Source of the DNA: Wenyingzhuangia fucanilytica
GTDB lineage: Bacteria; Bacteroidota; Bacteroidia; Flavobacteriales; Flavobacteriaceae
Assembly: GCF_001697185.1 (NCBI RefSeq)
Contig: NZ_CP014224.1
Location: forward strand, 1,054,001-1,118,000
DNA length: 64,000 nt
Direction: 5' to 3'
A program made the position numbers and the translations under genes. The number at the start of each line of letters is the position of its first letter. Position 1 is the stretch's first letter. Positions 1 to 64,000 of this stretch are shown in pieces. The notes beneath the pieces were generated by a model. The model saw only the letters and a program-made list of their open reading frames with translations. It was not told the DNA's origin and ran no database searches.

Positions 1-679
1 TTCTTGGAATAACAGCATCAAAATCATTAATTACATTTCCACCTCTGTAACGTATTTCAGGAGTAGCAGTATCTAGTTTCATGTAACATTGTTGAACATT
101 TAAGAAGACCATTTCATGACCTCTTGCACGACCAGCTTCCATTAATCTTTTGTTAGAATAAAGTTCTGGGTTACTAGCAAGTACAGCAATTTTTAACCCT
201 GATTTTTTTAAAACAAATGATTTGTATTTATGATCTATTTCTTCTGGAGAAATTTTTCCTAAAATAAATTCTTCAGATGGATTTACAATCATTCTATTTT
301 CCATGGCTTGCCTACCTAAAAGCATTTTAAACTCCATGTTATCTCTATCAGCAAGTGTAAGTTCTATCTCCCAAGTTTCATCACCCATTGTAACATGAGA
401 CTTGATTACGTATCTTTTTTCTGGAATACCAGAAGAACTTTTTACGATTTTGGTTCCTATTATTTTTGCTTCACACTCTATAGAAATACTTCTATTTTCT
501 GTAAGCGGTTGTATATAAAAACGAACCCAATTTTCACGATTTTTTTTATATGTTGTAATATCTGTAGCCTGAATAGATGATGTTTTAGCACCAGAGTCTA
601 TCCTAGCCTTAATAGCTGGAATTCCTAGTTTATCAAAATGACACCATTCTTGATTTCCTACAATTTTTAATTCACTCAT
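1..679 (-). CDS. RimB-RimK fusion, ATP-grasp ligase with N-terminal protease-like domain (partial)
   Basis: This gene starts at 679 and runs off the left edge, so only 226 residues are visible. Residues 1 to about 145 resemble the RimB/putative ATP-dependent zinc protease domain, an aspartic-protease-like fold, with the motif DSGAKTSS at 28-35 and LGRQAM near residue 127. From about residue 155 the chain reads like the N-terminus of RimK (KIAVLASNPELYSNKRLMEA). RimK enzymes add glutamate to ribosomal protein S6 or make related peptide tails, and RimB trims them; in many Bacteroidota the two are fused. The catalytic ATP-grasp part lies outside the window. The 5' end is divergent from the his operon. 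Confidence 0.82.
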   Translation of the reverse strand, partial: MSELKIVGNQEWCHFDKLGIPAIKARIDSGAKTSSIQATDITTYKKNRENWVRFYIQPLTENRSISIECEAKIIGTKIVKSSSGIPEKRYVIKSHVTMGDETWEIELTLADRDNMEFKMLLGRQAMENRMIVNPSEEFILGKISPEEIDHKYKSFVLKKSGLKIAVLASNPELYSNKRLMEAGRARGHEMVFLNVQQCYMKLDTATPEIRYRGGNVINDFDAVIPR

Positions 680-798
680 AAGATGTATATTTTACTCTAA
701 TTAACCATAATTATTAGTTAATCATATTAACTCAATATTAATTTTAAAGATATGTTATTTTCTTTATTTTAAATGCTTTTTAAATCATAATGAATTCT

Positions 799-806
799 TA
801 TATTTG
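799..806 (+). promoter_or_regulatory. his operon -7 promoter box
   Basis: TATATTTG matches the Bacteroidota -7 consensus TAnnTTTG exactly and lies 18 bases before the his leader peptide start. The -33 TTG element is weak (T-rich around 777-780). The implied transcription start, near 812, would put the leader peptide and attenuator in the 5' leader. Confidence 0.6.
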
Positions 807-824
807 TCGAAGAAAATTTAGAAC

Positions 825-872
825 ATGAATACAGTAAAATTACACCATCATCATATCCAGTACTGCGCTTAA
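825..872 (+). CDS. hisL: his operon leader peptide
   Basis: A 15-codon open frame reads MNTVKLHHHHIQYCA and stops at 870-872. Four consecutive histidine codons (843-854) are the mark of a his leader peptide, whose translation senses charged tRNA-His. It lies between a TAnnTTTG box and a Rho-independent terminator, 105 bases before hisG. A stalled ribosome at the His codons would leave bases from about 867 free to pair with the terminator's 5' arm. It is far too short for ordinary gene calling; the His run and the structures around it are the support. Confidence 0.88.
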   Translation: MNTVKLHHHHIQYCA

Positions 873-947
873 GCGAGTTGGAAGGATTATGTTGTAATAT
901 GAACATATATTTTCAAACCCGTTTGAGCTGTCTCGAACGGGTTTTTT
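857..947 (+). promoter_or_regulatory. his attenuator (protector hairpin, antiterminator, terminator)
   Basis: Three mutually exclusive structures can be traced. The terminator is a 12-bp stem, 916-927 with 932-943 (one G-T pair), with a CTGT loop and a T tract from 942 to 947. The antiterminator pairs 867-881 with 914-928: 11 Watson-Crick pairs, two G-U pairs and two mismatches, and it would consume the terminator's 5' arm. A protector hairpin, 857-859/879-881, 862-864/876-878 and 866-868/873-875, would hide 867-881 when no ribosome stalls. The leader stop codon (870-872) sits inside the antiterminator arm, so a ribosome that finishes the leader blocks it. This is the classical amino-acid attenuation layout; folding energies were not computed. 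Confidence 0.85.
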
Positions 948-977
948 ATTTTAAAAATTGATATAAACTATATACAA

Positions 978-1835
978 ATGAGCACATTAAAAATTGCCAT
1001 TCAAAAATCTGGAAGATTAAATGAAGATTCTTTACAACTTTTAAAAGAATGTGGAATCTCAATAGATCATCGCAATGCACAGTTAAAAGCTACAGCGAGA
1101 AATTTTCCTTTAGAAGTTTTTTATTTGAGAAATGGAGATATTCCTCAATATTTAGAAGATGGAGTGGTAGATATTGCTATTTTAGGTGAAAATACTTTGA
1201 TTGAAAAAGGAGATAAGTTACCTATAGTAGAACGTTTAGGTTTTTCTAAATGTAAAGTTTCATTAGCAGTGCCTAAGGATGTAGATTATACAGGTATTTC
1301 TTATTTTGAAGGAAAGCGTATTGCAACTTCATACACAAATACTTTAGAGAAGTTTTTAAAAGAAAAAAACATAAAAGCTAGTTATCATAAAATTGCAGGG
1401 TCTGTAGAGATTGCTCCAAATATTGGTTTGGCAGATGGAATTTGTGATATTGTTAGTTCTGGAGGAACGTTGTTTGCCAACGGATTAAAAGAAGCAGAAG
1501 TAATGTTTTGGTCTGAAGCAGTATTGACATCATCACCTAAATTATCTGAAGAAAAACAAGCTTTATTAGATAAATTACAATTTAGAATTCAGGCAATTTT
1601 AAAAGGACGTGCTAACAGATATGTATTGTTAAACGCTCCTAATAATAAGGTTGATGACATTATTAAAGTAATTCCAGGGATGAAATCTCCTACAGTCTTA
1701 CCTTTAGCACAAGAAGGATGGAGTTCTATACATACAGTAATTCCTAAAGATAAGTTTTGGGATATTTTAGATGAGTTAAAAGCTTTAGGTGCCGAAGGTA
1801 TTTTAACTACAGAGATAGAGAAAATGGTATTATAA
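978..1835 (+). CDS. hisG: ATP phosphoribosyltransferase, long form
   Basis: HisG condenses ATP with PRPP in the first committed step of histidine synthesis. At 285 residues this is the long form: a periplasmic-binding-protein-like catalytic domain (residues 1 to about 210; SGRLNEDSLQLL near the N-terminus, SSGGTLFANGL near 160) plus a C-terminal ACT-like regulatory domain (about 215-285) that binds histidine, so HisZ is not needed. It is the first gene of the his operon, 30 bases after the attenuator T tract, so it should be under both attenuation and feedback inhibition. Confidence 0.97.
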   Translation: MSTLKIAIQKSGRLNEDSLQLLKECGISIDHRNAQLKATARNFPLEVFYLRNGDIPQYLEDGVVDIAILGENTLIEKGDKLPIVERLGFSKCKVSLAVPKDVDYTGISYFEGKRIATSYTNTLEKFLKEKNIKASYHKIAGSVEIAPNIGLADGICDIVSSGGTLFANGLKEAEVMFWSEAVLTSSPKLSEEKQALLDKLQFRIQAILKGRANRYVLLNAPNNKVDDIIKVIPGMKSPTVLPLAQEGWSSIHTVIPKDKFWDILDELKALGAEGILTTEIEKMVL

Positions 1836-1923
1836 ATTAGTACAAAGTAAAAGTAAAAAGTACAAAGTTAGCGTAGCTACTGTACTAACTACTAACTACT
1901 CAGTACTCAGTACTAGTAAACAA
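1836..1923 (+). repeat. heptad-based hairpin spacer, hisG-hisD gap
   Basis: The 88-bp gap is built of degenerate 7-bp units: AGTACAA/AGTAAAA-type words in the left half and ACTACTA, ACTACTC, AGTACTC, AGTACTA in the right half, around a central GTAGCTAC palindrome. The two halves are imperfectly complementary, so the transcript can fold into a long, bulged hairpin. No ORF with a plausible product is seen. It is the first of seven such spacers in this operon. Confidence 0.75.
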
Positions 1924-3207
1924 ATGAAAACATATAATAATCCAGCAAAAAATACATGGGCAGAAATTACCAAACGTCCTGCCAAAGAGGCTAATACGTT
2001 AGGAGCTACTGTAAAAGCTGTTTTTGATGATATAAAAGAGAATGGAGATGTTGCGTTAAAGCAATACACTCAAAAATTTGATGGAGTTACTTTGTCAGAT
2101 TTAAAAGTTTCTCAACAAGAAATTGACCAAGCAATTCCTTTGGTTTCTCAAGAATTAAAGGATGCTATTGTTTTGGCTAAAAACAATGTAGAAAAATTTC
2201 ATACTTCTCAAAAAATAGAGAAGAAAGTAATTTCTACAACTAATGGGGTAGATTGCTGGCAAGAAATGAAACCTATAGAAAAGGTAGGTTTGTATATTCC
2301 AGGAGGTTCTGCACCTTTATTTTCTACTATTTTAATGTTGGGTGTCCCAGCAAAAATAGCAGGAGCAAGTAAAATAGTTTTGTGTACACCACCATCTAAA
2401 GATGGAACCATTAATCCAGCAATTTTGTTTGCTGCCCAATTAGTGGGGGTTACAGAAATTTATAAGTTAGGTGGAATTCAAGCCATTGCAGCTATGACTT
2501 ATGGAACGGAATCTGTGCCTAATGTGTATAAGATTTTTGGACCAGGAAATCAGTTTGTAACCGCTGCAAAACAATATACTTTAACACAAGGTTTGGCTAT
2601 TGATATGCCTGCAGGACCTAGCGAAGTTATGGTAGTTGCAGATAAAAATGCAGATGCTAGTTTTGTGGTAGCAGATTTATTATCGCAAGCAGAACACGGA
2701 GCTGACAGTCAAGTAATTTTGGTAACAGAGTCTCAGCAACTGATAGATGATGTACAAGTTGAGTTGAAAAAACAATTGGATGAGTTGCCTAGAAAAGAAA
2801 TCGCTTTAGGAGCTATTGAAAATTCTAGTGCTATTTTATTAGAGAATATTGCAGATCAAAATGAGTTGATTAACGAATATGCTCCAGAACATTTAATTTT
2901 AAATGTGGTTGATGAATCTGTATATATTGATGAAATTGTAAATGCGGGTTCTGTGTTTATAGGGCCTTTAACTCCAGAAAGTGCGGGAGATTATGCATCA
3001 GGAACCAATCATACTTTACCTACAAACGGATATGCAAGAATGTATAGTGGTGTAAATTTAGATGCGTTTACTAAGAAAATCACTTATCAGAAAATAACAA
3101 AAGAAGGAATTCAGAATATTGGGCCTGCTATTGAATTAATGGCTGCTGCCGAAGGTTTAGATGCACACAAAAATGCAGTAACCTTAAGATTAAAAAGTTT
3201 GAAATAA
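1924..3207 (+). CDS. hisD: histidinol dehydrogenase
   Basis: HisD carries out the last two steps of the pathway, oxidising histidinol through the aldehyde to histidine with NAD+ and a bound zinc. The 427-residue length is standard. Recognisable blocks are VGLYIPGG (about 121-128), KIFGPGNQFVTAAK, the DMPAGPSE block, the zinc region QAEHGADSQ and the C-terminal NHTLPTNGYAR segment with its conserved histidine. It starts directly at the end of the first heptad spacer. Confidence 0.98.
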   Translation: MKTYNNPAKNTWAEITKRPAKEANTLGATVKAVFDDIKENGDVALKQYTQKFDGVTLSDLKVSQQEIDQAIPLVSQELKDAIVLAKNNVEKFHTSQKIEKKVISTTNGVDCWQEMKPIEKVGLYIPGGSAPLFSTILMLGVPAKIAGASKIVLCTPPSKDGTINPAILFAAQLVGVTEIYKLGGIQAIAAMTYGTESVPNVYKIFGPGNQFVTAAKQYTLTQGLAIDMPAGPSEVMVVADKNADASFVVADLLSQAEHGADSQVILVTESQQLIDDVQVELKKQLDELPRKEIALGAIENSSAILLENIADQNELINEYAPEHLILNVVDESVYIDEIVNAGSVFIGPLTPESAGDYASGTNHTLPTNGYARMYSGVNLDAFTKKITYQKITKEGIQNIGPAIELMAAAEGLDAHKNAVTLRLKSLK

Positions 3208-3295
3208 TTAGTACAAAGTACAAAGTACGGAGTACAGAGTATTTAGTAACAAAGAAACTTAGGACTTTGTCTCAATACTTAATACTAATTAAATT
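3208..3295 (+). repeat. heptad-based hairpin spacer, hisD-hisC gap
   Basis: This 88-bp gap opens with successive 7-bp words AGTACAA, AGTACAA, AGTACGG, AGTACAG, AGTATTT and closes with complementary words (GACTTTG, CAATACT, TAATACT). The halves can pair imperfectly around AAAGAAACTT. It uses the same vocabulary as the hisG-hisD and hisB-hisH gaps. Confidence 0.75.
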
Positions 3296-4339
3296 ATGAG
3301 TTTCAATTTAAACAAGATAGTAAGAGAAAATGTAGCTAACATGAAGGCATATTCATCTGCAAGAGATGAGTTTACTGGAGCTACTAATGATATGGTTTTC
3401 TTAGATGCGAATGAAAATCCGTTTGAAAACGGGGTGAATCGTTATCCGGATCCCATGCAAAAGACCGTAAAGTCTGAATTGGCAAAAATTAAAGAAGTTG
3501 CTCAAGAAAACATTTTGTTAGGAAATGGTTCTGATGAAGTGATTGATTTAATTTTGCGTGCTTTTTGTGAACCTAAAGAAGATAATATTATCACTTTACC
3601 ACCTTCATATGGAATGTATGATGTGTCGGCTAATTTGAATAATATTAGTATTAAAGAAGTTCCTTTAAAAGAAAATTTTCAGCCTAATGTTGCTAAAATA
3701 TTAGAAACAGTTGATGCCAATACTAAAGTGATTTTCTTGTGTTCGCCAAACAATCCATCAGGAAACTTGTTTGATTATGCCAATGTAAAAGCCATTGTAG
3801 AAGGTTTTAACGGATTGGTGGTGGTAGATGAAGCTTATATAGATTTTGCATCGGAACCAAGTTGGGTAGCTCGTTTAGAAAAACATCCGAATTTAATTGT
3901 GAGTCAAACCATGTCTAAAGCTTTTGGTATGGCAGGAATCCGCTTGGGAGTTTGTTATGCATCTGTCGAAATTATAGCAGTGTTAAACAAAATTAAACCT
4001 CCATATAATGTAAATGAATTAACACAGCAAAAAGCTTTAGAGCGTTTGTTGGCTTATGAAGATGTACAAGAAGAAATAGAGGCTGTTTTGGTGGAGCGAG
4101 ACAATTTAGAAATTGCTTTAAAGGAGATTTCTTTTGTGGAGAAAATATATCCTAGTGATGCTAATTTTTTATTAGTAAAAGTAGATGATGCTACAAAGCG
4201 TTACACTCAACTAATAGAAAAAGGAATTGTAGTACGTAATAGAACCACTCAAGCATTGTGTGAAAACACCTTACGATTTACAGTGGGTACGATAAAGGAG
4301 AATGTTGCTCTAATGAAAGCTTTGAAAGAATTAGAGTAA
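3296..4339 (+). CDS. hisC: histidinol-phosphate aminotransferase
   Basis: HisC is a PLP-dependent class I/II aminotransferase that transfers the amino group of glutamate to imidazole acetol phosphate. Seen here: LDANENP (about 38-44), the NPSGN block, VVDEAYIDF with the PLP aspartate and tyrosine, and the Schiff-base lysine in SQTMSKAFGMAGIRLG. The 347-residue length is typical. Confidence 0.97.
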   Translation: MSFNLNKIVRENVANMKAYSSARDEFTGATNDMVFLDANENPFENGVNRYPDPMQKTVKSELAKIKEVAQENILLGNGSDEVIDLILRAFCEPKEDNIITLPPSYGMYDVSANLNNISIKEVPLKENFQPNVAKILETVDANTKVIFLCSPNNPSGNLFDYANVKAIVEGFNGLVVVDEAYIDFASEPSWVARLEKHPNLIVSQTMSKAFGMAGIRLGVCYASVEIIAVLNKIKPPYNVNELTQQKALERLLAYEDVQEEIEAVLVERDNLEIALKEISFVEKIYPSDANFLLVKVDDATKRYTQLIEKGIVVRNRTTQALCENTLRFTVGTIKENVALMKALKELE

Positions 4340-4413
4340 AAGAAGTTAAGAATTAAAGAAGTTAAGTAAGTGGTAGTCTTTTTACCTTTTACTTTTATCT
4401 AGATACTGAAAAG
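4340..4413 (+). repeat. heptad-based hairpin spacer, hisC-hisB gap
   Basis: The 74-bp gap carries purine-rich words with a 14-mer-like repeat (AAGAAGTTAAG twice) followed by pyrimidine-rich partner words (ACCTTTT, ACTTTTA). It is the most degenerate of the seven spacers, but keeps the layout of direct words in the left half and rough complements in the right. Confidence 0.6.
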
Positions 4414-5553
4414 ATGAAAAAAGTTTTATTTATAGACAGAGACGGTACCCTTTGTATTGAACCGCCTGTGGATTATCAATTAGATAGTTTAGAAAAGTTA
4501 GAGTTTTACCCAAAAGTTTTCCGTTACCTAGCAAGAATTGCTGATGAATTGGATTATGAACTTGTCATGGTAACCAATCAAGATGGATTGGGAACAGATT
4601 CTTTTCCAGAAGATACCTTTTGGCCTGCTCAAAACAAGGTGATTCAAGCTTTTAAGAACGAAGGAGTAGAATTTGCTTCCGTACATATTGATAAAACTTT
4701 TCCGCATGAAAATGCTGAAACGCGTAAGCCAAGAACAGGTTTGTTAACGCAGTATTTTGATAAAGAAAAATATGATTTAGAAAATTCTTTTGTGTTAGGT
4801 GATAGAATTACCGACATGGAATTGGCTAAAAATTTAGGAGCCAAAGGAATCTTTTTATCGGAAAATCCAGAATTGGGAGCTGATGAAGTGGAAGCTGATG
4901 TAAAGGTTATTCACGATTGTATTGCCTTAACTTCTACCGATTGGAAAGAAATTTATGAGTTTTTAAAACTTGAGGATAGAGTTTCAGAAATCACAAGAAA
5001 TACTAACGAAACTAAAATTCACATCAAATTAAATTTAGACGGTTCTGGTAAAAATGATATTGATACTGGAGTAAAATTCTTTGATCATATGTTAGACCAA
5101 ATAGGTCGTCATGGTTCTATGGATTTAACCGTAAAAGTAGATGGAGATTTAGAGGTTGATGAACATCACACCATAGAAGATACCATGATTGCTTTAGGAG
5201 AATTGTTCCACAAAGCCTTAGGAAATAAATTAGGAATAGAACGTTATGGATTCTGCTTACCAATGGACGATTGTTTGGCTCAAGCTGCTGTAGATTTTGG
5301 AGGAAGACCATGGATTGAGTGGGATGCTGAATTTAATAGAGAGATGATTGGAGACATGCCTACAGAAATGTTTTTCCACTTATTCAAATCGTTTACCGAT
5401 GGGGCTAAATGTAATTTGAACATTAAAGCTGAAGGAAAAAATGAGCATCACAAAATAGAGGGGATTTTTAAAGCTTTTGCAAAAGCAATGAAAATGGCTG
5501 TAAAACGAGATGCCAATAAAATGTTTTTACCAAGTACAAAAGGTTTGCTTTAG
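4414..5553 (+). CDS. hisB: bifunctional histidinol-phosphatase / imidazoleglycerol-phosphate dehydratase
   Basis: A two-domain HisB of 379 residues. Residues 1 to about 165 are a HAD-type histidinol-phosphatase with the nucleophile motif DRDGT (8-12), TNQDGLG and [15 protein letters not shown]. Residues about 190-379 are the dehydratase, with the manganese-binding [13 protein letters not shown] and DEHHTIEDT blocks and DFGGRPW. The fusion supplies steps 6 and 8, so no separate hisN is needed. Confidence 0.97.
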
Positions 5554-5649
5554 CAAACCAGTACAAAGTACTGAGTAAAGAGTATTAAGTTTTAGCAGTA
5601 CTACTGTATTAACTTTGTACTTTGTACTATGTACTCAATACTAAAATAT
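5554..5649 (+). repeat. heptad-based hairpin spacer, hisB-hisH gap
   Basis: This 96-bp gap reads AGTACAA, AGTACTG, AGTAAAG, AGTATTA, AGTTTTA in the left half, and the right half (AACTTTGTACTTTGTACT...) is an imperfect reverse complement, giving a long bulged hairpin. An upstream ATG at 5629 lies inside the repeat and would add seven residues to HisH that are not part of the family. Confidence 0.75.
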
Positions 5650-6231
5650 ATGAAAATAGTAATTATAAACTACGGAGCAGGAAACATACAATCTATCCGA
5701 TTTGCTATAGAACGATTGGGATATGAAGCTGTTTTAAGCAACGATGTTGAAGAAATAAAAAGTGCAGACAAAGTTATTTTTCCAGGAGTGGGAGAAGCAA
5801 GTTCTGCCATGAAAATGTTAAAAGCTACCGGGTTAGATGCTGTAATTCCAACCTTAACACAGCCTGTTTTAGGAATTTGTTTGGGAATGCAATTAATGTG
5901 TAACTATTCTGAAGAAGGAGATACCAAAGGTTTAGGCATTTTTAATGTAGATGTAAAACGTTTTGAAAACATTGTAAAAGTTCCTCAAATAGGATGGAAT
6001 CAGATTAAAGGATTGGGTTCTAAAATTTTTAACGATGTAAAAGAAGGTGCTTATATGTATTTGGTACACAGTTACTATGCACCTATTACAAAAGAAACCA
6101 TTGCAACTACAGAATACGGAGTACAATATTCCACAGCATTGCAAAAAGCTAATTTTTATGGAGTGCAATTTCATCCAGAAAAAAGTAGTACAGACGGAGC
6201 GAAGATTTTAGAGAATTTTTTGAATTTATAG
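5650..6231 (+). CDS. hisH: imidazole glycerol phosphate synthase glutaminase subunit
   Basis: HisH is the class I glutamine amidotransferase that feeds ammonia to HisF. The ATG at 5650 gives MKIVIINYGAGN, the normal HisH start; an ATG at 5629 is in the preceding repeat. The 193 residues include the nucleophile elbow GICLGMQLM and the His/Glu of the triad in GVQFHPEKS near the C-terminus. Confidence 0.97.
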   Translation: MKIVIINYGAGNIQSIRFAIERLGYEAVLSNDVEEIKSADKVIFPGVGEASSAMKMLKATGLDAVIPTLTQPVLGICLGMQLMCNYSEEGDTKGLGIFNVDVKRFENIVKVPQIGWNQIKGLGSKIFNDVKEGAYMYLVHSYYAPITKETIATTEYGVQYSTALQKANFYGVQFHPEKSSTDGAKILENFLNL

Positions 6232-6303
6232 AAGGTGGTACATTGTAGTTGGGTATTGGATTTTACCAATTACCAACAACCAATTACCACATACCAAAAG
6301 AAA
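6232..6303 (+). repeat. heptad-based hairpin spacer, hisH-hisA gap
   Basis: The 72-bp gap has TTGG words on the left (GTAGTTGGGTATTGG) and the complementary 7-bp words ACCAATT, ACCAACA, ACCAATT, ACCACAT, ACCAAAA on the right. It is a different vocabulary from the AGTAC spacers but the same architecture. It stays open in the hisA frame, so a start at 6235 is possible on paper but not believable. Confidence 0.75.
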
Positions 6304-7029
6304 ATGAGAATTATACCAGCCATAGATATTATTAACGGACAATGTGTTCGTTTGTCTAAAGGAGATTACAATACTAAAAAAGTATACAACGAAAATCCTT
6401 TAGAAATTGCCAAGCAGTTTGAAGCTCACGGAATAGAGCATTTACATTTGGTGGATTTAGATGGAGCCAAAGCAAGTCATATTGTAAATCATAAAGTATT
6501 AGAAGAAATTGCAACCAAAACAACCTTAAAAATTGATTTTGGAGGTGGTTTAAAAACCGATGAAGATTTAAAAATTGCTTTTGAATCTGGTGCCAATCAA
6601 ATTACAGGAGGAAGTATTGCTGTTAAAAATGCCGATGTTTTTAAAAGTTGGATAACCAAATTCGGAGCTGATAAAATTATTTTAGGAGCCGATGCTAATA
6701 ACGAAAAAATTGCAGTAAGCGGTTGGTTAGAAGAATCTGATGAAGATTTAATTCCTTTTATTCAAGGATATCAAAAAGAAGGAATTGAATATGTAATTTG
6801 TACAGACATTGCCAAAGACGGAATGTTACAAGGTCCTTCTTTTGATTTGTATGAGAAAATTTTAAAAGAATGTCCTAAGGTAAAATTAATTGCAAGTGGA
6901 GGAATTTCTACTTTTGATGAATTACCAAGATTAAAAGAATTAGGATGCGAAGGAACCATTGTTGGTAAAGCGATTTACGAAAACAGAATTAGTTTAAAAC
7001 AATTGGAGGATTTTATTATAGGTAAATAG
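6304..7029 (+). CDS. hisA: ProFAR isomerase (1-(5-phosphoribosyl)-5-carboxamide isomerase)
   Basis: HisA is a TIM barrel that opens the ribose ring of ProFAR. The ATG at 6304 gives [17 protein letters not shown], with the catalytic Asp in PAIDI and the second catalytic Asp in [14 protein letters not shown]. The length of 241 residues is normal. A longer frame from 6235 would only translate the spacer repeat. Confidence 0.97.
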
Positions 7030-7099
7030 TAGTTGGTAATTGGTCGTTGGAATAAAAAAAGTCCAAACACCAAATACCAAGTACCAAATACAATTAAAG
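7030..7099 (+). repeat. heptad-based hairpin spacer, hisA-hisF gap
   Basis: The 70-bp gap reads TAGTTGG, TAATTGG, TCGTTGG, then an A-rich loop, then CCAAACA, CCAAATA, CCAAGTA, CCAAATA. The heptads are very clear here and the halves are complementary. It is open in the hisF frame from 7040. Confidence 0.8.
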
Positions 7100-7855
7100 A
7101 TGTTAGCAAAAAGAATAGTTCCTTGTTTGGATATTAAAAACGGAAGAACCGTAAAAGGTGTTAATTTTGTGGATTTGCGTGATGCAGGAGATCCTGTAGA
7201 GTTGGCAAAAAAATATGCAGAAACAGGAGCAGATGAATTGGTGTTTTTAGATATTTCTGCAACCGAAGAACGTAGAAGGACTTTGGTGAATTTGGTGCGA
7301 GATGTTGCAGCACAAGTAAACATTCCGTTTACGGTAGGTGGTGGAATATCATCTGTAGAAGATGTAGATATTTTATTACAAAATGGAGCTGATAAAGTTT
7401 CTATCAATTCCTCGGCAGTAAAAAGACCAAAATTGGTGAATGAATTATCACAAAAATTTGGAAGTCAATGTGTGGTTGTAGCAATTGATGCTAAGAAAAT
7501 TGATGGAGAATGGATCGTTCATTTAGTAGGAGGTAAAGTTCCTACAGAGTTGAATTTATTTGACTGGGCAAAAGAAGTAGAAGAAAGAGGAGCAGGAGAA
7601 ATTTTGTTTACTTCTATGAATAACGATGGAACCAAAGATGGTTTTGCTAATGAAGCTTTGGCTCGTTTGTCAGAAGAATTAAACATTCCTATTATTGCAA
7701 GTGGTGGAGCAGGGAATATGCAACACTTTGTAGATACTTTTAAAGATGGAAAAGCAGATGCAGCTTTGGCAGCAAGTGTGTTTCATTTTCAAGAAATTGA
7801 AATTCCAGATTTAAAACAAGAATTAAAAAAACAGGGAATTCCTGTAAGAATATAA
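7100..7855 (+). CDS. hisF: imidazole glycerol phosphate synthase cyclase subunit
   Basis: HisF is the TIM-barrel cyclase that forms IGP and AICAR with ammonia from HisH. The ATG at 7100 gives [20 protein letters not shown], the family start, with catalytic Asp in PCLDIK and the second in [11 protein letters not shown]. At 251 residues it is full length. Upstream codons from 7040 belong to the spacer. Confidence 0.97.
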
Positions 7856-7936
7856 TAAGTTTTTAATGTTGAAAGTTTAAAAGTTTGTAAAGTAACTTTT
7901 TCACTTTTTACTTTAAAACTTTATAAACTTAATAAC
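7856..7936 (+). repeat. heptad-based hairpin spacer, hisF-hisIE gap
   Basis: The 81-bp gap uses AAAGTTT-type words on the left and ACTTTTT, ACTTTAA, AACTTTA, TAAACTT on the right, again as roughly complementary halves. This is a third vocabulary in the same operon. Confidence 0.7.
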
Positions 7937-8530
7937 ATGGAAATTAAATTTGACGAAAAAGGATTAGTTCCTGCAATTATACAAGATGCTGAAACAAAAA
8001 ATGTATTGATGTTAGGGTACATGAATCAAGAAGCATTTGATAAAACAATAAGCACTAATAAAGTTACTTTTTACAGCAGATCTAAAAACAGATTATGGAC
8101 CAAAGGAGAAGAAAGTGGAAACTTTTTAGAATTGGTATCTATTAAAAATGATTGTGATAAAGATACGTTGTTGATTCAAACAAAACCTGTAGGGCCAACT
8201 TGCCATAAAGGAACAGGAAATTGCTGGGGAGAAGAAAATACAGAGAATTTTGGATTTTTATCTACCTTAGAAAACGTAATTGCAGAGCGTGTTAAAAACA
8301 AAGATGTTCAAAAATCTTACGTTGCAAGTTTGTTTGCCAAAGGAATAAACAAAGTAGCTCAAAAAGTAGGAGAAGAAGCGGTAGAAACTGTAATCGAGGC
8401 AATGGACAATAACGATGAATTGTTTTTATACGAAGCTGGAGATTTATTGTTTCATTACTTAATGTTACTGCAAGCCAAAGGATTTACTTTAACGGATATT
8501 ACTGCCGAATTAAAGAAAAGACAAAAGTAA
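7937..8530 (+). CDS. hisI: bifunctional phosphoribosyl-AMP cyclohydrolase / phosphoribosyl-ATP pyrophosphatase
   Basis: A fused HisIE of 197 residues. The N-terminal cyclohydrolase (1 to about 105) shows MLGYMNQEA, SRSKNRLWTKGE and the zinc-binding cysteines of GPTCHKGTGNCWG. The C-terminal pyrophosphatase (about 108-197) shows the KVGEEAVETVIEA helix with metal-binding acids. It performs steps 2 and 3 and closes the operon, which then encodes every enzyme of the pathway. Confidence 0.97.
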   Translation: MEIKFDEKGLVPAIIQDAETKNVLMLGYMNQEAFDKTISTNKVTFYSRSKNRLWTKGEESGNFLELVSIKNDCDKDTLLIQTKPVGPTCHKGTGNCWGEENTENFGFLSTLENVIAERVKNKDVQKSYVASLFAKGINKVAQKVGEEAVETVIEAMDNNDELFLYEAGDLLFHYLMLLQAKGFTLTDITAELKKRQK

Positions 8531-8554
8531 AATTGTTTATAAAATTTACTCTAG

Positions 8555-8591
8555 AGTCCCAGAAATGTTATTTTCTGGGACTTTTGTTTTT
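8555..8591 (+). terminator. Rho-independent terminator of the his operon
   Basis: A perfect 11-bp stem (8555-8565 with 8572-8582) is followed by TTTGTTTTTT. It lies 24 bases after hisIE and runs directly into the -7 box of pcm. Confidence 0.9.
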
Positions 8592-8599
8592 TATATTTG
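8592..8599 (+). promoter_or_regulatory. pcm -7 promoter box
   Basis: TATATTTG matches TAnnTTTG exactly, begins where the his terminator tail ends, and lies 12 bases before the pcm start. No clear -33 TTG is seen. Confidence 0.5.
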
Positions 8600-8611
8600 T
8601 GTTCTACAGTT

Positions 8612-9271
8612 ATGATGAAAGACACATTTAAACATCAAGGATTAAGAAACCGATTGATTCAGGTTTTACAAGAAAAAGGAGTGACAGATCACGCCGTGTT
8701 ATCGGCTATCAAAGAAATTCCTAGGCATTTGTATATGGATCCTAGTTTTGAGCAATATGCTTACCAAGATGTTGCGTTTCCTATTGCTGCAGAACAAACT
8801 ATTTCTCAGCCATATACTGTTGGATTCCAATCACAATTACTAGAAATTAAACCGGGAGAAAAAGTTTTAGAAATAGGTACAGGTTCAGGATATCAAACCA
8901 GTGTTTTAATTCGTTTAGGTGCAGTGGTTTATACAATAGAACGTCAGCAAGAATTGTATAAAAAAACGCAGTTGTTATTACCTAAATTGGGCTACAAACC
9001 CAAGTACATGTATTTTGGTGATGGTTATAAAGGTTTGCCTCAATTTGCTCCTTTTGATAAGATTATAGTGACTTGTGGAGCTCCAATCATTCCTAGAGCT
9101 TTATTAGCTCAACTAAAAATAGGAGGGAGAATGGTAATCCCTGTGGGTGATGCTCAACAAATGATGACTTTAATCACAAGAAATTCAGCTAAAGAATTTG
9201 ACAAGCAAATTATTGAAGAATGTGCTTTTGTTCCAATGTTAACAGATAAAAGTCTTAAGAGTTTTTCTTAA
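8612..9271 (+). CDS. pcm: protein-L-isoaspartate O-methyltransferase
   Basis: PCMT repairs isoaspartate in aged proteins using SAM. The start is taken at 8612 (MMKDTFKHQG; 8615 is equally possible) because a TTG at 8597 would overlap the -7 box. The 219-residue protein shows ISQPYTVGFQSQLLEI, the SAM-binding VLEIGTGSGYQTSVL and the late block GGRMVIPVG. Its 3' end overlaps the convergent thioesterase gene by 17 bases. Confidence 0.95.
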   Translation: MMKDTFKHQGLRNRLIQVLQEKGVTDHAVLSAIKEIPRHLYMDPSFEQYAYQDVAFPIAAEQTISQPYTVGFQSQLLEIKPGEKVLEIGTGSGYQTSVLIRLGAVVYTIERQQELYKKTQLLLPKLGYKPKYMYFGDGYKGLPQFAPFDKIIVTCGAPIIPRALLAQLKIGGRMVIPVGDAQQMMTLITRNSAKEFDKQIIEECAFVPMLTDKSLKSFS

Positions 9272-9743
9272 TAGTTCTTAAATTTCTTTCTCTTTCTTCA
9301 AAGGTTTTTTCATTTAAAGGAAGCACAATTTCACTAAATAACTCCATCATCTTTTTAGAATGTTCTGTGGTTTTATTTTGTTTTAAATCAAAATGAACAA
9401 ATGTCATCCAAGCAATTGATTTTAAAACGGTTTTATCTTTATTAAACATTCTTATTTCTGCCTTTAAATGTTTTTTAGAGTATTCTATGGTTTGAGATTC
9501 AAAACAAACTTCTTCCATAGTAAAAGCAGGAAATAGATAGGCCAATTGCGTGTTAGAAACTACCCATCCTATTTTTTCTTCTCTAATCAATTGAAAAATA
9601 TCAATACCATAAGCATTTAAAATTTGATCTTCTCTTTGATTGATAAAATAATCAATATAACGGCCATTGTTTAAATGGTTAAAAGGATCGCAATCTTGAA
9701 AACGAATTTTTGTACTACTGGTTAATATTTTAGGTTTATTCAT
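9255..9743 (-). CDS. acyl-CoA thioesterase, 4HBT hotdog family
   Basis: A single hotdog domain of 162 residues with the 4HBT pattern RFQDCDPFNHLNNGRYIDYF near residues 14-33, where the Asp and the following HLNN form the active-site region. Such enzymes hydrolyse acyl-CoA; the substrate cannot be told. It lies one base after porX on the same strand, so the two are probably cotranscribed, and its stop overlaps the end of pcm. Confidence 0.88.
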   Translation of the reverse strand: MNKPKILTSSTKIRFQDCDPFNHLNNGRYIDYFINQREDQILNAYGIDIFQLIREEKIGWVVSNTQLAYLFPAFTMEEVCFESQTIEYSKKHLKAEIRMFNKDKTVLKSIAWMTFVHFDLKQNKTTEHSKKMMELFSEIVLPLNEKTFEERERNLRTIKKNS

Positions 9744-9744
9744 G

Positions 9745-11295
9745 TTAATTTTTGGGTGTTAAAATAACGCAAGGAATAATCATTTCTTCTAAAGATATTC
9801 CCCCATGTTGATAGGTGTCTTTGTAATATTTAGTGTAATGATTTTGATTGTTTGGATAAACAAAAAACAAATTGTCTTTGGCAAAAACAAAAGAACTATT
9901 CATATGTTCTTGTGGTAAAAATATTTGCTTAGGATCATGTTCTGCGTACACATCTTTTTCTTGATAAGTAATACTTCTACCTGTTTTGTACCTTAAGTTA
10001 GAGGCAATGGCTTTGGTACCAATTACTTGTGTAGGTTTACTACAGTTTACGGTTCCATGATCTGTAGTAATAATTAATTTAATATTGTCTTTTTGTGCTT
10101 TTTGAATCAATTCCAACATCGGTGAATTCTGAAACCAAGTATCTGTTAAAGCACGATAAGATTTATCATCCGAAGCCAATTCTTTAATCACTTGAGTTTC
10201 GGTTTTAGCATGCGATAGCATATCTACAAAATTAAAAACGACTACATTAAATTTATTCTCTTTGTATTGATTGTAATTTTGAATAAGTTCTTTTCCAGAT
10301 TTTTGTGAACTAATTTTATGATAAGAAAAGGGCAAATCTTTTTTTAAGGTTTTTAATTGTCTTTTTAAAAACTCTTCTTCGTTCATGTTTTTACCACCTT
10401 CATCATTTTCACTCAACCAAATATCTTTATGTTTTGTAGACATTTCCAAAGGGGTTAATCCAGAAAAAATGGCATTACGCGCATAATGAGTTGCTGTAGG
10501 TAAAATACTATAGAAAGGAATTTCTTGCTGTTTTTTATAATGTTTTAAAATGGTTTTTTCTAAAACCAAATATTGATCATAACGAAGGTTATCAACCACA
10601 ATAACCATGGTTTTTTCACTTTGTTCTATTTCGGGTAAAATGATATTTTTAAAAAGCTGATGCGATAAAATAGGAGCATCATTGTCATAAAACCAATCGG
10701 AATAATTGTTTTTGATGTATTTAAAGAAAATTTGGTTGGCTTCTTGTTTTTGACTTTCAAGAATACTTAACAAACCAGCATCACTAATATTTTCTAATTC
10801 TAACTCCCAGTAAATTAATTTTTTATAAACTTCAACCCATTCAGAATGTGAATTTACAGAAGCCAATTCCATAGAAATTTTTCTAAATTCTTGCTGATAG
10901 TTTATAGTGGTTCTTTCACTTATCAGTCGCGTATGATCCAAGTTTTTCTTTAAACTTAAAAGTATTTGGTTTGGGTTTACAGGCTTTATTAAATAGTCTG
11001 CAATTTTAGAACCAATAGCTTCTTCCATTAAATATTCCTCTTCACTTTTGGTAATCATCACCACAGGAATATTGTTCTGAATGTTTTTGATGTCTGTTAA
11101 TGTTTCAAGTCCACTTAAACCAGGCATGTTTTCATCTAAAAATATAATATCAAAGTTTTTAGATTTTACTAAATCTATAGCATCGGCTCCATTAGTACAA
11201 GGAGTAACCTTATAGTTTTTGTTCTCTAAAAAAAGAATATGCGGTTTTAAAAGATTGATTTCATCGTCAACCCAAAGAATTTCAATATTATTCAT
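9745..11295 (-). CDS. porX: PorX-type response regulator with PglZ/alkaline-phosphatase domain
   Basis: PorX is the response regulator paired with the PorY sensor and SigP sigma factor in control of type IX secretion in Bacteroidota. Residues 1-120 are a receiver domain (acidic pair WVDDE at 8-12, phospho-acceptor Asp54 in IIFLDENMPG, conserved lysine in YLIKPVNP). A helical linker follows, then from about 228 a PglZ/alkaline-phosphatase-like domain with metal-binding VVDNLRYD (234-241), a probable nucleophile Thr269 in PTATHYARN, and DHGTVNC. The 516-residue length fits. Its substrate class (cyclic oligonucleotides) is known from studied relatives, not from this sequence. Confidence 0.93.
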   Translation of the reverse strand: MNNIEILWVDDEINLLKPHILFLENKNYKVTPCTNGADAIDLVKSKNFDIIFLDENMPGLSGLETLTDIKNIQNNIPVVMITKSEEEYLMEEAIGSKIADYLIKPVNPNQILLSLKKNLDHTRLISERTTINYQQEFRKISMELASVNSHSEWVEVYKKLIYWELELENISDAGLLSILESQKQEANQIFFKYIKNNYSDWFYDNDAPILSHQLFKNIILPEIEQSEKTMVIVVDNLRYDQYLVLEKTILKHYKKQQEIPFYSILPTATHYARNAIFSGLTPLEMSTKHKDIWLSENDEGGKNMNEEEFLKRQLKTLKKDLPFSYHKISSQKSGKELIQNYNQYKENKFNVVVFNFVDMLSHAKTETQVIKELASDDKSYRALTDTWFQNSPMLELIQKAQKDNIKLIITTDHGTVNCSKPTQVIGTKAIASNLRYKTGRSITYQEKDVYAEHDPKQIFLPQEHMNSSFVFAKDNLFFVYPNNQNHYTKYYKDTYQHGGISLEEMIIPCVILTPKN

Positions 11296-11340
11296 ATGGT
11301 AAGAATCTGTGATTTACTAAATATAAAGGATTTAGATTTT

Positions 11341-11348
11341 TATATTTG
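11341..11348 (+). promoter_or_regulatory. -7 promoter box of the HD-domain gene
   Basis: TATATTTG, an exact TAnnTTTG, lies 22 bases upstream of the TTG at 11371 and inside the longest open frame (which begins at 11296). This argues that translation starts downstream of the box. Confidence 0.5.
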
Positions 11349-11370
11349 TACTACATTAAAAGTACAAAAA

Positions 11371-12603
11371 TTGAAAACCCCAACCAATAAAGTTAAAATT
11401 ATAAACGATCCTATCTACGGGTTTATTACAATTCCTAACAAATTAATTTTTGATTTAATAGAACATCCTTATTTCCAGCGTTTAAGGAGAATTACTCAAA
11501 TGGGGATGTCTAATTTGGTTTATCCAGGAGCACATCACACAAGATTTCATCATGCAGTAGGTTGTATGCATTTAATGCAAAAAGCTATTACGGTGTTAAA
11601 AAACAAAGGTGTTGTGATTTCTGATCATGAAAAAAATGCCGTTTGTATAGCTATTTTATTACACGATATTGGTCACGGCCCTTACTCTCACGCTTTAGAA
11701 CACAGTATTGTTGATGGTGTGAGTCACGAAACAATTTCCTTGTTGTTTATGAAAGAGTTAAACAAGGAGTTTAAAGGAAAACTAAGTTTGGCTATTGATA
11801 TTTTTGAAGGAAAATATGAAAGAAAATTTTTAAACCAATTGGTATCTAGTCAATTAGATATTGATAGGATGGATTATTTAAAAAGGGATAGTTTTTATAC
11901 TGGGGTTGCCGAAGGAAATATTAGTTCTGAACGTTTAATTGATATGTTAAACGTGGTTAATGATCAATTGGTTGTAGAGGAGAAAGGAATATATTCTGTA
12001 GAAAAATTTATAGTAGGTAGAAGATTGATGTACTGGCAGGTATACTTGCACAAAGCTGGGGTAGTTGCAGAAAAAATGTTGGTAAACTTATTAGCAAGAG
12101 CTAAATATTTAGCCAATAAAGGAGAAGTATTGCCTTGCAGTAAAGCATTGCATTATTTTTTATACAAAGAGGTTGAAGAAACGTTTACATTACAAACCTT
12201 AAAAACGTTTTCTAGGTTAGACGATTATGATATTTTATCGGCGATAAAAGACTGGATTAGTCATGATGATAAAATTTTATCACTCTTATCAGAAATGATT
12301 ATCAATAGAAATTTATTAAAAGTGCAGTTAAGTAATGAGGCTTTTGATGATGAATACATTTCTAAAATAAAGAATAAAATGAATCAAGAAGGTTGGACAT
12401 CAGAAGATTTAAAATACTTTTTTGTAGAGGATACCATTTCTAATCAGGCATATAACGATATTTCTAGTAAAATATATTTGTATTATAAAAATGGAGATAT
12501 TGTAGATATTGTAGAAGCTTCTGATCAATTAAACATACAAGCTTTAACCAAGCCGGTAGTTAAACATTTTCTTTGTTATCCTAAAGGCATCAAATTAGCC
12601 TAA
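11371..12603 (+). CDS. HD-domain phosphohydrolase (dGTPase/SAMHD1-like)
   Basis: The protein has the HD metal-binding pattern of dNTP triphosphohydrolases: GAHHTRFHHAVGC (last His about 61) and LLHDIGHGPYSHALEH (His98-Asp99), then SSQLDIDRMDYLKRDS with the distal Asp. The start is taken at TTG 11371 (410 residues, KTPTNKVKIINDP), since the upstream frame to 11296 runs over the -7 box and abuts the divergent porX start. Whether it hydrolyses dNTPs or another phosphate ester cannot be decided here. Confidence 0.88.
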   Translation: MKTPTNKVKIINDPIYGFITIPNKLIFDLIEHPYFQRLRRITQMGMSNLVYPGAHHTRFHHAVGCMHLMQKAITVLKNKGVVISDHEKNAVCIAILLHDIGHGPYSHALEHSIVDGVSHETISLLFMKELNKEFKGKLSLAIDIFEGKYERKFLNQLVSSQLDIDRMDYLKRDSFYTGVAEGNISSERLIDMLNVVNDQLVVEEKGIYSVEKFIVGRRLMYWQVYLHKAGVVAEKMLVNLLARAKYLANKGEVLPCSKALHYFLYKEVEETFTLQTLKTFSRLDDYDILSAIKDWISHDDKILSLLSEMIINRNLLKVQLSNEAFDDEYISKIKNKMNQEGWTSEDLKYFFVEDTISNQAYNDISSKIYLYYKNGDIVDIVEASDQLNIQALTKPVVKHFLCYPKGIKLA

Positions 12604-12619
12604 ATAGAATTTAATTTTA

Positions 12620-12627
12620 TATTTTTG
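12620..12627 (+). promoter_or_regulatory. lpxD -7 promoter box
   Basis: TATTTTTG matches TAnnTTTG and lies only 6 bases before the lpxD ATG, so the mRNA would have almost no leader. No clear -33 TTG was found. Confidence 0.45.
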
Positions 12628-12633
12628 CGCTTA

Positions 12634-13638
12634 ATGGAATTTAAAGCAACACAAATAGCTGAGATTTTAGGAGGAGACATTGTAGGAGATCCTTCTGCAA
12701 CAGTTTCCACGCTAGCTAAAATAGAGGAAGGAGAAAAAGGGTCTATGACTTTTTTGTCTAATCCCAAATACACTTCATATATATATACTACAAAGGCATC
12801 AATTGTAATTGTGAATAAAACTTTTGAGCCTACTAGTGAAATTAGTGCAACGCTAATTAAGGTTGATGATGCTTATCAGGCATTTACTCAAATATTGGAG
12901 TTCTATAATGAGTATAAAAACCAAAAGTCTGGAATTGATATGAATACTTTTGTATCAGATTCTGCAACATTAGGTCAAGACATCTATTTGGGAGCTTTTG
13001 CTTATATTGGTGAAAATGTAGTAATAGGGAATAATGTAAAAATATATCCGCATTGCTATATTGGAGACAATGTAACTATTAAAGACAATACAACTTTATA
13101 TGCTGGAGTAAAAATATATGCAGATTGTGAGATAGGAAATAATTGTAAAATTCATGCAGGTGCTGTTATAGGAGCTGATGGATTTGGATTTGCTCCAACA
13201 GAGTCAGGAGAATATAAAGCTATTCCACAAATAGGAAATGTTATTATAGAAGATAATGTTGATATAGGTGCTAATAGTACTGTTGATAGAGCTACTATGG
13301 GATCCACTATTATAAAAAGTGGGGTAAAGTTAGATAACTTAGTACAAATAGCTCATAATGTTGTTGTAGGAAAAAACACTGTAATGGCTTCACAGTCTGG
13401 AATTGCAGGTTCTTCTAAAGTAGGAGATAATTGTATGATTGGAGGTCAAGTAGGAATTTCAGGACATATTACAGTTGGTAATAAGGTTGTAATATCTGCC
13501 AAAACAGGACTAGCAAAAAACACAAAAGACAATATGGTGCTTAGAGGAAATCCAGCGATGGATTATACTGATTATAATAAATCATATGTGCTTTTTAAGA
13601 AGTTACCAGATATTGTTAAAGAAATAAGAAATAAATAA
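12634..13638 (+). CDS. lpxD: UDP-3-O-(3-hydroxyacyl)glucosamine N-acyltransferase
   Basis: LpxD adds the N-linked acyl chain in lipid A synthesis. The 334-residue protein has the N-terminal uridine-binding domain ([25 protein letters not shown]) and a left-handed beta helix of hexapeptide repeats ([20 protein letters not shown] and on), with the catalytic His in [11 protein letters not shown]. The start is the ATG at 12634; the in-frame TTG at 12625 lies within the -7 box. It heads the lpxD, lpxC-fabZ, lpxA, efp run. Confidence 0.96.
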
Positions 13639-13657
13639 AGCTTTAAAAGATAAAAGG

Positions 13658-15046
13658 ATGCTAAAACAAAAAACAATCCACAAGGAAGTTACTTTAACCG
13701 GTGTAGGTTTACATACAGGAAAGGAAGTTACGATGGTTTTTAAACCAGCTCCAGAAAATTATGGTTATGCGTTTGTTCGTGTTGACTTAGAAGGAAGTCC
13801 AACTATAGAAGCAAAAGTGGAGTATGTTACAGAAACAGAAAGAGGTACTAACCTGGAGAAAAAAGGAGTAAGTATAAACACTTCAGAACATGTGTTAGCT
13901 GCAGCAGTTGGTTTAGGAATAGATAACTTAATTATTGAAATTAATGCATCAGAACCTCCAATTATGGATGGTTCTTCTAAATATTTTATTGAAGCTTTAG
14001 AATCTGCAGGTATCGTTGAGCAAGAGGCTCCAGTTGATGAGTATATTGTAAAAGAGATTATATCATATAAAGATGAGGAAACTGGTAGCGAAATTATTTT
14101 GATGCCAGCCGATGAATATCAAATTACTGCAATGGTAGATTTTGGTACTAAAATTTTAGGTACTCAAAATGCTACTTTAAACCGTATATCGGATTTTAAA
14201 GAAGAAATATCAGCAGCACGTACTTTTAGTTTTTTACATGAATTAGAAACGTTGTTAGAACACAACCTAATTAAAGGAGGTGATTTAAACAACGCAATTG
14301 TTTATGTTGATAAAAAAATATCAGAAGAAACTTTAGAAAAATTAAAAAAGGCATTTGGTAAAGACGATATTAAAGTAACACCAAATGGTATTTTAGATAA
14401 CTTAGAATTACATTGGGCTAACGAGGCTGCAAAGCATAAATTGTTAGACGTAATTGGAGATTTAGCTTTGGTTGGAACTCGTATTAGAGGAAAAGTAATT
14501 GCTAATAAACCAGGGCATAAAATCAATACTTCTTTTGGAAAACGTTTGGCAAATATCATCAAACAAGAAAAAAGAAAAAGTGTACCTACATTTGATTTGA
14601 ATCAACCACCATTAATGGATATTCATCAAATAATGAAATTGTTGCCACATAGGCCTCCATTTTTATTAATTGATAGAATTTTAGAGTTAACAGAAGATTC
14701 TGTAGTTGGAATGAAAAATGTTACGATGAATGAGCCATTTTTTGTTGGACATTTTCCAGATGCACCTGTAATGCCAGGAGTATTACAAGTAGAGGCTATG
14801 GCACAATGTGGAGGGATTTTAGTCTTAAGTAGTGTTCCAGATCCAGAAAACTATTTAACATACTTCATGAAAATGGATAATGTTAAGTTTAAACAAAAAG
14901 TATTACCAGGTGATACCCTTATCTTTAAAGCAGAATTAATCTCTCCAATCCGTAGAGGAATTTGTCATATGAGGTCTGTTGGTTATGCTAATGGTAGAAT
15001 AGTAGTAGAGGCTGAATTAATGGCTCAAATAGTTAAGAAAAAATAA
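13658..15046 (+). CDS. lpxC-fabZ: bifunctional UDP-3-O-acyl-GlcNAc deacetylase / 3-hydroxyacyl-ACP dehydratase
   Basis: A 462-residue fusion typical of Bacteroidota. Residues 1 to about 305 are LpxC, the zinc deacetylase of the committed lipid A step (zinc histidine 78 in TSEHVLAAA, then KHKLLDVIGDLAL). Residues about 318-462 are FabZ, which dehydrates 3-hydroxyacyl-ACP (catalytic His in LLPHRPPFLLID, then GHFPDAPVMPGVLQVEAMAQ). The fusion ties two users of the 3-hydroxyacyl-ACP pool together. The gap to lpxA is 6 bases. Confidence 0.97.
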   Translation: MLKQKTIHKEVTLTGVGLHTGKEVTMVFKPAPENYGYAFVRVDLEGSPTIEAKVEYVTETERGTNLEKKGVSINTSEHVLAAAVGLGIDNLIIEINASEPPIMDGSSKYFIEALESAGIVEQEAPVDEYIVKEIISYKDEETGSEIILMPADEYQITAMVDFGTKILGTQNATLNRISDFKEEISAARTFSFLHELETLLEHNLIKGGDLNNAIVYVDKKISEETLEKLKKAFGKDDIKVTPNGILDNLELHWANEAAKHKLLDVIGDLALVGTRIRGKVIANKPGHKINTSFGKRLANIIKQEKRKSVPTFDLNQPPLMDIHQIMKLLPHRPPFLLIDRILELTEDSVVGMKNVTMNEPFFVGHFPDAPVMPGVLQVEAMAQCGGILVLSSVPDPENYLTYFMKMDNVKFKQKVLPGDTLIFKAELISPIRRGICHMRSVGYANGRIVVEAELMAQIVKKK

Positions 15047-15052
15047 AAAGAT

Positions 15053-15835
15053 ATGAATCAACCACTAGCTTATATTCATCCAGGGGCAAAAATCGCACGT
15101 AATGTTGTTATTGAGCCATTTACAACGATCCATAATAATGTCACCATTGGAGCGGGTACTTGGATTGGTTCTAATGTAACCATCATGGAAGGGGCAATTA
15201 TAGGGGAGAATTGTAAAATTTTTCCAGGAGCAGTAATTTCTGCAGTACCTCAAGATTTAAAATATGATGGTGAAGAAACAACTACTATTATAGGAAATAA
15301 TGTTACCATACGTGAGTGTGTAACCATTAACCGTGGAACTTCGGATAGAATGAAAACAGTTATTGGTAATAATTGTTTAATTATGGCTTATTGCCATGTT
15401 GCTCATGACTGTATTGTTGGAGACAATTGTATTTTTTCTAACGGAAGTACTTTGGCAGGACATTCAAATATTGGAAATAATGTGATTTTAGCAGGAATGA
15501 CTGCTATACACCAGTTTTGTTCTATTGGAGATCATGCATTTGTAACAGGAGGATCATTGGTAAGAAAAGACGTTCCACCATACGTAAAAGCAGGTAGAGA
15601 ACCATTGTCTTATGTAGGGATAAACTCTGTTGGTTTAAGAAGAAGAGGATTCTCTGTTGAGAAAATTAGAGAAATTCAAAATATTTACAGAATCTTATTT
15701 CAAAGTAAATATAATAACTCACAGGCTATTAGAATTATAGAAGCAGAAATGGAAGCCTCTAGTGAAAGAGATGATATTATTAGATTCATCCAAAACTCAC
15801 AAAGAGGAATTATGAAAGGATATTTTAGTAATTAA
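15053..15835 (+). CDS. lpxA: acyl-ACP--UDP-N-acetylglucosamine O-acyltransferase
   Basis: LpxA transfers a 3-hydroxyacyl chain to UDP-GlcNAc, the first lipid A step. The 260-residue protein shows hexapeptide repeats from residue 8, the catalytic His in CHVAHDCIVGDN (about 123-126), and a helical C-terminus (GLRRRGFSVEKIREIQNIYR). Six bases separate it from lpxC-fabZ. Confidence 0.97.
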   Translation: MNQPLAYIHPGAKIARNVVIEPFTTIHNNVTIGAGTWIGSNVTIMEGAIIGENCKIFPGAVISAVPQDLKYDGEETTTIIGNNVTIRECVTINRGTSDRMKTVIGNNCLIMAYCHVAHDCIVGDNCIFSNGSTLAGHSNIGNNVILAGMTAIHQFCSIGDHAFVTGGSLVRKDVPPYVKAGREPLSYVGINSVGLRRRGFSVEKIREIQNIYRILFQSKYNNSQAIRIIEAEMEASSERDDIIRFIQNSQRGIMKGYFSN

Positions 15836-15851
15836 GAATAAAATTTTTTAG

Positions 15852-16418
15852 ATGGCAACAACATCAGATATTAGAAACGGATTGTGTATTGTTTATAACA
15901 GTGACACGTTTAAAGTAGTAGAGTTTCAACATGTAAAGCCAGGTAAAGGACCTGCTTTTGTAAGAACTAAGTTAAAAAGTTTAACTACAGGAAAAGTAAT
16001 TGATAATACTTTCTCAGCTGGTCATAAAATTGATGAAGTTAGAGTTGAAACTAGAAAGTATCAGTATTTATATGCTGAAGGAGATAGTTATAACTTTATG
16101 AATACTGATGATTACAATCAAATCACTCTTGAAAAAACAGCTTTGGATGCACCAGAATTGTTAAAAGAAGGAGAAATTGTAACTGTAATTGTTCGTGCTG
16201 CTGATGAAATGCCTCTAGCAGTAGATATGCCTCAATCTGTAATTTTAGAAGTTACATATACTGAGCCAGGAGTAAAAGGAAACACAGCAACAAATGCTAC
16301 TAAACCTGCAACTGTTGAAACAGGAGCTTCTGTAAATGTACCTTTATTTATTAACGAAGGTGATTTAATTAAAATTGAAACAGCAAAAGGAACTTATCAA
16401 GAAAGAATTAAGTCTTAA
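15852..16418 (+). CDS. efp: translation elongation factor P
   Basis: EF-P relieves ribosome stalls at polyproline. The 188-residue protein has the three-barrel layout: KOW-like N-terminal domain with the loop HVKPGKGPAFVRTK carrying a lysine at the usual modification position, central OB domain, and C-terminal OB domain ending GDLIKIETAKGTYQERI. It follows lpxA by 16 bases and ends at a strong terminator. Confidence 0.97.
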   Translation: MATTSDIRNGLCIVYNSDTFKVVEFQHVKPGKGPAFVRTKLKSLTTGKVIDNTFSAGHKIDEVRVETRKYQYLYAEGDSYNFMNTDDYNQITLEKTALDAPELLKEGEIVTVIVRAADEMPLAVDMPQSVILEVTYTEPGVKGNTATNATKPATVETGASVNVPLFINEGDLIKIETAKGTYQERIKS

Positions 16419-16440
16419 TTTGTATAATCAATAAGAAATT

Positions 16441-16476
16441 AACACCCAAAATGAAATATCATTTTGGGTGTTTTTT
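16441..16476 (+). terminator. Rho-independent terminator after efp
   Basis: A perfect 14-bp stem (16441-16454 with 16459-16472), loop AATA, then a T tract to 16476. It closes the lpxD-efp operon. Confidence 0.92.
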
Positions 16477-16532
16477 GTGAAAATTATTACAGGTTTTAGA
16501 ATTTTGTGATAATAAAATTAAAAGGATATATA

Positions 16533-16562
16533 TTGCAAACAAATATTTATATTTGTTTGCAA
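16533..16562. promoter_or_regulatory. perfect 13-bp inverted repeat upstream of sucD
   Basis: The arms 16533-16545 and 16550-16562 are exact reverse complements (TTGCAAACAAATA ... TATTTGTTTGCAA) with a TTTA centre. An exact TAnnTTTG box (TATATTTG, 16548-16555) lies within it, 38 bases before the sucD ATG. There is no T tract, so it does not look like a terminator; a symmetric protein-binding site over the promoter is the likeliest reading. Confidence 0.7.
16548..16555 (+). promoter_or_regulatory. sucD -7 promoter box
   Basis: TATATTTG, an exact match to TAnnTTTG, lies inside the inverted repeat. No TTG is present at the expected -33 distance, which would suit a promoter that depends on a bound activator, or simply a chance match. 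Confidence 0.45.
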
Positions 16563-16593
16563 TGAATTTCAATAAAATAATAAAATAAATTAA

Positions 16594-17478
16594 ATGAGTG
16601 TTTTAGTAAATAAGGATTCAAAAATTATTGTTCAAGGATTTACAGGAAGTGAAGGAACTTTTCACGCTTCACAAATGATTGAATATGGAACAAATATAGT
16701 TGGTGGTGTAACTCCAGGAAAAGGAGGACAAGAACACTTAGGAAAGCCAGTTTTTAATACCGTACAAGATGCAGTAGATAAAGCACAAGCTGATACTACT
16801 ATTATTTTTGTACCGCCAGCATTTGCTGCTGACGCAATTATGGAAGCTGCTGATGCAGGAATTAAAGTAATTATCTGTATCACCGAGGGAATTCCTGTAG
16901 GAGATATGGTAAAAGTAAAAGCTTATTTACAAAATACTGATGCTCGTTTGGTAGGACCTAACTGTCCAGGAGTAATTACTCCAGGTGAAGCTAAAGTTGG
17001 TATTATGCCAGGATTTATCTTTAAGAAAGGAAATGTAGGTATTGTATCTAAATCTGGAACTTTAACTTATGAAGCTGCAGACCAAGTTGTAAAACAAGGA
17101 TATGGAATTACTACAGCTATTGGTATTGGTGGAGATCCAATTATTGGAACTACTACTAAAGAAGCTGTAGAAATGTTGATGAACGACCCAGAAACTGAAG
17201 CAATTGTAATGATTGGTGAAATTGGTGGTCAATTAGAGGCTGAAGCTGCTAGATGGATCAAAGCTGATGGTAACAGAAAGCCAGTTGTTGGTTTTATCGC
17301 TGGACAAACTGCACCTGCAGGACGTACTATGGGACATGCTGGAGCTATCGTAAGTGGTGAAGGAGAATCTGCTCAAGCAAAAATGGAAATTTTAGCTGAG
17401 AATGGAATTCACGTTGTAGCATCACCTGCAAAAATTGGAGAAGCTATCGCAAGTGTATTAGCGGGAGTAGCAAACTAA
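16594..17478 (+). CDS. sucD: succinyl-CoA ligase (ADP/GDP-forming) alpha subunit
   Basis: SucD is the CoA-binding and phosphohistidine-carrying subunit of the TCA-cycle ligase. The 294 residues include the CoA-binding [20 protein letters not shown] near the N-terminus, [20 protein letters not shown], and the phosphohistidine region near 250 ([15 protein letters not shown]). No sucC lies nearby; the beta subunit must be encoded elsewhere. fabG follows after 15 bases, so the two are probably cotranscribed. Confidence 0.96.
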
Positions 17479-17493
17479 TAAAAATAATAAAGA

Positions 17494-18243
17494 ATGGGAT
17501 TATTAAAGGATAAAACAGCTATTATTACTGGAGCAACAAGAGGAATTGGTAAAGGTATTGCCATAGAATTTGCTAAGCAAGGAGCTAATATAGCTTTTAC
17601 TTACAGTTCATCTGTTGAGGCTGCAAATGCTTTAGAAACTGAATTGTCAGCTTTTGGTGTTAAAGCTAAAGGATATCAATCTAATGCTGCAGAATTTGAT
17701 GCTGCACAAGCATTGGCTGCAGATGTTTTAAAAGAATTTGGAACTATTGACGTTTTAATCAATAATGCTGGAATCACCAAAGATAATTTGTTAATGCGTA
17801 TTTCTGAGGAAGACTTTGATAAAGTAATCGAAGTTAACTTAAAATCTGTATTTAACTTAACAAAAGCTGTGATTCGTCCGATGATGAAGCAAAGAGCTGG
17901 TTCTATTATCAATATGAGTTCTGTTGTTGGAGTTCAAGGTAATGCAGGACAAACTAACTATGCTGCTTCTAAAGCAGGAATGTTAGGGTTTACTAAATCT
18001 GTTGCTTTAGAATTAGGATCAAGAAATATCCGTTGTAATGCAATTGCACCAGGATTTATTGAAACTGAAATGACAGCTAAATTAGATGAAGCTGTTGTTG
18101 ATGGATGGAGACAAGCAATTCCTTTAAAAAGAGGTGGTCAGCCAGAAGATATCGCAAACGCATGTGTGTTTTTAGCTTCTGATATGTCTGCATACATTAC
18201 AGGACAAACTTTAAATGTAGATGGTGGTATGATTACTGCATAA
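17494..18243 (+). CDS. fabG: 3-oxoacyl-ACP reductase
   Basis: FabG reduces 3-oxoacyl-ACP with NADPH in fatty-acid elongation. This 249-residue SDR protein shows the cofactor motif TGATRGIGKGIA (13-24), NNAGIT, the catalytic Ser in NMSSVVG, the YAASK Tyr/Lys pair, and the FabG-like end FLASDMSAYITGQTLNVDGG. It is the second gene after sucD. Confidence 0.94.
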   Translation: MGLLKDKTAIITGATRGIGKGIAIEFAKQGANIAFTYSSSVEAANALETELSAFGVKAKGYQSNAAEFDAAQALAADVLKEFGTIDVLINNAGITKDNLLMRISEEDFDKVIEVNLKSVFNLTKAVIRPMMKQRAGSIINMSSVVGVQGNAGQTNYAASKAGMLGFTKSVALELGSRNIRCNAIAPGFIETEMTAKLDEAVVDGWRQAIPLKRGGQPEDIANACVFLASDMSAYITGQTLNVDGGMITA

Positions 18244-18266
18244 TTACCATAAATTATAATTTAATA

Positions 18267-18305
18267 AACTGCTTTAAAGAATTTTCTTTAAAGCAGTTTT
18301 TGTTT
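18267..18305 (+). terminator. Rho-independent terminator after fabG
   Basis: A perfect 14-bp stem (18267-18280 with 18285-18298), loop ATTT, followed by a T-rich tail. Confidence 0.9.
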
Positions 18306-18399
18306 TTAAGTGCTATAAAACAAATGTAAAATCATTAGTTGTGGGACTTAAGAATTCGTAAATTATAAAAAATTAATTTTTATAAAATCAAGTTAAACA

Positions 18400-19227
18400 A
18401 TGACCAATCAAAATATAAGTATTCCTAAATCACTACCAATTATTATTGCTATTATAGTAGTAGGGTTGGTGTTTATTTCTAAATCGGCAATTAATATAGA
18501 TTCTGGTAAAGCAGGAGTAATGTTTAAAACATTTGGTGGTGGAGTAGTAACTGATGAACCTGCTTTAGGAGAAGGGTTTCATTTAATTGCTCCTTGGAAT
18601 AAAGTGTTTGTTTATGAAGTTCGTCAACAAGAATTATTTGAAAAAATGAAAGTATTATCTTCTAATGGATTAGATATTATTTTAGAAGTTAGTGCTTGGT
18701 ATATGCCACAAAGTGAGAATTTAGGATTGTTACATCAACAAAAAGGACAAGATTATTTAACAAGAGTAATTTTACCTTCTTTAAGATCGGCTGCTCGTTC
18801 TGTAGTAGGAAGATATACACCTGAGCAAATTTATTCTAGTAAAAGAGATGTTATTCAAAATGAAATTTTTGACGAAACAAAAAAGATATTAGATGAACAA
18901 TTTGTACAGCTAAATGAGGTTTTGGTAAGAGATGTAACTTTACCAACTACGATTAAAAATGCAATTGAAAAGAAATTAAAACAAGAGCAAGAGTTTTTAG
19001 AATATGAGTTTACCATTCAGAAAGCTCAAAAAGAAGCAGAACGTCAAAGAATTGATGCAGAAGGAAAAGCAACGGCAAATAAAATTTTGAATGCTTCTTT
19101 ATCTGATAATATTTTAAAAGAAAAAGGAATTCAAGCTACTTTAGAATTGGCAAATTCTCCTAATGCAAAAGTAATTGTAATAGGATCTTCTAAGGATGGA
19201 ATGCCTATTATTTTAGGAAATCAGTAG
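18400..19227 (+). CDS. prohibitin/SPFH-domain membrane protein
   Basis: A 275-residue SPFH (band 7) protein. One N-terminal transmembrane segment (about 12-27) is followed by the SPFH domain (about 30-190, with GEGFHLIAPWNKVFVYEVR) and a charged coiled-coil stretch (about 195-235, KQEQEFLEYEFTIQKAQKEA). Prohibitin-like proteins form ring assemblies in the inner membrane and modulate protease or membrane organisation. No FtsH gene is adjacent. It lies alone between two terminators. Confidence 0.9.
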   Translation: MTNQNISIPKSLPIIIAIIVVGLVFISKSAINIDSGKAGVMFKTFGGGVVTDEPALGEGFHLIAPWNKVFVYEVRQQELFEKMKVLSSNGLDIILEVSAWYMPQSENLGLLHQQKGQDYLTRVILPSLRSAARSVVGRYTPEQIYSSKRDVIQNEIFDETKKILDEQFVQLNEVLVRDVTLPTTIKNAIEKKLKQEQEFLEYEFTIQKAQKEAERQRIDAEGKATANKILNASLSDNILKEKGIQATLELANSPNAKVIVIGSSKDGMPIILGNQ

Positions 19228-19269
19228 ATAGATTTTTCTGTATAGAAGTAAATCAAACAATTAAAATTT

Positions 19270-19303
19270 AAAGCTCAAAGATTTTCTATCTTTGGGCTTT
19301 TTT
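19270..19303 (+). terminator. Rho-independent terminator overlapping the next promoter
   Basis: A stem of about 12 bp (19270-19281 with 19289-19300, one G-T pair) with a T run to 19303. Its loop and 3' arm contain a TAnnTTTG box (19287-19294), and the next gene starts 7 bases further on. Confidence 0.85.
19287..19294 (+). promoter_or_regulatory. -7 promoter box within a terminator hairpin
   Basis: TATCTTTG matches TAnnTTTG exactly and lies 15 bases before the ATG at 19310. It would let the downstream gene be transcribed despite the terminator immediately in front of it. Confidence 0.45.
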
Positions 19304-19309
19304 AATGCT

Positions 19310-21154
19310 ATGATAAACGCTCTAAAATATTTACTTAAAAATTATTTATATTTTTTGGTTATATATGCCATTTCTAGAATGGTATTTATTGTTTACAATT
19401 TAAACAGTTTTAATATTTCTTTTAAACAAGCCCTACTTTCTTTTGTATATGCATGGAGGGTGGATACTGTAATGGCTTGTTATATTTTGGTGATTCCAAC
19501 TTTATTACTGAGTTTAAACTTTTTATATCCTAATAAAGTCACTCATTATATCATAAAATCATTAGTTATGATTTTTACTTTGATTAATGCCATGATAATG
19601 ATTGGAGATATAGGAATTTACAAAGAATGGAACACTAAAATTAATTATAAAGCACTAACTTATTTAAAAGATGTTGATGAAGTGCTAAGAACATCAACTA
19701 ATGGATTATTGATATCAGGAGCTGTTTTATTTTTGTTGATGTTAGTCTTGTCCTATTATTTATATCAAAAAATAGTTCCTAAAAATATCAACGTAAAAAA
19801 GAATTATATACTCCCAGTTCCTTTTTTCTTGTTGGCAGGAGGAATTGTTTTCTTAGGATTAAGGGGTACAGGAATTACTCCTATAGATCAAAGTGATGCT
19901 TATTTTTCTGAAAATGATTTTGCAAATACTGCAGCGGTGAACTCCACTTTTAATTTGGCGAGAAGTGTAGAATCTAATATAAAAATAGGAGATAAGAATC
20001 CTTATCAATTTTTTTCAAAAGAAGAGTTAAACAAAAAAATATCCGCATTATATGAGGTTAAGAAGGATACTACTTTTTCAATTTTAAAAACCTCAAAACC
20101 CAATATTGTTTATATTATTTTAGAAGGATTTTCTGCCGATTTAATTGCTGCCGATGGAGGTTATGATAATATAACACCAACATTAGATTCAATTATGCAT
20201 AACGGTTATAATTTTACGAATGTAGTATCTCCTGGTTTAAGATCGCATGTTGGAATGATTAGTATTTTTAGTGGTTTTCCTGCTTTGCCAAAAGTGAATG
20301 TAGCTACACAAAGAGATAAATTTACCCAATTACCCAATTTTGTTAAAGACATTAAAGCGAATGGATATGAAACAGGATATATTTTTGGAGGAGATTTAAA
20401 GCATGGAAAAGTTTTAGATTATATTTTTAATTGTCATTTTGATCATTTAATCAAAGGAGAAGATTTTTCTGATGAGATACCTACGGGTAAATTAGGAGTT
20501 GCTGATGAATATTTATTTGAGAGAAAAATTCAAGAAATAGATAAAATGAAACCTCCTTTTATGATGGCTTCATTTACTTTAAGCACTCATTCTCCATTTG
20601 ATTATCCAATGGAAGATGTATTTAACTTTGGAGGTGGATATCAGCAATACATCAATTCTGGACATTATACCGATAAAAGTTTAAAAGAGTTTTTTAAGGT
20701 AGCAGCTACCAAGCCATGGTATAAAAATACTTTGTTTGTGATTACTGCAGATCATAGTCATCCAACACCAAATCAATGGGATGGTTTTGTAGCCAATAAG
20801 AGCAGAATTCCTTTGGTGTTTTTTGGAGAAGTAATTAAAGAAGAATACAGAGGAGTTCAAAACCCAAAATATGCTAGTCAATTAGATATTTCATCAACAG
20901 TATTACATCAATTAGGATTAGATGCTAAGAAATATCAATGGAGTAAAAATCTATTCAACCCTAATACAAAAGGTTTTGGTTTTTATGTATATAAAGATGG
21001 ATATGGATTGGTAAGTGAAAAAGAAAATGTATTTTATAATCTTGAAACAAAAAAGGTGATTTATCAGCCAGAAGGAGCGTTTCACGATAAAAATAAAGAA
21101 GATAATATTAAAGCATTATTACAAGCATTGTATGATGAGTATTTAAAATTATAG
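19310..21154 (+). CDS. LtaS-like membrane sulfatase-family phosphatase/transferase
   Basis: A 614-residue protein with about five N-terminal membrane segments (to about residue 195) and a C-terminal alkaline-phosphatase/sulfatase-superfamily domain of the LtaS/OpgB type: IVYIILEGFSADLI, the nucleophile region near LRSHVGMISIFSGFPALP, and TADHSHPTPNQ. In Gram-negative bacteria such enzymes may add or remove phosphoglycerol or phosphoethanolamine groups on envelope glycans; the substrate is unknown here. The usual catalytic Thr of LtaS is not obvious; Ser appears in that region. The start is ATG 19310; a TTG at 19292 lies in the terminator. nudK follows after 2 bases. Confidence 0.85.
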   Translation: MINALKYLLKNYLYFLVIYAISRMVFIVYNLNSFNISFKQALLSFVYAWRVDTVMACYILVIPTLLLSLNFLYPNKVTHYIIKSLVMIFTLINAMIMIGDIGIYKEWNTKINYKALTYLKDVDEVLRTSTNGLLISGAVLFLLMLVLSYYLYQKIVPKNINVKKNYILPVPFFLLAGGIVFLGLRGTGITPIDQSDAYFSENDFANTAAVNSTFNLARSVESNIKIGDKNPYQFFSKEELNKKISALYEVKKDTTFSILKTSKPNIVYIILEGFSADLIAADGGYDNITPTLDSIMHNGYNFTNVVSPGLRSHVGMISIFSGFPALPKVNVATQRDKFTQLPNFVKDIKANGYETGYIFGGDLKHGKVLDYIFNCHFDHLIKGEDFSDEIPTGKLGVADEYLFERKIQEIDKMKPPFMMASFTLSTHSPFDYPMEDVFNFGGGYQQYINSGHYTDKSLKEFFKVAATKPWYKNTLFVITADHSHPTPNQWDGFVANKSRIPLVFFGEVIKEEYRGVQNPKYASQLDISSTVLHQLGLDAKKYQWSKNLFNPNTKGFGFYVYKDGYGLVSEKENVFYNLETKKVIYQPEGAFHDKNKEDNIKALLQALYDEYLKL

Positions 21155-21156
21155 AG

Positions 21157-21735
21157 ATGAAAATATCAGATATAAAAGAAAAGATACTATCCAATAAATG
21201 GAAACCTTTAAAATTGTTTTCATATCAATATACTCGTACAGACGGTAGAACAGAAGAACAGGTAAGAGAGGTTTATGACAAAGGTGATGGAGCTGCAGTT
21301 TTTATGTATAATAAGCAAACCAAAAAAGTGCTTTTAACAAAACAATTTAGAATGCCAGCTTATATAAATGGAGTTGCTTCTGGAATTGTTACAGAAGTTC
21401 CTGCTGGAATGTTAGATAAAGACGATCCAGAAACTTGTATTATTAGAGAAATAGAAGAGGAGACAGGTTATAGAGTTCCAAAAGTTAAAAAAGTTAGACA
21501 TTGTTTTATGACTCCAGGAGCTGTAACTGAAATAACACATATGTTTGTTGCAGAATACGATGAGAGTATGAAAGTTGCTAAAGGCGGCGGTTTAAACGAT
21601 GAGCAAGAAGATATTATTGTTTTTGAGATGAATTTTACCGAAGTAAAACAAGCGATAGAAAACAATGAATTTAACGATGCTAAAACCCTAATATTGTTAC
21701 AATATGCATGGTTACATAATTTATTAGAGGATTAG
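21157..21735 (+). CDS. nudK: NUDIX hydrolase, NudK (GDP-mannose pyrophosphatase) type
   Basis: The 192-residue protein matches NudK-like sugar-nucleotide pyrophosphatases, with a Nudix box carrying the NudK-type spacing: PAGMLDKDDPETCIIREIEE followed by ETGY. REIEEETGY supplies the metal-binding glutamates. NudK enzymes hydrolyse GDP-mannose. Two bases separate it from the LtaS-like gene, so a shared envelope or glycan role is possible, though this is inference. Confidence 0.85.
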   Translation: MKISDIKEKILSNKWKPLKLFSYQYTRTDGRTEEQVREVYDKGDGAAVFMYNKQTKKVLLTKQFRMPAYINGVASGIVTEVPAGMLDKDDPETCIIREIEEETGYRVPKVKKVRHCFMTPGAVTEITHMFVAEYDESMKVAKGGGLNDEQEDIIVFEMNFTEVKQAIENNEFNDAKTLILLQYAWLHNLLED

Positions 21736-21757
21736 AGAAATAAATGATATAAAAACG

Positions 21758-21765
21758 TAAATTTG
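21758..21765 (+). promoter_or_regulatory. -7 box before the MaoC gene
   Basis: TAAATTTG matches TAnnTTTG and lies 27 bases before the ATG at 21793, in the 57-bp gap after nudK. A -33 TTG is not apparent. Confidence 0.4.
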
Positions 21766-21792
21766 AGATTTACACAATAATAAAGTTAATTA

Positions 21793-22257
21793 ATGGCAAA
21801 AGTAATTATCAATAGCTTTGAAGATTTTAAAGCGTATGAGGGGAAAGAAATTGGAGTTTCAGAATATTTAGCAATTCCACAAGATAGAATTAATCAATTT
21901 GCAGATGCAACTTTAGATCACCAATGGATTCATTGTGATGCTGAAAAAGCTAAAGAAGGTCCTTTTGGTACTCCTATTGCTCATGGTTATTTAACCTTAT
22001 CATTAATGCCATATTTGTGGGAACAAATCATAGAGGTAAACAACAGTAAAATGTTAGTGAACTATGGTGTTGAAAAATTAAGATTTAATAAACCGGTTAC
22101 TGTTGACAGTAAAGTAAGACTAAGAACCAAATTAAAATCAATAGAAAATTTAAGAGGTATTTCTAAAGCCGTACTTTCTATTAACATAGAAATAGAAGGA
22201 GAAAGAAAAACAGCTTTAGATGCTGATATTGTTTTCTTATATCATTTTGTAAATTAA
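21793..22257 (+). CDS. MaoC-family (R)-specific enoyl-CoA hydratase-like protein
   Basis: A 154-residue hotdog protein with the hydratase-2 pattern: FADATLDHQWIHCD (Asp and His pair, about 36-49) followed by GTPIAHGYLTLSLMP. MaoC proteins hydrate enoyl thioesters; NodN-like members of this length have uncertain substrates. Its stop codon overlaps the start of the next gene (taATG), implying translational coupling. Confidence 0.88.
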   Translation: MAKVIINSFEDFKAYEGKEIGVSEYLAIPQDRINQFADATLDHQWIHCDAEKAKEGPFGTPIAHGYLTLSLMPYLWEQIIEVNNSKMLVNYGVEKLRFNKPVTVDSKVRLRTKLKSIENLRGISKAVLSINIEIEGERKTALDADIVFLYHFVN

Positions 22258-22529
22258 TGCATACCCAATTAGAAATAAAACAATTGGTACAAAACAATAT
22301 TCATCAAATAAAGGTGAGTGAATTTGTGTCTGATGGAGGTTGGCCTAATATAGATAATATAGAGGTGTCTGTTTATAGTCAAAAAATAGAAAATGATGTA
22401 GAGACCATTAGCCTTCAAATTCTATATACTGTAGATAAGGCTGGATGTTGTTTTATTCCTGGAGCTGAAGAGCAAAAAAGACTATCTAAAATAGTTACTA
22501 TTGATAATGATATTGTGACTATAGTATAA
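22257..22529 (+). CDS. conserved hypothetical protein, 90 residues
   Basis: I do not recognise a family. The protein is soluble and acidic, with a probable beta-rich C-terminus (VETISLQILYTVDKAGCCFI) and a CC pair. No signal peptide or membrane segment is seen. The start overlaps the maoC stop by one base and a terminator follows within 20 bases, so it is very likely a real, cotranscribed gene. Confidence 0.7.
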   Translation: MHTQLEIKQLVQNNIHQIKVSEFVSDGGWPNIDNIEVSVYSQKIENDVETISLQILYTVDKAGCCFIPGAEEQKRLSKIVTIDNDIVTIV

Positions 22530-22547
22530 TTTTTTTTTAAATAAGTT

Positions 22548-22579
22548 AAACCTGTACTGATTATAGTACAGGTTTTTTT
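22548..22579 (+). terminator. Rho-independent terminator
   Basis: An 11-bp stem (22548-22558 with 22565-22575) with a T tract of seven. It separates the maoC unit from the BlaI/BlaR1 pair. Confidence 0.9.
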
Positions 22580-22595
22580 ATTTGTTTTTATCTTT

Positions 22596-22633
22596 TAAAC
22601 TAAAAGATTAGTTTAAACTAAAATTTTAGTTTA
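22596..22633. promoter_or_regulatory. two adjoining BlaI-type operators
   Basis: Two copies of the same dyad, TAAACTAA-N4-TTAGTTTA, lie at 22596-22615 (spacer AAGA) and 22614-22633 (spacer AATT). The half-sites are exact and the copies overlap by two bases, so their centres are 18 bp apart. The second overlaps the -7 box (22632-22639). Position and symmetry fit autorepression by the BlaI-type regulator encoded 23 bases downstream. Confidence 0.8.
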
Positions 22634-22639
22634 TGTTTG
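22632..22639 (+). promoter_or_regulatory. -7 box of the blaI-blaR1 operon
   Basis: TATGTTTG matches TAnnTTTG; it begins inside the second operator and lies 16 bases before the ATG at 22656. Confidence 0.55.
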
Positions 22640-22655
22640 TTAAAAATTAAATGAT

Positions 22656-23018
22656 ATGAAAACACTTACCAAAGCAGAAGAAGAAGTAATGCAAATTCTT
22701 TGGCGTTTAAAAAAGTCTAGTGTAAAAGCACTAATTAAAGAATTTCCTGATCCTAAACCGGCATACAACACGGTTTCTACTATTGTTAGAATTTTAGAAA
22801 ATAAAGGTTATGTAGATTATGAGAAAAAGGGGAAGTCACACTTGTATTTTCCTGTTTTACAAAAAAATGATTACAGTAATCAATCTATCAATCAGCTAGT
22901 GAATAATTATTTTCAAGGTTCTTTTAAAAGTATGGTGTCATTTTTTGTAGATAAAAATGATGTAGACGTTTCTGATATAGAATCTCTATTGAAAGAAATC
23001 AACAACAAAAAAGAATAG
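22656..23018 (+). CDS. BlaI/MecI/CopY-family transcriptional repressor
   Basis: A 120-residue winged-helix repressor: LTKAEEEVMQILWRLKKSS at 3-21 and the recognition region YNTVSTIVRILENKGYVDYE, then a C-terminal dimerisation helix region. In relatives the partner BlaR1/MecR1 protease triggers loss of repression. Here the partner gene follows after 2 bases. No beta-lactamase is nearby, so the signal and regulon are unknown; the genes on either side are not obvious targets. Confidence 0.92.
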   Translation: MKTLTKAEEEVMQILWRLKKSSVKALIKEFPDPKPAYNTVSTIVRILENKGYVDYEKKGKSHLYFPVLQKNDYSNQSINQLVNNYFQGSFKSMVSFFVDKNDVDVSDIESLLKEINNKKE

Positions 23019-23020
23019 TT

Positions 23021-24310
23021 ATGGCATACATGATAGAAGTTATTTTATTTCAAGCCATGTTCTTAGGCTTGTATTACATACTTAAAAAAGAGACTTTTTT
23101 TAATTATAATAGATTGTATTTGTTAACAACCTCTTTATTGTCATATGTTTTACCATTTATAAAGTTAGAGGTTTTTAAAACCGATATTTCTAATGTAAAC
23201 GTGGTAAATATGTTGCCAACAGTTTTTATTGGAGATAATACTCAAGATGTTGTTAATTCTACAAATGCTGATTTGTTTATATGGTATTGGTGGTATATTC
23301 CTTTACTAGTAAGTATTATTATGTTATTGATGTTTATAACAAAACTATATAAGATAAATAAGCTTATAAAAAGGAATGAAATAATTGACAAAGAAACCTA
23401 TAAAATTGTAGTCATAGAAAATAGTGATGATACTTTTTCATTTTTCAAGTGGATTTTTATGGGAGACCAATTAAAAGAAGAAGAAAGAAATATAGTATTA
23501 CAGCATGAATTGATTCATGTAAAACAAAAACACAGTTTAGATTTATTGTTTTTTGAAATACAGCGTGTAATATGCTGGTATAATCCTTTGGTATATCAAT
23601 ATCAAAAAGAAATAAAGTCTTTACACGAATTTATTGTAGATAAACAAATGATACAAAATACAGGAAAACAGAACTATTGTAAAAACATGCTAACACAATT
23701 GTTTAAAGCACCAGAACTATCGTTTGTTAATACATTTTATAAAAAATCATTAATCAAAAAAAGAATTGCCATGATCACAAAAAAAGAATCAAAATCTACC
23801 GCAAGGTTAAAGTATGCGTTTATTATTCCTGTAATGATGGGGATGTTGTTTTACACTTCTTGTAAAAGTAAAAAAATAGTTGTAGATAAAAATGAAAATC
23901 AGAGTAATGAGTTAATTATCCAGCAAAATCTATACGAAGATGTACCCTTTGCAGACATAGAAAACTCAGCAGTTTTTCCAGGTTGTGAAGAGGTTGAAGA
24001 TTTAAAAAAGTGTTTTAGTAAAAATGTAAACAAGTTTATAGCTAAAAATTTTAATATAGGGTTGGCCGAAGAATTAGGGCTTGTAGGTGTACAAAAAATG
24101 GCAGCCATGTTTAAAATTGACACCAATGGAAAAGTTACTGATATTAGAGTAAAAGGAGAACAACAAGAGTTGAAAGATGAGTTTATAAGAACTTTGGAGG
24201 GATTACCACAAATGGAGTCAGCTACTCAAAATGGTAAAAAAGTAAATATGTTATTTTCTTTACCACTTATGTTTAGAGTTAAAGGTAAAAAAGATGATTC
24301 ATCAAAATAG
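23021..24310 (+). CDS. M56 (BlaR1/MecR1-type) membrane metalloprotease with TonB-like C-terminus
   Basis: A 429-residue protein with membrane segments at about 4-20, 33-47 and 87-107, the zinc motif HELIH at 162-166 followed by the KQKHSLDLL helix, and a further membrane segment near 265-280. The C-terminal region (about 315-429) resembles the TonB C-terminal-like domain often found on Bacteroidota BlaR1 proteins (KIDTNGKVTDIRVKG). It probably senses an envelope signal and inactivates the upstream repressor. The penicillin-binding sensor domain of classical BlaR1 is absent. Confidence 0.88.
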   Translation: MAYMIEVILFQAMFLGLYYILKKETFFNYNRLYLLTTSLLSYVLPFIKLEVFKTDISNVNVVNMLPTVFIGDNTQDVVNSTNADLFIWYWWYIPLLVSIIMLLMFITKLYKINKLIKRNEIIDKETYKIVVIENSDDTFSFFKWIFMGDQLKEEERNIVLQHELIHVKQKHSLDLLFFEIQRVICWYNPLVYQYQKEIKSLHEFIVDKQMIQNTGKQNYCKNMLTQLFKAPELSFVNTFYKKSLIKKRIAMITKKESKSTARLKYAFIIPVMMGMLFYTSCKSKKIVVDKNENQSNELIIQQNLYEDVPFADIENSAVFPGCEEVEDLKKCFSKNVNKFIAKNFNIGLAEELGLVGVQKMAAMFKIDTNGKVTDIRVKGEQQELKDEFIRTLEGLPQMESATQNGKKVNMLFSLPLMFRVKGKKDDSSK

Positions 24311-24337
24311 AGAATAGAATATTGTGATGAAAAAGAT

Positions 24338-24366
24338 AAGCCTCAAATTTAAGTTTGAGGCTTTTT
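24338..24366 (+). terminator. Rho-independent terminator after blaR1-like gene
   Basis: A 10-bp perfect stem (24338-24347 with 24354-24363) and a T tract to 24366. Confidence 0.88.
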
Positions 24367-24429
24367 ATGTTTAATAATTCTTTCAAAAGATTTTATATAT
24401 TGTGTACTCAACCCCTAAAAACACTCTAA

Positions 24430-25815
24430 ATGAAATTCTTACAGTTTATTCTTTATTTCTGTTTTATTAATGTACTAACTGCACAAAACAAACCCAATAT
24501 TTTATTAATTGTTGCCGATGATTTAGGATGGGGTGATGTTGGTTATAATGGGCAAACCAAAATTAAAACTCCTGTTATTGATGCTTTGGCCAAACAAGGA
24601 ATGGTGTTTAAAAGTTTTTATGCAGGAAGTACTGTTTGTACTCCTTCAAGGGTAAGTTTAATGACAGGTAAGCATACTGGGCACACAAGAGTTAGAGGGA
24701 ATGTTAATTGGAACGAAACCGGAAAGCCTATAGATATTATTGCAAAAGACATTACCGTTGCAGAAAAATTAAAAGAAGCTGGTTATAGAACAGGAGTTAT
24801 AGGGAAGTGGGGCTTAGCCGAAAATTTAGATGAAGGAAAACCGAACAAACAAGGTTTTGATGAGTTTTATGGTTTCAATACACATATAGGAGCTCATCAC
24901 TATTATCCAGATTCTATTTGGATTAATGATGTTAAAACGAGAATTGAAGGGAACAATTTTAAATTAAAAGAAAAACATTATATACAAGATAATTTTACAG
25001 ATCAAGCTAAAAGTTTTATCACATCAACTAAGGAGCAACCTTTCTTTTTATACTTAGCTTATACCACCCCTCATTTTGAAATTACAGTACCCGAAGATTC
25101 AAAAGAACCTTATAAAAACTTAGGATGGCCTATTAGAAATATCAAACATCATAGGTATTTACATGATACAAATACACATGTAAGTTATGCAGGAATGGTA
25201 AGTAGGTTAGATACTCAAATAGGTGAGTTGTTGGATTTGTTAAAAAATATGGGGATTGAAGAAAATACCTTGGTTATTTTTACTAGCGATAACGGACATA
25301 TGTATGATGATTTAAATGATGAGTTTTTTAATAGCAACGGGCCTTTTAAAGGAAAAAAAAGAGATTTGTACGAAGGAGGTTTACGAGTGCCATTTGTAGC
25401 AAGATGGACTGGAGTTATTCCTCAAAACACTACAACAAGTCATAGAGCAGCTTTTTGGGATTTACTTCCTACTTTTTGCGATTTGGCAGGTGTTTCATCA
25501 ACCAAAGACACTGATGGGATTTCTTTGAAGCCTACTTTATTAGGAAAGCATCATCAAAAAAAACACGATTATTTTTATTGGGAGTTTAATGAAATAAAAG
25601 GTCCTGTTCAAGCATTGATCATGGGGGAATATAAAATCGTTAAAAAATATCAATCTCCAACAGAGCTGTACCATTTAAAAACTGATGTTAGTGAGCAAAA
25701 TAACTTGGCTATAAAACATCCTAATATGGTAAAAAAGATGGAGAAGAAATTAAAAAAAGTAAGGTATAATGACCCTAATTATCCATTAGAAAAGTTAAAT
25801 CAAACATATGATTAG
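24430..25815 (+). CDS. secreted sulfatase, S1 (arylsulfatase) family
   Basis: A 461-residue sulfatase with a signal peptide (1 to about 19, ending VLTAQ). Metal-binding Asp30-Asp31 occur in LLIVADDLGWGD, and Cys70 in CTPSRVSLMTG is the residue converted to formylglycine. TSDNGH supplies further metal ligands. Marine Bacteroidota use such enzymes to desulfate algal polysaccharides, but no polysaccharide utilisation genes (SusC/D, glycoside hydrolases) are adjacent, so the substrate is open. Confidence 0.92.
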   Translation: MKFLQFILYFCFINVLTAQNKPNILLIVADDLGWGDVGYNGQTKIKTPVIDALAKQGMVFKSFYAGSTVCTPSRVSLMTGKHTGHTRVRGNVNWNETGKPIDIIAKDITVAEKLKEAGYRTGVIGKWGLAENLDEGKPNKQGFDEFYGFNTHIGAHHYYPDSIWINDVKTRIEGNNFKLKEKHYIQDNFTDQAKSFITSTKEQPFFLYLAYTTPHFEITVPEDSKEPYKNLGWPIRNIKHHRYLHDTNTHVSYAGMVSRLDTQIGELLDLLKNMGIEENTLVIFTSDNGHMYDDLNDEFFNSNGPFKGKKRDLYEGGLRVPFVARWTGVIPQNTTTSHRAAFWDLLPTFCDLAGVSSTKDTDGISLKPTLLGKHHQKKHDYFYWEFNEIKGPVQALIMGEYKIVKKYQSPTELYHLKTDVSEQNNLAIKHPNMVKKMEKKLKKVRYNDPNYPLEKLNQTYD

Positions 25816-25842
25816 TTTACGTAGGAGGTGATGTGTTTTATA

Positions 25843-25876
25843 CGAAAAAAGAGCCCGTTTATACAAAAGGACTCTT
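25843..25876 (-). terminator. probable terminator of the methyltransferase gene
   Basis: An imperfect hairpin (25849-25876: AAGAG/CTCTT, CC/GG and TTT/AAA blocks separated by single mismatches) is followed on the minus strand by a T run of six (25843-25848). It lies just after the methyltransferase stop and may also slow transcription from the sulfatase side. Confidence 0.5.
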
Positions 25877-25882
25877 AATTCA

Positions 25883-26638
25883 TTATTTTTTTGCATAAAA
25901 TATTTGAATCGGATAATGTAGAAAATACTGACCATTAATTTCTATGACATTTATTCCTAAATCATCTATACCAACATCTGCAATAATCATGTTTTTTAGA
26001 GCTGTAGAATCACTCGGAAACGATGCTTGTAGTTGTTCATTAAGTTCAATTTTCATTGAATAAAAATCAGTATTAACATTTTTAAAACCTATTTTTTCAA
26101 AAAGACGAGAAAATTCAGTTAATGAAAGTGCGGCAACATGAGAACAATCCCTATTTTTCTCCATTTCATTGTATTTTTTAATTTTAGTGTCTGGTAAAGA
26201 AACATCAACAACTATAACTACTCCATCTGGTTTACAGACTCTTTTCATTTCAGACAAAACTTTAAGAGGGTTTAAAAAATGATGAAAACCAAATCTAGAA
26301 ACTACTATTGAAAAACTGTTATCATCATAAGGTAAATTCTCTACATCTCCTATTTGCCAAGTAAGGTTTTTAAGATTAAATTTTGTCTGTAATTTTTTTG
26401 CTTCATCAAGCATTCCTTGAGTCATATCAATACCTGTTACATGATTGGTGTGTTTGGCAAACTCGCACGAGACAATACCTGATCCACAAGCAATATCTAA
26501 AACTTCATCATTTTTTGAAGCTGATGTTATTGAAATTAATTTTTCCAAAGCATCGCTATGTGAATTTATCGCACTATAACCGCTTGCTTGTTTAGAAAAT
26601 TGCTCTACAATGTTTTCATTGTGTTTTTTACTGTTCAT
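25883..26638 (-). CDS. class I SAM-dependent methyltransferase (UbiE-like)
   Basis: A 251-residue methyltransferase with motif I VLDIACGSGIVSCEFA (about 43-58), an acidic residue after strand 2 (VTGIDMTQGML), and motif II IGDVENLPYDDNSFSIVVSR. The C-terminal half is variable and does not point to a substrate. It is divergent from the AraC-type regulator at 26708, a plausible controller. Confidence 0.82.
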   Translation of the reverse strand: MNSKKHNENIVEQFSKQASGYSAINSHSDALEKLISITSASKNDEVLDIACGSGIVSCEFAKHTNHVTGIDMTQGMLDEAKKLQTKFNLKNLTWQIGDVENLPYDDNSFSIVVSRFGFHHFLNPLKVLSEMKRVCKPDGVVIVVDVSLPDTKIKKYNEMEKNRDCSHVAALSLTEFSRLFEKIGFKNVNTDFYSMKIELNEQLQASFPSDSTALKNMIIADVGIDDLGINVIEINGQYFLHYPIQIFYAKK

Positions 26639-26695
26639 AAATTTAATATTTTAATTTTCTACAAAGTTCAAAACTTATCACTAAGTCTTAATTAC

Positions 26696-26703
26696 TATAT
26701 TTG
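26696..26703 (+). promoter_or_regulatory. -7 box of the AraC-type gene
   Basis: TATATTTG, an exact TAnnTTTG, ends 4 bases before the ATG at 26708; transcription from it would give a leaderless or nearly leaderless mRNA. Confidence 0.45.
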
Positions 26704-26707
26704 GACA

Positions 26708-27496
26708 ATGAATATTGATTACAAGACAAATATTAAAGTAGATTATGGTTTTGAGGTAAATAAATTACGTCCTGTCACGACATATTCAGAATATATTGAA
26801 AATTCAAAATGTGCAAATTCACACGCACATCCTAGAGCTCAACTTATATCATGTGATACAGGTATTATGGAAGTTGTTACAAAAAATAATATTTGGATAG
26901 TTAATTCTTTACAAAGTGTTTGGATTGCTAGTAATGAGGAACATCAAGTTTATTTTCCTAATAATGTAAAAGTTAAAACTGCTTTTATAGATAAATCTAA
27001 GTTAGAAAATTTACCAAAAGGTAGTTTTGCTTTTGAAACCTCAGATTTTTTAAAAAGTATCTTAGAAAAAATAATTTCCTTTTCTAATCCAAATATATTT
27101 ACACAACAACAAAATAGAATTATCGAAGTTTTTTTTGGTGAACTCTCTAATTTGCAACCAAGTAAAACTTTTTTACCAACCAGTCAAGACAAAAGAATAA
27201 AGACAGTATTAGATGCTCTAATGAGTGATTTATCAAATAAATATACCATTGAATATTATGCAAGTAAATCATCTGTTAGTCCAAGAACTTTATCTAGGTT
27301 GTTTAATAAAGAACTGGGAATGAGTTTTGGAGACTGGAAAATGCGATTAAAATTAATGGAAGCGGTTAAACAGTTAGGAGAAAATAAGAGTGTAAAAGAA
27401 ATTGCGTTTGATTTAGGATATGAAAACGTGAGTTCATTTATAGTTACTTTTAAAAAACATTTTGGAAAAACACCGACAAATTACTTAATAAAATAA
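26708..27496 (+). CDS. AraC-family transcriptional regulator
   Basis: A 262-residue regulator with a cupin-like N-terminal sensing domain (SHAHPRAQLIS, about 40-50) and a C-terminal double helix-turn-helix (about 165-262; YASKSSVSPRTLSRLF and the second HTH ending KKHFGKTPTNYL). The start is taken at 26708; the longer frame from 26588 would read back through the promoter into the divergent methyltransferase. Target genes are unknown; the divergent methyltransferase is the nearest candidate. Confidence 0.88.
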   Translation: MNIDYKTNIKVDYGFEVNKLRPVTTYSEYIENSKCANSHAHPRAQLISCDTGIMEVVTKNNIWIVNSLQSVWIASNEEHQVYFPNNVKVKTAFIDKSKLENLPKGSFAFETSDFLKSILEKIISFSNPNIFTQQQNRIIEVFFGELSNLQPSKTFLPTSQDKRIKTVLDALMSDLSNKYTIEYYASKSSVSPRTLSRLFNKELGMSFGDWKMRLKLMEAVKQLGENKSVKEIAFDLGYENVSSFIVTFKKHFGKTPTNYLIK

Positions 27497-27808
27497 GTAC
27501 GAAAACTCAATAACGGCTATATTTCTTGGAGTTTTGTATTTATTAAGTAGCCCATTCTTGTTGTACTAAAGCTTCGGGATGGTTTTGTTAAATCAAAGAA
27601 ATAAAAAACTTCAGCCTAGTTGTTTGTTTTTAAATCTAGCCGATTTTGGTACAGTACAAAATCTAGCCGAATCTGATAATAATAATTTAAGAGGGAGCTT
27701 TTAGTACAATGAAAAATTAAAATGAATAAAGTGATTTTTATGAATAGAGTTCTGTAATTGTTTCAATTTTGTAATACCAATCACAAAATTTCATAACTTT
27801 GTAACATC
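27497..27808. other. 312-bp intergenic region with short direct repeats
   Basis: No convincing gene is visible. A weak hairpin (27502-27536) follows the AraC stop. Two copies of AAATCTAGCCGA occur at 27632-27643 and 27659-27670, 27 bp apart. On the minus strand near 27545-27590 there is a short open stretch that looks like the end of a protein (NHPEALVQQEWAT then stop), which could be a gene remnant. The right end holds the promoter for the copper operon. Confidence 0.4.
27794..27801 (+). promoter_or_regulatory. -7 box of the copper efflux operon
   Basis: TAACTTTG matches TAnnTTTG and is preceded by a TTG at 27769-27771, 22 bases before the box and close to the expected -33 position. It lies 7 bases before the ATG at 27809. 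Confidence 0.55.
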
Positions 27809-28219
27809 ATGAAAAATAGTTTTCACAAATACATGGCCGTTGTTTTAGCCTTTATTGTAGTTTTTTCTACAGTATCGGTTACGCTAACCATGCATTTTTG
27901 TGGAGAAAAAATTTCAGCAGTTACGGTGTTGCAAAATGTAAAACAATGTTGTAGTGATGTTCAAAATTCGGAAGGAATTACTCAGATCACAAAAAAAACT
28001 TGTTGTTCTGACGTAAAAATCACCAAAGATTCACAAACAGAAATTCAGACACAAAACACTACGTTGAGTTTACACCAAAAAGTATTTTTTACGTCTTTTG
28101 TAACTGCATATTTATCCTTGTTTAAAAATCAAAACAAACAAGATTTTACTTTTTTAGATTATTCGCCACCTCTGGTTGTAAAACCTATTTACAAGCTAGA
28201 TGAGGTTTACCTTATTTGA
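27809..28219 (+). CDS. HYC_CC_PP-type cysteine-rich protein
   Basis: A 136-residue protein with an N-terminal membrane or signal segment (about 9-29), then a cysteine pattern: HFC near residue 30, CC at about 47-48 and 65-66, and a PP pair near 118. This pattern is that of the HYC_CC_PP family, found beside metal efflux genes in Bacteroidota; a metal-binding envelope role is likely but unproven. Here the first motif is HFC rather than HYC. It is the first gene of the copper/heavy-metal operon. Confidence 0.78.
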   Translation: MKNSFHKYMAVVLAFIVVFSTVSVTLTMHFCGEKISAVTVLQNVKQCCSDVQNSEGITQITKKTCCSDVKITKDSQTEIQTQNTTLSLHQKVFFTSFVTAYLSLFKNQNKQDFTFLDYSPPLVVKPIYKLDEVYLI

Positions 28220-28325
28220 TTTTTTATTTTTTAGAAGTTTTAATCTTTGCCTTTTTTATTAAAGGTTAAGGATGATTTATTGGTGCGCTTTGCACTTATT
28301 TCTAACATAATAAAATCAAAAAATC

Positions 28326-31300
28326 ATGCTGAATAAAAGCATCAAATTTTTAATTGAAAACAAGTTGGTAGCTGTACTATTGTTACTTGTTTTTGTGGGT
28401 TGGGGAATTACAAATGCTCCTTTTGGTTGGGATACCAAAATTTTACCTAGCAACCCTGTGGCAGTTGATGCCATTCCAGATATTGGAGAAAATCAACAAA
28501 TAGTTTTTACCCAATGGAACGGAAGATCTCCTCAAGATATAGAAGATCAAATTACGTATCCTTTAACTACTTCTTTAATGGGAATTCCTGGAGTAAAAAC
28601 CATTCGTAGTTCCTCTATGTTTGGCTTTTCTAGTATTTACATCATTTTTGAAGAAGATGTAGAATTTTATTGGAGCAGAAGTAGAATTTTAGAAAAATTA
28701 AACTCTTTACCAAGCGGATTATTACCCGCTGAAGTAAAACCCGCTTTAGGCCCAGATGCTACTGGTTTAGGTCAAGTGTTTTGGTATACTTTAGAAGGTA
28801 GAGACCAGGATGGAAATGTAACAGGCGGATGGAATTTACAAGAACTGCGCAGCACACAAGATTATTACGTAAAATATGCTTTGTCATCGGCAAGTGGTGT
28901 TTCAGAAGTGGCTTCTATTGGTGGTTATGTACAAGAATATCAAATTGATGTACAACCAGAATTGTTAAGACAATACAATATCAATTTACAGGCCGTGGTA
29001 AAAGCGGTTAAGCAAAGTAATAAAGAGATTGGAGCACAAACTTTAGAAATTAATAAAGTAGAGTATTTGGTTCGTGGTTTGGGGTACGTAAAATCTATTA
29101 GTGATATAGAAAATGCAGTGGTGACTTCTAAAGATTTTAAATCTATTAGAGTAAAAGACATTGCTAAAGTTCATTTAGGTCCGGCTGCTCGTAGAGGAAT
29201 TTTAGACAAAGAAGGAGCAGAGGTTGTTGGGGGAGTTGTTACTGCTCGTTATGGGGCCAATCCGCTAGAGGTGATTAATAATACCAAAGAAAAAATTAAA
29301 GAAATCAGCAAAGGGTTGCCATCAAAAGTGTTAAAAGATGGAAGAACTTCTCAGTTAACTATTGTGCCTTTTTATGATCGATCTGAATTAATTCAGGAAA
29401 CTTTAGGAACGTTAAACGAAGCGTTGACTTTAGAAATTTTAATTACCATTCTGGTAATTGTGGTTATGGTAAATAATTTAAGAGCCTCTGTGTTAATTTC
29501 TGGATTGCTACCCGTGGCGGTATTAATGGTTTTTATAGCTATGAAATTCTTTGGTGTTGATGCCAATATTGTGGCTTTATCTGGAATTGCCATTGCCATT
29601 GGAACCATGGTTGATGTTGGGGTAATTTTATCAGAAAATATTATTAGACATATTGATGAGGAAAGAGATAAAAGTGAAAACCGACCATCGACCATCGACC
29701 ATCGAAAACTATCTATCAACACGATTGTTTACAACGCTACTACAGAAGTTTCAGGAGCTATTGTTACGGCAGTGTTAACCACCATTATTAGTTTTGTCCC
29801 TGTTTTTACCATGATTGGTGCCGAAGGAAAACTGTTTAGACCTTTGGCCTTTACCAAAACCTTTGCACTTACGGCATCGTTAATAGTGGCTTTGTTTTTA
29901 ATTCCTCCATTTGCTGCTTATTTATTTAAGAAAACAGAAATTAAAAAGAATCTACAAAAAGGTATCCAGTTTTTGCTGTTTATTATTGGTTTTGTAGGTG
30001 TTGTTTATGGAACTTATTTAGGATTTGCATTGATGGCATTTGCTATTATTACTTTGTTGAATTTGTTTAATAAACTATCAAACAACTTAGTTAGTAAATT
30101 ACATCTTTATATCATCAGCATTACCATTGTGGTTTTGTTAACTGAGTTTTGGAGACCTTTGGGAGTTAATAAAAATTTGTTTTTAAACTTTCTTTTTGTA
30201 GCCATTATTTGTTTTGGAATTTTAGGTGTTTTTGCCTTATTAAGAAAATATTATAGCACAATTTTGGCTTGGGCTTTATCTCACAAACTCTTGTTTTTAA
30301 GTATTCCTACCACCATTGTTATTTGTGGTTTCATCATTATGAAAAACACGGGTAAAGAGTTTATGCCATCTTTAAACGAGGGTTCTTTTTTATTAATGCC
30401 AACTTCTATGCCGCATGCAGGTATTGAAGAAAATAAGCGAGTATTACAGCAATTAGACATGGCTGTAGCCAATATTCCTGAAATTGAAACTGTGGTTGGT
30501 AAAGCGGGTAGAACAGAATCTTCTTTAGATCTAGCTCCTTTGTCTATGTACGAGAATATTATTCAATATAAAACCGAATATCAGCTAAATCATCAAGGGA
30601 AACGTCAAAAATATAAAGTTGATGAAAATGGATTTTTTGTATTAAAAAATGGAGGTTTGGCTACTGATGGAAGTGATAAGTTTAAAGAAGTCCATCAATC
30701 AAAATATGCATCTTTTGTTGATGAAAATGAATTGATTCCTGATGAAGATGGTGATTATTATAGAAATTGGAGAACACAAATTACTTCTCCTGATGATATT
30801 TGGAATGAAATTGTACAAGCAACCCAATTACCAGGAATTACATCGGCTCCCAAATTACAACCTATAGAAACTCGTTTGGTCATGTTGCAAACAGGAATGA
30901 GAGCTCCTATGGGAATTAAAGTAAAAGGGAATAGTTTACAAGAAATTCAAGCTTTTGGAGAGCAATTAGAAACTATTTTAAAAGAGTCAGAAGGAGTAAA
31001 AAAAGAGGCTGTTTTTGCGGATAGAATTGTGGGGAAACCTTATTTGTTGATAAATATTGACAGAGAAAAAATTGCCCGATATGGTGTAACAATAGATCAG
31101 GTTCAAGAAATATTACAAGTGGCTGTTGGCGGAATGGAAATTACGCAAACCGTAGAAGGTAGAGAGCGTTATGGAGTTAGGGTTAGGTATCCTAGAGAAT
31201 TAAGATCTCATCCTGAAGATTTAAAAAATATTTACATTCCAATAGAGAACGGAAAACCAGTTCCGTTAAGCCAATTGGCAAGCATAAAATATGAACAAGG

Positions 31301-32102
31301 ACCACAAGTAATTAAAAGTGAAGATACTTTTTTAGTGGGGTATGTATTGTTTGATAAACAAAACGGATTTGCAGAAACCAATGTGGTAGAAAATGCACAA
31401 CGTTTAATTCAACAAAAAATAGACTCAGGTACTTTAACCGTTCCTAAAGGAATGAGCTATCAGTTTACAGGAACGTATGAGAATCAGTTAAGAGCAGAAA
31501 AAACCTTGTCTTTTGTAGTACCATTGGCTTTGTTTATTATTTTCTTGATTCTGTATTTTCAGTTCAAATCTGTAGCTACGTCCTTTATGGTGTTTACAGG
31601 TATTTCGGTAGCTTTTGCAGGTGGTTTTATTATGTTGTGGTTGTATGGTCAAGATTGGTTTTTAAACTTCAATTTTTTTGGAGAAAACATTCGTGATTTG
31701 TTCAACATGAAAACCATCAATTTAAGTGTGGCTGTTTGGGTAGGATTTATTGCTCTGTTTGGAATTGCTACCGATGATGGGGTGGTAATGGCCACGTATT
31801 TAACCCAAACTTTTGATAAAAATAAACCGACAACGATTAAAGAAATTCGAGAGTCGGCAATGTTTGCAGCAGAAAAAAGAATTAGACCTTGTTTAATGAC
31901 TACTGTTACCACTGTTTTGGCTCTGTTACCAGTGTTGACTTCTACAGGACGAGGAAGCGATATTATGATTCCCATGGCAATTCCAAGTTTTGGAGGAATG
32001 GTTATAGACATTACCTCTTATTTTATAGTTCCTGTATTGTTTAGCTGGAGGAAAGAAGTTCAGTTGAAGAATGGAAAACTAAAAGTGAAAAATCAGCGAT
32101 AA
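28326..32102 (+). CDS. cusA: CusA/CzcA-family heavy-metal efflux RND pump
   Basis: A 1258-residue inner-membrane RND proton antiporter of the heavy-metal group. It has an N-terminal TM1, two periplasmic loops, the IAIGTMVDVGVILSENI block of TM4, an extended hydrophobic region (about 540-650) found in flavobacterial homologues, and the second TM bundle with IALFGIATDDGVVMATYL. The export substrate is probably Cu(I) or another soft metal, given the HMA-domain partners. A short stretch (residues about 453-462, RPSTIDHRK) is encoded by a 7-bp tandem repeat at 29682-29705 and looks inserted into the cytoplasmic loop after TM4. Confidence 0.93.
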   Translation: MLNKSIKFLIENKLVAVLLLLVFVGWGITNAPFGWDTKILPSNPVAVDAIPDIGENQQIVFTQWNGRSPQDIEDQITYPLTTSLMGIPGVKTIRSSSMFGFSSIYIIFEEDVEFYWSRSRILEKLNSLPSGLLPAEVKPALGPDATGLGQVFWYTLEGRDQDGNVTGGWNLQELRSTQDYYVKYALSSASGVSEVASIGGYVQEYQIDVQPELLRQYNINLQAVVKAVKQSNKEIGAQTLEINKVEYLVRGLGYVKSISDIENAVVTSKDFKSIRVKDIAKVHLGPAARRGILDKEGAEVVGGVVTARYGANPLEVINNTKEKIKEISKGLPSKVLKDGRTSQLTIVPFYDRSELIQETLGTLNEALTLEILITILVIVVMVNNLRASVLISGLLPVAVLMVFIAMKFFGVDANIVALSGIAIAIGTMVDVGVILSENIIRHIDEERDKSENRPSTIDHRKLSINTIVYNATTEVSGAIVTAVLTTIISFVPVFTMIGAEGKLFRPLAFTKTFALTASLIVALFLIPPFAAYLFKKTEIKKNLQKGIQFLLFIIGFVGVVYGTYLGFALMAFAIITLLNLFNKLSNNLVSKLHLYIISITIVVLLTEFWRPLGVNKNLFLNFLFVAIICFGILGVFALLRKYYSTILAWALSHKLLFLSIPTTIVICGFIIMKNTGKEFMPSLNEGSFLLMPTSMPHAGIEENKRVLQQLDMAVANIPEIETVVGKAGRTESSLDLAPLSMYENIIQYKTEYQLNHQGKRQKYKVDENGFFVLKNGGLATDGSDKFKEVHQSKYASFVDENELIPDEDGDYYRNWRTQITSPDDIWNEIVQATQLPGITSAPKLQPIETRLVMLQTGMRAPMGIKVKGNSLQEIQAFGEQLETILKESEGVKKEAVFADRIVGKPYLLINIDREKIARYGVTIDQVQEILQVAVGGMEITQTVEGRERYGVRVRYPRELRSHPEDLKNIYIPIENGKPVPLSQLASIKYEQGPQVIKSEDTFLVGYVLFDKQNGFAETNVVENAQRLIQQKIDSGTLTVPKGMSYQFTGTYENQLRAEKTLSFVVPLALFIIFLILYFQFKSVATSFMVFTGISVAFAGGFIMLWLYGQDWFLNFNFFGENIRDLFNMKTINLSVAVWVGFIALFGIATDDGVVMATYLTQTFDKNKPTTIKEIRESAMFAAEKRIRPCLMTTVTTVLALLPVLTSTGRGSDIMIPMAIPSFGGMVIDITSYFIVPVLFSWRKEVQLKNGKLKVKNQR
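29682..29705 (+). repeat. 7-bp tandem repeat (CGACCAT)x3 inside cusA
   Basis: Three exact copies of CGACCAT (29682-29702) plus CGA lie in frame in the cytoplasmic loop after TM4. Since 7 is not a multiple of 3, gain or loss of one unit would shift the cusA frame. The heptad length matches the spacers of the his operon. Confidence 0.8.
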
Positions 32103-32112
32103 ATTTTGAGTT

Positions 32113-32157
32113 TATAATACCGAGTTTCGATGATCGATTATCGAAATTCGAATAATA
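32113..32157 (+). repeat. hairpin repeat between cusA and the tolC-like gene
   Basis: The gap contains CGAGTTTCGAT and, after GATCGATT, its near reverse complement ATCGAAATTCG, so it folds into a hairpin of about 11 bp. The CGAT-rich words recall the heptad in cusA. There is no T tract, so it does not look like a terminator. Confidence 0.55.
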
Positions 32158-32171
32158 AAAATGATAAAAGA

Positions 32172-33425
32172 ATGAAAAAAATAAAATACATAAAGGATTT
32201 AAAAATTAAGTATTTGTCACTTTTTACTTTATGTTTTACACTATTCACTATTCCCTTAGCCACTGCTCAAAACATAGAATCTTATGTTTCAGAAGCTTTA
32301 GAGAACAATCCAACCATTAAAAGGTTTGAGTGGAAGCACAAGTTGATGCAAGAAAAAACAAATGAAGTGGATAATATTCCAAACACTGAATTTGGACTAG
32401 GGTATTTTGTAAGCAAGCCAGAAACAAGAGTAGGAGCACAAGACTTTAAAGTGTCTGTAAAACAAATGTTTCCTTGGTTTGGAACCATAACTTCTAGAGA
32501 AAATTATGCAAATGCTGTAGCAGAAGTATCTTATGAAGATATTGCCATTGCACAAAGAAAATTGGTTTCAGACGTACATCAATCTTATTACAGCTTATAC
32601 ACTTTAAAAGAGCAAAATAAAATTATTGATGAAAATTTAGCTCTCTTAAAAGTATACGAAACCATGGCTTTGGCTTCTGTAGAATCTGGCAAAGCAACTG
32701 CAGTACAAGTGTTAAGAATTCAGATGAGAGAAAATGAATTGATAGCTTTAAAACAAGAGTTGTTGGAAACATATCAATCTGAAAAAACGGCATTTTCAAA
32801 ATTGTTAAATAGAAATAGTTCCGATGGAATTACTGTAGTAGATACTCTAAAAATTCCAAAACAAGAGCATGTGGTTTTGGATTCATTAAATATTCATCCT
32901 GAGTTAATTAAGTTTGATAAGTTATATGCCTCGGTAGAAAAATCAGAATTGCTAAATCAAAAAAACAAAGCACCTATGCTTGGTATTGGTTTGGATTATA
33001 TATCGGTTACAGAAAGACCTAATATGACTTTGGCTGATAATGGTAAAGATATTTTAATGCCTATGGTAACGTTGTCTATTCCCATTTTTAATAAAAAATA
33101 CAGTTCTAAAACCAAACAAAATCAATTGGCACAAAAAGAGATTGTATCACAGAAAAGAGAGAGACAAAATAAGTTAGAGACTTTATTAAGCAAGGCGGTG
33201 CATCAAAAAACATCTGCTAAAAAAAGTTACGATTTACAGTTACAAAATATTATCAAAACAAAAAATGCAGAAGAAATTCTCATCAAAAAATATGAGACAG
33301 AAAATATAGATTTTTATGAAGTATTAGAACTACAACAGTTGCAGTTAAAATTTCAAATGAATCAGATCGCAGCTTTAAAAAAATACTTTATGGCAGAAAC
33401 AGTTATTAATTATTTAAGTAAGTAA
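32172..33425 (+). CDS. TolC-family outer-membrane efflux protein (CusC-like)
   Basis: The outer-membrane channel of the RND system: 417 residues, signal peptide (1 to about 33, ending PLATAQ), then two OEP repeats rich in long helices (FDKLYASVEKSELLNQKNKAPM; a coiled-coil stretch near residues 300-350). ATG 32172 is chosen because it gives a signal peptide; a frame from 32130 translates the hairpin spacer. Cotranscribed between cusA and the HMA-membrane gene (2-base gap). Confidence 0.9.
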   Translation: MKKIKYIKDLKIKYLSLFTLCFTLFTIPLATAQNIESYVSEALENNPTIKRFEWKHKLMQEKTNEVDNIPNTEFGLGYFVSKPETRVGAQDFKVSVKQMFPWFGTITSRENYANAVAEVSYEDIAIAQRKLVSDVHQSYYSLYTLKEQNKIIDENLALLKVYETMALASVESGKATAVQVLRIQMRENELIALKQELLETYQSEKTAFSKLLNRNSSDGITVVDTLKIPKQEHVVLDSLNIHPELIKFDKLYASVEKSELLNQKNKAPMLGIGLDYISVTERPNMTLADNGKDILMPMVTLSIPIFNKKYSSKTKQNQLAQKEIVSQKRERQNKLETLLSKAVHQKTSAKKSYDLQLQNIIKTKNAEEILIKKYETENIDFYEVLELQQLQLKFQMNQIAALKKYFMAETVINYLSK

Positions 33426-33427
33426 AA

Positions 33428-34141
33428 ATGAAAAAAACATATAATATAAAAGGTATGACTTGTAACGGATGTGTAGCAAGTGTAGAAGAAAAAATAAGCA
33501 ATATTGATGGAGTTAAGAGCGTAAAAGCGAATTTGGAAAAAGGAGAATTGGAAATAGATTCAGAAAAGCTTTTTTCTGTAACGGCATTAAAAAATGTGCT
33601 TCCAGATAAATATGCTATTACAGAAAAAGAAAGCATACACACAGAAACTATTAGTTTTACTGAGCAAAAAAGCAAATGGCAACAGTTAAAACCATTGTTT
33701 TTAATTCTGTTTTACATTGCTGTGGCAAGTAATTTAATGGAGTATAAAAATTGGGAGTTTAAAAATGTAATGCTAAACTATATGGGGCTTTTTTATATAG
33801 TGTTTAGTTTTTTTAAGTTTTTAGATTTAAAAGGATTTCCAGACTCTTTTAAAATGTACGATCCTATTGCCAAAAGGATTGGAGTTTATGGTTGGGTGTA
33901 TCCTTTTATAGAAACCGCTTTAGGATTGTTGTTTTTATTTAGGGTGGAAATTCCTTTAGCGCTTGTTGTAACACTCGTTATTTTAGGTGCTACCACCTAT
34001 GGAGTGGTAAAAACATTGTTAGATAAAAAAGCCATAAAATGTGCTTGTTTAGGTACAGCTTTAAATTTACCAATGACAGAAGCCACTTTTATAGAAAATA
34101 CAATTATGATTATGATGGCATTGACGATGCTATTTATTTAA
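33428..34141 (+). CDS. HMA domain fused to a MauE/DoxX-like membrane domain
   Basis: A 237-residue protein. Residues 1-66 are a heavy-metal-associated domain with GMTCNGC (Cys12 and Cys15). From about 88 there are four predicted membrane helices of the MauE/DoxX redox-associated type, with a CAC motif near 203-205 (IKCACLG). The layout suggests that it receives metal in the cytosol, or in the periplasm depending on topology, and passes it through the membrane or to the pump; this is inference. It lies 2 bases after tolC and 10 before cusB. Confidence 0.82.
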   Translation: MKKTYNIKGMTCNGCVASVEEKISNIDGVKSVKANLEKGELEIDSEKLFSVTALKNVLPDKYAITEKESIHTETISFTEQKSKWQQLKPLFLILFYIAVASNLMEYKNWEFKNVMLNYMGLFYIVFSFFKFLDLKGFPDSFKMYDPIAKRIGVYGWVYPFIETALGLLFLFRVEIPLALVVTLVILGATTYGVVKTLLDKKAIKCACLGTALNLPMTEATFIENTIMIMMALTMLFI

Positions 34142-34151
34142 AATTTTAACA

Positions 34152-35420
34152 ATGAAAAAATATAGTATATACATAGTAATTCTTGTTATAGGAGTTTTGT
34201 TAGGTTGGCTGTTGTTCGGTCATTCTAATACAACCGAAAAGCACGAACACGGTTCAGAAGAAAAGGAGATGGAAAATCAAATGTGGACTTGTTCCATGCA
34301 TCCTAATATCATGAAAACTGAACCTGGAGATTGTCCTATTTGTGGAATGGATTTAATTCCCACAACCATGAGTAAAGAAGAGGTAAATCCGAACCAATTT
34401 CAATTAACAAAAAATGCCATGGCTTTGGCAGCTATAGAAACTACTGTAGTGGAAAATAGTGAATCAGGGAATCAAGATATCGTGTTATCTGGATTGATTT
34501 CGGAAAATCAAGATAAAACCTCTACTCAATCTGCTCATTTTGATGGTCGTGTAGAAAAACTCTATGTTACTTCTTTAGGACAAGTAGTTAAAAAAGGTCA
34601 GCCAGTGGCAGAAGTATATGCTCCAGAGTTGATTACTGCTCAACAAGAATTAATTATTGCTGCTAAAACCAAGAACACGCAACCAGCGTTGTACAATGCT
34701 GTGAGAAATAAATTTAAAAATTGGTACATCCACGAGCATCAATTAGATGAAATTGAGAAAACAGGTAAGGTAAAAACTAATATGTTGATTTATGCACATG
34801 TAGCAGGAACAGTTACCGATATTTTGGTGGATTTAGGAGCACATATTATGATGGGAAAACCTATTTTAAAAGTAGCAGATTTAAGCACGGTTTGGGCAAA
34901 TTTTGATGTGTATGAAAATCAATTATCTCTGTTTAAAGTTGGCCAAGAAATTGAAGTGGTTATTCCATCAAATCAACAAAAAACAATGAAAGGAAAAGTA
35001 AGTTTTATAGATCCTGTTTTAAATGAGCAAACAAGAACGGTAAGTTTAAGAGTGGTGTTAAATAATAAAAATAAGACACTAAAACCTGGAATGTTTGCAG
35101 AGGGGAAAATTAAAAATAAAACAGAAGTTTCTAATCAAATTCAGATACCAGAGACTTCGGTTTTATGGACAGGAAAAAGATCTGTAGTCTATGTAAAGGT
35201 AAACAAAGAGCAACCTACTTTTGAATTAAGAGAAGTGACTTTAGGTAACAAAATTGGGAATAATTATATTGTTTTATACGGATTAAAAAATGGAGAAGAA
35301 ATTGTAACCCAAGGAACTTTTACTGTTGATGCGGCAGCACAATTACAAGGAAAAAAATCGATGATGAACACTGATAAAAGTAAATCTTCGGACATGCAAG
35401 GAATGCATATGAATCATTAA
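34152..35420 (+). CDS. cusB: CusB-type periplasmic adaptor of the metal efflux RND system
   Basis: A 422-residue membrane-fusion protein with an N-terminal anchor (about 5-22), a small heavy-metal-binding domain (about 44-67, TCSMHPNIMKTEPGDCPICG) with its Cys and Met/His ligands, lipoyl/barrel-sandwich and beta-barrel regions, and a His/Met-rich tail (MQGMHMNH). The adaptor bridges CusA and the TolC-like channel and probably takes up periplasmic Cu/Ag. Confidence 0.92.
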   Translation: MKKYSIYIVILVIGVLLGWLLFGHSNTTEKHEHGSEEKEMENQMWTCSMHPNIMKTEPGDCPICGMDLIPTTMSKEEVNPNQFQLTKNAMALAAIETTVVENSESGNQDIVLSGLISENQDKTSTQSAHFDGRVEKLYVTSLGQVVKKGQPVAEVYAPELITAQQELIIAAKTKNTQPALYNAVRNKFKNWYIHEHQLDEIEKTGKVKTNMLIYAHVAGTVTDILVDLGAHIMMGKPILKVADLSTVWANFDVYENQLSLFKVGQEIEVVIPSNQQKTMKGKVSFIDPVLNEQTRTVSLRVVLNNKNKTLKPGMFAEGKIKNKTEVSNQIQIPETSVLWTGKRSVVYVKVNKEQPTFELREVTLGNKIGNNYIVLYGLKNGEEIVTQGTFTVDAAAQLQGKKSMMNTDKSKSSDMQGMHMNH

Positions 35421-35446
35421 TAATAAATAACATAAATAATAGTAAA

Positions 35447-35827
35447 ATGAGAAAATTAGTTTTAAGTGCCTTATTTATAGGCTTGATGACAGTAGTGAGT
35501 TGTGGAAACAAATCAGAAAAAAAAGAAGTTGTAGTGAGTGAAAATACAACAAGTATGAATGTTGGAGTACGTGGAAATTGTGCCATGTGTAAACACACTA
35601 TAGAAACAGCAGCTAAAGATGTAGAGGGAGTAGTAGCGGCCAATTGGAGCGTAGAAAAGAAAAAGATTGAAGTGAGTTATGATAACACGAAAACCAACCA
35701 AGTCGCTATTGAAAAAGCCATTGCAGCATCTGGTTACGATACAGAAAATGTAGCGAGTAACGAAGCTTCTTATAGCGAGTTACCAGGTTGTTGCCAATAC
35801 GACCACAGTATGGAAATGAATCAATAA
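35447..35827 (+). CDS. HMA-domain lipoprotein
   Basis: A 126-residue lipoprotein: signal peptide with lipobox VVSC (Cys19), then a heavy-metal-associated domain whose metal motif is CAMC (Cys45, Cys48), and a Cys/His/Met-rich tail (GCCQYDHSMEMN). It is probably a periplasmic metal chaperone for the Cus pump. It is the last gene of the copper operon, followed by a strong bidirectional terminator. Confidence 0.85.
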   Translation: MRKLVLSALFIGLMTVVSCGNKSEKKEVVVSENTTSMNVGVRGNCAMCKHTIETAAKDVEGVVAANWSVEKKKIEVSYDNTKTNQVAIEKAIAASGYDTENVASNEASYSELPGCCQYDHSMEMNQ

Positions 35828-35828
35828 T

Positions 35829-35867
35829 AAAAAAGGCGATATCTACTTTAGATATCGCCTTTTTTTA
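35829..35867. terminator. bidirectional terminator between copper and iron operons
   Basis: A perfect 17-bp stem (35829-35845 with 35849-35865) with A and T runs on either flank, so it works on both strands. It separates the convergent copper and PepSY genes. Confidence 0.93.
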
Positions 35868-37403
35868 TTTCTTAAGTTTAGCGGTAACCCACAAAGTGGT
35901 TAATGACAAACAAATCCAGAAAGCATCTATAAAAAATAATTGATATTGTTGGTTTTGTAAGGTCAACCAAATCCAATTACCAGTGGTAAAACCATTAACA
36001 ATAGGAATGCATAAGCCAATGTAACTCCCTAGTTTTAATGTCCATTTGTTGATAAAATAAATATCTTTTTTGGTGATGAAAAAGAGGGTAAAAATAAGCC
36101 ATCCTATAAAATAAAAGGAATAAATAAAAGATTGACTCATTTGGGCTGCAAATACTTTAACAGCTATAAAAGACAAAGCTGTAATTGGGTACATACTTAA
36201 ACAAATTGCTAAGTAAATTAAAACGACTCTTTGGTTAAATCTTCTTCTTTTTTCTGGAACATTCTTTTTATCTCTAGCTACCAACCAAATCATCACTCCA
36301 GAAATAATGACAAAACAAGAAGTTAAACCTAATATAAAACTGAGGATTTTTAATAAATAACCACCATAATCTCCATAGTGAATTCTATAAAGAATGTTTT
36401 TTACACTTTCTAAATAAGATGTAGTTTCAGTAGGTTTTTTCTCATAAACAACTTCATTTGTACTGGTTTTGTAAGTTATTTTTCCAAAACCATTAAATTT
36501 TAAATTTCTGTTAGTATGTCCTTCAAGAGTTATGTGTTCGTTGGTATCTCCAAAATTTTGAATCAATACTTTGGTAATATTAAAGTTTGGCCATTGTTGT
36601 TGAATGTTTTTTAAGTACTTATTATAATCAACCTGTTCTGTGTTTTTTGTTTGATGGAAGGAAAAATCGGTAGGTGTGTAGCCTAAATCTTTATACAATT
36701 CTTGTTGATTTCCATTGTAAATAACCATAACGTTTGGAGCTACCAATAATAATTTTATCATAAAAAAAGCACCTGTAACAGCATATACAAACTGAAAAGG
36801 CAAACCAATCATTCCTAAAGCTGTATGGGCATCTGTCCACAAAGCTTTTAATTTAGCCATAGGTCTAAACACGTAAAAGTTAGAAACTATTTTTTTCCAA
36901 TGCACTAACACACCAGTGATAATAGCAAATAAGAAAAAGAAAGCGGTAAAACCAGCTAAATAATAACCCACAGGATATTTAATTTGTGCTAAGAAATGCA
37001 ATCGGTATAAAAACTCACCTAAAGAGTATGAACTCACATACTGGTGTTGACTAAAATCTTGAGTATCCAAATAAAAGAAATCTCTTCCATTGGTTTCTTT
37101 AGCAGCCAAAGTATCTTTAGAAGCAGAAAGAGATACATTTAATCTTCTTTCGTTACTGTGTTTTTCAATACTAACACTTCTACCATACAAAGTTTTGTTT
37201 GTTTGTATGCTATCTAAAGCTTTGTTGATGTTAAAATGAATACCATCGGTAACTTTTGTGCTTTGATTTCTTTCCCAATTAATGATTTCATCTCTAAAAA
37301 AAGAGAAAGAACCCGCAAAAAAAATAACGTATAAAACCACACTAATAACAATACCACTAACGGTATGTGTGTGAAATAAAATATTATGTTTTCTATTGTC
37401 CAT
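35865..37403 (-). CDS. PepSY-associated TM protein (iron-uptake, ferric reductase-like)
   Basis: A 512-residue inner-membrane protein with about four to five helices arranged around periplasmic PepSY regions: LFHTHTVSGIVISVVLY at the N-terminus, LHFLAQIKYPVGYYLAG, and DAHTALGMIGLPFQ. These proteins accompany siderophore receptors and are thought to reduce or import ferric siderophore. It is the last gene of the minus-strand iron operon. Confidence 0.88.
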   Translation of the reverse strand: MDNRKHNILFHTHTVSGIVISVVLYVIFFAGSFSFFRDEIINWERNQSTKVTDGIHFNINKALDSIQTNKTLYGRSVSIEKHSNERRLNVSLSASKDTLAAKETNGRDFFYLDTQDFSQHQYVSSYSLGEFLYRLHFLAQIKYPVGYYLAGFTAFFFLFAIITGVLVHWKKIVSNFYVFRPMAKLKALWTDAHTALGMIGLPFQFVYAVTGAFFMIKLLLVAPNVMVIYNGNQQELYKDLGYTPTDFSFHQTKNTEQVDYNKYLKNIQQQWPNFNITKVLIQNFGDTNEHITLEGHTNRNLKFNGFGKITYKTSTNEVVYEKKPTETTSYLESVKNILYRIHYGDYGGYLLKILSFILGLTSCFVIISGVMIWLVARDKKNVPEKRRRFNQRVVLIYLAICLSMYPITALSFIAVKVFAAQMSQSFIYSFYFIGWLIFTLFFITKKDIYFINKWTLKLGSYIGLCIPIVNGFTTGNWIWLTLQNQQYQLFFIDAFWICLSLTTLWVTAKLKK

Positions 37404-37409
37404 GTTTTA

Positions 37410-37709
37410 TTATGATATAGGAAAGTAAAGTTTGCTAACGTAAATAAGTCCAGAAAAGGCGAGTGAAATTAAGAGATAAATTCCCCAAACTTTCCATCCG
37501 TTTTTGGCTAAAAAAGCTAAAACCAATAAGGTTGCCCAAAGAATAAAACCAGTAAATGTTGAGGTGATAATAATGTTTACATGGTTAAACCAATAGCATA
37601 AAGCCATATGAAAAGTGATAGCAACCAAATATCCGCCTAAAAAACCAGCAGATATTTTAGCGAAACGTTGCCATTTAGAAGCTGTTAAATGTTTTGGGTT
37701 TGCTGGCAT
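37410..37709 (-). CDS. small membrane protein of the iron operon (99 residues)
   Basis: Three predicted membrane helices (about 18-40, 47-66, 72-95). Position and size recall the DUF3649 proteins that sit between TonB siderophore receptors and PepSY proteins, but I cannot confirm family membership from the sequence. Six bases separate it from the PepSY gene and one from the previous gene. Confidence 0.7.
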   Translation of the reverse strand: MPANPKHLTASKWQRFAKISAGFLGGYLVAITFHMALCYWFNHVNIIITSTFTGFILWATLLVLAFLAKNGWKVWGIYLLISLAFSGLIYVSKLYFPIS

Positions 37710-37710
37710 T

Positions 37711-38055
37711 TTACAATGATGATATTTGTTGAAACATTTCTATTAGAATAAAAAAAACAGTTACAATTCCAATGTTTTTGTAATTGATAAGCTGTAAAGG
37801 AGCAAGTAACACAATGAGCCCACCAAGAGTCATATAACCAATAATGTTAAACAGAACCCCTAAGGCAAGACCTAATTTGTATATAGCTAAAATAAAACTA
37901 GACAAGAAGAGTAGAGTACCTATAACTTTGGCTTGTTTTTTATGGGTTTTAATGTTTTTTTCTATCCCTAAAGAATTGCTAACTTTTACTCTTTCTGTAG
38001 TTGTATAGAAAATATAAAAGGTGGTAAATATGATTATAAGTAATAAGGAAATCAT
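37711..38055 (-). CDS. small membrane protein of the iron operon (114 residues)
   Basis: Four predicted helices (1-17, 45-63, 66-84, 93-110) joined by a basic loop (KNIKTHKKQAK). It resembles DUF3325-type proteins in size and place within siderophore operons; the match is tentative. Its start follows a hairpin at 38075-38110. Confidence 0.68.
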   Translation of the reverse strand: MISLLLIIIFTTFYIFYTTTERVKVSNSLGIEKNIKTHKKQAKVIGTLLFLSSFILAIYKLGLALGVLFNIIGYMTLGGLIVLLAPLQLINYKNIGIVTVFFILIEMFQQISSL

Positions 38056-38074
38056 CTTGATAGTTAAAATTAGA

Positions 38075-38110
38075 AATATCCCTAAACAATAAATATTGCT
38101 TAGGGATATT
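38075..38110 (-). terminator. internal hairpin in the iron operon (partial terminator)
   Basis: An 11-bp stem (38075-38085 with 38100-38110) with an inner CAAT/ATTG pairing lies between the DUF4198 gene and the small membrane genes. On the minus strand only four T's follow, on the plus strand five. It may reduce transcription of the last three genes or stabilise mRNA ends. Confidence 0.55.
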
Positions 38111-38128
38111 GTTTTTAGTGATATACGT

Positions 38129-38845
38129 TTATAAGATTGTATAAGCTACACAATGCCAAATAAATTCGTATTCTTTGTTGTTGTAGTTACCTGGAGTTTC
38201 TTCTTTGTAGGTTGTTTCTACAATGTATTTATTATCCCAAGGCAAATCAAAAGAAACAAAACCATTTTCATCAGTAGTTAATGTTTTGGTCCATAAATCA
38301 GCAACATAAACCTTTACTTCATTTTTTGCCAAGGCTTTGTTTTTAAACATCACTTGTAATTTAACAGTGTTTTCTTTTTCAGAAACATCTTTTACAGTAA
38401 TTCCATTAGGATTTACTGCAGCGGTATGATTGTCTTTTTTACCCACCTGTACTTTTGCAATGGCATGGTAGTGAGTTTTAAAAATTCCAAAATTGTATTT
38501 GGTATAATCAATAACATCAATATTGTTATTGTCTAACACAATGGTATAGGTTCCATTGTTTTTTGGAGTAAACTCAGCTAAATAATAATTGTCCTTAGCT
38601 GTAGTTTTTAATTCCGTTTTGGTCCCATCGGCATCTATAGCCCAAAGAGTGAATTGCTGTACACTTTTAAAAGCATCACCATTGGTTTCTTCTATTTCTC
38701 CATAAGTATATTCGCCAAAAAATACTTTTACTTGTTGAGGCTTTCCTACTGTACCAATAGTGTTGGTTTCTACCCACATATAATGAGCAAAACTTTGTAT
38801 GCTAGCCAATAGCATTATGCTAAATATTATGAATTGTTTTTTCAT
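38129..38845 (-). CDS. DUF4198 periplasmic protein
   Basis: A 238-residue protein with a signal peptide (1 to about 20, ending SFAHYMWVE). The His directly after the cleavage region and the following beta-rich domain are typical of DUF4198/NikM-like periplasmic proteins linked to metal uptake. It sits directly after the TonB receptor gene in the same operon and probably assists metal or siderophore passage. Confidence 0.83.
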   Translation of the reverse strand: MKKQFIIFSIMLLASIQSFAHYMWVETNTIGTVGKPQQVKVFFGEYTYGEIEETNGDAFKSVQQFTLWAIDADGTKTELKTTAKDNYYLAEFTPKNNGTYTIVLDNNNIDVIDYTKYNFGIFKTHYHAIAKVQVGKKDNHTAAVNPNGITVKDVSEKENTVKLQVMFKNKALAKNEVKVYVADLWTKTLTTDENGFVSFDLPWDNKYIVETTYKEETPGNYNNKEYEFIWHCVAYTIL

Positions 38846-38897
38846 GATTTCTATTATTTATAAAATTGATGTTTGTATAAACAAAGATTTAGGTTTG

Positions 38898-41243
38898 TTA
38901 AAATTTATATGATACCGTTAATCTTGCGTTTGTTCCTGGTTCAGTTTGCCAGTACAAATAATCTCCGTATCCGGCTCCAGAGTATAAGTATTTGTTTAAA
39001 ATATTATTAACATTTAGTCTCACTCCAATTTTATCATTTTTCCAAGAAACACCACCATCTAACCTAAAGTAATCTGGTAATATTGGATCTTGTCCATCTG
39101 TTGCCCATGCCCAAGAAGAACGATCTACTAAATATTGATATCCTAAAGACAATCCAAATCCTTTTAATTTAGAAGCTGCATTAAAATGATAATTTAACCA
39201 ACCGTTTGTAATATGCTTAGAATGTCCAGCAACTTTAGTACCTACAAGTGTAGGGTCGGAATCTTTTGTAACTTCTACATTGGTATTTGCATAGTTTAGC
39301 ACCATATTTAATTCAGGAGTAATTTGTCCTTGTAAATCAAACTCTAATCCTTTAGATTGTACTTGCCCTATTTGAACAGAGAAATTGGCATCTTCTGGAT
39401 CGGTAACTAAAATGTTATCTTTTGTAATTTGGAATAGGGTTACCGATGTATTTAACTTTCCATTAAACCAAGTTTTTTTAAGACCTCCTTCAATATCTGT
39501 CGCTATTTCTGGATCAAAAACTTCGTTAGTTTTACTAGCTCCAGTTTGTGGTTTAAAAGCTTGATCATACAATCCATAAACGGTAAAATCTGATAGAATA
39601 TCAAAACTAAGTCCCACTCTTGGAGTAAATAAAGCTGCTTTTTCTTCTGTGGCATCACGAGTGATGTTTGCATCTGTATATCTACCTGCTAAAGAAAGTC
39701 TTAATCTATCTTTAAAGAAACCAATTTCATCTTGTAAATAATATCCTTTTGTAAGGGTTTCATATTTTACCAAACCACTTCTATCTTTTACACTTTTACT
39801 TCTGTCAAAATCAGGAAATACTGCATTTCCATATACAGGGTTGTAGATGTTAAAAGGAGTTTGATCAATTACAGCAGATTGGCTCCAATCGTGCCAAGAA
39901 TCTTTACTGTTGTAATCAACACCTGCTAATATTTTATGACTGATGTTACCAGTGTTAAAACTTCCGTTTACAAATAATTGAGTAGCATCAATTTCTATAA
40001 TAGCGTCTGCACTACTTACGTATCTTGTAATATCTCCATTTTCTTGTACGCTTCCCCATACAGCCCAAGGAGACATTCCTTCTTGTTCATAATCTAATCT
40101 TGAGTATTGTGCTTGAATTTCCCAGTTTTTATTAAACTTGTGAGTAAAATTTGCATATAAGTTTTTCTCTTTCATGTCCGTTTCTTCAAAATCTTCTTCA
40201 AGAGCTGTAAAATCTCTATCCAAACTTGCAAAACCTGCACTTGCTGGACCAAAAACATAAGCTCCACCATAAGGCATTTTTACTTTTTGATAAATGTATT
40301 CTGCCGATAAAGAGGTGTTTTCTGTAAATAAATATTTTAAAGCAGGAGCAAAAGATGTTCTGTCTGTTTTTTCAAAATCACGATGAGAACCTTGAGTACT
40401 TTTCATAAAATTTACTCTGTATTGTAGTTTACCATCAAGAAGTGTATTTCCGTAATCTACTGCACCTCTAAAAGTATTAAAACTTCCTGCAGAAACATTT
40501 ACTTCTGCAACTCTATGATTACTAGGTTTTTTAGTAACTACATTAAAAAAACCTCCAGGTTCGCCAGAAGCAAGCATATAAGCAGCAGGACCTTTTACAA
40601 ATTCTACACGCTCTACAATACTCATGTCTTCTGCCAATGGCCCCCAAGAAGTGGTAAGATTCATTCCGTTTCTCATGGGAGCAATTCTAAATCCACGCAT
40701 GTTTATACGAGCAAAACTTCCCCAGTGTTCAATCATTTGAGCACCACTAACATTACGCGTTATTCCGTCCATCATTGTAAAAGTAGCCTGATCACTAATT
40801 AGCTCTTTATTTACAATTTGTATGTTTTGCGGAATCTTAATTAATGGTGTTTTTAAACGTAAACTTTCCGAAGGTTTTTTTGCAGCGTAACTGTTTTTTT
40901 TATGACCATCTAAAACTACTTCTTCTAGTGTTTCTTGATTTTCTGTTAAAATAAATGTTGGAACTTTTGTAGTTGTATTGGCTGATACTGTTATTTGTTT
41001 TTTTGCTGTTTTGTATCCAATAAATTTTACTACAACGGTATATTCCCCTGGTTTAATTCCATCAATATTATATTCTCCCGAGGCATTGCTCAATGTTTTA
41101 TGATTTGTATTTGAAATACTAATGTTTGCATAGGATAAAAACCCACCATTTTTAGCATTTATTAGTCCTTTTATACTTCCTGTTTGTGCATTTGCAAAAA
41201 CACTTATCAATATCATAAATGATAAGTTTAATAATTTTTTCAT
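38898..41243 (-). CDS. TonB-dependent siderophore receptor
   Basis: A 781-residue outer-membrane receptor: signal peptide (1 to about 19, ending VFANAQ), a carboxypeptidase-regulatory-like domain (to about 100), a plug domain (about 130-230) and a 22-strand barrel ending in the aromatic-terminated LTVSYKF. The FhuA/FecA-like siderophore group is suggested by RGFRIAPMRNGM and GEPGGFFNVVTKKP. ATG 41243 gives the signal peptide; a frame from 41273 adds ten residues with no function. First gene of the iron operon. Confidence 0.93.
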   Translation of the reverse strand: MKKLLNLSFMILISVFANAQTGSIKGLINAKNGGFLSYANISISNTNHKTLSNASGEYNIDGIKPGEYTVVVKFIGYKTAKKQITVSANTTTKVPTFILTENQETLEEVVLDGHKKNSYAAKKPSESLRLKTPLIKIPQNIQIVNKELISDQATFTMMDGITRNVSGAQMIEHWGSFARINMRGFRIAPMRNGMNLTTSWGPLAEDMSIVERVEFVKGPAAYMLASGEPGGFFNVVTKKPSNHRVAEVNVSAGSFNTFRGAVDYGNTLLDGKLQYRVNFMKSTQGSHRDFEKTDRTSFAPALKYLFTENTSLSAEYIYQKVKMPYGGAYVFGPASAGFASLDRDFTALEEDFEETDMKEKNLYANFTHKFNKNWEIQAQYSRLDYEQEGMSPWAVWGSVQENGDITRYVSSADAIIEIDATQLFVNGSFNTGNISHKILAGVDYNSKDSWHDWSQSAVIDQTPFNIYNPVYGNAVFPDFDRSKSVKDRSGLVKYETLTKGYYLQDEIGFFKDRLRLSLAGRYTDANITRDATEEKAALFTPRVGLSFDILSDFTVYGLYDQAFKPQTGASKTNEVFDPEIATDIEGGLKKTWFNGKLNTSVTLFQITKDNILVTDPEDANFSVQIGQVQSKGLEFDLQGQITPELNMVLNYANTNVEVTKDSDPTLVGTKVAGHSKHITNGWLNYHFNAASKLKGFGLSLGYQYLVDRSSWAWATDGQDPILPDYFRLDGGVSWKNDKIGVRLNVNNILNKYLYSGAGYGDYLYWQTEPGTNARLTVSYKF

Positions 41244-41275
41244 TTTATACTTATTTAGATTTGTTAAAAACAATG

Positions 41276-41283
41276 CAAATGTA
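41276..41283 (-). promoter_or_regulatory. -7 box of the iron operon
   Basis: On the minus strand this reads TACATTTG, an exact TAnnTTTG, 32 bases before the receptor start. A small AT-rich dyad (TATTAT-TG-ATAATA, 41320-41333) lies upstream and could be a Fur-like site, but the match is too short to claim. Confidence 0.5.
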
Positions 41284-41455
41284 ATGGCTAAATAAACAAT
41301 CGCAAAATTTATTTAGACTTATTATTGATAATATTATGTTTGAATTTTATATCTATTTGATTTGTAGTGTTTTTTAGGTGTGATTTTTGTTGTAAAAAAA
41401 AGGACTTTATTCAGTTATAGAGTTTTTATATTTACTTACCATAAAAAATATATTA

Positions 41456-42277
41456 TTGGATTTAACGATTAAAACTTACGATAAGGCAATTGCTGCTAGA
41501 GATATTAAAATAGAACCTTTTGATGTAAATAAAAGGTATACCAAGCCCCATAGACACAATAAATATTTAGAGTTGGTTTATTTTACCAAAGGATCTGGAT
41601 ATCATCACATGGATTTAAACAGTTATCAAATAAAACCTCCTGTGTTATTTGTGGTTAATAAAGAAGAAGTACACCATTGGGAAATTACCACTGTTCCTAA
41701 AGGATATGTAATTATTATTAAAGAATCGTTTTTAGAAAAAACTTTAGATAAGCATATTAATAATCAGTTTTTTAAAATAAGTAAATTTCAAAAAATTGAT
41801 ATCCTTCAAAAAGACAGTACACTTAATAAATTATTTAAAATATTAACTAAGGAGATTAAGAGTCCAAATACACCAATTGAGGTGATTGAGGGAATGCTAA
41901 AATCTTTACTAGCTAAAATTTTATTATACACAGATATTACAAAAGAAAGTAATGTAAATACAGAAGATAAAGTAAGTCAGTTTGTAGATTTATTAGGACA
42001 AATATTAAAAAATAATGTGTCTTATTATGCCAATCAATTAAACGTTTCATCACAAAATTTAAATCAGTTGTGTAAAAAGAAACAAGGTAAAACAGCCTCA
42101 CAAATTATTGCGATTTATATGGTTCAAGAAATAAAAAGATTGTTAATTTATACGGATAAATCTGTTGGAGAAATAGCTTATGAGTTAGATTTTAAAGATG
42201 TTTCTCACTTTGTAAAATACTTTAAAAGACATACAGAATTAACCCCTATGCAATTTAAAAATTCTTTAAAACAATAA
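41456..42277 (+). CDS. AraC-family transcriptional regulator
   Basis: A 273-residue regulator with an N-terminal cupin (KPHRHNKYLELVYF and HHWEITT) and a C-terminal double HTH (about 175-273; NVSSQNLNQLCKKKQG, then VGEIAYELDFKDVSHFVKYF). The start is a TTG, with a near-consensus box (TATATTTA, 41427-41434) upstream. It is divergent from the siderophore operon and 83 bases before a second TonB receptor, so it is the likely local regulator. Confidence 0.87.
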   Translation: MDLTIKTYDKAIAARDIKIEPFDVNKRYTKPHRHNKYLELVYFTKGSGYHHMDLNSYQIKPPVLFVVNKEEVHHWEITTVPKGYVIIIKESFLEKTLDKHINNQFFKISKFQKIDILQKDSTLNKLFKILTKEIKSPNTPIEVIEGMLKSLLAKILLYTDITKESNVNTEDKVSQFVDLLGQILKNNVSYYANQLNVSSQNLNQLCKKKQGKTASQIIAIYMVQEIKRLLIYTDKSVGEIAYELDFKDVSHFVKYFKRHTELTPMQFKNSLKQ

Positions 42278-42327
42278 TTATACCTTAGGTTTTACAAATA
42301 AACCATTTGTTAAATTTTGTAATGATG

Positions 42328-42335
42328 TATTTTTG
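42328..42335 (+). promoter_or_regulatory. -7 box of the second TonB receptor
   Basis: TATTTTTG matches TAnnTTTG and lies 25 bases before the TTG start at 42361. Confidence 0.5.
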
Positions 42336-42360
42336 ACGGAAATATTAAAATAATACAACA

Positions 42361-44937
42361 TTGAAACAGACAAAATTTAAATTTTTAAAGAGTGTTTTTA
42401 TACTTTTTTTGATGGGGATGATGTGTAATCATGCTTCTGCTCAAATTACAGGAAGCATTATAGAACAAAAAAGTAAGGATGCTTTAGAGTATGCTACAGC
42501 AACACTTTACAACCAAGAAGGAAAAGTTGTTACTGGAGTTGTAACCAATCAAAAAGGAGAGTTTTTTATAGAAAATATAAAATCAGGAAATTATTACTTA
42601 GAGGCTACTTTTATTGGATATCAACCTAAAAAAGTAGAAAATATTAAAGTTGATAAAAAAAACGATTACATCAATTTAGGTACTTTATCCTTAGCAATAG
42701 CTAGTAATCAGTTAGATGCTGTTGTGTTAAAAGGAGAAGCAGCAACCGTATCTCATAAAATTGATAGACAAGTTTTTGAAACTAGTAAATTTCAAAATAG
42801 TCAAGGAGGTAGTGCGGTAGATGTAGTTAAAAATTTACCATCGGTAACCGTAAATGGTGATGGGGCAATTAGTGTAAGAGGGAGTAACAGTTTTGCTGTA
42901 TTGTTAAACGGAAAACCAACTCAAGGTGATGCCGCTTCAATTTTAGCGCAATTACCAGCCAATGCTTTGGAAAAAGTTGAATTAATTACTGCTCCATCTG
43001 CTAAATACGATCCAGAAGGAACAGCAGGAATTTTAAATATCATCACCAAAAAAGGAGCTACTAATGGAGATTATGCTCAAGTAAATGTACGTGGTGGTTT
43101 TCCTCCAATTCAAGATTACGATACCAAAGAATATCCTCAGCGTTATGGAGTTGATGCAACCTATAACACTAGAACTGATAAGTGGAATTTTTCTGTAGGA
43201 GCTAGTTACCAACGCAACGATATTTCTGGTAGGAGAGAAGGTGGATTAGATATAGTAAATGCTGATGCAAATACTCATAGGTTTTTACCCTCTGATGGTG
43301 AACGTAGTTTTGACGAGGTAAGTTATAACGGAAGATTTACGGTAGATTATACTCCAAATGATGCTGATGAATTTTCTTTAGGGATGTATGCCGGGAAAAG
43401 ACAAAAAGATAGATTGGCAGATATTTTTTACGATAATTATACAGTTACACCAATTGGAAGTGAAAATATAGAAAATGAATTTTCTTACTACAATCACAAC
43501 TTAAGAACTCGTAAAGGAGACTTTGCTTTGGCTAGTTTTGATTATGCTCATGCGTTTACAAACAAATCTAAATTATCTACTTCTATTCTGTATGAATACA
43601 CATTTTTAGGAGGACCAACAGAGAATGATAATGTTAGTGATATAGATTACACAAAAATTTATCAGCAAGAAAAAAACACCAATGATAATCCTTTAAACGG
43701 TATCCGTTTTAACTTAGATTATAAATGGAAACCTATGAGTTTTGGAACTTTGGAAACTGGATATCAATATAGATTTTTAGACCATACAGGAGATTTTAAT
43801 TATCAACGTAGAAATGGTGACGCTAATGGTGTTGTACCTCCAAATTACACACAAGTACCTGCATTTTCTAGTGATATTGCTTTAAAAAGAATTATTCATT
43901 CTGCTTATGTACAATTATCAGGAGGTAAAGAAAAATGGGATTATGCTGCAGGGGTTCGTGCAGAGTCTATGGATAGAGAGTACAAAGAAAAGTTGGCTTC
44001 AGAACCAAATCAAAATACTTATGAGTACGATTATTTTAAATTGTTTCCATCGGCTTCTTTACAATACAAAGTTGATGAGAAAACAAATATTAAAGCAGCT
44101 TATAGTAAAAGGGTAGAGCGTACCACTACTTTTAAAATGAATAGTTTTGCAGAGCGTGAACATTCAGAAGTATATGAGCAAGGTGATAATAAATTAAAGC
44201 CAGAGTTTATTGATTTGGTAGAATTAGGAATCAATAAAAAATTAAAAGGAGGAAATAATATTTATGCAACGGCTTATTTTAGACATACTAAAAATGTAAT
44301 CAACAGGGTAAATACTTTGGCTTATGAAGAAGATGCAAACAACCCAGGGAATTTTGTTGTAAATGATTCTATTTTAAACAGAGTATATTCTAATGTAGGA
44401 AAAAGCAATGCTTTAGGATTAGAAGTTGGAGCGACTATAAAACCATCAAAAAACTGGACAAACTTTATAGGAGCCAATGTTTATAATTATGCTATTGATG
44501 GGGTGTTAAGTTTTGATCATAGAGATGGAAATACAAGAACTTATGATATAGATAGTAAATCAACCATATATTCTTTTAACTTAAACTCTACTTATAACTT
44601 TTGGCAAAATGCATCCATTCAATTTGCTTTTAATTATATCTCAGATAGAAATACTGCTATGGGAGAAGATTCAAGATTTTACAGTCCTAATTTAACTTTT
44701 AGAAAAACTTTTTGGGATGATAATTTAACAGCAACCCTACAATGGCAAAATATTGATATGGGACTGTTAAACTCTAATGAGCAAAGAATATCTGCATGGA
44801 GACCAAATGAGTTTTACACCACTACCAACTATGTTTATGAGGTAGATATGGTAAGTTTAAACTTAACCTACACCTTTAATAAATTAAGAAACAAATCTAA
44901 GTTTATTGAAAGTGAATTTGGTAAACGAGAGTTTTAA
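42361..44937 (+). CDS. TonB-dependent receptor, outer-membrane beta-barrel family
   Basis: An 858-residue receptor with a signal peptide (1 to about 27, ending HASAQ), a CarboxypepD-like domain (about 28-115), a plug (SAVDVVKNLPSVTVNGDG ... PSAKYDPEGTAGILNIITKK) and a large barrel domain of the type that ends the chain without the classic TonB-receptor C-terminus. The translation start is TTG, chosen because it yields a clean signal peptide. The ligand is unknown; its neighbour is an iron locus, so a ferric siderophore or peptide is possible. Confidence 0.9.
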   Translation: MKQTKFKFLKSVFILFLMGMMCNHASAQITGSIIEQKSKDALEYATATLYNQEGKVVTGVVTNQKGEFFIENIKSGNYYLEATFIGYQPKKVENIKVDKKNDYINLGTLSLAIASNQLDAVVLKGEAATVSHKIDRQVFETSKFQNSQGGSAVDVVKNLPSVTVNGDGAISVRGSNSFAVLLNGKPTQGDAASILAQLPANALEKVELITAPSAKYDPEGTAGILNIITKKGATNGDYAQVNVRGGFPPIQDYDTKEYPQRYGVDATYNTRTDKWNFSVGASYQRNDISGRREGGLDIVNADANTHRFLPSDGERSFDEVSYNGRFTVDYTPNDADEFSLGMYAGKRQKDRLADIFYDNYTVTPIGSENIENEFSYYNHNLRTRKGDFALASFDYAHAFTNKSKLSTSILYEYTFLGGPTENDNVSDIDYTKIYQQEKNTNDNPLNGIRFNLDYKWKPMSFGTLETGYQYRFLDHTGDFNYQRRNGDANGVVPPNYTQVPAFSSDIALKRIIHSAYVQLSGGKEKWDYAAGVRAESMDREYKEKLASEPNQNTYEYDYFKLFPSASLQYKVDEKTNIKAAYSKRVERTTTFKMNSFAEREHSEVYEQGDNKLKPEFIDLVELGINKKLKGGNNIYATAYFRHTKNVINRVNTLAYEEDANNPGNFVVNDSILNRVYSNVGKSNALGLEVGATIKPSKNWTNFIGANVYNYAIDGVLSFDHRDGNTRTYDIDSKSTIYSFNLNSTYNFWQNASIQFAFNYISDRNTAMGEDSRFYSPNLTFRKTFWDDNLTATLQWQNIDMGLLNSNEQRISAWRPNEFYTTTNYVYEVDMVSLNLTYTFNKLRNKSKFIESEFGKREF

Positions 44938-44958
44938 TAAATACATATATAAAAAAGT

Positions 44959-44990
44959 AAAAGGCGAATCTGTTAAGATTCGCCTTTTTT
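44959..44990. terminator. bidirectional terminator
   Basis: A perfect 13-bp stem (44959-44971 with 44976-44988) with A and T runs on both flanks. It separates the convergent TonB receptor and the cobalamin-controlled lipoprotein. Confidence 0.92.
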
Positions 44991-45010
44991 AATAATAGGG
45001 TATAAAAGTA

Positions 45011-45919
45011 TTACTCTACTAATTTAATTAAAGATAAATCAGCAGCACCTTTTAATTCAGTAGACAATTCTCCTAAAAAGCCTAAATTTACTTGAGCTCC
45101 AGTATATACTTTTATAAAATCAATTCCTTTTAAAGTAACCGGATTCATTGTTTTATCTACAGCCCAATCAATATCAAATATATTTCCATTACCGTTCTCC
45201 TTATAATCGGTATTATAGTTGTCAACATATCCCCAATCTAATGGTTCTGTAGAAATAAAACCAGAAGAATTTACTGTGGGGAATATTCTAGTACCACTAT
45301 AAGTAACCTCGTTTTGTTCCTCTATAAATAATGGATACTTGTTTAAAGTACTAGCGGTAATGCTACCGTTGTTACCAACGTTATCTTTCCAAATAACTTC
45401 CTCAGTATCACTTTTAGGGTTGGTGTAAGTAACTTCGTATTGATGTAAAGTTTCTGTTGCCTGATGAGCGCTTCCGGCAATTTCATACCATGAATCATCA
45501 GCTAATCCATTTCCATTTTCATCAAAAGAAACTTGTACAATTCCAGGTTCTGAAAAACCAGAAAAAGCATTTCCATAAATAATAAAATCATGGTTATTAC
45601 TTCTGTTCACTATAGTATGATCAAAAGTAAAAACAATAGAACCACCCCAGGCACCTAAAGATACAAGACCTGTTTTATTTCCTATGATTGTTTTAGAAGA
45701 CTCTATATTTCCTATGTTTTTATTTATGTATTGCCCAGGACCTGGACGATAAGACAATACATTAGAAATATATTGGTTACTTTCTGAAGTTATAGGACGT
45801 GCATATTCGTTATAAACGTCTATAGGTTCGTCCATAGATTCAATGTTCTCACTTTTTTCACATGATGTGAAAGCAAAAGATAGCCCTAAAAAGGCTGCTA
45901 AAAAATGTTTGTTGTTCAT
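45011..45919 (-). CDS. cobalamin-riboswitch-controlled surface lipoprotein
   Basis: A 302-residue lipoprotein: signal peptide with lipobox FTSC (Cys near 19), then a single beta-rich domain with blocks seen in Bacteroidota cobalamin-locus 'cell surface proteins': LGAWGGSIVFTFDHTI, DFIIYGNAFSG, EPGIVQVSFDENGNGLADD. It probably binds corrinoid at the cell surface. ATG 45919 is used; a longer frame from 45949 adds ten residues before the signal peptide. It is monocistronic, with no btuB-like gene on its strand beside it. Confidence 0.8.
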   Translation of the reverse strand: MNNKHFLAAFLGLSFAFTSCEKSENIESMDEPIDVYNEYARPITSESNQYISNVLSYRPGPGQYINKNIGNIESSKTIIGNKTGLVSLGAWGGSIVFTFDHTIVNRSNNHDFIIYGNAFSGFSEPGIVQVSFDENGNGLADDSWYEIAGSAHQATETLHQYEVTYTNPKSDTEEVIWKDNVGNNGSITASTLNKYPLFIEEQNEVTYSGTRIFPTVNSSGFISTEPLDWGYVDNYNTDYKENGNGNIFDIDWAVDKTMNPVTLKGIDFIKVYTGAQVNLGFLGELSTELKGAADLSLIKLVE

Positions 45920-46034
45920 TTGTTTGTATTTAAAATAATTGATAATCAACCTTATTTTAAAAACAAAACACCAAGGAATAATAGGATAAATCCAATAAAA
46001 ATTTACCCAAAGCTATAACTCCCGAAAGCTTTGT

Positions 46035-46230
46035 CTTTAATAATTATTGGCAGGTATTCTGACTCATTTCACTTATTTAACCCTTCCCATCTATATTATA
46101 GACAGTGGTATTGTTAAAAAGATTTTTCTGTTATTACACAGAGAAACTTACAGCAGCGGGAACTGTTCAGGACTTACACCTGATTCCCTTTTAATGTACT
46201 TGCTTTATATAACAAGTACAACCAAAAATC
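46035..46230 (-). promoter_or_regulatory. cobalamin (AdoCbl) riboswitch
   Basis: On the minus strand the B12 box is clear: GGGAATCAGGTGTAAGTCC is followed by the CAGTTCCCGCTGCTGTAA-type core (46145-46195), and the 3' end carries AGAATACCTGCC (46049-46061), the conserved closing segment of this class. Loop regions between are variable. The riboswitch is the leader of the lipoprotein gene at 45919. Exact ends are estimated. Confidence 0.9.
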
Positions 46231-46235
46231 TGGAG

Positions 46236-46243
46236 CAAAACTA
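46236..46243 (-). promoter_or_regulatory. -7 box in front of the cobalamin riboswitch
   Basis: On the minus strand this is TAGTTTTG, an exact TAnnTTTG, ending just before the riboswitch. A -33 TTG was not found. Confidence 0.5.
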
Positions 46244-46307
46244 GTGTATTTTAAAGTGTTAATAAAAGAAAAAATTAAATATAATTAAGGTTTTAAAAGT
46301 GTGGGTG

Positions 46308-46739
46308 TTAAAAAAATATCCCTTGATTTTTAAGAACTTTTTTTATTTTAATTCTGAGAGTAATCATACGTCCTACAATAATACCCGAAGAAAACCACAT
46401 TACATAGGTAGAGAGTTGATGACCTGCTAACCAATGTGAGAAAAATTGTTTTTTAAAAACAATAATTAATACATAAAAGATTAAAATTAAGATTCCAAAA
46501 ATATCCATTTTAGAAACTGCCTGACCTACTTCTTCATTCCAAACAATACGATGCATCCTTCCTATAAAAAAGCCGAGTAACATACCGCCTAAAAAATATA
46601 AAATACAAATATAAATAGGGAGTTCCCAAGCATAAATATCATAAAAACCAATGGCACTCATCCCTAAAAAAATAAAAGTAAGAATGCGAAGTCTAAAAAT
46701 AAGTCTACGTTGTAAATATTTTTTCTTTGCTTTTTTCAT
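46308..46739 (-). CDS. conserved membrane protein, 143 residues
   Basis: Four predicted membrane helices (about 16-35, 40-62, 82-97, 110-127) flanked by basic ends (MKKAKKKYLQRR; RIKIKKVLK). I do not recognise a family. It follows the antiporter gene on the same strand after 29 bases, so it may be cotranscribed. Confidence 0.65.
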   Translation of the reverse strand: MKKAKKKYLQRRLIFRLRILTFIFLGMSAIGFYDIYAWELPIYICILYFLGGMLLGFFIGRMHRIVWNEEVGQAVSKMDIFGILILIFYVLIIVFKKQFFSHWLAGHQLSTYVMWFSSGIIVGRMITLRIKIKKVLKNQGIFF

Positions 46740-46768
46740 TCTCTAAAATATCAACAAAGATTTAGTGA

Positions 46769-47713
46769 TTATGAAAAAACGGTAAAGTAAATAAAGGCTC
46801 CGTAAGTAGCTAATAAGATAACTCCTTCTTTAAAACCAAATTTTAATTTGGTAGGAATAAAACACAAAGGAAAAACCAATAAAGCTACACCAAGCATCCA
46901 ATAAATATCATTGGTGATAATATGTAAATCTCCAACTTTTATAGGGGTAATAATTGAAGTAATTCCTAATACAGCCAAAATATTAAAAATATTAGATCCT
47001 ATTAAATTTCCTAAAGAAATAGCTTTTTCCTTTTTGATGATGGCAATAATAGATGCCGCAAGTTCAGGAATACTAGTTCCTACAGATACAATAGTAACCC
47101 CAATAATACGCTCGCTAACCCCAATGGCTTGAGCAAAACCGACAGCCCCGTTAATTAATAATTCAGATCCTCCCCAAAGTCCAATTCCACCAATTAACAA
47201 TAAAAACAATGTTTTTCCTATAGGGGTATCATCGTTTGTAATTTCTAGTTCTTCATCAGTAATAGTTGTTTTACTTTGTATGCGCAGTAAATAATATAAA
47301 AAGGCAATAAGTATAGCAAATAAGATAATTCCCTCAGTTCTATCTAATACCAAATCATAACCAATAAATAAATAAAGGAGAACAGAAGCAATCATCATCA
47401 TAGGCCAGTCTATGGTGTAAAAAGATTTTCCAACATCAATAGTACCTAAACAAACAGTAACTCCTAAAACCAAAGCCAAGTTAGCAATGTTAGAACCTAT
47501 AACATTCCCTAAGGCTAAATCTGGAAAACCATCTAAAGCAGATTTAATACTCACAATAAGTTCTGGTGCTGAGGTGGCAAAAGATACCACTGTCATTCCT
47601 ATAACTATTTTAGAAATATTTAATTTCATAGAAATGTTTACGGATGCTTTTAAAAGCCAATCTCCTCCAAAAATTAACAGAACTAATCCTGTAATCATAA
47701 ATAGTATGTCCAT
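46769..47713 (-). CDS. calcium/sodium antiporter, YrbG-like CaCA family
   Basis: A 314-residue inner-membrane antiporter with two homologous halves, each with an alpha-repeat motif: LALGNVIGSNIANLALVLG (about 63-81) and SLGNLIGSNIFNILAVLG (about 232-249). The motifs contain the conserved Asn and Ser of cation binding. It probably exchanges Na+ or K+ for Ca2+. Confidence 0.92.
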   Translation of the reverse strand: MDILFMITGLVLLIFGGDWLLKASVNISMKLNISKIVIGMTVVSFATSAPELIVSIKSALDGFPDLALGNVIGSNIANLALVLGVTVCLGTIDVGKSFYTIDWPMMMIASVLLYLFIGYDLVLDRTEGIILFAILIAFLYYLLRIQSKTTITDEELEITNDDTPIGKTLFLLLIGGIGLWGGSELLINGAVGFAQAIGVSERIIGVTIVSVGTSIPELAASIIAIIKKEKAISLGNLIGSNIFNILAVLGITSIITPIKVGDLHIITNDIYWMLGVALLVFPLCFIPTKLKFGFKEGVILLATYGAFIYFTVFS

Positions 47714-47755
47714 ATTGCTTATATTTAGTGCGAATATACTTTTAATTCTATCAGA

Positions 47756-47905
47756 ATGAAAAAAACATTTTTTAGATTTTTAGCCAAAATAAATAAAGGA
47801 TTATTCCCTTCATACGGACGTAAACAATTGGATATTAGTAAGGCATCTAAAATTCAGTTTTTAATAATAGGATGGAGGTATTATGTGACTAAGAATTCTT
47901 TATAA
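47756..47905 (+). CDS. small basic protein, 49 residues
   Basis: The frame reads MKKTFFRFLAKINKGLFPSY to ...IIGWRYYVTKNSL. It is basic and aromatic with no signal peptide. Similar ~50-residue proteins occur in many flavobacteria as hypotheticals, sometimes mislabelled SsrA-binding protein; this is recalled family knowledge, not something tested here. It is divergent from the antiporter and 57 bases before tRNA-Arg. A near-consensus box (TATATTTA) lies about 30 bases upstream. Confidence 0.72.
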   Translation: MKKTFFRFLAKINKGLFPSYGRKQLDISKASKIQFLIIGWRYYVTKNSL

Positions 47906-47921
47906 AAAGTTAAAATATATT

Positions 47922-47951
47922 TTGTGACATTGTAATAAAGCACTATATTTG
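47922..47951 (+). promoter_or_regulatory. promoter of tRNA-Arg
   Basis: A TTG at 47922-47924 and TATATTTG at 47944-47951 are separated by 19 bases, the best-spaced -33/-7 pair in the window. The box ends 11 bases before the tRNA. Confidence 0.7.
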
Positions 47952-47962
47952 CATCCGCAATC

Positions 47963-48036
47963 GGCCTCGTAGCATAACTGAATAGTGCACTTGATTACGG
48001 CTCAAGAGGTTGGAGGTTTGAATCCTCCCGAGGTCA
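47963..48036 (+). tRNA. tRNA-Arg (anticodon ACG)
   Basis: A 74-base cloverleaf. Acceptor stem GGCCTCG pairs with CGAGGTC (one G-U), with A as discriminator; D arm GCA/TGC; anticodon stem CTTGA/TCAAG with loop TTACGGC giving ACG; T arm GGAGG/CCTCC with loop TTTGAAT. The CCA end is not encoded. A34 would be deaminated to inosine by TadA. Confidence 0.96.
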
Positions 48037-48042
48037 CGATAA

Positions 48043-48077
48043 AAAACTCATCATATTAATTTATGATGAGTTTTTTT
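48043..48077 (+). terminator. terminator after tRNA-Arg
   Basis: A 13-bp perfect stem (48043-48055 with 48062-48074) with T's to 48077, starting 7 bases after the tRNA. The remaining bases to 48331 are AT-rich and hold no feature I can name. Confidence 0.9.
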
Positions 48078-48331
48078 ATGTTTTAATGTTACGCTAAAGT
48101 AAGGCGCTTATATTATGAAAGACAGAAACTTTTTTATTTTTTAAAGTTGAATTTTTACAGGTTGTAAATCAACTAAAAACATTTAGTACTATTTTATTAA
48201 ATTTTGGAGAATTGTTTTTTGGGAAACTAGTTTTGTGAATAAATATCTATATTTTTGGTATGCATTATTAAAATTGTTTAGAACAATAATTTAATACTCC
48301 CTATAATTATAAATAGTTAAAACATAAAAAT

Positions 48332-49144
48332 ATGTATGAAAAATATATTAGCAAAGAGTATGCTGATCTTGAGCAAACAGTAGATAGATTTAGAGAAGAA
48401 TATAAAAATGCATGGCCTTACCCAAGTATTAGTTTTAAAAACTTTTTTAATCCAGAGTTCCTAGATAAAGTCTTATCAGACTTTCCTGATTTATCAGAAG
48501 GATCCCATTTGAAAATGAAACATGAGAACTCTGATAAATTAGCATCAAGTGGTGTAGAAAGATTTGGACCTTATGTAACAGAGTTTGTTAATTTTTTAAA
48601 TTCAGAACCTTTTTTAATTTTCTTAAAAAAATTAGCAAGTATAGAAAGAGATTTAATTAATGACCCTTATTTTTATGGAGGGGGGTTACATCAAATAAAA
48701 AAAGGTGGATATTTAAGAATTCATGCAGACTTTAATGTGCATGATTCACTTTTACTTGATAGACGATTAAACTTATTAGTTTATTTAAATAAAGAGTGGA
48801 AAGAAGAATATGGAGGTCATTTTGAGCTTTGGGATGATAAAATGGAAAAATGTCAGAAAAAAATATTACCAGAATTTAATACATTGGCTCTTTTTTCTAC
48901 CACAAGTACTTCATATCATGGTCATCCAGATCCTTTAAATTGTCCTGAAGACATGAGTAGAAAATCATTAGCATTGTATTATTATACTAATGGGAGACCT
49001 GAAGAAGAGGTTCTTGAAGGACTAGAAAAACATTCTACCTTATATCAAAAGAGAGAAATTGATAAAAAGAATGAAGTAGTAAAAAAAGATACTGTTGTAA
49101 AAGAGAAAAAATCTTGGTTTAAAAAAGTTTTTGGAACTTCATAA
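48332..49144 (+). CDS. 2OG-Fe(II) oxygenase (prolyl-4-hydroxylase-like)
   Basis: A 270-residue protein with a double-stranded beta-helix dioxygenase core: iron ligands His131-x-Asp133 (LRIHADFN) and His196 (SYHGHPD), with Arg210 (SRKSLALYYY) in the 2-oxoglutarate position. The last 40 residues are Lys/Glu/Val-rich (KKDTVVKEKKSWFKKVF), an odd charged tail. Such proteins often lie in surface-polysaccharide or natural-product loci; here it stands alone after the tRNA. Substrate unknown. Confidence 0.85.
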   Translation: MYEKYISKEYADLEQTVDRFREEYKNAWPYPSISFKNFFNPEFLDKVLSDFPDLSEGSHLKMKHENSDKLASSGVERFGPYVTEFVNFLNSEPFLIFLKKLASIERDLINDPYFYGGGLHQIKKGGYLRIHADFNVHDSLLLDRRLNLLVYLNKEWKEEYGGHFELWDDKMEKCQKKILPEFNTLALFSTTSTSYHGHPDPLNCPEDMSRKSLALYYYTNGRPEEEVLEGLEKHSTLYQKREIDKKNEVVKKDTVVKEKKSWFKKVFGTS

Positions 49145-49150
49145 AAGTAT

Positions 49151-49196
49151 ACAACTAAAAAAAGCACCGTCTAGTAACGGTGCTTTTTTTAGTTGT
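49151..49196. terminator. long bidirectional terminator
   Basis: A perfect 20-bp stem (49151-49170 with 49177-49196) with loop CTAGTA, containing internal A7 and T7 runs so that either strand ends in a T tract. It overlaps the last eight bases of the minus-strand gene at 49189. Confidence 0.93.
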
Positions 49197-49461
49197 AATC
49201 TAAATATTGTTGAACAATTTTTCGATGTTCATTATTATCAAGTTTAAAATTTTCTATCAAGGTATTTAATCCTTGAGGTTTTTGTTTTCCAATATCATTT
49301 TTAGAGCTATAACTAGTAAAATGGATATTAAAAATTCCTTCTTTTTTTTCAAGAACAATGTACAAATCATCTTTAATCCAAGAATAAGCTATTGTATCAA
49401 AAAATGAAGAGGTGTCTTTGTTGAACTCAGAAAAATTGTAGTAATCTAAAAATTGTTCCAT
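49189..49461 (-). CDS. hypothetical protein, 90 residues
   Basis: I do not recognise a family. The protein is soluble, aromatic-rich (YYNFSEFNKD) and ends in a helical, charged stretch. It starts 1 base after the clpS stop on the same strand, so it is probably the last gene of the prmA-clpS unit. Its 3' end lies within the terminator. Confidence 0.6.
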   Translation of the reverse strand: MEQFLDYYNFSEFNKDTSSFFDTIAYSWIKDDLYIVLEKKEGIFNIHFTSYSSKNDIGKQKPQGLNTLIENFKLDNNEHRKIVQQYLDYN

Positions 49462-49462
49462 A

Positions 49463-49738
49463 TTACTTTATTTCTGCAGATAATCCTAACTCTAATAACT
49501 TAGAACACTTAGGTTTTAATTCCTCGTAGCTTCCAGTTTTTACAGCGCATTTACCTTTGTAATGTACCAACATGGTGCATTGTTCTGCCTGTAATGGTTC
49601 GTGTTCACATACATCTATCAAGGCATCAATCACAAAGTCAAACGAGTTTACATCATCGTTGTATAAAATAATTTCATAGTCCTTAATTAATTGCTCAAGG
49701 ACATCAATGCTTTCTAAAGTTTTTTCTATTGTGCTCAT
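49463..49738 (-). CDS. clpS: ATP-dependent Clp protease adaptor ClpS
   Basis: ClpS delivers N-degron substrates to ClpAP. The 91-residue protein shows the LYNDDVNSFDFVIDAL block (about 28-43) with the N-end-rule pocket residues, and the helix QAEQCTMLVHYKGKC. Bacteroidota lack a classical ClpA, so it probably works with ClpC. The ATG at 49738 is preferred; a frame from 49759 adds seven residues that overlap the prmA stop. Confidence 0.93.
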   Translation of the reverse strand: MSTIEKTLESIDVLEQLIKDYEIILYNDDVNSFDFVIDALIDVCEHEPLQAEQCTMLVHYKGKCAVKTGSYEELKPKCSKLLELGLSAEIK

Positions 49739-49758
49739 AATCAATGCAAAATTAAGCA

Positions 49759-50586
49759 TTATTTATCTAATTGTAAACCTACCCAGTTATTTTTGGTATA
49801 AGTTTTTTGAATGGTCAATCCTAAATCCTTGGTTCTTTCTTCAAGAAAGGGAATATCTTGTGTGTAAAATCCACTTAATAATAATTTTCCACCATCATTT
49901 AAACACTTGTTATATATATCCATGTCATTCAACAAAATATTTCTGTTGATGTTGGCAATAATTACATCGTATTTTTGATCTACCAACATAGAAGCATCAC
50001 CTTGATAAGCAGAAATGTGTTTACAGTTGTTTTTAGCTACGTTTTCTTCGGTATTGATATAACACCACTCATCAATATCAATGGCATCAATAGGTTTGGC
50101 TCCTTTCATTTCAGCAAAAATGGCTAAAATTCCAGTTCCAGTTCCCATATCTAAAACACTTTTATCAGCTAAATCTAACTCTAATAAATGTTTAATCATT
50201 AAATGAGTAGTTTCGTGATGACCAGTACCAAAACTCATTTTAGGTTCAATAATAATTTCATAGTCCATTCCTGTTTTTTGGTGAAAAGGAGCTATGACAC
50301 TTACTTTATTATCAACATGAATAGGTTCAAAATTCTTTTCCCATTCTAAATTCCAATTTACTTGTTCAATTTCTTGATAAGTGTAAGAAATGTTAAACTC
50401 TTCGGATTGTAAAGCAAAAACATCATCTAAAATATCTTCGTGCCAATCATTGGTTTGGATATAAGCCTTTAATCCTGTTTCAGTTTCTTCAAAACTTTCA
50501 AAACCTAATTCACCCAATTCGGCAATTAAAATTTCGGTAGCGGGTTGTAATGGCGTAATGGTAAAAGTGTAACCTGTGTAATTCAT
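49759..50586 (-). CDS. prmA: ribosomal protein L11 methyltransferase
   Basis: PrmA trimethylates ribosomal protein L11. The 275 residues show an N-terminal substrate-recognition domain and the SAM domain with SFGTGHHETTHLM and VLDMGTGTGILAIFAEMKGA, then IIANINRNILL (NPPY-like). It begins the prmA-clpS-small protein unit. Confidence 0.95.
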   Translation of the reverse strand: MNYTGYTFTITPLQPATEILIAELGELGFESFEETETGLKAYIQTNDWHEDILDDVFALQSEEFNISYTYQEIEQVNWNLEWEKNFEPIHVDNKVSVIAPFHQKTGMDYEIIIEPKMSFGTGHHETTHLMIKHLLELDLADKSVLDMGTGTGILAIFAEMKGAKPIDAIDIDEWCYINTEENVAKNNCKHISAYQGDASMLVDQKYDVIIANINRNILLNDMDIYNKCLNDGGKLLLSGFYTQDIPFLEERTKDLGLTIQKTYTKNNWVGLQLDK

Positions 50587-50651
50587 ATTATAAAGTTATC
50601 AAGTTGTAATGTTGATGATTTTTAATTTACATTCTTAAAATCAGAATACAA

Positions 50652-50683
50652 AAATAGCTAAAAGCAAAAGCTTTTAGCTATTT
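50652..50683 (-). terminator. hairpin between divergent prmA and dsbA genes
   Basis: A 14-bp stem (50652-50665 with 50670-50683) with loop AAAA. On the minus strand it is followed by ATTTTTG, so it resembles a terminator pointing toward prmA, although it lies upstream of that gene. It may stop antisense readthrough or act in the prmA leader. Confidence 0.6.
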
Positions 50684-50802
50684 AAGCATATATTTTGTGG
50701 TTATTTTACTCTCGGAATTTTTATTTTTTAAAATATGTGCTGTATTCTGTAATTAATGGCGGTAACTATCGTACTAACTTTAAAATTTTACTTATTTACA
50801 AA

Positions 50803-51444
50803 ATGAAAGAAAAATTAAAAATAGATATTGTTTCTGATGTGGTTTGTCCTTGGTGTACTATTGGATATAAGCGATTAGAGAAAGCCATTTTAGAGTTAGG
50901 AATTAAAGATAAAGTTGAAATTGAGTGGCAACCTTTTGAATTAAACCCTAATATGCCTGTTGAGGGACAGAATTTAATTGAGCATATTAGTGAAAAATAT
51001 GGTTCCTCGTTAGAAGATCAAAAACAGTCAAAATTACAAATGATAGAAGCTGGAGAAGCCCTTGACTTTACTTTTGATTATTTTTATGAAATGCGTATTG
51101 TAAATACATTTGAAGCACATGTTTTACTAGAATATGCCAGAGGTTTTGGTAAACAAACAGATTTAAAAATGTGTTTAACCACTGCTTTTTTTAGTGAAAG
51201 AAAAAATGTTTCTAAAAGAGAAATTTTAAGACAGGCTTTGTTGGAGGTTGGTTTAAATGATATAGAAGGAATGGCTTTATTAGATAACGAAGAAGTACGA
51301 GCAGAAGTAAGAAAAAAGCAAGAGTATTGGAAAAATTTAGGAGTAAACTCTGTACCTACTGTTGTTTTTAATAGAAAAAGTGCTGTTACAGGGGCACAAC
51401 CCGTTAAAACGTTTAAAGAAATATTATCTAGTTTATTGGAATAA
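50803..51444 (+). CDS. DsbA-family oxidoreductase (FrnE-like)
   Basis: A 213-residue thioredoxin-fold protein with a DsbA-like helical insert: SDVVCPWCTIGYKRLEKAI (CPWC at 15-18) and the cis-Pro loop VNSVPTVVF near the end. There is no signal peptide, so it is cytosolic as FrnE-type proteins usually are. ATG 50803 is used since upstream codons from 50695 are poor and family-unlike. Confidence 0.9.
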   Translation: MKEKLKIDIVSDVVCPWCTIGYKRLEKAILELGIKDKVEIEWQPFELNPNMPVEGQNLIEHISEKYGSSLEDQKQSKLQMIEAGEALDFTFDYFYEMRIVNTFEAHVLLEYARGFGKQTDLKMCLTTAFFSERKNVSKREILRQALLEVGLNDIEGMALLDNEEVRAEVRKKQEYWKNLGVNSVPTVVFNRKSAVTGAQPVKTFKEILSSLLE

Positions 51445-51473
51445 GCAATGTTTCTCTTTATTTTTATAAAACA

Positions 51474-51510
51474 AAAATCCCGCTAAAAGTTTTGCTTTTA
51501 GCGGGATTTT
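51474..51510. terminator. bidirectional terminator between dsbA and tpiA
   Basis: A perfect 16-bp stem (51474-51489 with 51495-51510), loop TTTTG, with A/T runs on both flanks, in a convergent gap. Confidence 0.92.
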
Positions 51511-51537
51511 AATATGTCTTGTTAAAATCTATTATTC

Positions 51538-52296
51538 TTAGATTGCTTTAACTACAGCAGCAAAATCAGCAGCTACTAAAGAAGCACCACCAATTAATCC
51601 ACCATCCACATCTGGCTTAGAGAAAATTTCTACAGCGTTAGATGGTTTACAAGAACCTCCGTATAAAATAGATACGTTTTCTGCAACTTCAGCTCCGTAT
51701 TTATCAGCAACAAACCCACGGATAAATGCGTGCATTTCTTGAGCTTGATCTGCAGAAGCAGTTAATCCTGTTCCAATAGCCCAAACTGGTTCGTAAGCCA
51801 ATACAATGTTAGACCATGCAGCAGCATCTAAATGGAATAAAGCTCCAGAAATTTGCTTAGCAACAACTTCTTCTTGAGTGTTTGCTTCTCTTTCTTCTTT
51901 TACTTCACCAAAACAGTAAATTACTTCTAATCCTTTTGCTAAAGCAGCATCAGTTTTTTTAGCTAATAAAGCTTCGTCTTCACCAAAGTATTCTCTTCTT
52001 TCAGAGTGACCTAAAATAACAGTTTTAATACCAGTGCTAGTTAACATATCAGCAGAAACTTCTCCTGTATATGCTCCGTTAGTTTCTTGGTGCATGTTTT
52101 GAGCAGCAACTTCTACAGCAGAACCTTCAGTTGCAGCTAATACAGTAGTTAAGTTTACAAATGTAGGTGAAACAATAACTCTTGTGTTTTCTAAAGAAAC
52201 ACCTTTTAATTCGCTTACTAATCCTTCTGCTAAAGCTTTAGATTCGGCAACGTTATTATTCATTTTCCAGTTACCTGCTACAATTTTACTTCTCAT
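51538..52296 (-). CDS. tpiA: triose-phosphate isomerase
   Basis: TpiA interconverts DHAP and glyceraldehyde 3-phosphate. The 252-residue protein has GNWKMN with the catalytic Lys (near residue 11), VILGHSERREYFGE with the catalytic His, AYEPVWAIGTG with the catalytic Glu, and the C-terminal GGSCKPSNA and GGASL phosphate loops. Confidence 0.98.
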   Translation of the reverse strand: MRSKIVAGNWKMNNNVAESKALAEGLVSELKGVSLENTRVIVSPTFVNLTTVLAATEGSAVEVAAQNMHQETNGAYTGEVSADMLTSTGIKTVILGHSERREYFGEDEALLAKKTDAALAKGLEVIYCFGEVKEEREANTQEEVVAKQISGALFHLDAAAWSNIVLAYEPVWAIGTGLTASADQAQEMHAFIRGFVADKYGAEVAENVSILYGGSCKPSNAVEIFSKPDVDGGLIGGASLVAADFAAVVKAI

Positions 52297-52307
52297 TTTA
52301 TATATAT

Positions 52308-52796
52308 TTAGTTTTCTAATACGTTTATTACTCTAGAATCATCTGCCTCAATGGCTCTGTAAACCAATACTTTTCCATTTTCATCAATTACAATGTATCT
52401 TGGAATCCAATCAAGGTCTATATTTTTAGCAAATATACTTTTCCAACCTCCTTCTACATAGTAATGATTTCCTTTTATACTAAAACGATTGATACCGTTT
52501 TTCCAAGCAGTTTGATTCTTGTCCAAAGATATAAATACATAGTTAGCTTTTGGGTATTTTTTCTGCAAAGTTTTTAGTTTTGGAAGCCCTTTTATACAGT
52601 CGCTACACCACGATGCCCATACATCTATAACAGTTGTTTTACCTAGGTGATGGTCTATTAAATTTTTAAAAGTAATGTTGTCACCAGAAAAGGTAATGAT
52701 TGGAGCCGCTAATACTTCTGTACTAAATTCCTTTTTTTCTGGAGATTTACAGGTAAAAAAGAGAAAGCTTATTAAAATTAGAGAAAGTTTTTTCAT
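52308..52796 (-). CDS. TlpA-like thioredoxin-fold lipoprotein
   Basis: A 162-residue protein with a lipoprotein signal (FLFFTCK, Cys16) and a TlpA/ResA-type thioredoxin fold: VIDVWASWCSDCIKGLPKL with the CSDC redox motif, then a typical insert and a cis-Pro (DWIPRYIV). It probably reduces periplasmic disulfides, for example in cytochrome c maturation. It lies between an ABC permease and tpiA on the same strand. Confidence 0.87.
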   Translation of the reverse strand: MKKLSLILISFLFFTCKSPEKKEFSTEVLAAPIITFSGDNITFKNLIDHHLGKTTVIDVWASWCSDCIKGLPKLKTLQKKYPKANYVFISLDKNQTAWKNGINRFSIKGNHYYVEGGWKSIFAKNIDLDWIPRYIVIDENGKVLVYRAIEADDSRVINVLEN

Positions 52797-52802
52797 GATA
52801 TT

Positions 52803-53873
52803 TTATTTTAATTCAACACTAGGATCTAGAATACTGTAAGAAATATCTACCAAAATATTTAGGAGGATAAAAAATGCAGCTATGGTTAATATACTTCCAG
52901 ATATAACAGGTAAGTCGGAAGAATTTAAAGCGTTTACAATTTCTTTTCCCAAACCGTTCCAATTAAAAATATATTCAACAAAAACTGCTCCAGCTAATAA
53001 AGATGCAAACCAACCAGAAAGAGTTGTAATTACAGGGTTTAAAGCATTTTTTAATGCATGCTTTTTAATAATAACATAAGTAGATAATCCTTTAGATTTT
53101 GCTGTTCTAATATAATCCTTACTTAAAATATCTAACAAAGAGTTTCTGGTTAACTGAACAATGACTGCCAAAGGTCTAATTCCTAAAACCACACTTGGCA
53201 AAATGGCGTTTTTCCATACAATTTTAGTTCCTTCACCAAAATCATCCACTTCAATAATATTACCAGTCATCCCTAATCCGGTGTATTTATGTAGTACAAA
53301 ACCAAATAACCAGGCAAATAATATTGCGGAGAAAAATGAGGGTAAACTCATTCCTAATGTACTAATAACCATGATACATTTATCTAAAAAAGTATTGACT
53401 TGTAAGGCTGATGTAATTCCTAAAAACAAACCAATTATAAATGCAATACTAATGGCCAAAACAGCTAATAATAAAGTGTTAGGTAGTGTTTCTGTTAAAA
53501 TACTACTAACTTCTTTGTCATTTTTTTGAAAAGAATTTCTAAGGTTTGGGAATTTTAAAACCCCAATAAAACTATCAGTATTTATAAAAGTAATTCTCGG
53601 TTTTTTTTCTGGTAAAAAAGTATAATCATCAACATTGTTACTGTGAAAAGATATAGGAGATAAATCATTAAGGTAATTGATGTATTGTTTGTGTAAGGGT
53701 AAATTTAATCCGTATTTAATTTTGATGTTTTCTAATTGCTCCAGATCTTCTCTTTGATCTAATAACATTCTAGAAGGATCACCCAATAAATTAAATAAAA
53801 AGAAAAGCAATGTTGCTACTCCAAACAAACTGATAAATCCTTTAAATATATTTTTTATTAAAAATGAAATCAA
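52803..53873 (-). CDS. ABC transporter permease, DppB/OppB family
   Basis: A 356-residue inner-membrane permease of the peptide/nickel type: N-terminal helix, long periplasmic loop, then helices with the permease signature (EYIFNWNGLGKEIVNALNSSDLPVI) and the EAA-like segment around RTAKSKGLSTYVIIKKHALKN. The partner permease, ATPase and binding protein are not adjacent. It is probably the first gene of a permease-tlpA-tpiA unit. Confidence 0.88.
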   Translation of the reverse strand: MISFLIKNIFKGFISLFGVATLLFFLFNLLGDPSRMLLDQREDLEQLENIKIKYGLNLPLHKQYINYLNDLSPISFHSNNVDDYTFLPEKKPRITFINTDSFIGVLKFPNLRNSFQKNDKEVSSILTETLPNTLLLAVLAISIAFIIGLFLGITSALQVNTFLDKCIMVISTLGMSLPSFFSAILFAWLFGFVLHKYTGLGMTGNIIEVDDFGEGTKIVWKNAILPSVVLGIRPLAVIVQLTRNSLLDILSKDYIRTAKSKGLSTYVIIKKHALKNALNPVITTLSGWFASLLAGAVFVEYIFNWNGLGKEIVNALNSSDLPVISGSILTIAAFFILLNILVDISYSILDPSVELK

Positions 53874-53918
53874 TGTAAATCTGTTTTTAGAAAATTCTGT
53901 CGATTCGAGTAAACTTTA

Positions 53919-53966
53919 CGAATAGAACAAATGTTTTAATCTCGAATAGAACAAATGTTTTAATCT
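53919..53966. repeat. 24-bp perfect tandem repeat, two copies
   Basis: The unit starting CGAATAGAACAAATG and ending TTTTAATCT occurs twice without gap (53919-53942 and 53943-53966). It lies in the 186-bp region between the divergent permease and oxidoreductase genes, so it may overlap one of their promoters. No further copies were noticed nearby. Confidence 0.9.
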
Positions 53967-54059
53967 CAAAGATATCATTTACTATAATTATATGCATGAG
54001 AAGTGTTTAAAAGATTTTAAATAATTAAATTGCTTTCGCTTAATAAAAATCAAGCATCG

Positions 54060-55076
54060 ATGTCAAAAATTATCAAAACAGGGTTGTTGTCTTTTGGACT
54101 ATCAGGAAAAGTTTTTCATGCACCTTTTGTTAATGAACATAAAGGTTTTGAATTAACCGCAGTGGTAGAAAGAAGCAAAAAAGTAATTAAAGATTTGTAT
54201 CCAACTGTTATTAGTTACAATAATATTGATGAAATATTAGCGGATAGTAATATTGATTTAATTATTGTGAACACCCCAAATAATACCCATTACAATTTTG
54301 CTGTAAAAGCATTACAGGCTAAAAAACATGTGTTGATGGAAAAGCCTTTTGCAATAACATCTAAAGAAGCAAAAGAATTGTACAACATAGCAGTAGAAAA
54401 TAATTGTAGCATACTTGCTTATCAAAACAGGAGGTTTGACAGTGATTATTTATCTGTAAAAAAAGTTTTGGAGTCGGGAGATTTGGGTGATGTAGTAGAA
54501 GCTCACATAAGGTTTGATAGATATAAAACCGAAATTGGTCCTAAAGTAGCTAAAGAAACTGCCAGCATTCCAGGTAGTGGAATTACTTATGATTTGGGTT
54601 CTCATATTGTAGATGCAGCCATTTCCTTATTTGGAAATCCTATAAGTTGGCATAAAAAGAAAGGTTATTATAGAGAAAATACTCAGGTTGATGATTTTAT
54701 GAGTGCCTCCATAGAGTTTCCTAATAATGTTCATGTTCAGGTAACTACAAGTATGCTGGTGCCAAATCCTCAACCCGCTTTTGTGATTCACGGAACCAAA
54801 GGAACTTATGTAAAGCAAAGAATTAATTTACAAGAAGAGCAGTTGATGCAAGGAATGCAAATTACTGATGAGAATTATGGAATTGAACCTAAGGGAAATG
54901 AAGGAACTTTAACAATTGCTGTAAATGCTATGGAGAAAAAAATAGTTAAAATTACATCTGAGCCAGCAACTTATATGCACATTTTTGAAGCTGTTTATCA
55001 AACCATTATTAATGGAAAACAATATCCTATTACCAAAGCACAAATCATAAAACAATTAGAGATATTAGAGGACTAA
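54060..55076 (+). CDS. Gfo/Idh/MocA-family oxidoreductase
   Basis: A 338-residue NAD(P)-dependent sugar-type oxidoreductase with an N-terminal Rossmann domain (KTGLLSFGLSGKVFHAPFV, an unusual G-L-S-G loop), the EKPFA motif (near residue 96), and the catalytic-domain block GGTYDLGSHIVDAA-like GSGITYDLGSHIVDA. It resembles YdgJ/YvaA-type scyllo-inositol or sugar dehydrogenases. ATG 54060 is preferred over TTG 54030. The next gene on the strand is a sulfatase. Confidence 0.88.
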   Translation: MSKIIKTGLLSFGLSGKVFHAPFVNEHKGFELTAVVERSKKVIKDLYPTVISYNNIDEILADSNIDLIIVNTPNNTHYNFAVKALQAKKHVLMEKPFAITSKEAKELYNIAVENNCSILAYQNRRFDSDYLSVKKVLESGDLGDVVEAHIRFDRYKTEIGPKVAKETASIPGSGITYDLGSHIVDAAISLFGNPISWHKKKGYYRENTQVDDFMSASIEFPNNVHVQVTTSMLVPNPQPAFVIHGTKGTYVKQRINLQEEQLMQGMQITDENYGIEPKGNEGTLTIAVNAMEKKIVKITSEPATYMHIFEAVYQTIINGKQYPITKAQIIKQLEILED

Positions 55077-55200
55077 ACTTCTACTGATAATGTCTTTATG
55101 TTTTAATGATGAGTTGTGAGTATAAACGCATAAAGTTATGCTTGTTTCCAACTCAATTTTTAAGAGCAAAAATTTATCACATAATTTTAAAACTAAGAAA

Positions 55201-56784
55201 ATGATTTTTAGGCGTATTTTTTATTTTTTGTCACTATTGCTAATTACCTCTTGTAAAACAGAACAAAAAGTAGAAGAACCTGAGCAAAAAAACATCTTAT
55301 TTATTTTGGCTGATGATTTTGGGTATAATGATATTAGTTATAGAAATGATAATTTTTATGAAACTCCAAACATAGACCGTATTGCTAAAGAAGGAACAGC
55401 TTTTAATGAAGGATATGCAGCATGTCAGGTTTGTAGTCCGTCAAGAGCAAGTATTTTAACAGGAAAGTTTCCTGCACGTCATGGAATAACAGATTGGATA
55501 GGAGCTAAATCAGGAGAGGAATGGAGAAAAAAGAATAGATTTTCTAAATTATTACCAGCAGATTACAATCATAATCTAGCAAAAGACTATGTTACTTTAC
55601 CGGAGGCATTAAAAGAAGAAGGATATAAAACTTTTTTTGCAGGAAAATGGCATTTAGGGGAAAAAGGCTCTTGGCCAGAAGATCATGGTTTTGATATTAA
55701 TATTGGTGGTTGGGATGCAGGAAGCCCACATGGAGGTTATTTTGCACCCTATAAAAATCCTAATTTAAAAAGTGGAAAAGATGGTGAGAATTTAAGCATG
55801 CGCTTGGCAAAAGAAACGGTAAAGTTTATGAAAGAACATAAAAACGAAAAGTTTTTTGCCTACTTATCTTTTTATGCAGTGCACGGGCCTATACAAACCA
55901 CACATGATAAATGGAAAAAATATCAAGAAAAAGCACTTATAAATGGAGTAGAAGAAAAAGGTTTTAAAATGGGAACTTTTTTGCCTATTAGGCAAACACA
56001 AGACAATCCTATTTATGGAGGATTAGTGGAGTCTATGGATGATGCAGTAGGAGTGGTGTTAGATGGTTTAAAAGAACTGGGCTTAGATAAAAATACGATT
56101 ATAGTTTTTACTTCGGATAATGGAGGAGTTTCTGCTGGAGATGCTTTTTCAACATCAAATTTACCTTTGAGAGGAGGAAAGGGATATCAATATGAAGGTG
56201 GAATTAAAGAGCCTTATTTTATTAAAGTTCCTTGGATTAAATCTAAAAATAACCAAAACAATACTCCTGTATCAGGAACAGATTTTTATCCTACTTTGTT
56301 AGATTTGGTTGGAGCAAAATTAAGACCTGAAGAACATCAAGATGGAGTTAGTTTGGTTCCTTTGTTAAAAGGAGAAAAAATTAAAGAACGTCCTCTTGTT
56401 TGGCATTATCCACATTATGGTAATCAAGGGGGAGAACCTTCGTCAATAATTAGAGAAGGAGATTGGAAGTTGATTCATTACTACGAAGATGGTAGAGATG
56501 AATTGTATAACATTACATTAGATCAAGAAGAGAAAAACAATGTAGTGTTAGAGCATAAAGAAATGGCAAGTAATTTAAAAACAAAATTATTTGATTACTT
56601 GGCCGAAGTAGGAGCTAATTTTCCAGAAAAAGATCCTTTGTATGATGCTGAAAAAGAAGCTGCTTATCTTCATAAGGTATCGACTAAAACAATGCAAAGT
56701 TTAGAAAAACAAAGAATTAATTTTTTAAAATCAGATTTTAAACCCAATGATGATTGGTGGGGAAGTTTACAAACCATGGATTAA
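55201..56784 (+). CDS. sulfatase lipoprotein, S1 family
   Basis: A 527-residue sulfatase with a lipoprotein signal (LLITSCK, Cys18). Metal-binding ADD at 37-39, and Cys78 in CSPSRASILTGK is the residue that becomes formylglycine. GKWHLG and FTSDNGG supply further active-site residues. It differs clearly from the sulfatase at 24430, so it is not a recent duplicate. ATG 55201 gives the lipobox; upstream codons from 55138 are discarded. Confidence 0.92.
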   Translation: MIFRRIFYFLSLLLITSCKTEQKVEEPEQKNILFILADDFGYNDISYRNDNFYETPNIDRIAKEGTAFNEGYAACQVCSPSRASILTGKFPARHGITDWIGAKSGEEWRKKNRFSKLLPADYNHNLAKDYVTLPEALKEEGYKTFFAGKWHLGEKGSWPEDHGFDINIGGWDAGSPHGGYFAPYKNPNLKSGKDGENLSMRLAKETVKFMKEHKNEKFFAYLSFYAVHGPIQTTHDKWKKYQEKALINGVEEKGFKMGTFLPIRQTQDNPIYGGLVESMDDAVGVVLDGLKELGLDKNTIIVFTSDNGGVSAGDAFSTSNLPLRGGKGYQYEGGIKEPYFIKVPWIKSKNNQNNTPVSGTDFYPTLLDLVGAKLRPEEHQDGVSLVPLLKGEKIKERPLVWHYPHYGNQGGEPSSIIREGDWKLIHYYEDGRDELYNITLDQEEKNNVVLEHKEMASNLKTKLFDYLAEVGANFPEKDPLYDAEKEAAYLHKVSTKTMQSLEKQRINFLKSDFKPNDDWWGSLQTMD

Positions 56785-56802
56785 ATTTTACTAACTGTTA
56801 AG

Positions 56803-56834
56803 AAAAAGCTCTGAGATTATTCAGAGCTTTTTTT
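56803..56834 (+). terminator. Rho-independent terminator after the sulfatase
   Basis: A 12-bp perfect stem (56803-56814 with 56821-56832) with a T run to 56834. Confidence 0.9.
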
Positions 56835-56870
56835 ATAAATAAATACTTATATATTTTAACTTGTAATGGA

Positions 56871-56897
56871 ATGTGTTAGTTATATTAACTAGCACAT
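56871..56897. repeat. 27-bp dyad upstream of the metalloprotease gene
   Basis: The arms 56871-56882 and 56886-56897 (ATGTGTTAGTTA / TAACTAGCACAT) are complementary except for one T-G pair, with TAT between. It lies about 90 bases before the metalloprotease gene. There is no T tract after it; it may be a protein-binding site. Confidence 0.6.
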
Positions 56898-56920
56898 AAT
56901 TAATAAAATAAGAATCCTTG

Positions 56921-56932
56921 ATAGCGTTCATA
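56921..56932 (-). promoter_or_regulatory. shared 12-bp motif, copy 1
   Basis: On the minus strand this reads TATGAACGCTAT, identical to 60033-60044 in the control region of the AraC gene. It lies about 55 bases before the metalloprotease start. Confidence 0.5.
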
Positions 56933-56987
56933 TTTAATGCATATGGATTCATAAAAAAAAGGATCTGTGTTTAACTTGTGTGTAGTT

Positions 56988-57632
56988 ATGAAAACAAGAA
57001 AAGTAAAAATAATCATCTTACTTATTTTAATCGCATTAGGATTTTATCATTATATGAGCGCACAAGAAATATCAAACAAAATAATACCAACAAGAATTAA
57101 AGAGGAAGCTAATATAGCATTGTCTCATTATCCTGATTTAGAAAAAACAGCCATAGAATTTGTTATAAAACCTAGTTTAAAAACATCATTTATGAAAGCT
57201 CAACCTGTTTTTTCAAATATTTTAAATCCTACCAAGAGTAGAAAATATAAAATATACATCAGCAATAATTTTATGGTAGAAAACAAAAAGGTAAGTCTAG
57301 ATGAAATTCCTAAAAATGTTTTAATAGGTTGGTTAGGGCATGAATTGGGTCACATTATGGATTATAAAAACAGGAGTGGTGTTAATTTAATTTTTTTTGG
57401 TTTTCGTTACTTGTTTTCGGGTAAACATATTAGAGAAGCAGAAAGGGTAGCAGATTCTTATGCGGTTTCTAATGGAATGGGGGAGTATATTTTGGCAACC
57501 AAAAATTATATTTTAAATCAGGCAGGTTTTTCCGAGGCATACAAGAATAGAATTAAAAGATTATATGTTTCTCCAGATGAAATTTTAGAATTGATTGCAG
57601 AAACAGATAGTATTAACAACTTAAAAAAATAA
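56988..57632 (+). CDS. membrane-anchored zinc metalloprotease (HExxH)
   Basis: A 214-residue protein with an N-terminal membrane anchor (about 7-22) and a metallopeptidase motif GHELGHIMDY (HELGH). A following glutamate in IREAERVADSYAV (ExxxD-like) fits the gluzincin-type third ligand. I do not recognise the exact family. ATG 56988 is used, as a TTG at 56967 gives a poor N-terminus. The GH3 gene follows after 2 bases. Confidence 0.75.
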   Translation: MKTRKVKIIILLILIALGFYHYMSAQEISNKIIPTRIKEEANIALSHYPDLEKTAIEFVIKPSLKTSFMKAQPVFSNILNPTKSRKYKIYISNNFMVENKKVSLDEIPKNVLIGWLGHELGHIMDYKNRSGVNLIFFGFRYLFSGKHIREAERVADSYAVSNGMGEYILATKNYILNQAGFSEAYKNRIKRLYVSPDEILELIAETDSINNLKK

Positions 57633-57634
57633 AG

Positions 57635-59170
57635 ATGGCAATTATAGGAAGCATTATAAAAACAGCAATAGAGTTAAAAGAAACGCTAACCCCAGAAGTA
57701 TCACCACCAAAAGCTCAATTAGAAGTTTTAAAACATTTAATTGAAAGGGGAAGGGATACCGAGTTTGGAAAAGCTTATAAATTTAAAGAGATTTTAGCCT
57801 CAGAAGATATTCAAAAGTCTTTTGCAGAAAAAGTTCCGTATTTTGATTATCACCAAATGGAAAAAGAATGGTGGCATAAAACTATTGATGGTAGACCAAA
57901 TGTAAGTTGGCCTGGTAGTCCTAATTATTTTGCTTTAAGTTCTGGTACAACTGGTAAAAAAAGTAAAAGAATTCCTGTGACTGATGAAATGATTACAGCT
58001 ATTAGAGATGCCGGAATTAAACAAGTAGAGGCTTTGGCTAATTTTGATTTGCCCTCAGAGTTTTTTGAAAAAGAAATGATGATGTTAGGAAGTTCTACTG
58101 ATTTAGAAAAAAATAACAATAAACTAGAAGGAGAAATTAGTGGTATTTCTGCAGCTAATATTCCTAGTTGGTTTAGAGGTTATTACAAACCAGGAGAAGA
58201 GATTGCTAAAATTGATGATTGGGATGAGCGTGTAGAAGAAATTGCTGAAAGAGCTAAAGAATGGGACATTGCCGGACTTAGTGGAATTCCGTCTTGGATG
58301 GAAATGATGATGCAAAAAGTGATTGAACATCACGGTGCAAATGATATACATGATATTTGGCCAAACTTACAAGTTTATACTTCGGGTGGAGTAGCATTTT
58401 CTGCTTATGAAAAAAGTTTTAATAAACTATTAAAGCACCCAATTACGGTGATTGATACCTATTTGGCATCAGAAGGGTTTATTGCTTTTCAAGAAAGGCC
58501 AGAAACATCTGCCATGAAATTGGTATTAGATAATGGTATTTATTTTGAGTTTGTTCCTTTTGAACCAGAATATATTTTAGAAGATGGTTCTTTAGACCAA
58601 AATGCACCTGTATTAACTATTGATGAGGTGGAGAAAGAAAAAGATTATGTATTGCTAATTTCTACAGTGGCTGGGGCTTGGCGATATTTAATAGGAGATA
58701 CTATTGAGTTTACCGATGTGGAACGTGCAGAAATTAAAATTACAGGAAGAACCAAATTTTTCTTAAATGTGGTAGGTTCTCAGTTATCTGTTAGTAAAAT
58801 GGATGCTGCTTTAAGAGAACTAGAAAATAAATACGATATAGAAATACCAGAATTTACTTTGGCTGCTACTAGAATTAACGAAGAATTTCATCACCATTGG
58901 TATTTAGGAACGGATAATACTTCTTTAGATGAAATTGAAGTAGCCAAAACTCTTGATCAATTATTGTCAGAAGCGAACAATAATTATAAAGTAGCCAGAA
59001 CAAAAGCCTTAAAAGGAATAAAAGTGAGTATAGTTCCTACCAATGTTTTTGCAGAGTGGAATGCACATCAAAAGAAAAAAGGAGGGCAAGTTAAAATGGA
59101 AAGGGTAATGAGTGAAGAAAAGTTTAAAGACTGGGAAAGTTTTGTACACTCTTTAAACAAAGCGTCATAA
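57635..59170 (+). CDS. GH3-family acyl-acid ligase-like protein
   Basis: A 511-residue member of the GH3 (auxin-responsive promoter) family of adenylating enzymes: ALSSGTTGKKSKRIPVTDEM (the phosphate-binding loop, about 96-115), YLASEGFIAFQ, and the hinge region VGSQLSVSKMDAAL. Bacterial members, common in Bacteroidota, are thought to conjugate amino acids or amines to acyl acids, but no substrate is known. It is cotranscribed with the metalloprotease. Confidence 0.88.
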   Translation: MAIIGSIIKTAIELKETLTPEVSPPKAQLEVLKHLIERGRDTEFGKAYKFKEILASEDIQKSFAEKVPYFDYHQMEKEWWHKTIDGRPNVSWPGSPNYFALSSGTTGKKSKRIPVTDEMITAIRDAGIKQVEALANFDLPSEFFEKEMMMLGSSTDLEKNNNKLEGEISGISAANIPSWFRGYYKPGEEIAKIDDWDERVEEIAERAKEWDIAGLSGIPSWMEMMMQKVIEHHGANDIHDIWPNLQVYTSGGVAFSAYEKSFNKLLKHPITVIDTYLASEGFIAFQERPETSAMKLVLDNGIYFEFVPFEPEYILEDGSLDQNAPVLTIDEVEKEKDYVLLISTVAGAWRYLIGDTIEFTDVERAEIKITGRTKFFLNVVGSQLSVSKMDAALRELENKYDIEIPEFTLAATRINEEFHHHWYLGTDNTSLDEIEVAKTLDQLLSEANNNYKVARTKALKGIKVSIVPTNVFAEWNAHQKKKGGQVKMERVMSEEKFKDWESFVHSLNKAS

Positions 59171-59187
59171 ATCAAAATATTAAAACA

Positions 59188-59222
59188 AAAAGGATCAAAT
59201 ATTTATACTATTTGATCCTTTT
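59188..59222 (+). terminator. terminator after the GH3 gene (first of two)
   Basis: A 14-bp perfect stem (59188-59201 with 59209-59222). Confidence 0.87.
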
Positions 59223-59230
59223 ATAAAATT

Positions 59231-59261
59231 AAAAACCAGAGAAAGCTTCTCTGGTTTTTTT
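59231..59261. terminator. second terminator before the lipoprotein genes
   Basis: A 13-bp stem (59231-59243 with 59247-59259), loop AGC, with a T run of seven on the plus strand and A5 on the left flank, so it can act on both strands. It ends the GH3 unit and the minus-strand lipoprotein unit. Confidence 0.88.
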
Positions 59262-59286
59262 GAATAAAACTTTAATAGGTTATTTA

Positions 59287-59493
59287 TTATTCAGTTGCGT
59301 CTTCGGCCTCATCGGCTACTTCGTCAGCAGCATCTTTAATAGCGTCACCTGCATCGTGTGCAGCATCATCTATGTCGTCTCCAATTTGTTCTATTTTGTC
59401 TTCTACTTTTTCTGATTTAGATTTTTCTTTACAAGAAAAGGTTAAAACAGAGGCACATAATACAATAGCGATTGGTAAGATTGATTTCTTCAT
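59287..59493 (-). CDS. small acidic lipoprotein, paralogue A
   Basis: A 68-residue lipoprotein (lipobox TFSC, Cys21) with a highly acidic, Ala/Asp-rich amphipathic helix (KVEDKIEQIGDDIDDAAHDA...). It is a close paralogue of the neighbour at 59545 and was probably formed by tandem duplication. Such proteins are often induced by stress in flavobacteria, but no function is known. Confidence 0.82.
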   Translation of the reverse strand: MKKSILPIAIVLCASVLTFSCKEKSKSEKVEDKIEQIGDDIDDAAHDAGDAIKDAADEVADEAEDATE

Positions 59494-59544
59494 GATAATT
59501 TTTTTTGAGTTAATATTTATTTAGTTTTTATGTTTTTTCTTTTT

Positions 59545-59748
59545 CTAATTGGTAGCATCTTTTACTTCATCGGCAATATCATCAGCGGCATCTTTAATAG
59601 CATCTCCTGCATCGTGTACAGCATCACCAATGTCATCACCAATTTCTTCAATTTTATCTTCTACTTTTTCCGAAGTAGATTTTTCTTTACAAGCCATAGC
59701 AACAGTTAATGTAAATATTAGGGCTATGGGCAATATTAATTTTTTCAT
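59545..59748 (-). CDS. small acidic lipoprotein, paralogue B
   Basis: A 67-residue lipoprotein (lipobox AMAC, Cys20) sharing the same helical body with paralogue A (SEKVEDKIE, HDAGDAIKDAAD) but with a different signal peptide. It lies 21 bases after the DUF1328 gene, so A, B and DUF1328 probably form one transcript. Confidence 0.82.
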   Translation of the reverse strand: MKKLILPIALIFTLTVAMACKEKSTSEKVEDKIEEIGDDIGDAVHDAGDAIKDAADDIADEVKDATN

Positions 59749-59769
59749 AACAATATTTTTTTAAGGGTT

Positions 59770-59931
59770 TTATATTAATTTTTTCCCAAATAATAAGGAG
59801 AGTACAAAGAGTACAATAAAAATGTAAAACAAAATTTTTGCAATACTGGCTGCACTAGCTGCAATACCAGAGAATCCTAATAATCCGGCTATAATAGCAA
59901 GAATAATAAATGATATAGTCCACCTTAACAT
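59770..59931 (-). CDS. DUF1328 membrane protein (YtjA-like)
   Basis: A 53-residue protein with two membrane helices (about 4-21 and 28-47): [20 protein letters not shown], then [19 protein letters not shown]. The pattern [20 protein letters not shown] is typical of DUF1328. Relatives are stress-associated small membrane proteins of unknown role. It is the first gene of the lipoprotein unit. Confidence 0.85.
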
Positions 59932-60015
59932 AACGTATTTTTTTTGATTAATTGTATATACCCTTGTGGTAAATACCTTGTACTGTAAAGATAAAGCTAT
60001 CCTATGTTAATGTTT

Positions 60016-60044
60016 AACGCTATCGGTAAGTATATGAACGCTAT
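60016..60044. promoter_or_regulatory. paired AACGCTAT motif, copy 2 of the 12-bp motif
   Basis: AACGCTAT occurs at 60016-60023 and again at 60037-60044, 21 bp apart (about two helical turns). The second is part of TATGAACGCTAT (60033-60044), also found inverted at 56921-56932. It lies between the divergent DUF1328 and AraC genes, so it may be a binding site of the AraC regulator. Confidence 0.5.
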
Positions 60045-60141
60045 TGCATTTTGGTTTACAATTAACTTAGGTTAGTTTTATATGGAGTATTAAAAATGAT
60101 AAGTTTATCTTTACAAAGAAAAAGAAAAACATTTCTTCAAT

Positions 60142-61185
60142 ATGATAGAAATAAATATTACTGCAACCAATTTAGAAGACTCTGTAAAACAAATACAATC
60201 TGTTTTAGGAGGTGTTTTTAAAGAAAGATGGGGAGAACACACATTAACCGTAAATAATGAAAATGCTTTTGGAAGTATTCGTTTTATACAGTTTGATAGA
60301 GGTGTAAGCATGTTTGAAATAGACATGGTTTTTAATGATGAGGTTTTGTTGTTAAGAGATACGTCTTTGTATAATCCTATAAGATTTTCTTACTGTTTAG
60401 AAGGTTATTATGAGCACCATTTTCACAATACTACTAAAAGAAAAAAAGTAGATCAGTTTCAATCTGTTATTATTTCGGGTAGAGATGGAGGTTATACTTA
60501 TAGTTATCTACCTAAAGGAATTAAGGTTAGAACCAATGAAATTCAGGTTTTAAGAAATAAATTTATTGGTAGAGCTTTAAACCCAATAGATACTTTAAAT
60601 GATAAATTACACGAGGTTTTTTTAGATGCAGATCACGAAAATAAATTTTCATACTTTGGATCTCACAATTTAAAGTTAGCAGATCATATCAATTTTTTAT
60701 CCACCATCAAAAAGAAAGGATTGATAAAAATGTTATTGATAGAGAGTAAAGTGTATGAAATTTTATCACAACATATTTTTCAGCACAACCAAGCTATGAG
60801 CGGTCAAACTTTAGAAACTTCTTTATTAAAAAGTGAATTAAAGTTGGTTAGAAAATATGCTAAAAAAATAATAAAAACCCCTGCGGTTAACTATTCTTTA
60901 GAATCTATTTCAGAAGAAACTGGATTAACACAAGCTAAACTACAAGAAGGTTTTAAATTACTTTACAATAGAACTGTTACAGAATATATTAGACATATAA
61001 GGCTTAAAGAGGCTAGAGATTTAATGAATACTACTGATATGAATGTGTCAGAAATTGTGTACACTGTTGGTTTTAGTAGTAGAAGTTATTTTTCTAAAAT
61101 TTTTAAATCTAAGTTTGATATTAGCCCTAGTGAATATTTAAAATTAAGAAATGAAAAAACGCTTCTTCAAAATGAAGAAGCGTAA
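60142..61185 (+). CDS. AraC-family transcriptional regulator of the stress cluster
   Basis: A 347-residue regulator with an N-terminal sensing region (to about 230; EGYYEHHFHNTTKR) and a C-terminal double HTH (about 245-340; SEETGLTQAKLQEGFKLLYN, then MNVSEIVYTVGFSSRSYFSKIF). A TATCTTTA sequence at 60106-60113 may be its -7 box. It divides two groups of stress-like genes and is a candidate regulator of both. The last codons form half of the terminator for the opposite strand. Confidence 0.87.
   Translation: MIEINITATNLEDSVKQIQSVLGGVFKERWGEHTLTVNNENAFGSIRFIQFDRGVSMFEIDMVFNDEVLLLRDTSLYNPIRFSYCLEGYYEHHFHNTTKRKKVDQFQSVIISGRDGGYTYSYLPKGIKVRTNEIQVLRNKFIGRALNPIDTLNDKLHEVFLDADHENKFSYFGSHNLKLADHINFLSTIKKKGLIKMLLIESKVYEILSQHIFQHNQAMSGQTLETSLLKSELKLVRKYAKKIIKTPAVNYSLESISEETGLTQAKLQEGFKLLYNRTVTEYIRHIRLKEARDLMNTTDMNVSEIVYTVGFSSRSYFSKIFKSKFDISPSEYLKLRNEKTLLQNEEA
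61154..61183 (-). terminator. terminator of the Dps operon, inside the AraC coding end
   Basis: A 10-bp perfect stem (61159-61168 with 61174-61183) is followed on the minus strand by a T run of six (61154-61159). It lies just after the stop of the small gene at 61189 and encodes the last residues of the AraC protein. Confidence 0.85.
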
Positions 61186-61188
61186 TAT

Positions 61189-61398
61189 TTATGATGCTTT
61201 GTTTTTGTTTCTAAACAAAAACTCAAATCCATATTGAGTTGCTTTTTTTAAGAGATAAGTTTGTATCCATTGGTAAGGTTGAAATTTATCTATGGTACTG
61301 TTTTTTACATACTTTAATTCCTCAATTGCAATTTTTCTCCTTAGTTGTAATATTTTTAAATCTTTATCTATCTCTTCTAAATTTTTATAATCTTTCAT
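61189..61398 (-). CDS. small protein of the Dps operon (69 residues)
   Basis: A basic, helical protein with no signal peptide (ITELRRKIAIEELKY-like stretch, QPYQWIQTYLLKKATQYG). It may be the DUF6327-type protein seen with YtxH and holin-like genes, but I cannot confirm this. Last gene of the operon, 11 bases after the holin-like gene. Confidence 0.65.
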   Translation of the reverse strand: MKDYKNLEEIDKDLKILQLRRKIAIEELKYVKNSTIDKFQPYQWIQTYLLKKATQYGFEFLFRNKNKAS

Positions 61399-61409
61399 GT
61401 TGATTGAGT

Positions 61410-61766
61410 TTAAGATTTCGAGAAAAAAGTTTTAGAAACCATTTTTATAACACGACTTTCAATAAGTGGTTTTCTATAAATATATACTAGAAGCGTTATT
61501 ACAAATAAAATTCCGGAAATAAAAAGTAAGGCGTAATGCACATTGTTAAAAAGATCAATGCAAATTAATACACCTTCAATAATTAAGACAATAAAAGACA
61601 CGAATAAAAGAGAGCCAATAATAAAGCTTTTAAAAAGTAAACTAAAAGCAATACTAAGCTGCTGAAAAGTTTTTAACTCTATATATTCTTTAGTAGCATC
61701 TACATAGTCTTCACTACTTTTGGAAATTTGTCTAGATGTTTTATTGATGTTTTTTAATAAACTCAT
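61410..61766 (-). CDS. holin-superfamily-like (YqjE/DUF1469) membrane protein
   Basis: A 118-residue protein with two membrane helices (about 44-68 and 76-95) and a cytosolic, polar N-terminus (KTSRQISKSSEDYVDATKEY). Its layout fits the YqjE/phage-holin-like group that accompanies YtxH and YqjD proteins. Its start codon overlaps the ytxH stop. Confidence 0.72.
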   Translation of the reverse strand: MSLLKNINKTSRQISKSSEDYVDATKEYIELKTFQQLSIAFSLLFKSFIIGSLLFVSFIVLIIEGVLICIDLFNNVHYALLFISGILFVITLLVYIYRKPLIESRVIKMVSKTFFSKS

Positions 61767-62095
61767 TATGATTTTTGTAGTGTTTTATTTTTCTCTTTCA
61801 ATATTTCAAGTTGCTTTTCTAAAGAATCAATTACATCTTCTGCTTTATGACTCCCTTTAGATACTACATCTTCAATTAATTCTTCTAAAGTTTCTTTTTT
61901 AGAACTAATGCTATCAGCAACACTATTTCTTATAGATTCTGCTTCTTCAACAATAGTTTCTCCAGTTTCATTAATTTTTTCTTTTATTTTTTTTCTGGTT
62001 TTGCTTCCTTTTGCTGGGGCAAATAAAACTCCTAATGCTGCTCCTATGGTTGCTCCTGCTAAAATTCCTAATGCTGTATTTGTGTTCTTACTCAT
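61766..62095 (-). CDS. YtxH-domain protein
   Basis: A 109-residue protein: a Gly/Ala-rich N-terminal membrane segment (ILAGATIGAALGVLFAPAKG, about 11-30) followed by a charged coiled-coil region. YtxH-type proteins are general-stress proteins of unknown biochemical role. Overlaps the next gene by one base. Confidence 0.87.
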   Translation of the reverse strand: MSKNTNTALGILAGATIGAALGVLFAPAKGSKTRKKIKEKINETGETIVEEAESIRNSVADSISSKKETLEELIEDVVSKGSHKAEDVIDSLEKQLEILKEKNKTLQKS

Positions 62096-62136
62096 GTTTT
62101 TTTTATTTTAAAGTTAATAATATTTTTTTGATGATG

Positions 62137-62784
62137 TTATGAATATTCTAAAGAGTCTTTCACTTGTGTAATATTCAGTGGTAAACAAGAAGAATTTGGA
62201 ATAAACTCTTCTATTTGATTGATGGTTATTTCATCAGATAACCATAAATTTTTATCATCCTCACTATCTAAAATAGTAGGCATATATTTGGTTAGATTTT
62301 GGTACTTTTTTATGATTTCATTTTGTGGGGTAAGCAATAAAGTAAAAGTTAAAAAGCCATCATCTAGTTTGTTGTAGTAACCTGCTAAGTAAAAGGGGTG
62401 ATTTTCTTTAGCAGAAATAAAATATTGATGTGTTTTACCATTTTTTAAATAGGTGGTAAAAAATCCGGTAACCAAAATTAAACAACGATTGATGTTTTTT
62501 ATTTTATTAATAAACTCATTGTTTTTTAATTCATCACTCTTAATGGTTAAAGTATCTACTAAATTCTGAAACTCTAGCCAATCTTCATCATAATTTTCTG
62601 GTAATAATCCCCAAATGGCAAAAGATATCTCCTGTTTATTTTCTTGTGTAATAATGGGAACTATGGTTTCTTCTTTTCCAGTAATCATATAAGATTTTTT
62701 ATATAGCTCCGGATGCTTTAATGGAATTCCTGTGAATTCTATTAAGGCTTCTGGGGTAGCCATATTTGAAATTTTAAATTTCAT
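62137..62784 (-). CDS. degenerate SRAP (YedK/HMCES-like) protein lacking the catalytic residues
   Basis: A 215-residue protein with the SRAP fold blocks: SFAIWGLLP (54-62), RCLILVTGFFTTY (100-112; canonical form RCLIPADGFYEW), and MPTIL (168-172). SRAP proteins shield abasic sites by a covalent link through Cys2. Here the second residue is Lys, the GFYEW Glu is Thr, and the His three residues before MP is Thr, so all three known active-site residues are missing. It lies in the Dps operon. It may be a binding protein without catalysis. Start alternatives (Met8) do not restore a Cys. Confidence 0.75.
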   Translation of the reverse strand: MKFKISNMATPEALIEFTGIPLKHPELYKKSYMITGKEETIVPIITQENKQEISFAIWGLLPENYDEDWLEFQNLVDTLTIKSDELKNNEFINKIKNINRCLILVTGFFTTYLKNGKTHQYFISAKENHPFYLAGYYNKLDDGFLTFTLLLTPQNEIIKKYQNLTKYMPTILDSEDDKNLWLSDEITINQIEEFIPNSSCLPLNITQVKDSLEYS

Positions 62785-62816
62785 AAAAATCTTGTTTTAA
62801 TTTCTGTTTTTTAGTT

Positions 62817-63311
62817 TTAGGCAGTTTCTACCTCTTTTTTAACGCTTTTTTTAGACCAAGCATTTAGCATCCAACTTGTTTTTTCAAGCTCTCTTATATA
62901 AGCACCAATCAAATCAATGGTTCCTTCATCCTCTGCGTTTTCGCAAACTTTAATAATGTGCGACATTTTAGATATTAAAATTCCATGGTCTTCTAATAAG
63001 ATTTCTACCATTTCGATATCTTCTAACAAAGTGTCAGATTCTTCTATTTTAGCAATTTCTAAATAATCACTATATCTACTAACAGGATGATGTCTTAAAG
63101 TTAAAATACGTTCTGCAATTTCATCAATTTTTACTCTTGCTTCGGTATACATTTCCTCAAACTTTTCGTGTAAGTCAAAAAAGTTTCTACCTTCTACATT
63201 CCAATGAAAATTTCTCAGTTTTTGATAGTAAATATGATATTCGGCTAACAAGCCATTTAACTCACTTACTACGGGGATTAATTTCTCGTTATTTTGATTT
63301 AAATAATTCAT
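62817..63311 (-). CDS. dps: Dps-family DNA-protection ferritin
   Basis: A 164-residue Dps. Ferroxidase ligands have the classic spacing: His36 (RNFHWNVEG), His48 (FDLHEKF), Asp63 and Glu67 (VKIDEIAER). Dps stores iron, detoxifies peroxide and coats DNA in starvation. It heads the operon Dps-SRAP-like-YtxH-holin-like-small protein. Confidence 0.95.
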   Translation of the reverse strand: MNYLNQNNEKLIPVVSELNGLLAEYHIYYQKLRNFHWNVEGRNFFDLHEKFEEMYTEARVKIDEIAERILTLRHHPVSRYSDYLEIAKIEESDTLLEDIEMVEILLEDHGILISKMSHIIKVCENAEDEGTIDLIGAYIRELEKTSWMLNAWSKKSVKKEVETA

Positions 63312-63372
63312 TTAATATAATTTTTAAGATTTGTAAATAAGTTGTTGCAAAGTGCTCAACAACTGTGTATTA

Positions 63373-63380
63373 CAAAGATA
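63373..63380 (-). promoter_or_regulatory. -7 box of the Dps operon
   Basis: On the minus strand this reads TATCTTTG, an exact TAnnTTTG, 61 bases before the dps ATG. Confidence 0.5.
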
Positions 63381-63439
63381 AGCTAGGTATATGTTGTTAC
63401 TTAGCTCATATAAATTACATATGAACTCTTTTCAAAATA

Positions 63440-64000
63440 TTATGACTCATTTGAGTTATCTATATTGCTGATGGTAATGTTTTTGGGAATATCCAAAGTT
63501 CTAATAGGGAACGGAATGTTAATATTGTTTTGTTTAAAGGCTTCTTTAACAAGCATAATACCTTCACTCTTGGCTTTGGCAACTTCTAGTGCAGAAGTGG
63601 AGTTAATCCAAAAACGCAATTCAAAATTAATAGAGCTATCACCAAATTCTTTCCATAAAAACAAAACCTCATTTTTATTAGTAATCACATCAAAATTATT
63701 AAGAATGGTGTTTATAGTTAACTCTTTAACCATTCTTAAATCAGATTCATAACCTACACCACATTCTAAAATAACTCTGGATTGTGAAGTAGAAGAGTAA
63801 TTTTTAATAGGATTTTCCACAACAAGTTTGTTAGGAATGTAAACCAAGTTATTGTCAATTTGTTTAAGGGTAATTGCTCTTAAATCTATATCAACAATTT
63901 CACCTTCATAATCATTGGTTTTAATCCAATCTCCATATTTAACTTGCTTTATATAAGAAAGAACTATTCCGGAGTAGGTATTAGAAAGCACTCCTTGTAA
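63440..64000 (-). CDS. MscS-family mechanosensitive channel (partial)
   Basis: The frame is open to the window edge, so the N-terminus is missing; 186 residues are visible. The start of the visible part has the pore-lining TM3 end (LQGVLSNTYSGIVLS), then the beta domain with KYGDWIKTNDYEGEIVDIDLRAITL and the LVYIPNKLV block, and a C-terminal alpha/beta domain. It opens under membrane tension on hypo-osmotic shock. It is followed by the Dps operon promoter on the same strand. Confidence 0.88.
   Translation of the reverse strand, partial: LQGVLSNTYSGIVLSYIKQVKYGDWIKTNDYEGEIVDIDLRAITLKQIDNNLVYIPNKLVVENPIKNYSSTSQSRVILECGVGYESDLRMVKELTINTILNNFDVITNKNEVLFLWKEFGDSSINFELRFWINSTSALEVAKAKSEGIMLVKEAFKQNNINIPFPIRTLDIPKNITISNIDNSNES

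Follow-up and report, generated by a model that had tools for sequence, protein, structure and literature searches.

A probable his attenuator in Wenyingzhuangia fucanilytica and a conserved spacer segment of possible translational function in its relatives

The window, the 64,000-nucleotide stretch of the W. fucanilytica genome (3.43 Mb, single contig) analysed here, very probably contains at positions 799-952 a ribosome-mediated transcription attenuator of the his operon. The assignment is based on the sequence of the region, on conservation of the leader, on covariation of the antiterminator and the terminator, and on the operon that follows. The window copy is an ordinary his attenuator of known kind, because the leader and the terminator are conserved and the antiterminator and the terminator covary. 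Relatives often carry in addition a conserved stretch between the terminator and hisG, here termed segment D, and this D-bearing form would be new. The features of the window leader and of its operon are listed below.

799-806, plus strand: TAnnTTTG box TATATTTG, read from the sequence, a motif that we take to be the Bacteroidota -7 promoter box
825-872, plus strand: leader peptide reading frame MNTVKLHHHHIQYCA*, 15 residues, read from the sequence
843-854, plus strand: four consecutive His codons, CAC CAT CAT CAT, read from the sequence; proposed sensor
856-882, plus strand: predicted protector hairpin, from folding (-8.4 kcal/mol, z -1.4)
867-928, plus strand: antiterminator, 867-875 pairing with 920-928 and 877-879 with 916-918, from folding and from covariation in relatives
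915-952, plus strand: intrinsic terminator, stem 915-927/932-944 and loop 928-931, from sequence, folding, terminator scan and covariation
953-977, plus strand: spacer ahead of hisG, without segment D, from a search for the complement of the terminator apex
978-8530, plus strand: his operon hisG-D-C-B-H-A-F-IE, eight genes assigned with NCBIfam, downstream of the leader

The original prediction of a 15-residue leader with four consecutive His codons is confirmed from the sequence, with the ATG at 825-827 and the TAA stop at 870-872. No Shine-Dalgarno sequence is visible ahead of this reading frame; in bacteria of this class, mRNAs mostly lack such sequences. The three alternative structures of that prediction were recovered to within a few bases. 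The protector, placed at 857-881, folds at 856-882; the antiterminator, placed at 867-881/914-928, folds at 867-879/916-928; and the terminator, placed at 916-947, has its stem at 915-944 with a T run from 942. The terminator stem comprises 13 bp (-18.3 kcal/mol, z -6.1, 0/200 shuffles as good) and ends 33 nt from hisG, and the U tract on its 3' side extends over 942-952 with one interrupting A. A terminator scan of 600-1100 returned one site, against 0.1 expected. The antiterminator fold is likewise better than all 200 of its shuffles (-22.1 kcal/mol, z -5.2), and the entire leader, 800-977, yields z -3.15, a value reached by 1 of 200 shuffles. The protector is weak on its own, because 20 of 200 shuffles are equally stable. 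All eight proteins of the operon exceed the cut-off of the NCBIfam family that names each, and the nearest named relatives are Wenyingzhuangia and Ochrovirga, whose hisG is 93-95% identical.

Taken together with textbook attenuation, this anatomy suggests where the ribosome would stand, how charged tRNA-His would act as the signal, how ribosome and polymerase would be coupled and where transcription would stop. With histidyl-tRNA plentiful, a ribosome at the leader stop would cover the antiterminator 5' arm (867-879), the terminator would fold and transcription would end near 945-952. With charged tRNA-His scarce, the ribosome would stall at the His codons, 867-879 would be free for pairing with 916-928, and the resulting antiterminator would allow RNA polymerase to continue into hisG. 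A leader left untranslated would form the protector hairpin, sequestering the antiterminator arm and leading to termination. Because all of the antiterminator has been transcribed by the time RNA polymerase reaches the terminator 3' arm, it can fold ahead of the terminator. Once that arm exists the terminator outcompetes the antiterminator in equilibrium energy, and the switch would therefore have to be kinetic. If the attenuator reading is true, it implies tight transcription-translation coupling in these bacteria.

Conservation was assessed on 80 hisG loci from named genomes plus further genomes of the phylum; of the 171 genomes of the phylum that gave a hisG match, 70 were examined (30 returned as loci, 40 fetched). 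The 286 loci used were reduced to 267 distinct ones by removing seven with no usable hisG match (L153-L157, L343, L344), duplicates, and loci with too little upstream sequence. A leader, defined as a reading frame with at least three His in six codons, precedes hisG in 253 of the 267 loci, and in 240 it is followed by a terminator, so that relatives retain the His codons jointly with the terminator as the attenuator reading predicts. Among 57 control regions, taken from ahead of trpE or ilvD, 6 satisfy the same loose His criterion applied in any frame. Half of the 14 failing loci belong to other classes of the phylum (L120, L122, L126-L128, L133, L151), and L081 runs into the end of its contig; in L232 and L320 inspection by eye reveals a less pronounced His leader together with a terminator. 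A TAnnTTTG box lies at most 60 nt from the leader ATG for 144 of 250 leaders, against 11.8 expected from shuffles. Sampling of the phylum's most distant groups and hisG genes was sparse, and it is therefore for the window's class that the distribution can best be given; in that class, the window copy and its relatives point to classical ribosome-mediated attenuation as the normal mode of his operon control. Thirteen loci combine a His-rich leader reading frame with the lack of a terminator passing the score (L110, L113, L115, L137, L139, L141, L346 and others), and some of these possibly rely on translational attenuation; in L258 and L264 a hairpin resembling a terminator can be seen by eye.

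Covariation was evaluated on alignment A1, obtained by thinning the 168 loci with TTTGA/TCTGA-type terminators to 114 according to likeness and length. The antiterminator is paired in 83.9% of cells against 20-42% in slid controls, which keep relatedness, the structures being taken from one row (L022), which favours the unslid version. Four of its ten pairs are changed on both sides, and double-change cells number 38 against 1.6 in shuffles, which ignore relatedness and none of which, among 500, is as high; the pairing is thus kept with compensatory changes. Its weak spots are columns 69:138, unpaired in 110 of 114 rows, and 70:137, unpaired in 34. For the terminator, 98.8% of cells are paired and double-change cells number 45 against 13.2 shuffled; in row L219 the antiterminator arm and the terminator have changed in matching fashion. 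Retention of the terminator with loss of the His codons or of the antiterminator pairing, the pattern named in advance as speaking against the attenuator, is not what the relatives show overall in the sequence comparison. The placement of the leader stop inside the antiterminator 5' arm stood for the window and its clade and fell as a general feature: in 133 of the 168 loci with this terminator type the leader reads on past that position, ending in ...QA plus up to three residues.

These comparisons also bear on whether the window could hold a terminator alone, or a ligand- or protein-binding leader, next to a His-rich reading frame that arose by chance. The Rfam L10_leader model (RF00557) does match 789-956 and would fit such an account, at a sub-threshold 25.4 bits against a gathering level of 44 (E 0.039 for 501 bases), a score too low for the L10_leader reading to be kept. 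The excess of His-cluster leaders over the control regions and the covarying antiterminator make this explanation very improbable. The window leader shows clustered His codons, an antiterminator and a terminator that are predicted to be mutually exclusive and that covary, and a position before the his operon, all in keeping with ribosome-mediated attenuation.

In Proteobacteria, where ribosome-mediated attenuation is textbook knowledge, the his attenuator combines a leader His run with alternative protector, antiterminator and terminator hairpins, and the His run of the enterobacterial leader is longer than four. The window leader resembles this system in its His-run peptide and in the antiterminator/terminator alternatives before the his operon, to which a protector is predicted to belong. 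It differs in having only four His in its run, in showing no Shine-Dalgarno sequence ahead of the reading frame, and in that the proteobacterial model (RF00514, His_leader) fails to match, with no gathering-level match in the window and none up to E 10 on 600-1100. The original prediction had hinted at novelty on the ground that amino-acid attenuation is best known in Proteobacteria. This hint is undercut by an earlier report on leader-peptide attenuation in the family (PMC9723704) and by the trp loci of the family, since consecutive Trp codons followed by a terminator precede trpE at 30 of 30 loci fetched, the genome of the window included. There (L217), a trp leader has three consecutive Trp codons and a terminator, which counts for the attenuator reading. 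An ATG-started trp leader with at least two Trp is present at 29 of the 30 loci, the exception being L191. A 2004 comparative study reportedly already mentions Bacteroidetes attenuators. In Flavobacterium psychrophilum, strong clues of leader-peptide attenuation upstream of amino-acid biosynthesis operons were reported, as was a conserved, unnamed 5' element upstream of hisG without Rfam hits; the excerpts available of that paper describe no segment D and no hisG switch (PMC9723704). As far as the accessible parts of the sources extend, his, leu, thr and trp attenuators are counted in another study only as Rfam represents them (PMC3766115), and the sole relevant passage found in the Bacteroides map is a reference (PMC7366714). 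Of 27 main ilvD loci, 15 could be read. By eye, L167 has, about 175 nt before ilvD, a short reading frame rich in Ile and Val with a terminator after it, probably an ilv attenuator.

Segment D, often GGTTTACTCAGAC, complements the apex of the terminator, often GTCTGAGTAAATC. When 228 loci with spacers of at least 16 nt were compared with dinucleotide shuffles at p<=0.01 (12 loci with shorter spacers being excluded), the complement was found in 117, against 2.3 expected by chance; at the same loci the region ahead of the leader gave 1/228 and the reversed spacer 4/228. Among the trp leaders, 0 of the 17 testable loci carry D at p<=0.01, 13 of the 30 having spacers below 16 nt. On A1, 8 of the 12 apex:D pairs are changed on both sides, double-change cells number 88 against 27.8 shuffled, and 89.1% of cells are paired against 30-44% when slid. 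For 52 of 54 distinct apex types the fit of D to its own apex exceeds the mean fit to the others, in rows preselected for good fit. These comparative data are good evidence that the apex:D pairing is real. The 3' end of D lies a median of 16 nt before the hisG ATG (quartiles 15-19), falling at 14-19 nt in 83 of 117 loci, and the distance from D to the terminator is more variable (quartiles 10-20). In the window, the apex complement is no better than chance (p 0.525), none was found in 953-977 with up to 3 mismatches, and the only reverse complement of the apex around the leader is the terminator itself (921-932, minus strand).

A tentative proposal is that in the relatives D acts as an additional, translational lock on hisG. 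On an antiterminated transcript the terminator loop and 3' arm would be free, and D would pair with the whole apex before the hisG start is transcribed, so that the start would remain open; on a leaky transcript with a folded terminator, D would be free to pair with the hisG start codon. Besides the covarying apex:D complement, the position of D, mostly ending 14-19 nt from the ATG, speaks for this function, as does the order of predicted energies: terminator:D has a lower energy than the antiterminator at all 68 aligned D-bearing loci, and at 86 of 117 its stability equals or exceeds that of the terminator. The prediction for the hisG start codon is 0.24 unpaired when D is free, against 0.53 with D held by the terminator and 0.46 with shuffled spacers, and 0.60 in loci without D, rows with p 0.01-0.05 falling in neither of the groups compared. 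A complement between spacer and hisG start region (p<=0.05) is present in 69 of 117 D-bearing loci, against 7 of 111 without D, and a swap test over 23 start types gave a mean rank for D:start of 0.68 (p 0.025). However, 48 of the 117 D-bearing loci show no significant D:start complement, and D significantly hides the start in only 4 of these. Covariation of D with the start is weak, with 24 double-change cells against 14.1 shuffled and a pair count reached by 231 of 500 shuffles. Once the start is transcribed, 111 of 117 loci have their equilibrium on the side of the terminator together with a folded D-start region. The energies suit a kinetic model with two locks without proving it. In five loci with GAGACAATC-/GAGATAATC-type apices (L238, L241, L270, L284, L305) the anti-apex part of D extends into ACTCAT, and the apex and start pairings look shifted apart because ACTCAT complements the ATGAGT start.

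Much the same D-to-ATG interval recurs in most loci that lack a D:start complement, as would be expected if the terminator:D pairing were itself the inhibitory state and blocked ribosome loading just upstream of hisG. This is unlikely, as the terminator:D helix in most cases stops 14-19 nt short of the ATG, close to where a 30S footprint ends, and holding D there raises the predicted accessibility of the start. More doubtful still is an action in trans, in which the loop of the terminated leader RNA would pair with D on the full-length his mRNA. Such a role would agree with D complementing the loop and often parts of both arms, and has a precedent in Rli51, a Listeria attenuator RNA described, in the excerpt available, as a trans-acting sRNA (PMC11394854). 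Against it, the loop is mostly 4-5 nt on a stable stem, and scans of two genomes with up to 2 mismatches brought out no further D site that was conspicuous, as matches besides D and the terminator number 6 in G224 (backward control 12) and 6 in G288 (control 3).

D is found in Flavobacteriales rows and, among the Bacteroidales, for example in Marinifilum and Labilibaculum. On a quick-method tree of HisG, built from the 156 loci holding a full hisG, D presence requires 16 changes, against a mean of 42.6 and a lowest value of 36 in 50 shuffles. The window's clade has eight rows, seven without D and one undecided; near it, L219, L220, L221 and L228 bear D and L089 does not. Because D-bearing rows lie near by, the clade likely lost D, on a tree in which several supports are low. 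To return to the translational lock, it is conceivable, at somewhat less than an even chance, that the his attenuator of many Flavobacteriales and of some Bacteroidales works with two locks and that the window's clade has lost D. The terminator would then double as a decoy, taking D off antiterminated transcripts, which would be translated, and leaky transcripts would retain D on the start codon and stay silent. If D acts as proposed, an amino-acid attenuator would also filter leaky transcripts at translation and the terminator loop would imitate a start codon. Segment D exists in dozens of natural, mutually compensated variants.

The nearest dual designs found to the D-bearing form, within the portions of the papers available, are both from Bacillus subtilis. 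At yxjB, a ribosome stalled on the leader peptide averts termination as well as translational repression, and a hairpin hides the Shine-Dalgarno sequence and the initially translated region (PMC6851288). It thus resembles the proposed D device in the dual control of termination and translation through a stalled leader ribosome, but it senses an antibiotic (tylosin); in the text available no overlapping antiterminator is identified and, unlike at D-bearing loci, no complement of the terminator apex before the start is described (PMC6851288). The B. subtilis trp leader governs both termination and the hiding of the trpE Shine-Dalgarno sequence, through the TRAP protein and not through a translated leader peptide, according to the excerpt at hand (PMC12288461). 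A literature search returned no segment D in titles and opening abstracts, the supplements of PMC9723704 lying outside its scope.

Within the operon, the intergenic spacers at 1881-1911, 3203-3247 and 5559-5590 contain imperfect AGTAC-type repeats, for example AGTACAAAGTACGGAGTACAGAGTATTTAGT. In the window as a whole, the only Rfam matches at gathering level are a cobalamin riboswitch at 46032-46241 on the minus strand (95.9 bits) and a tRNA at 47963-48036 on the plus strand.
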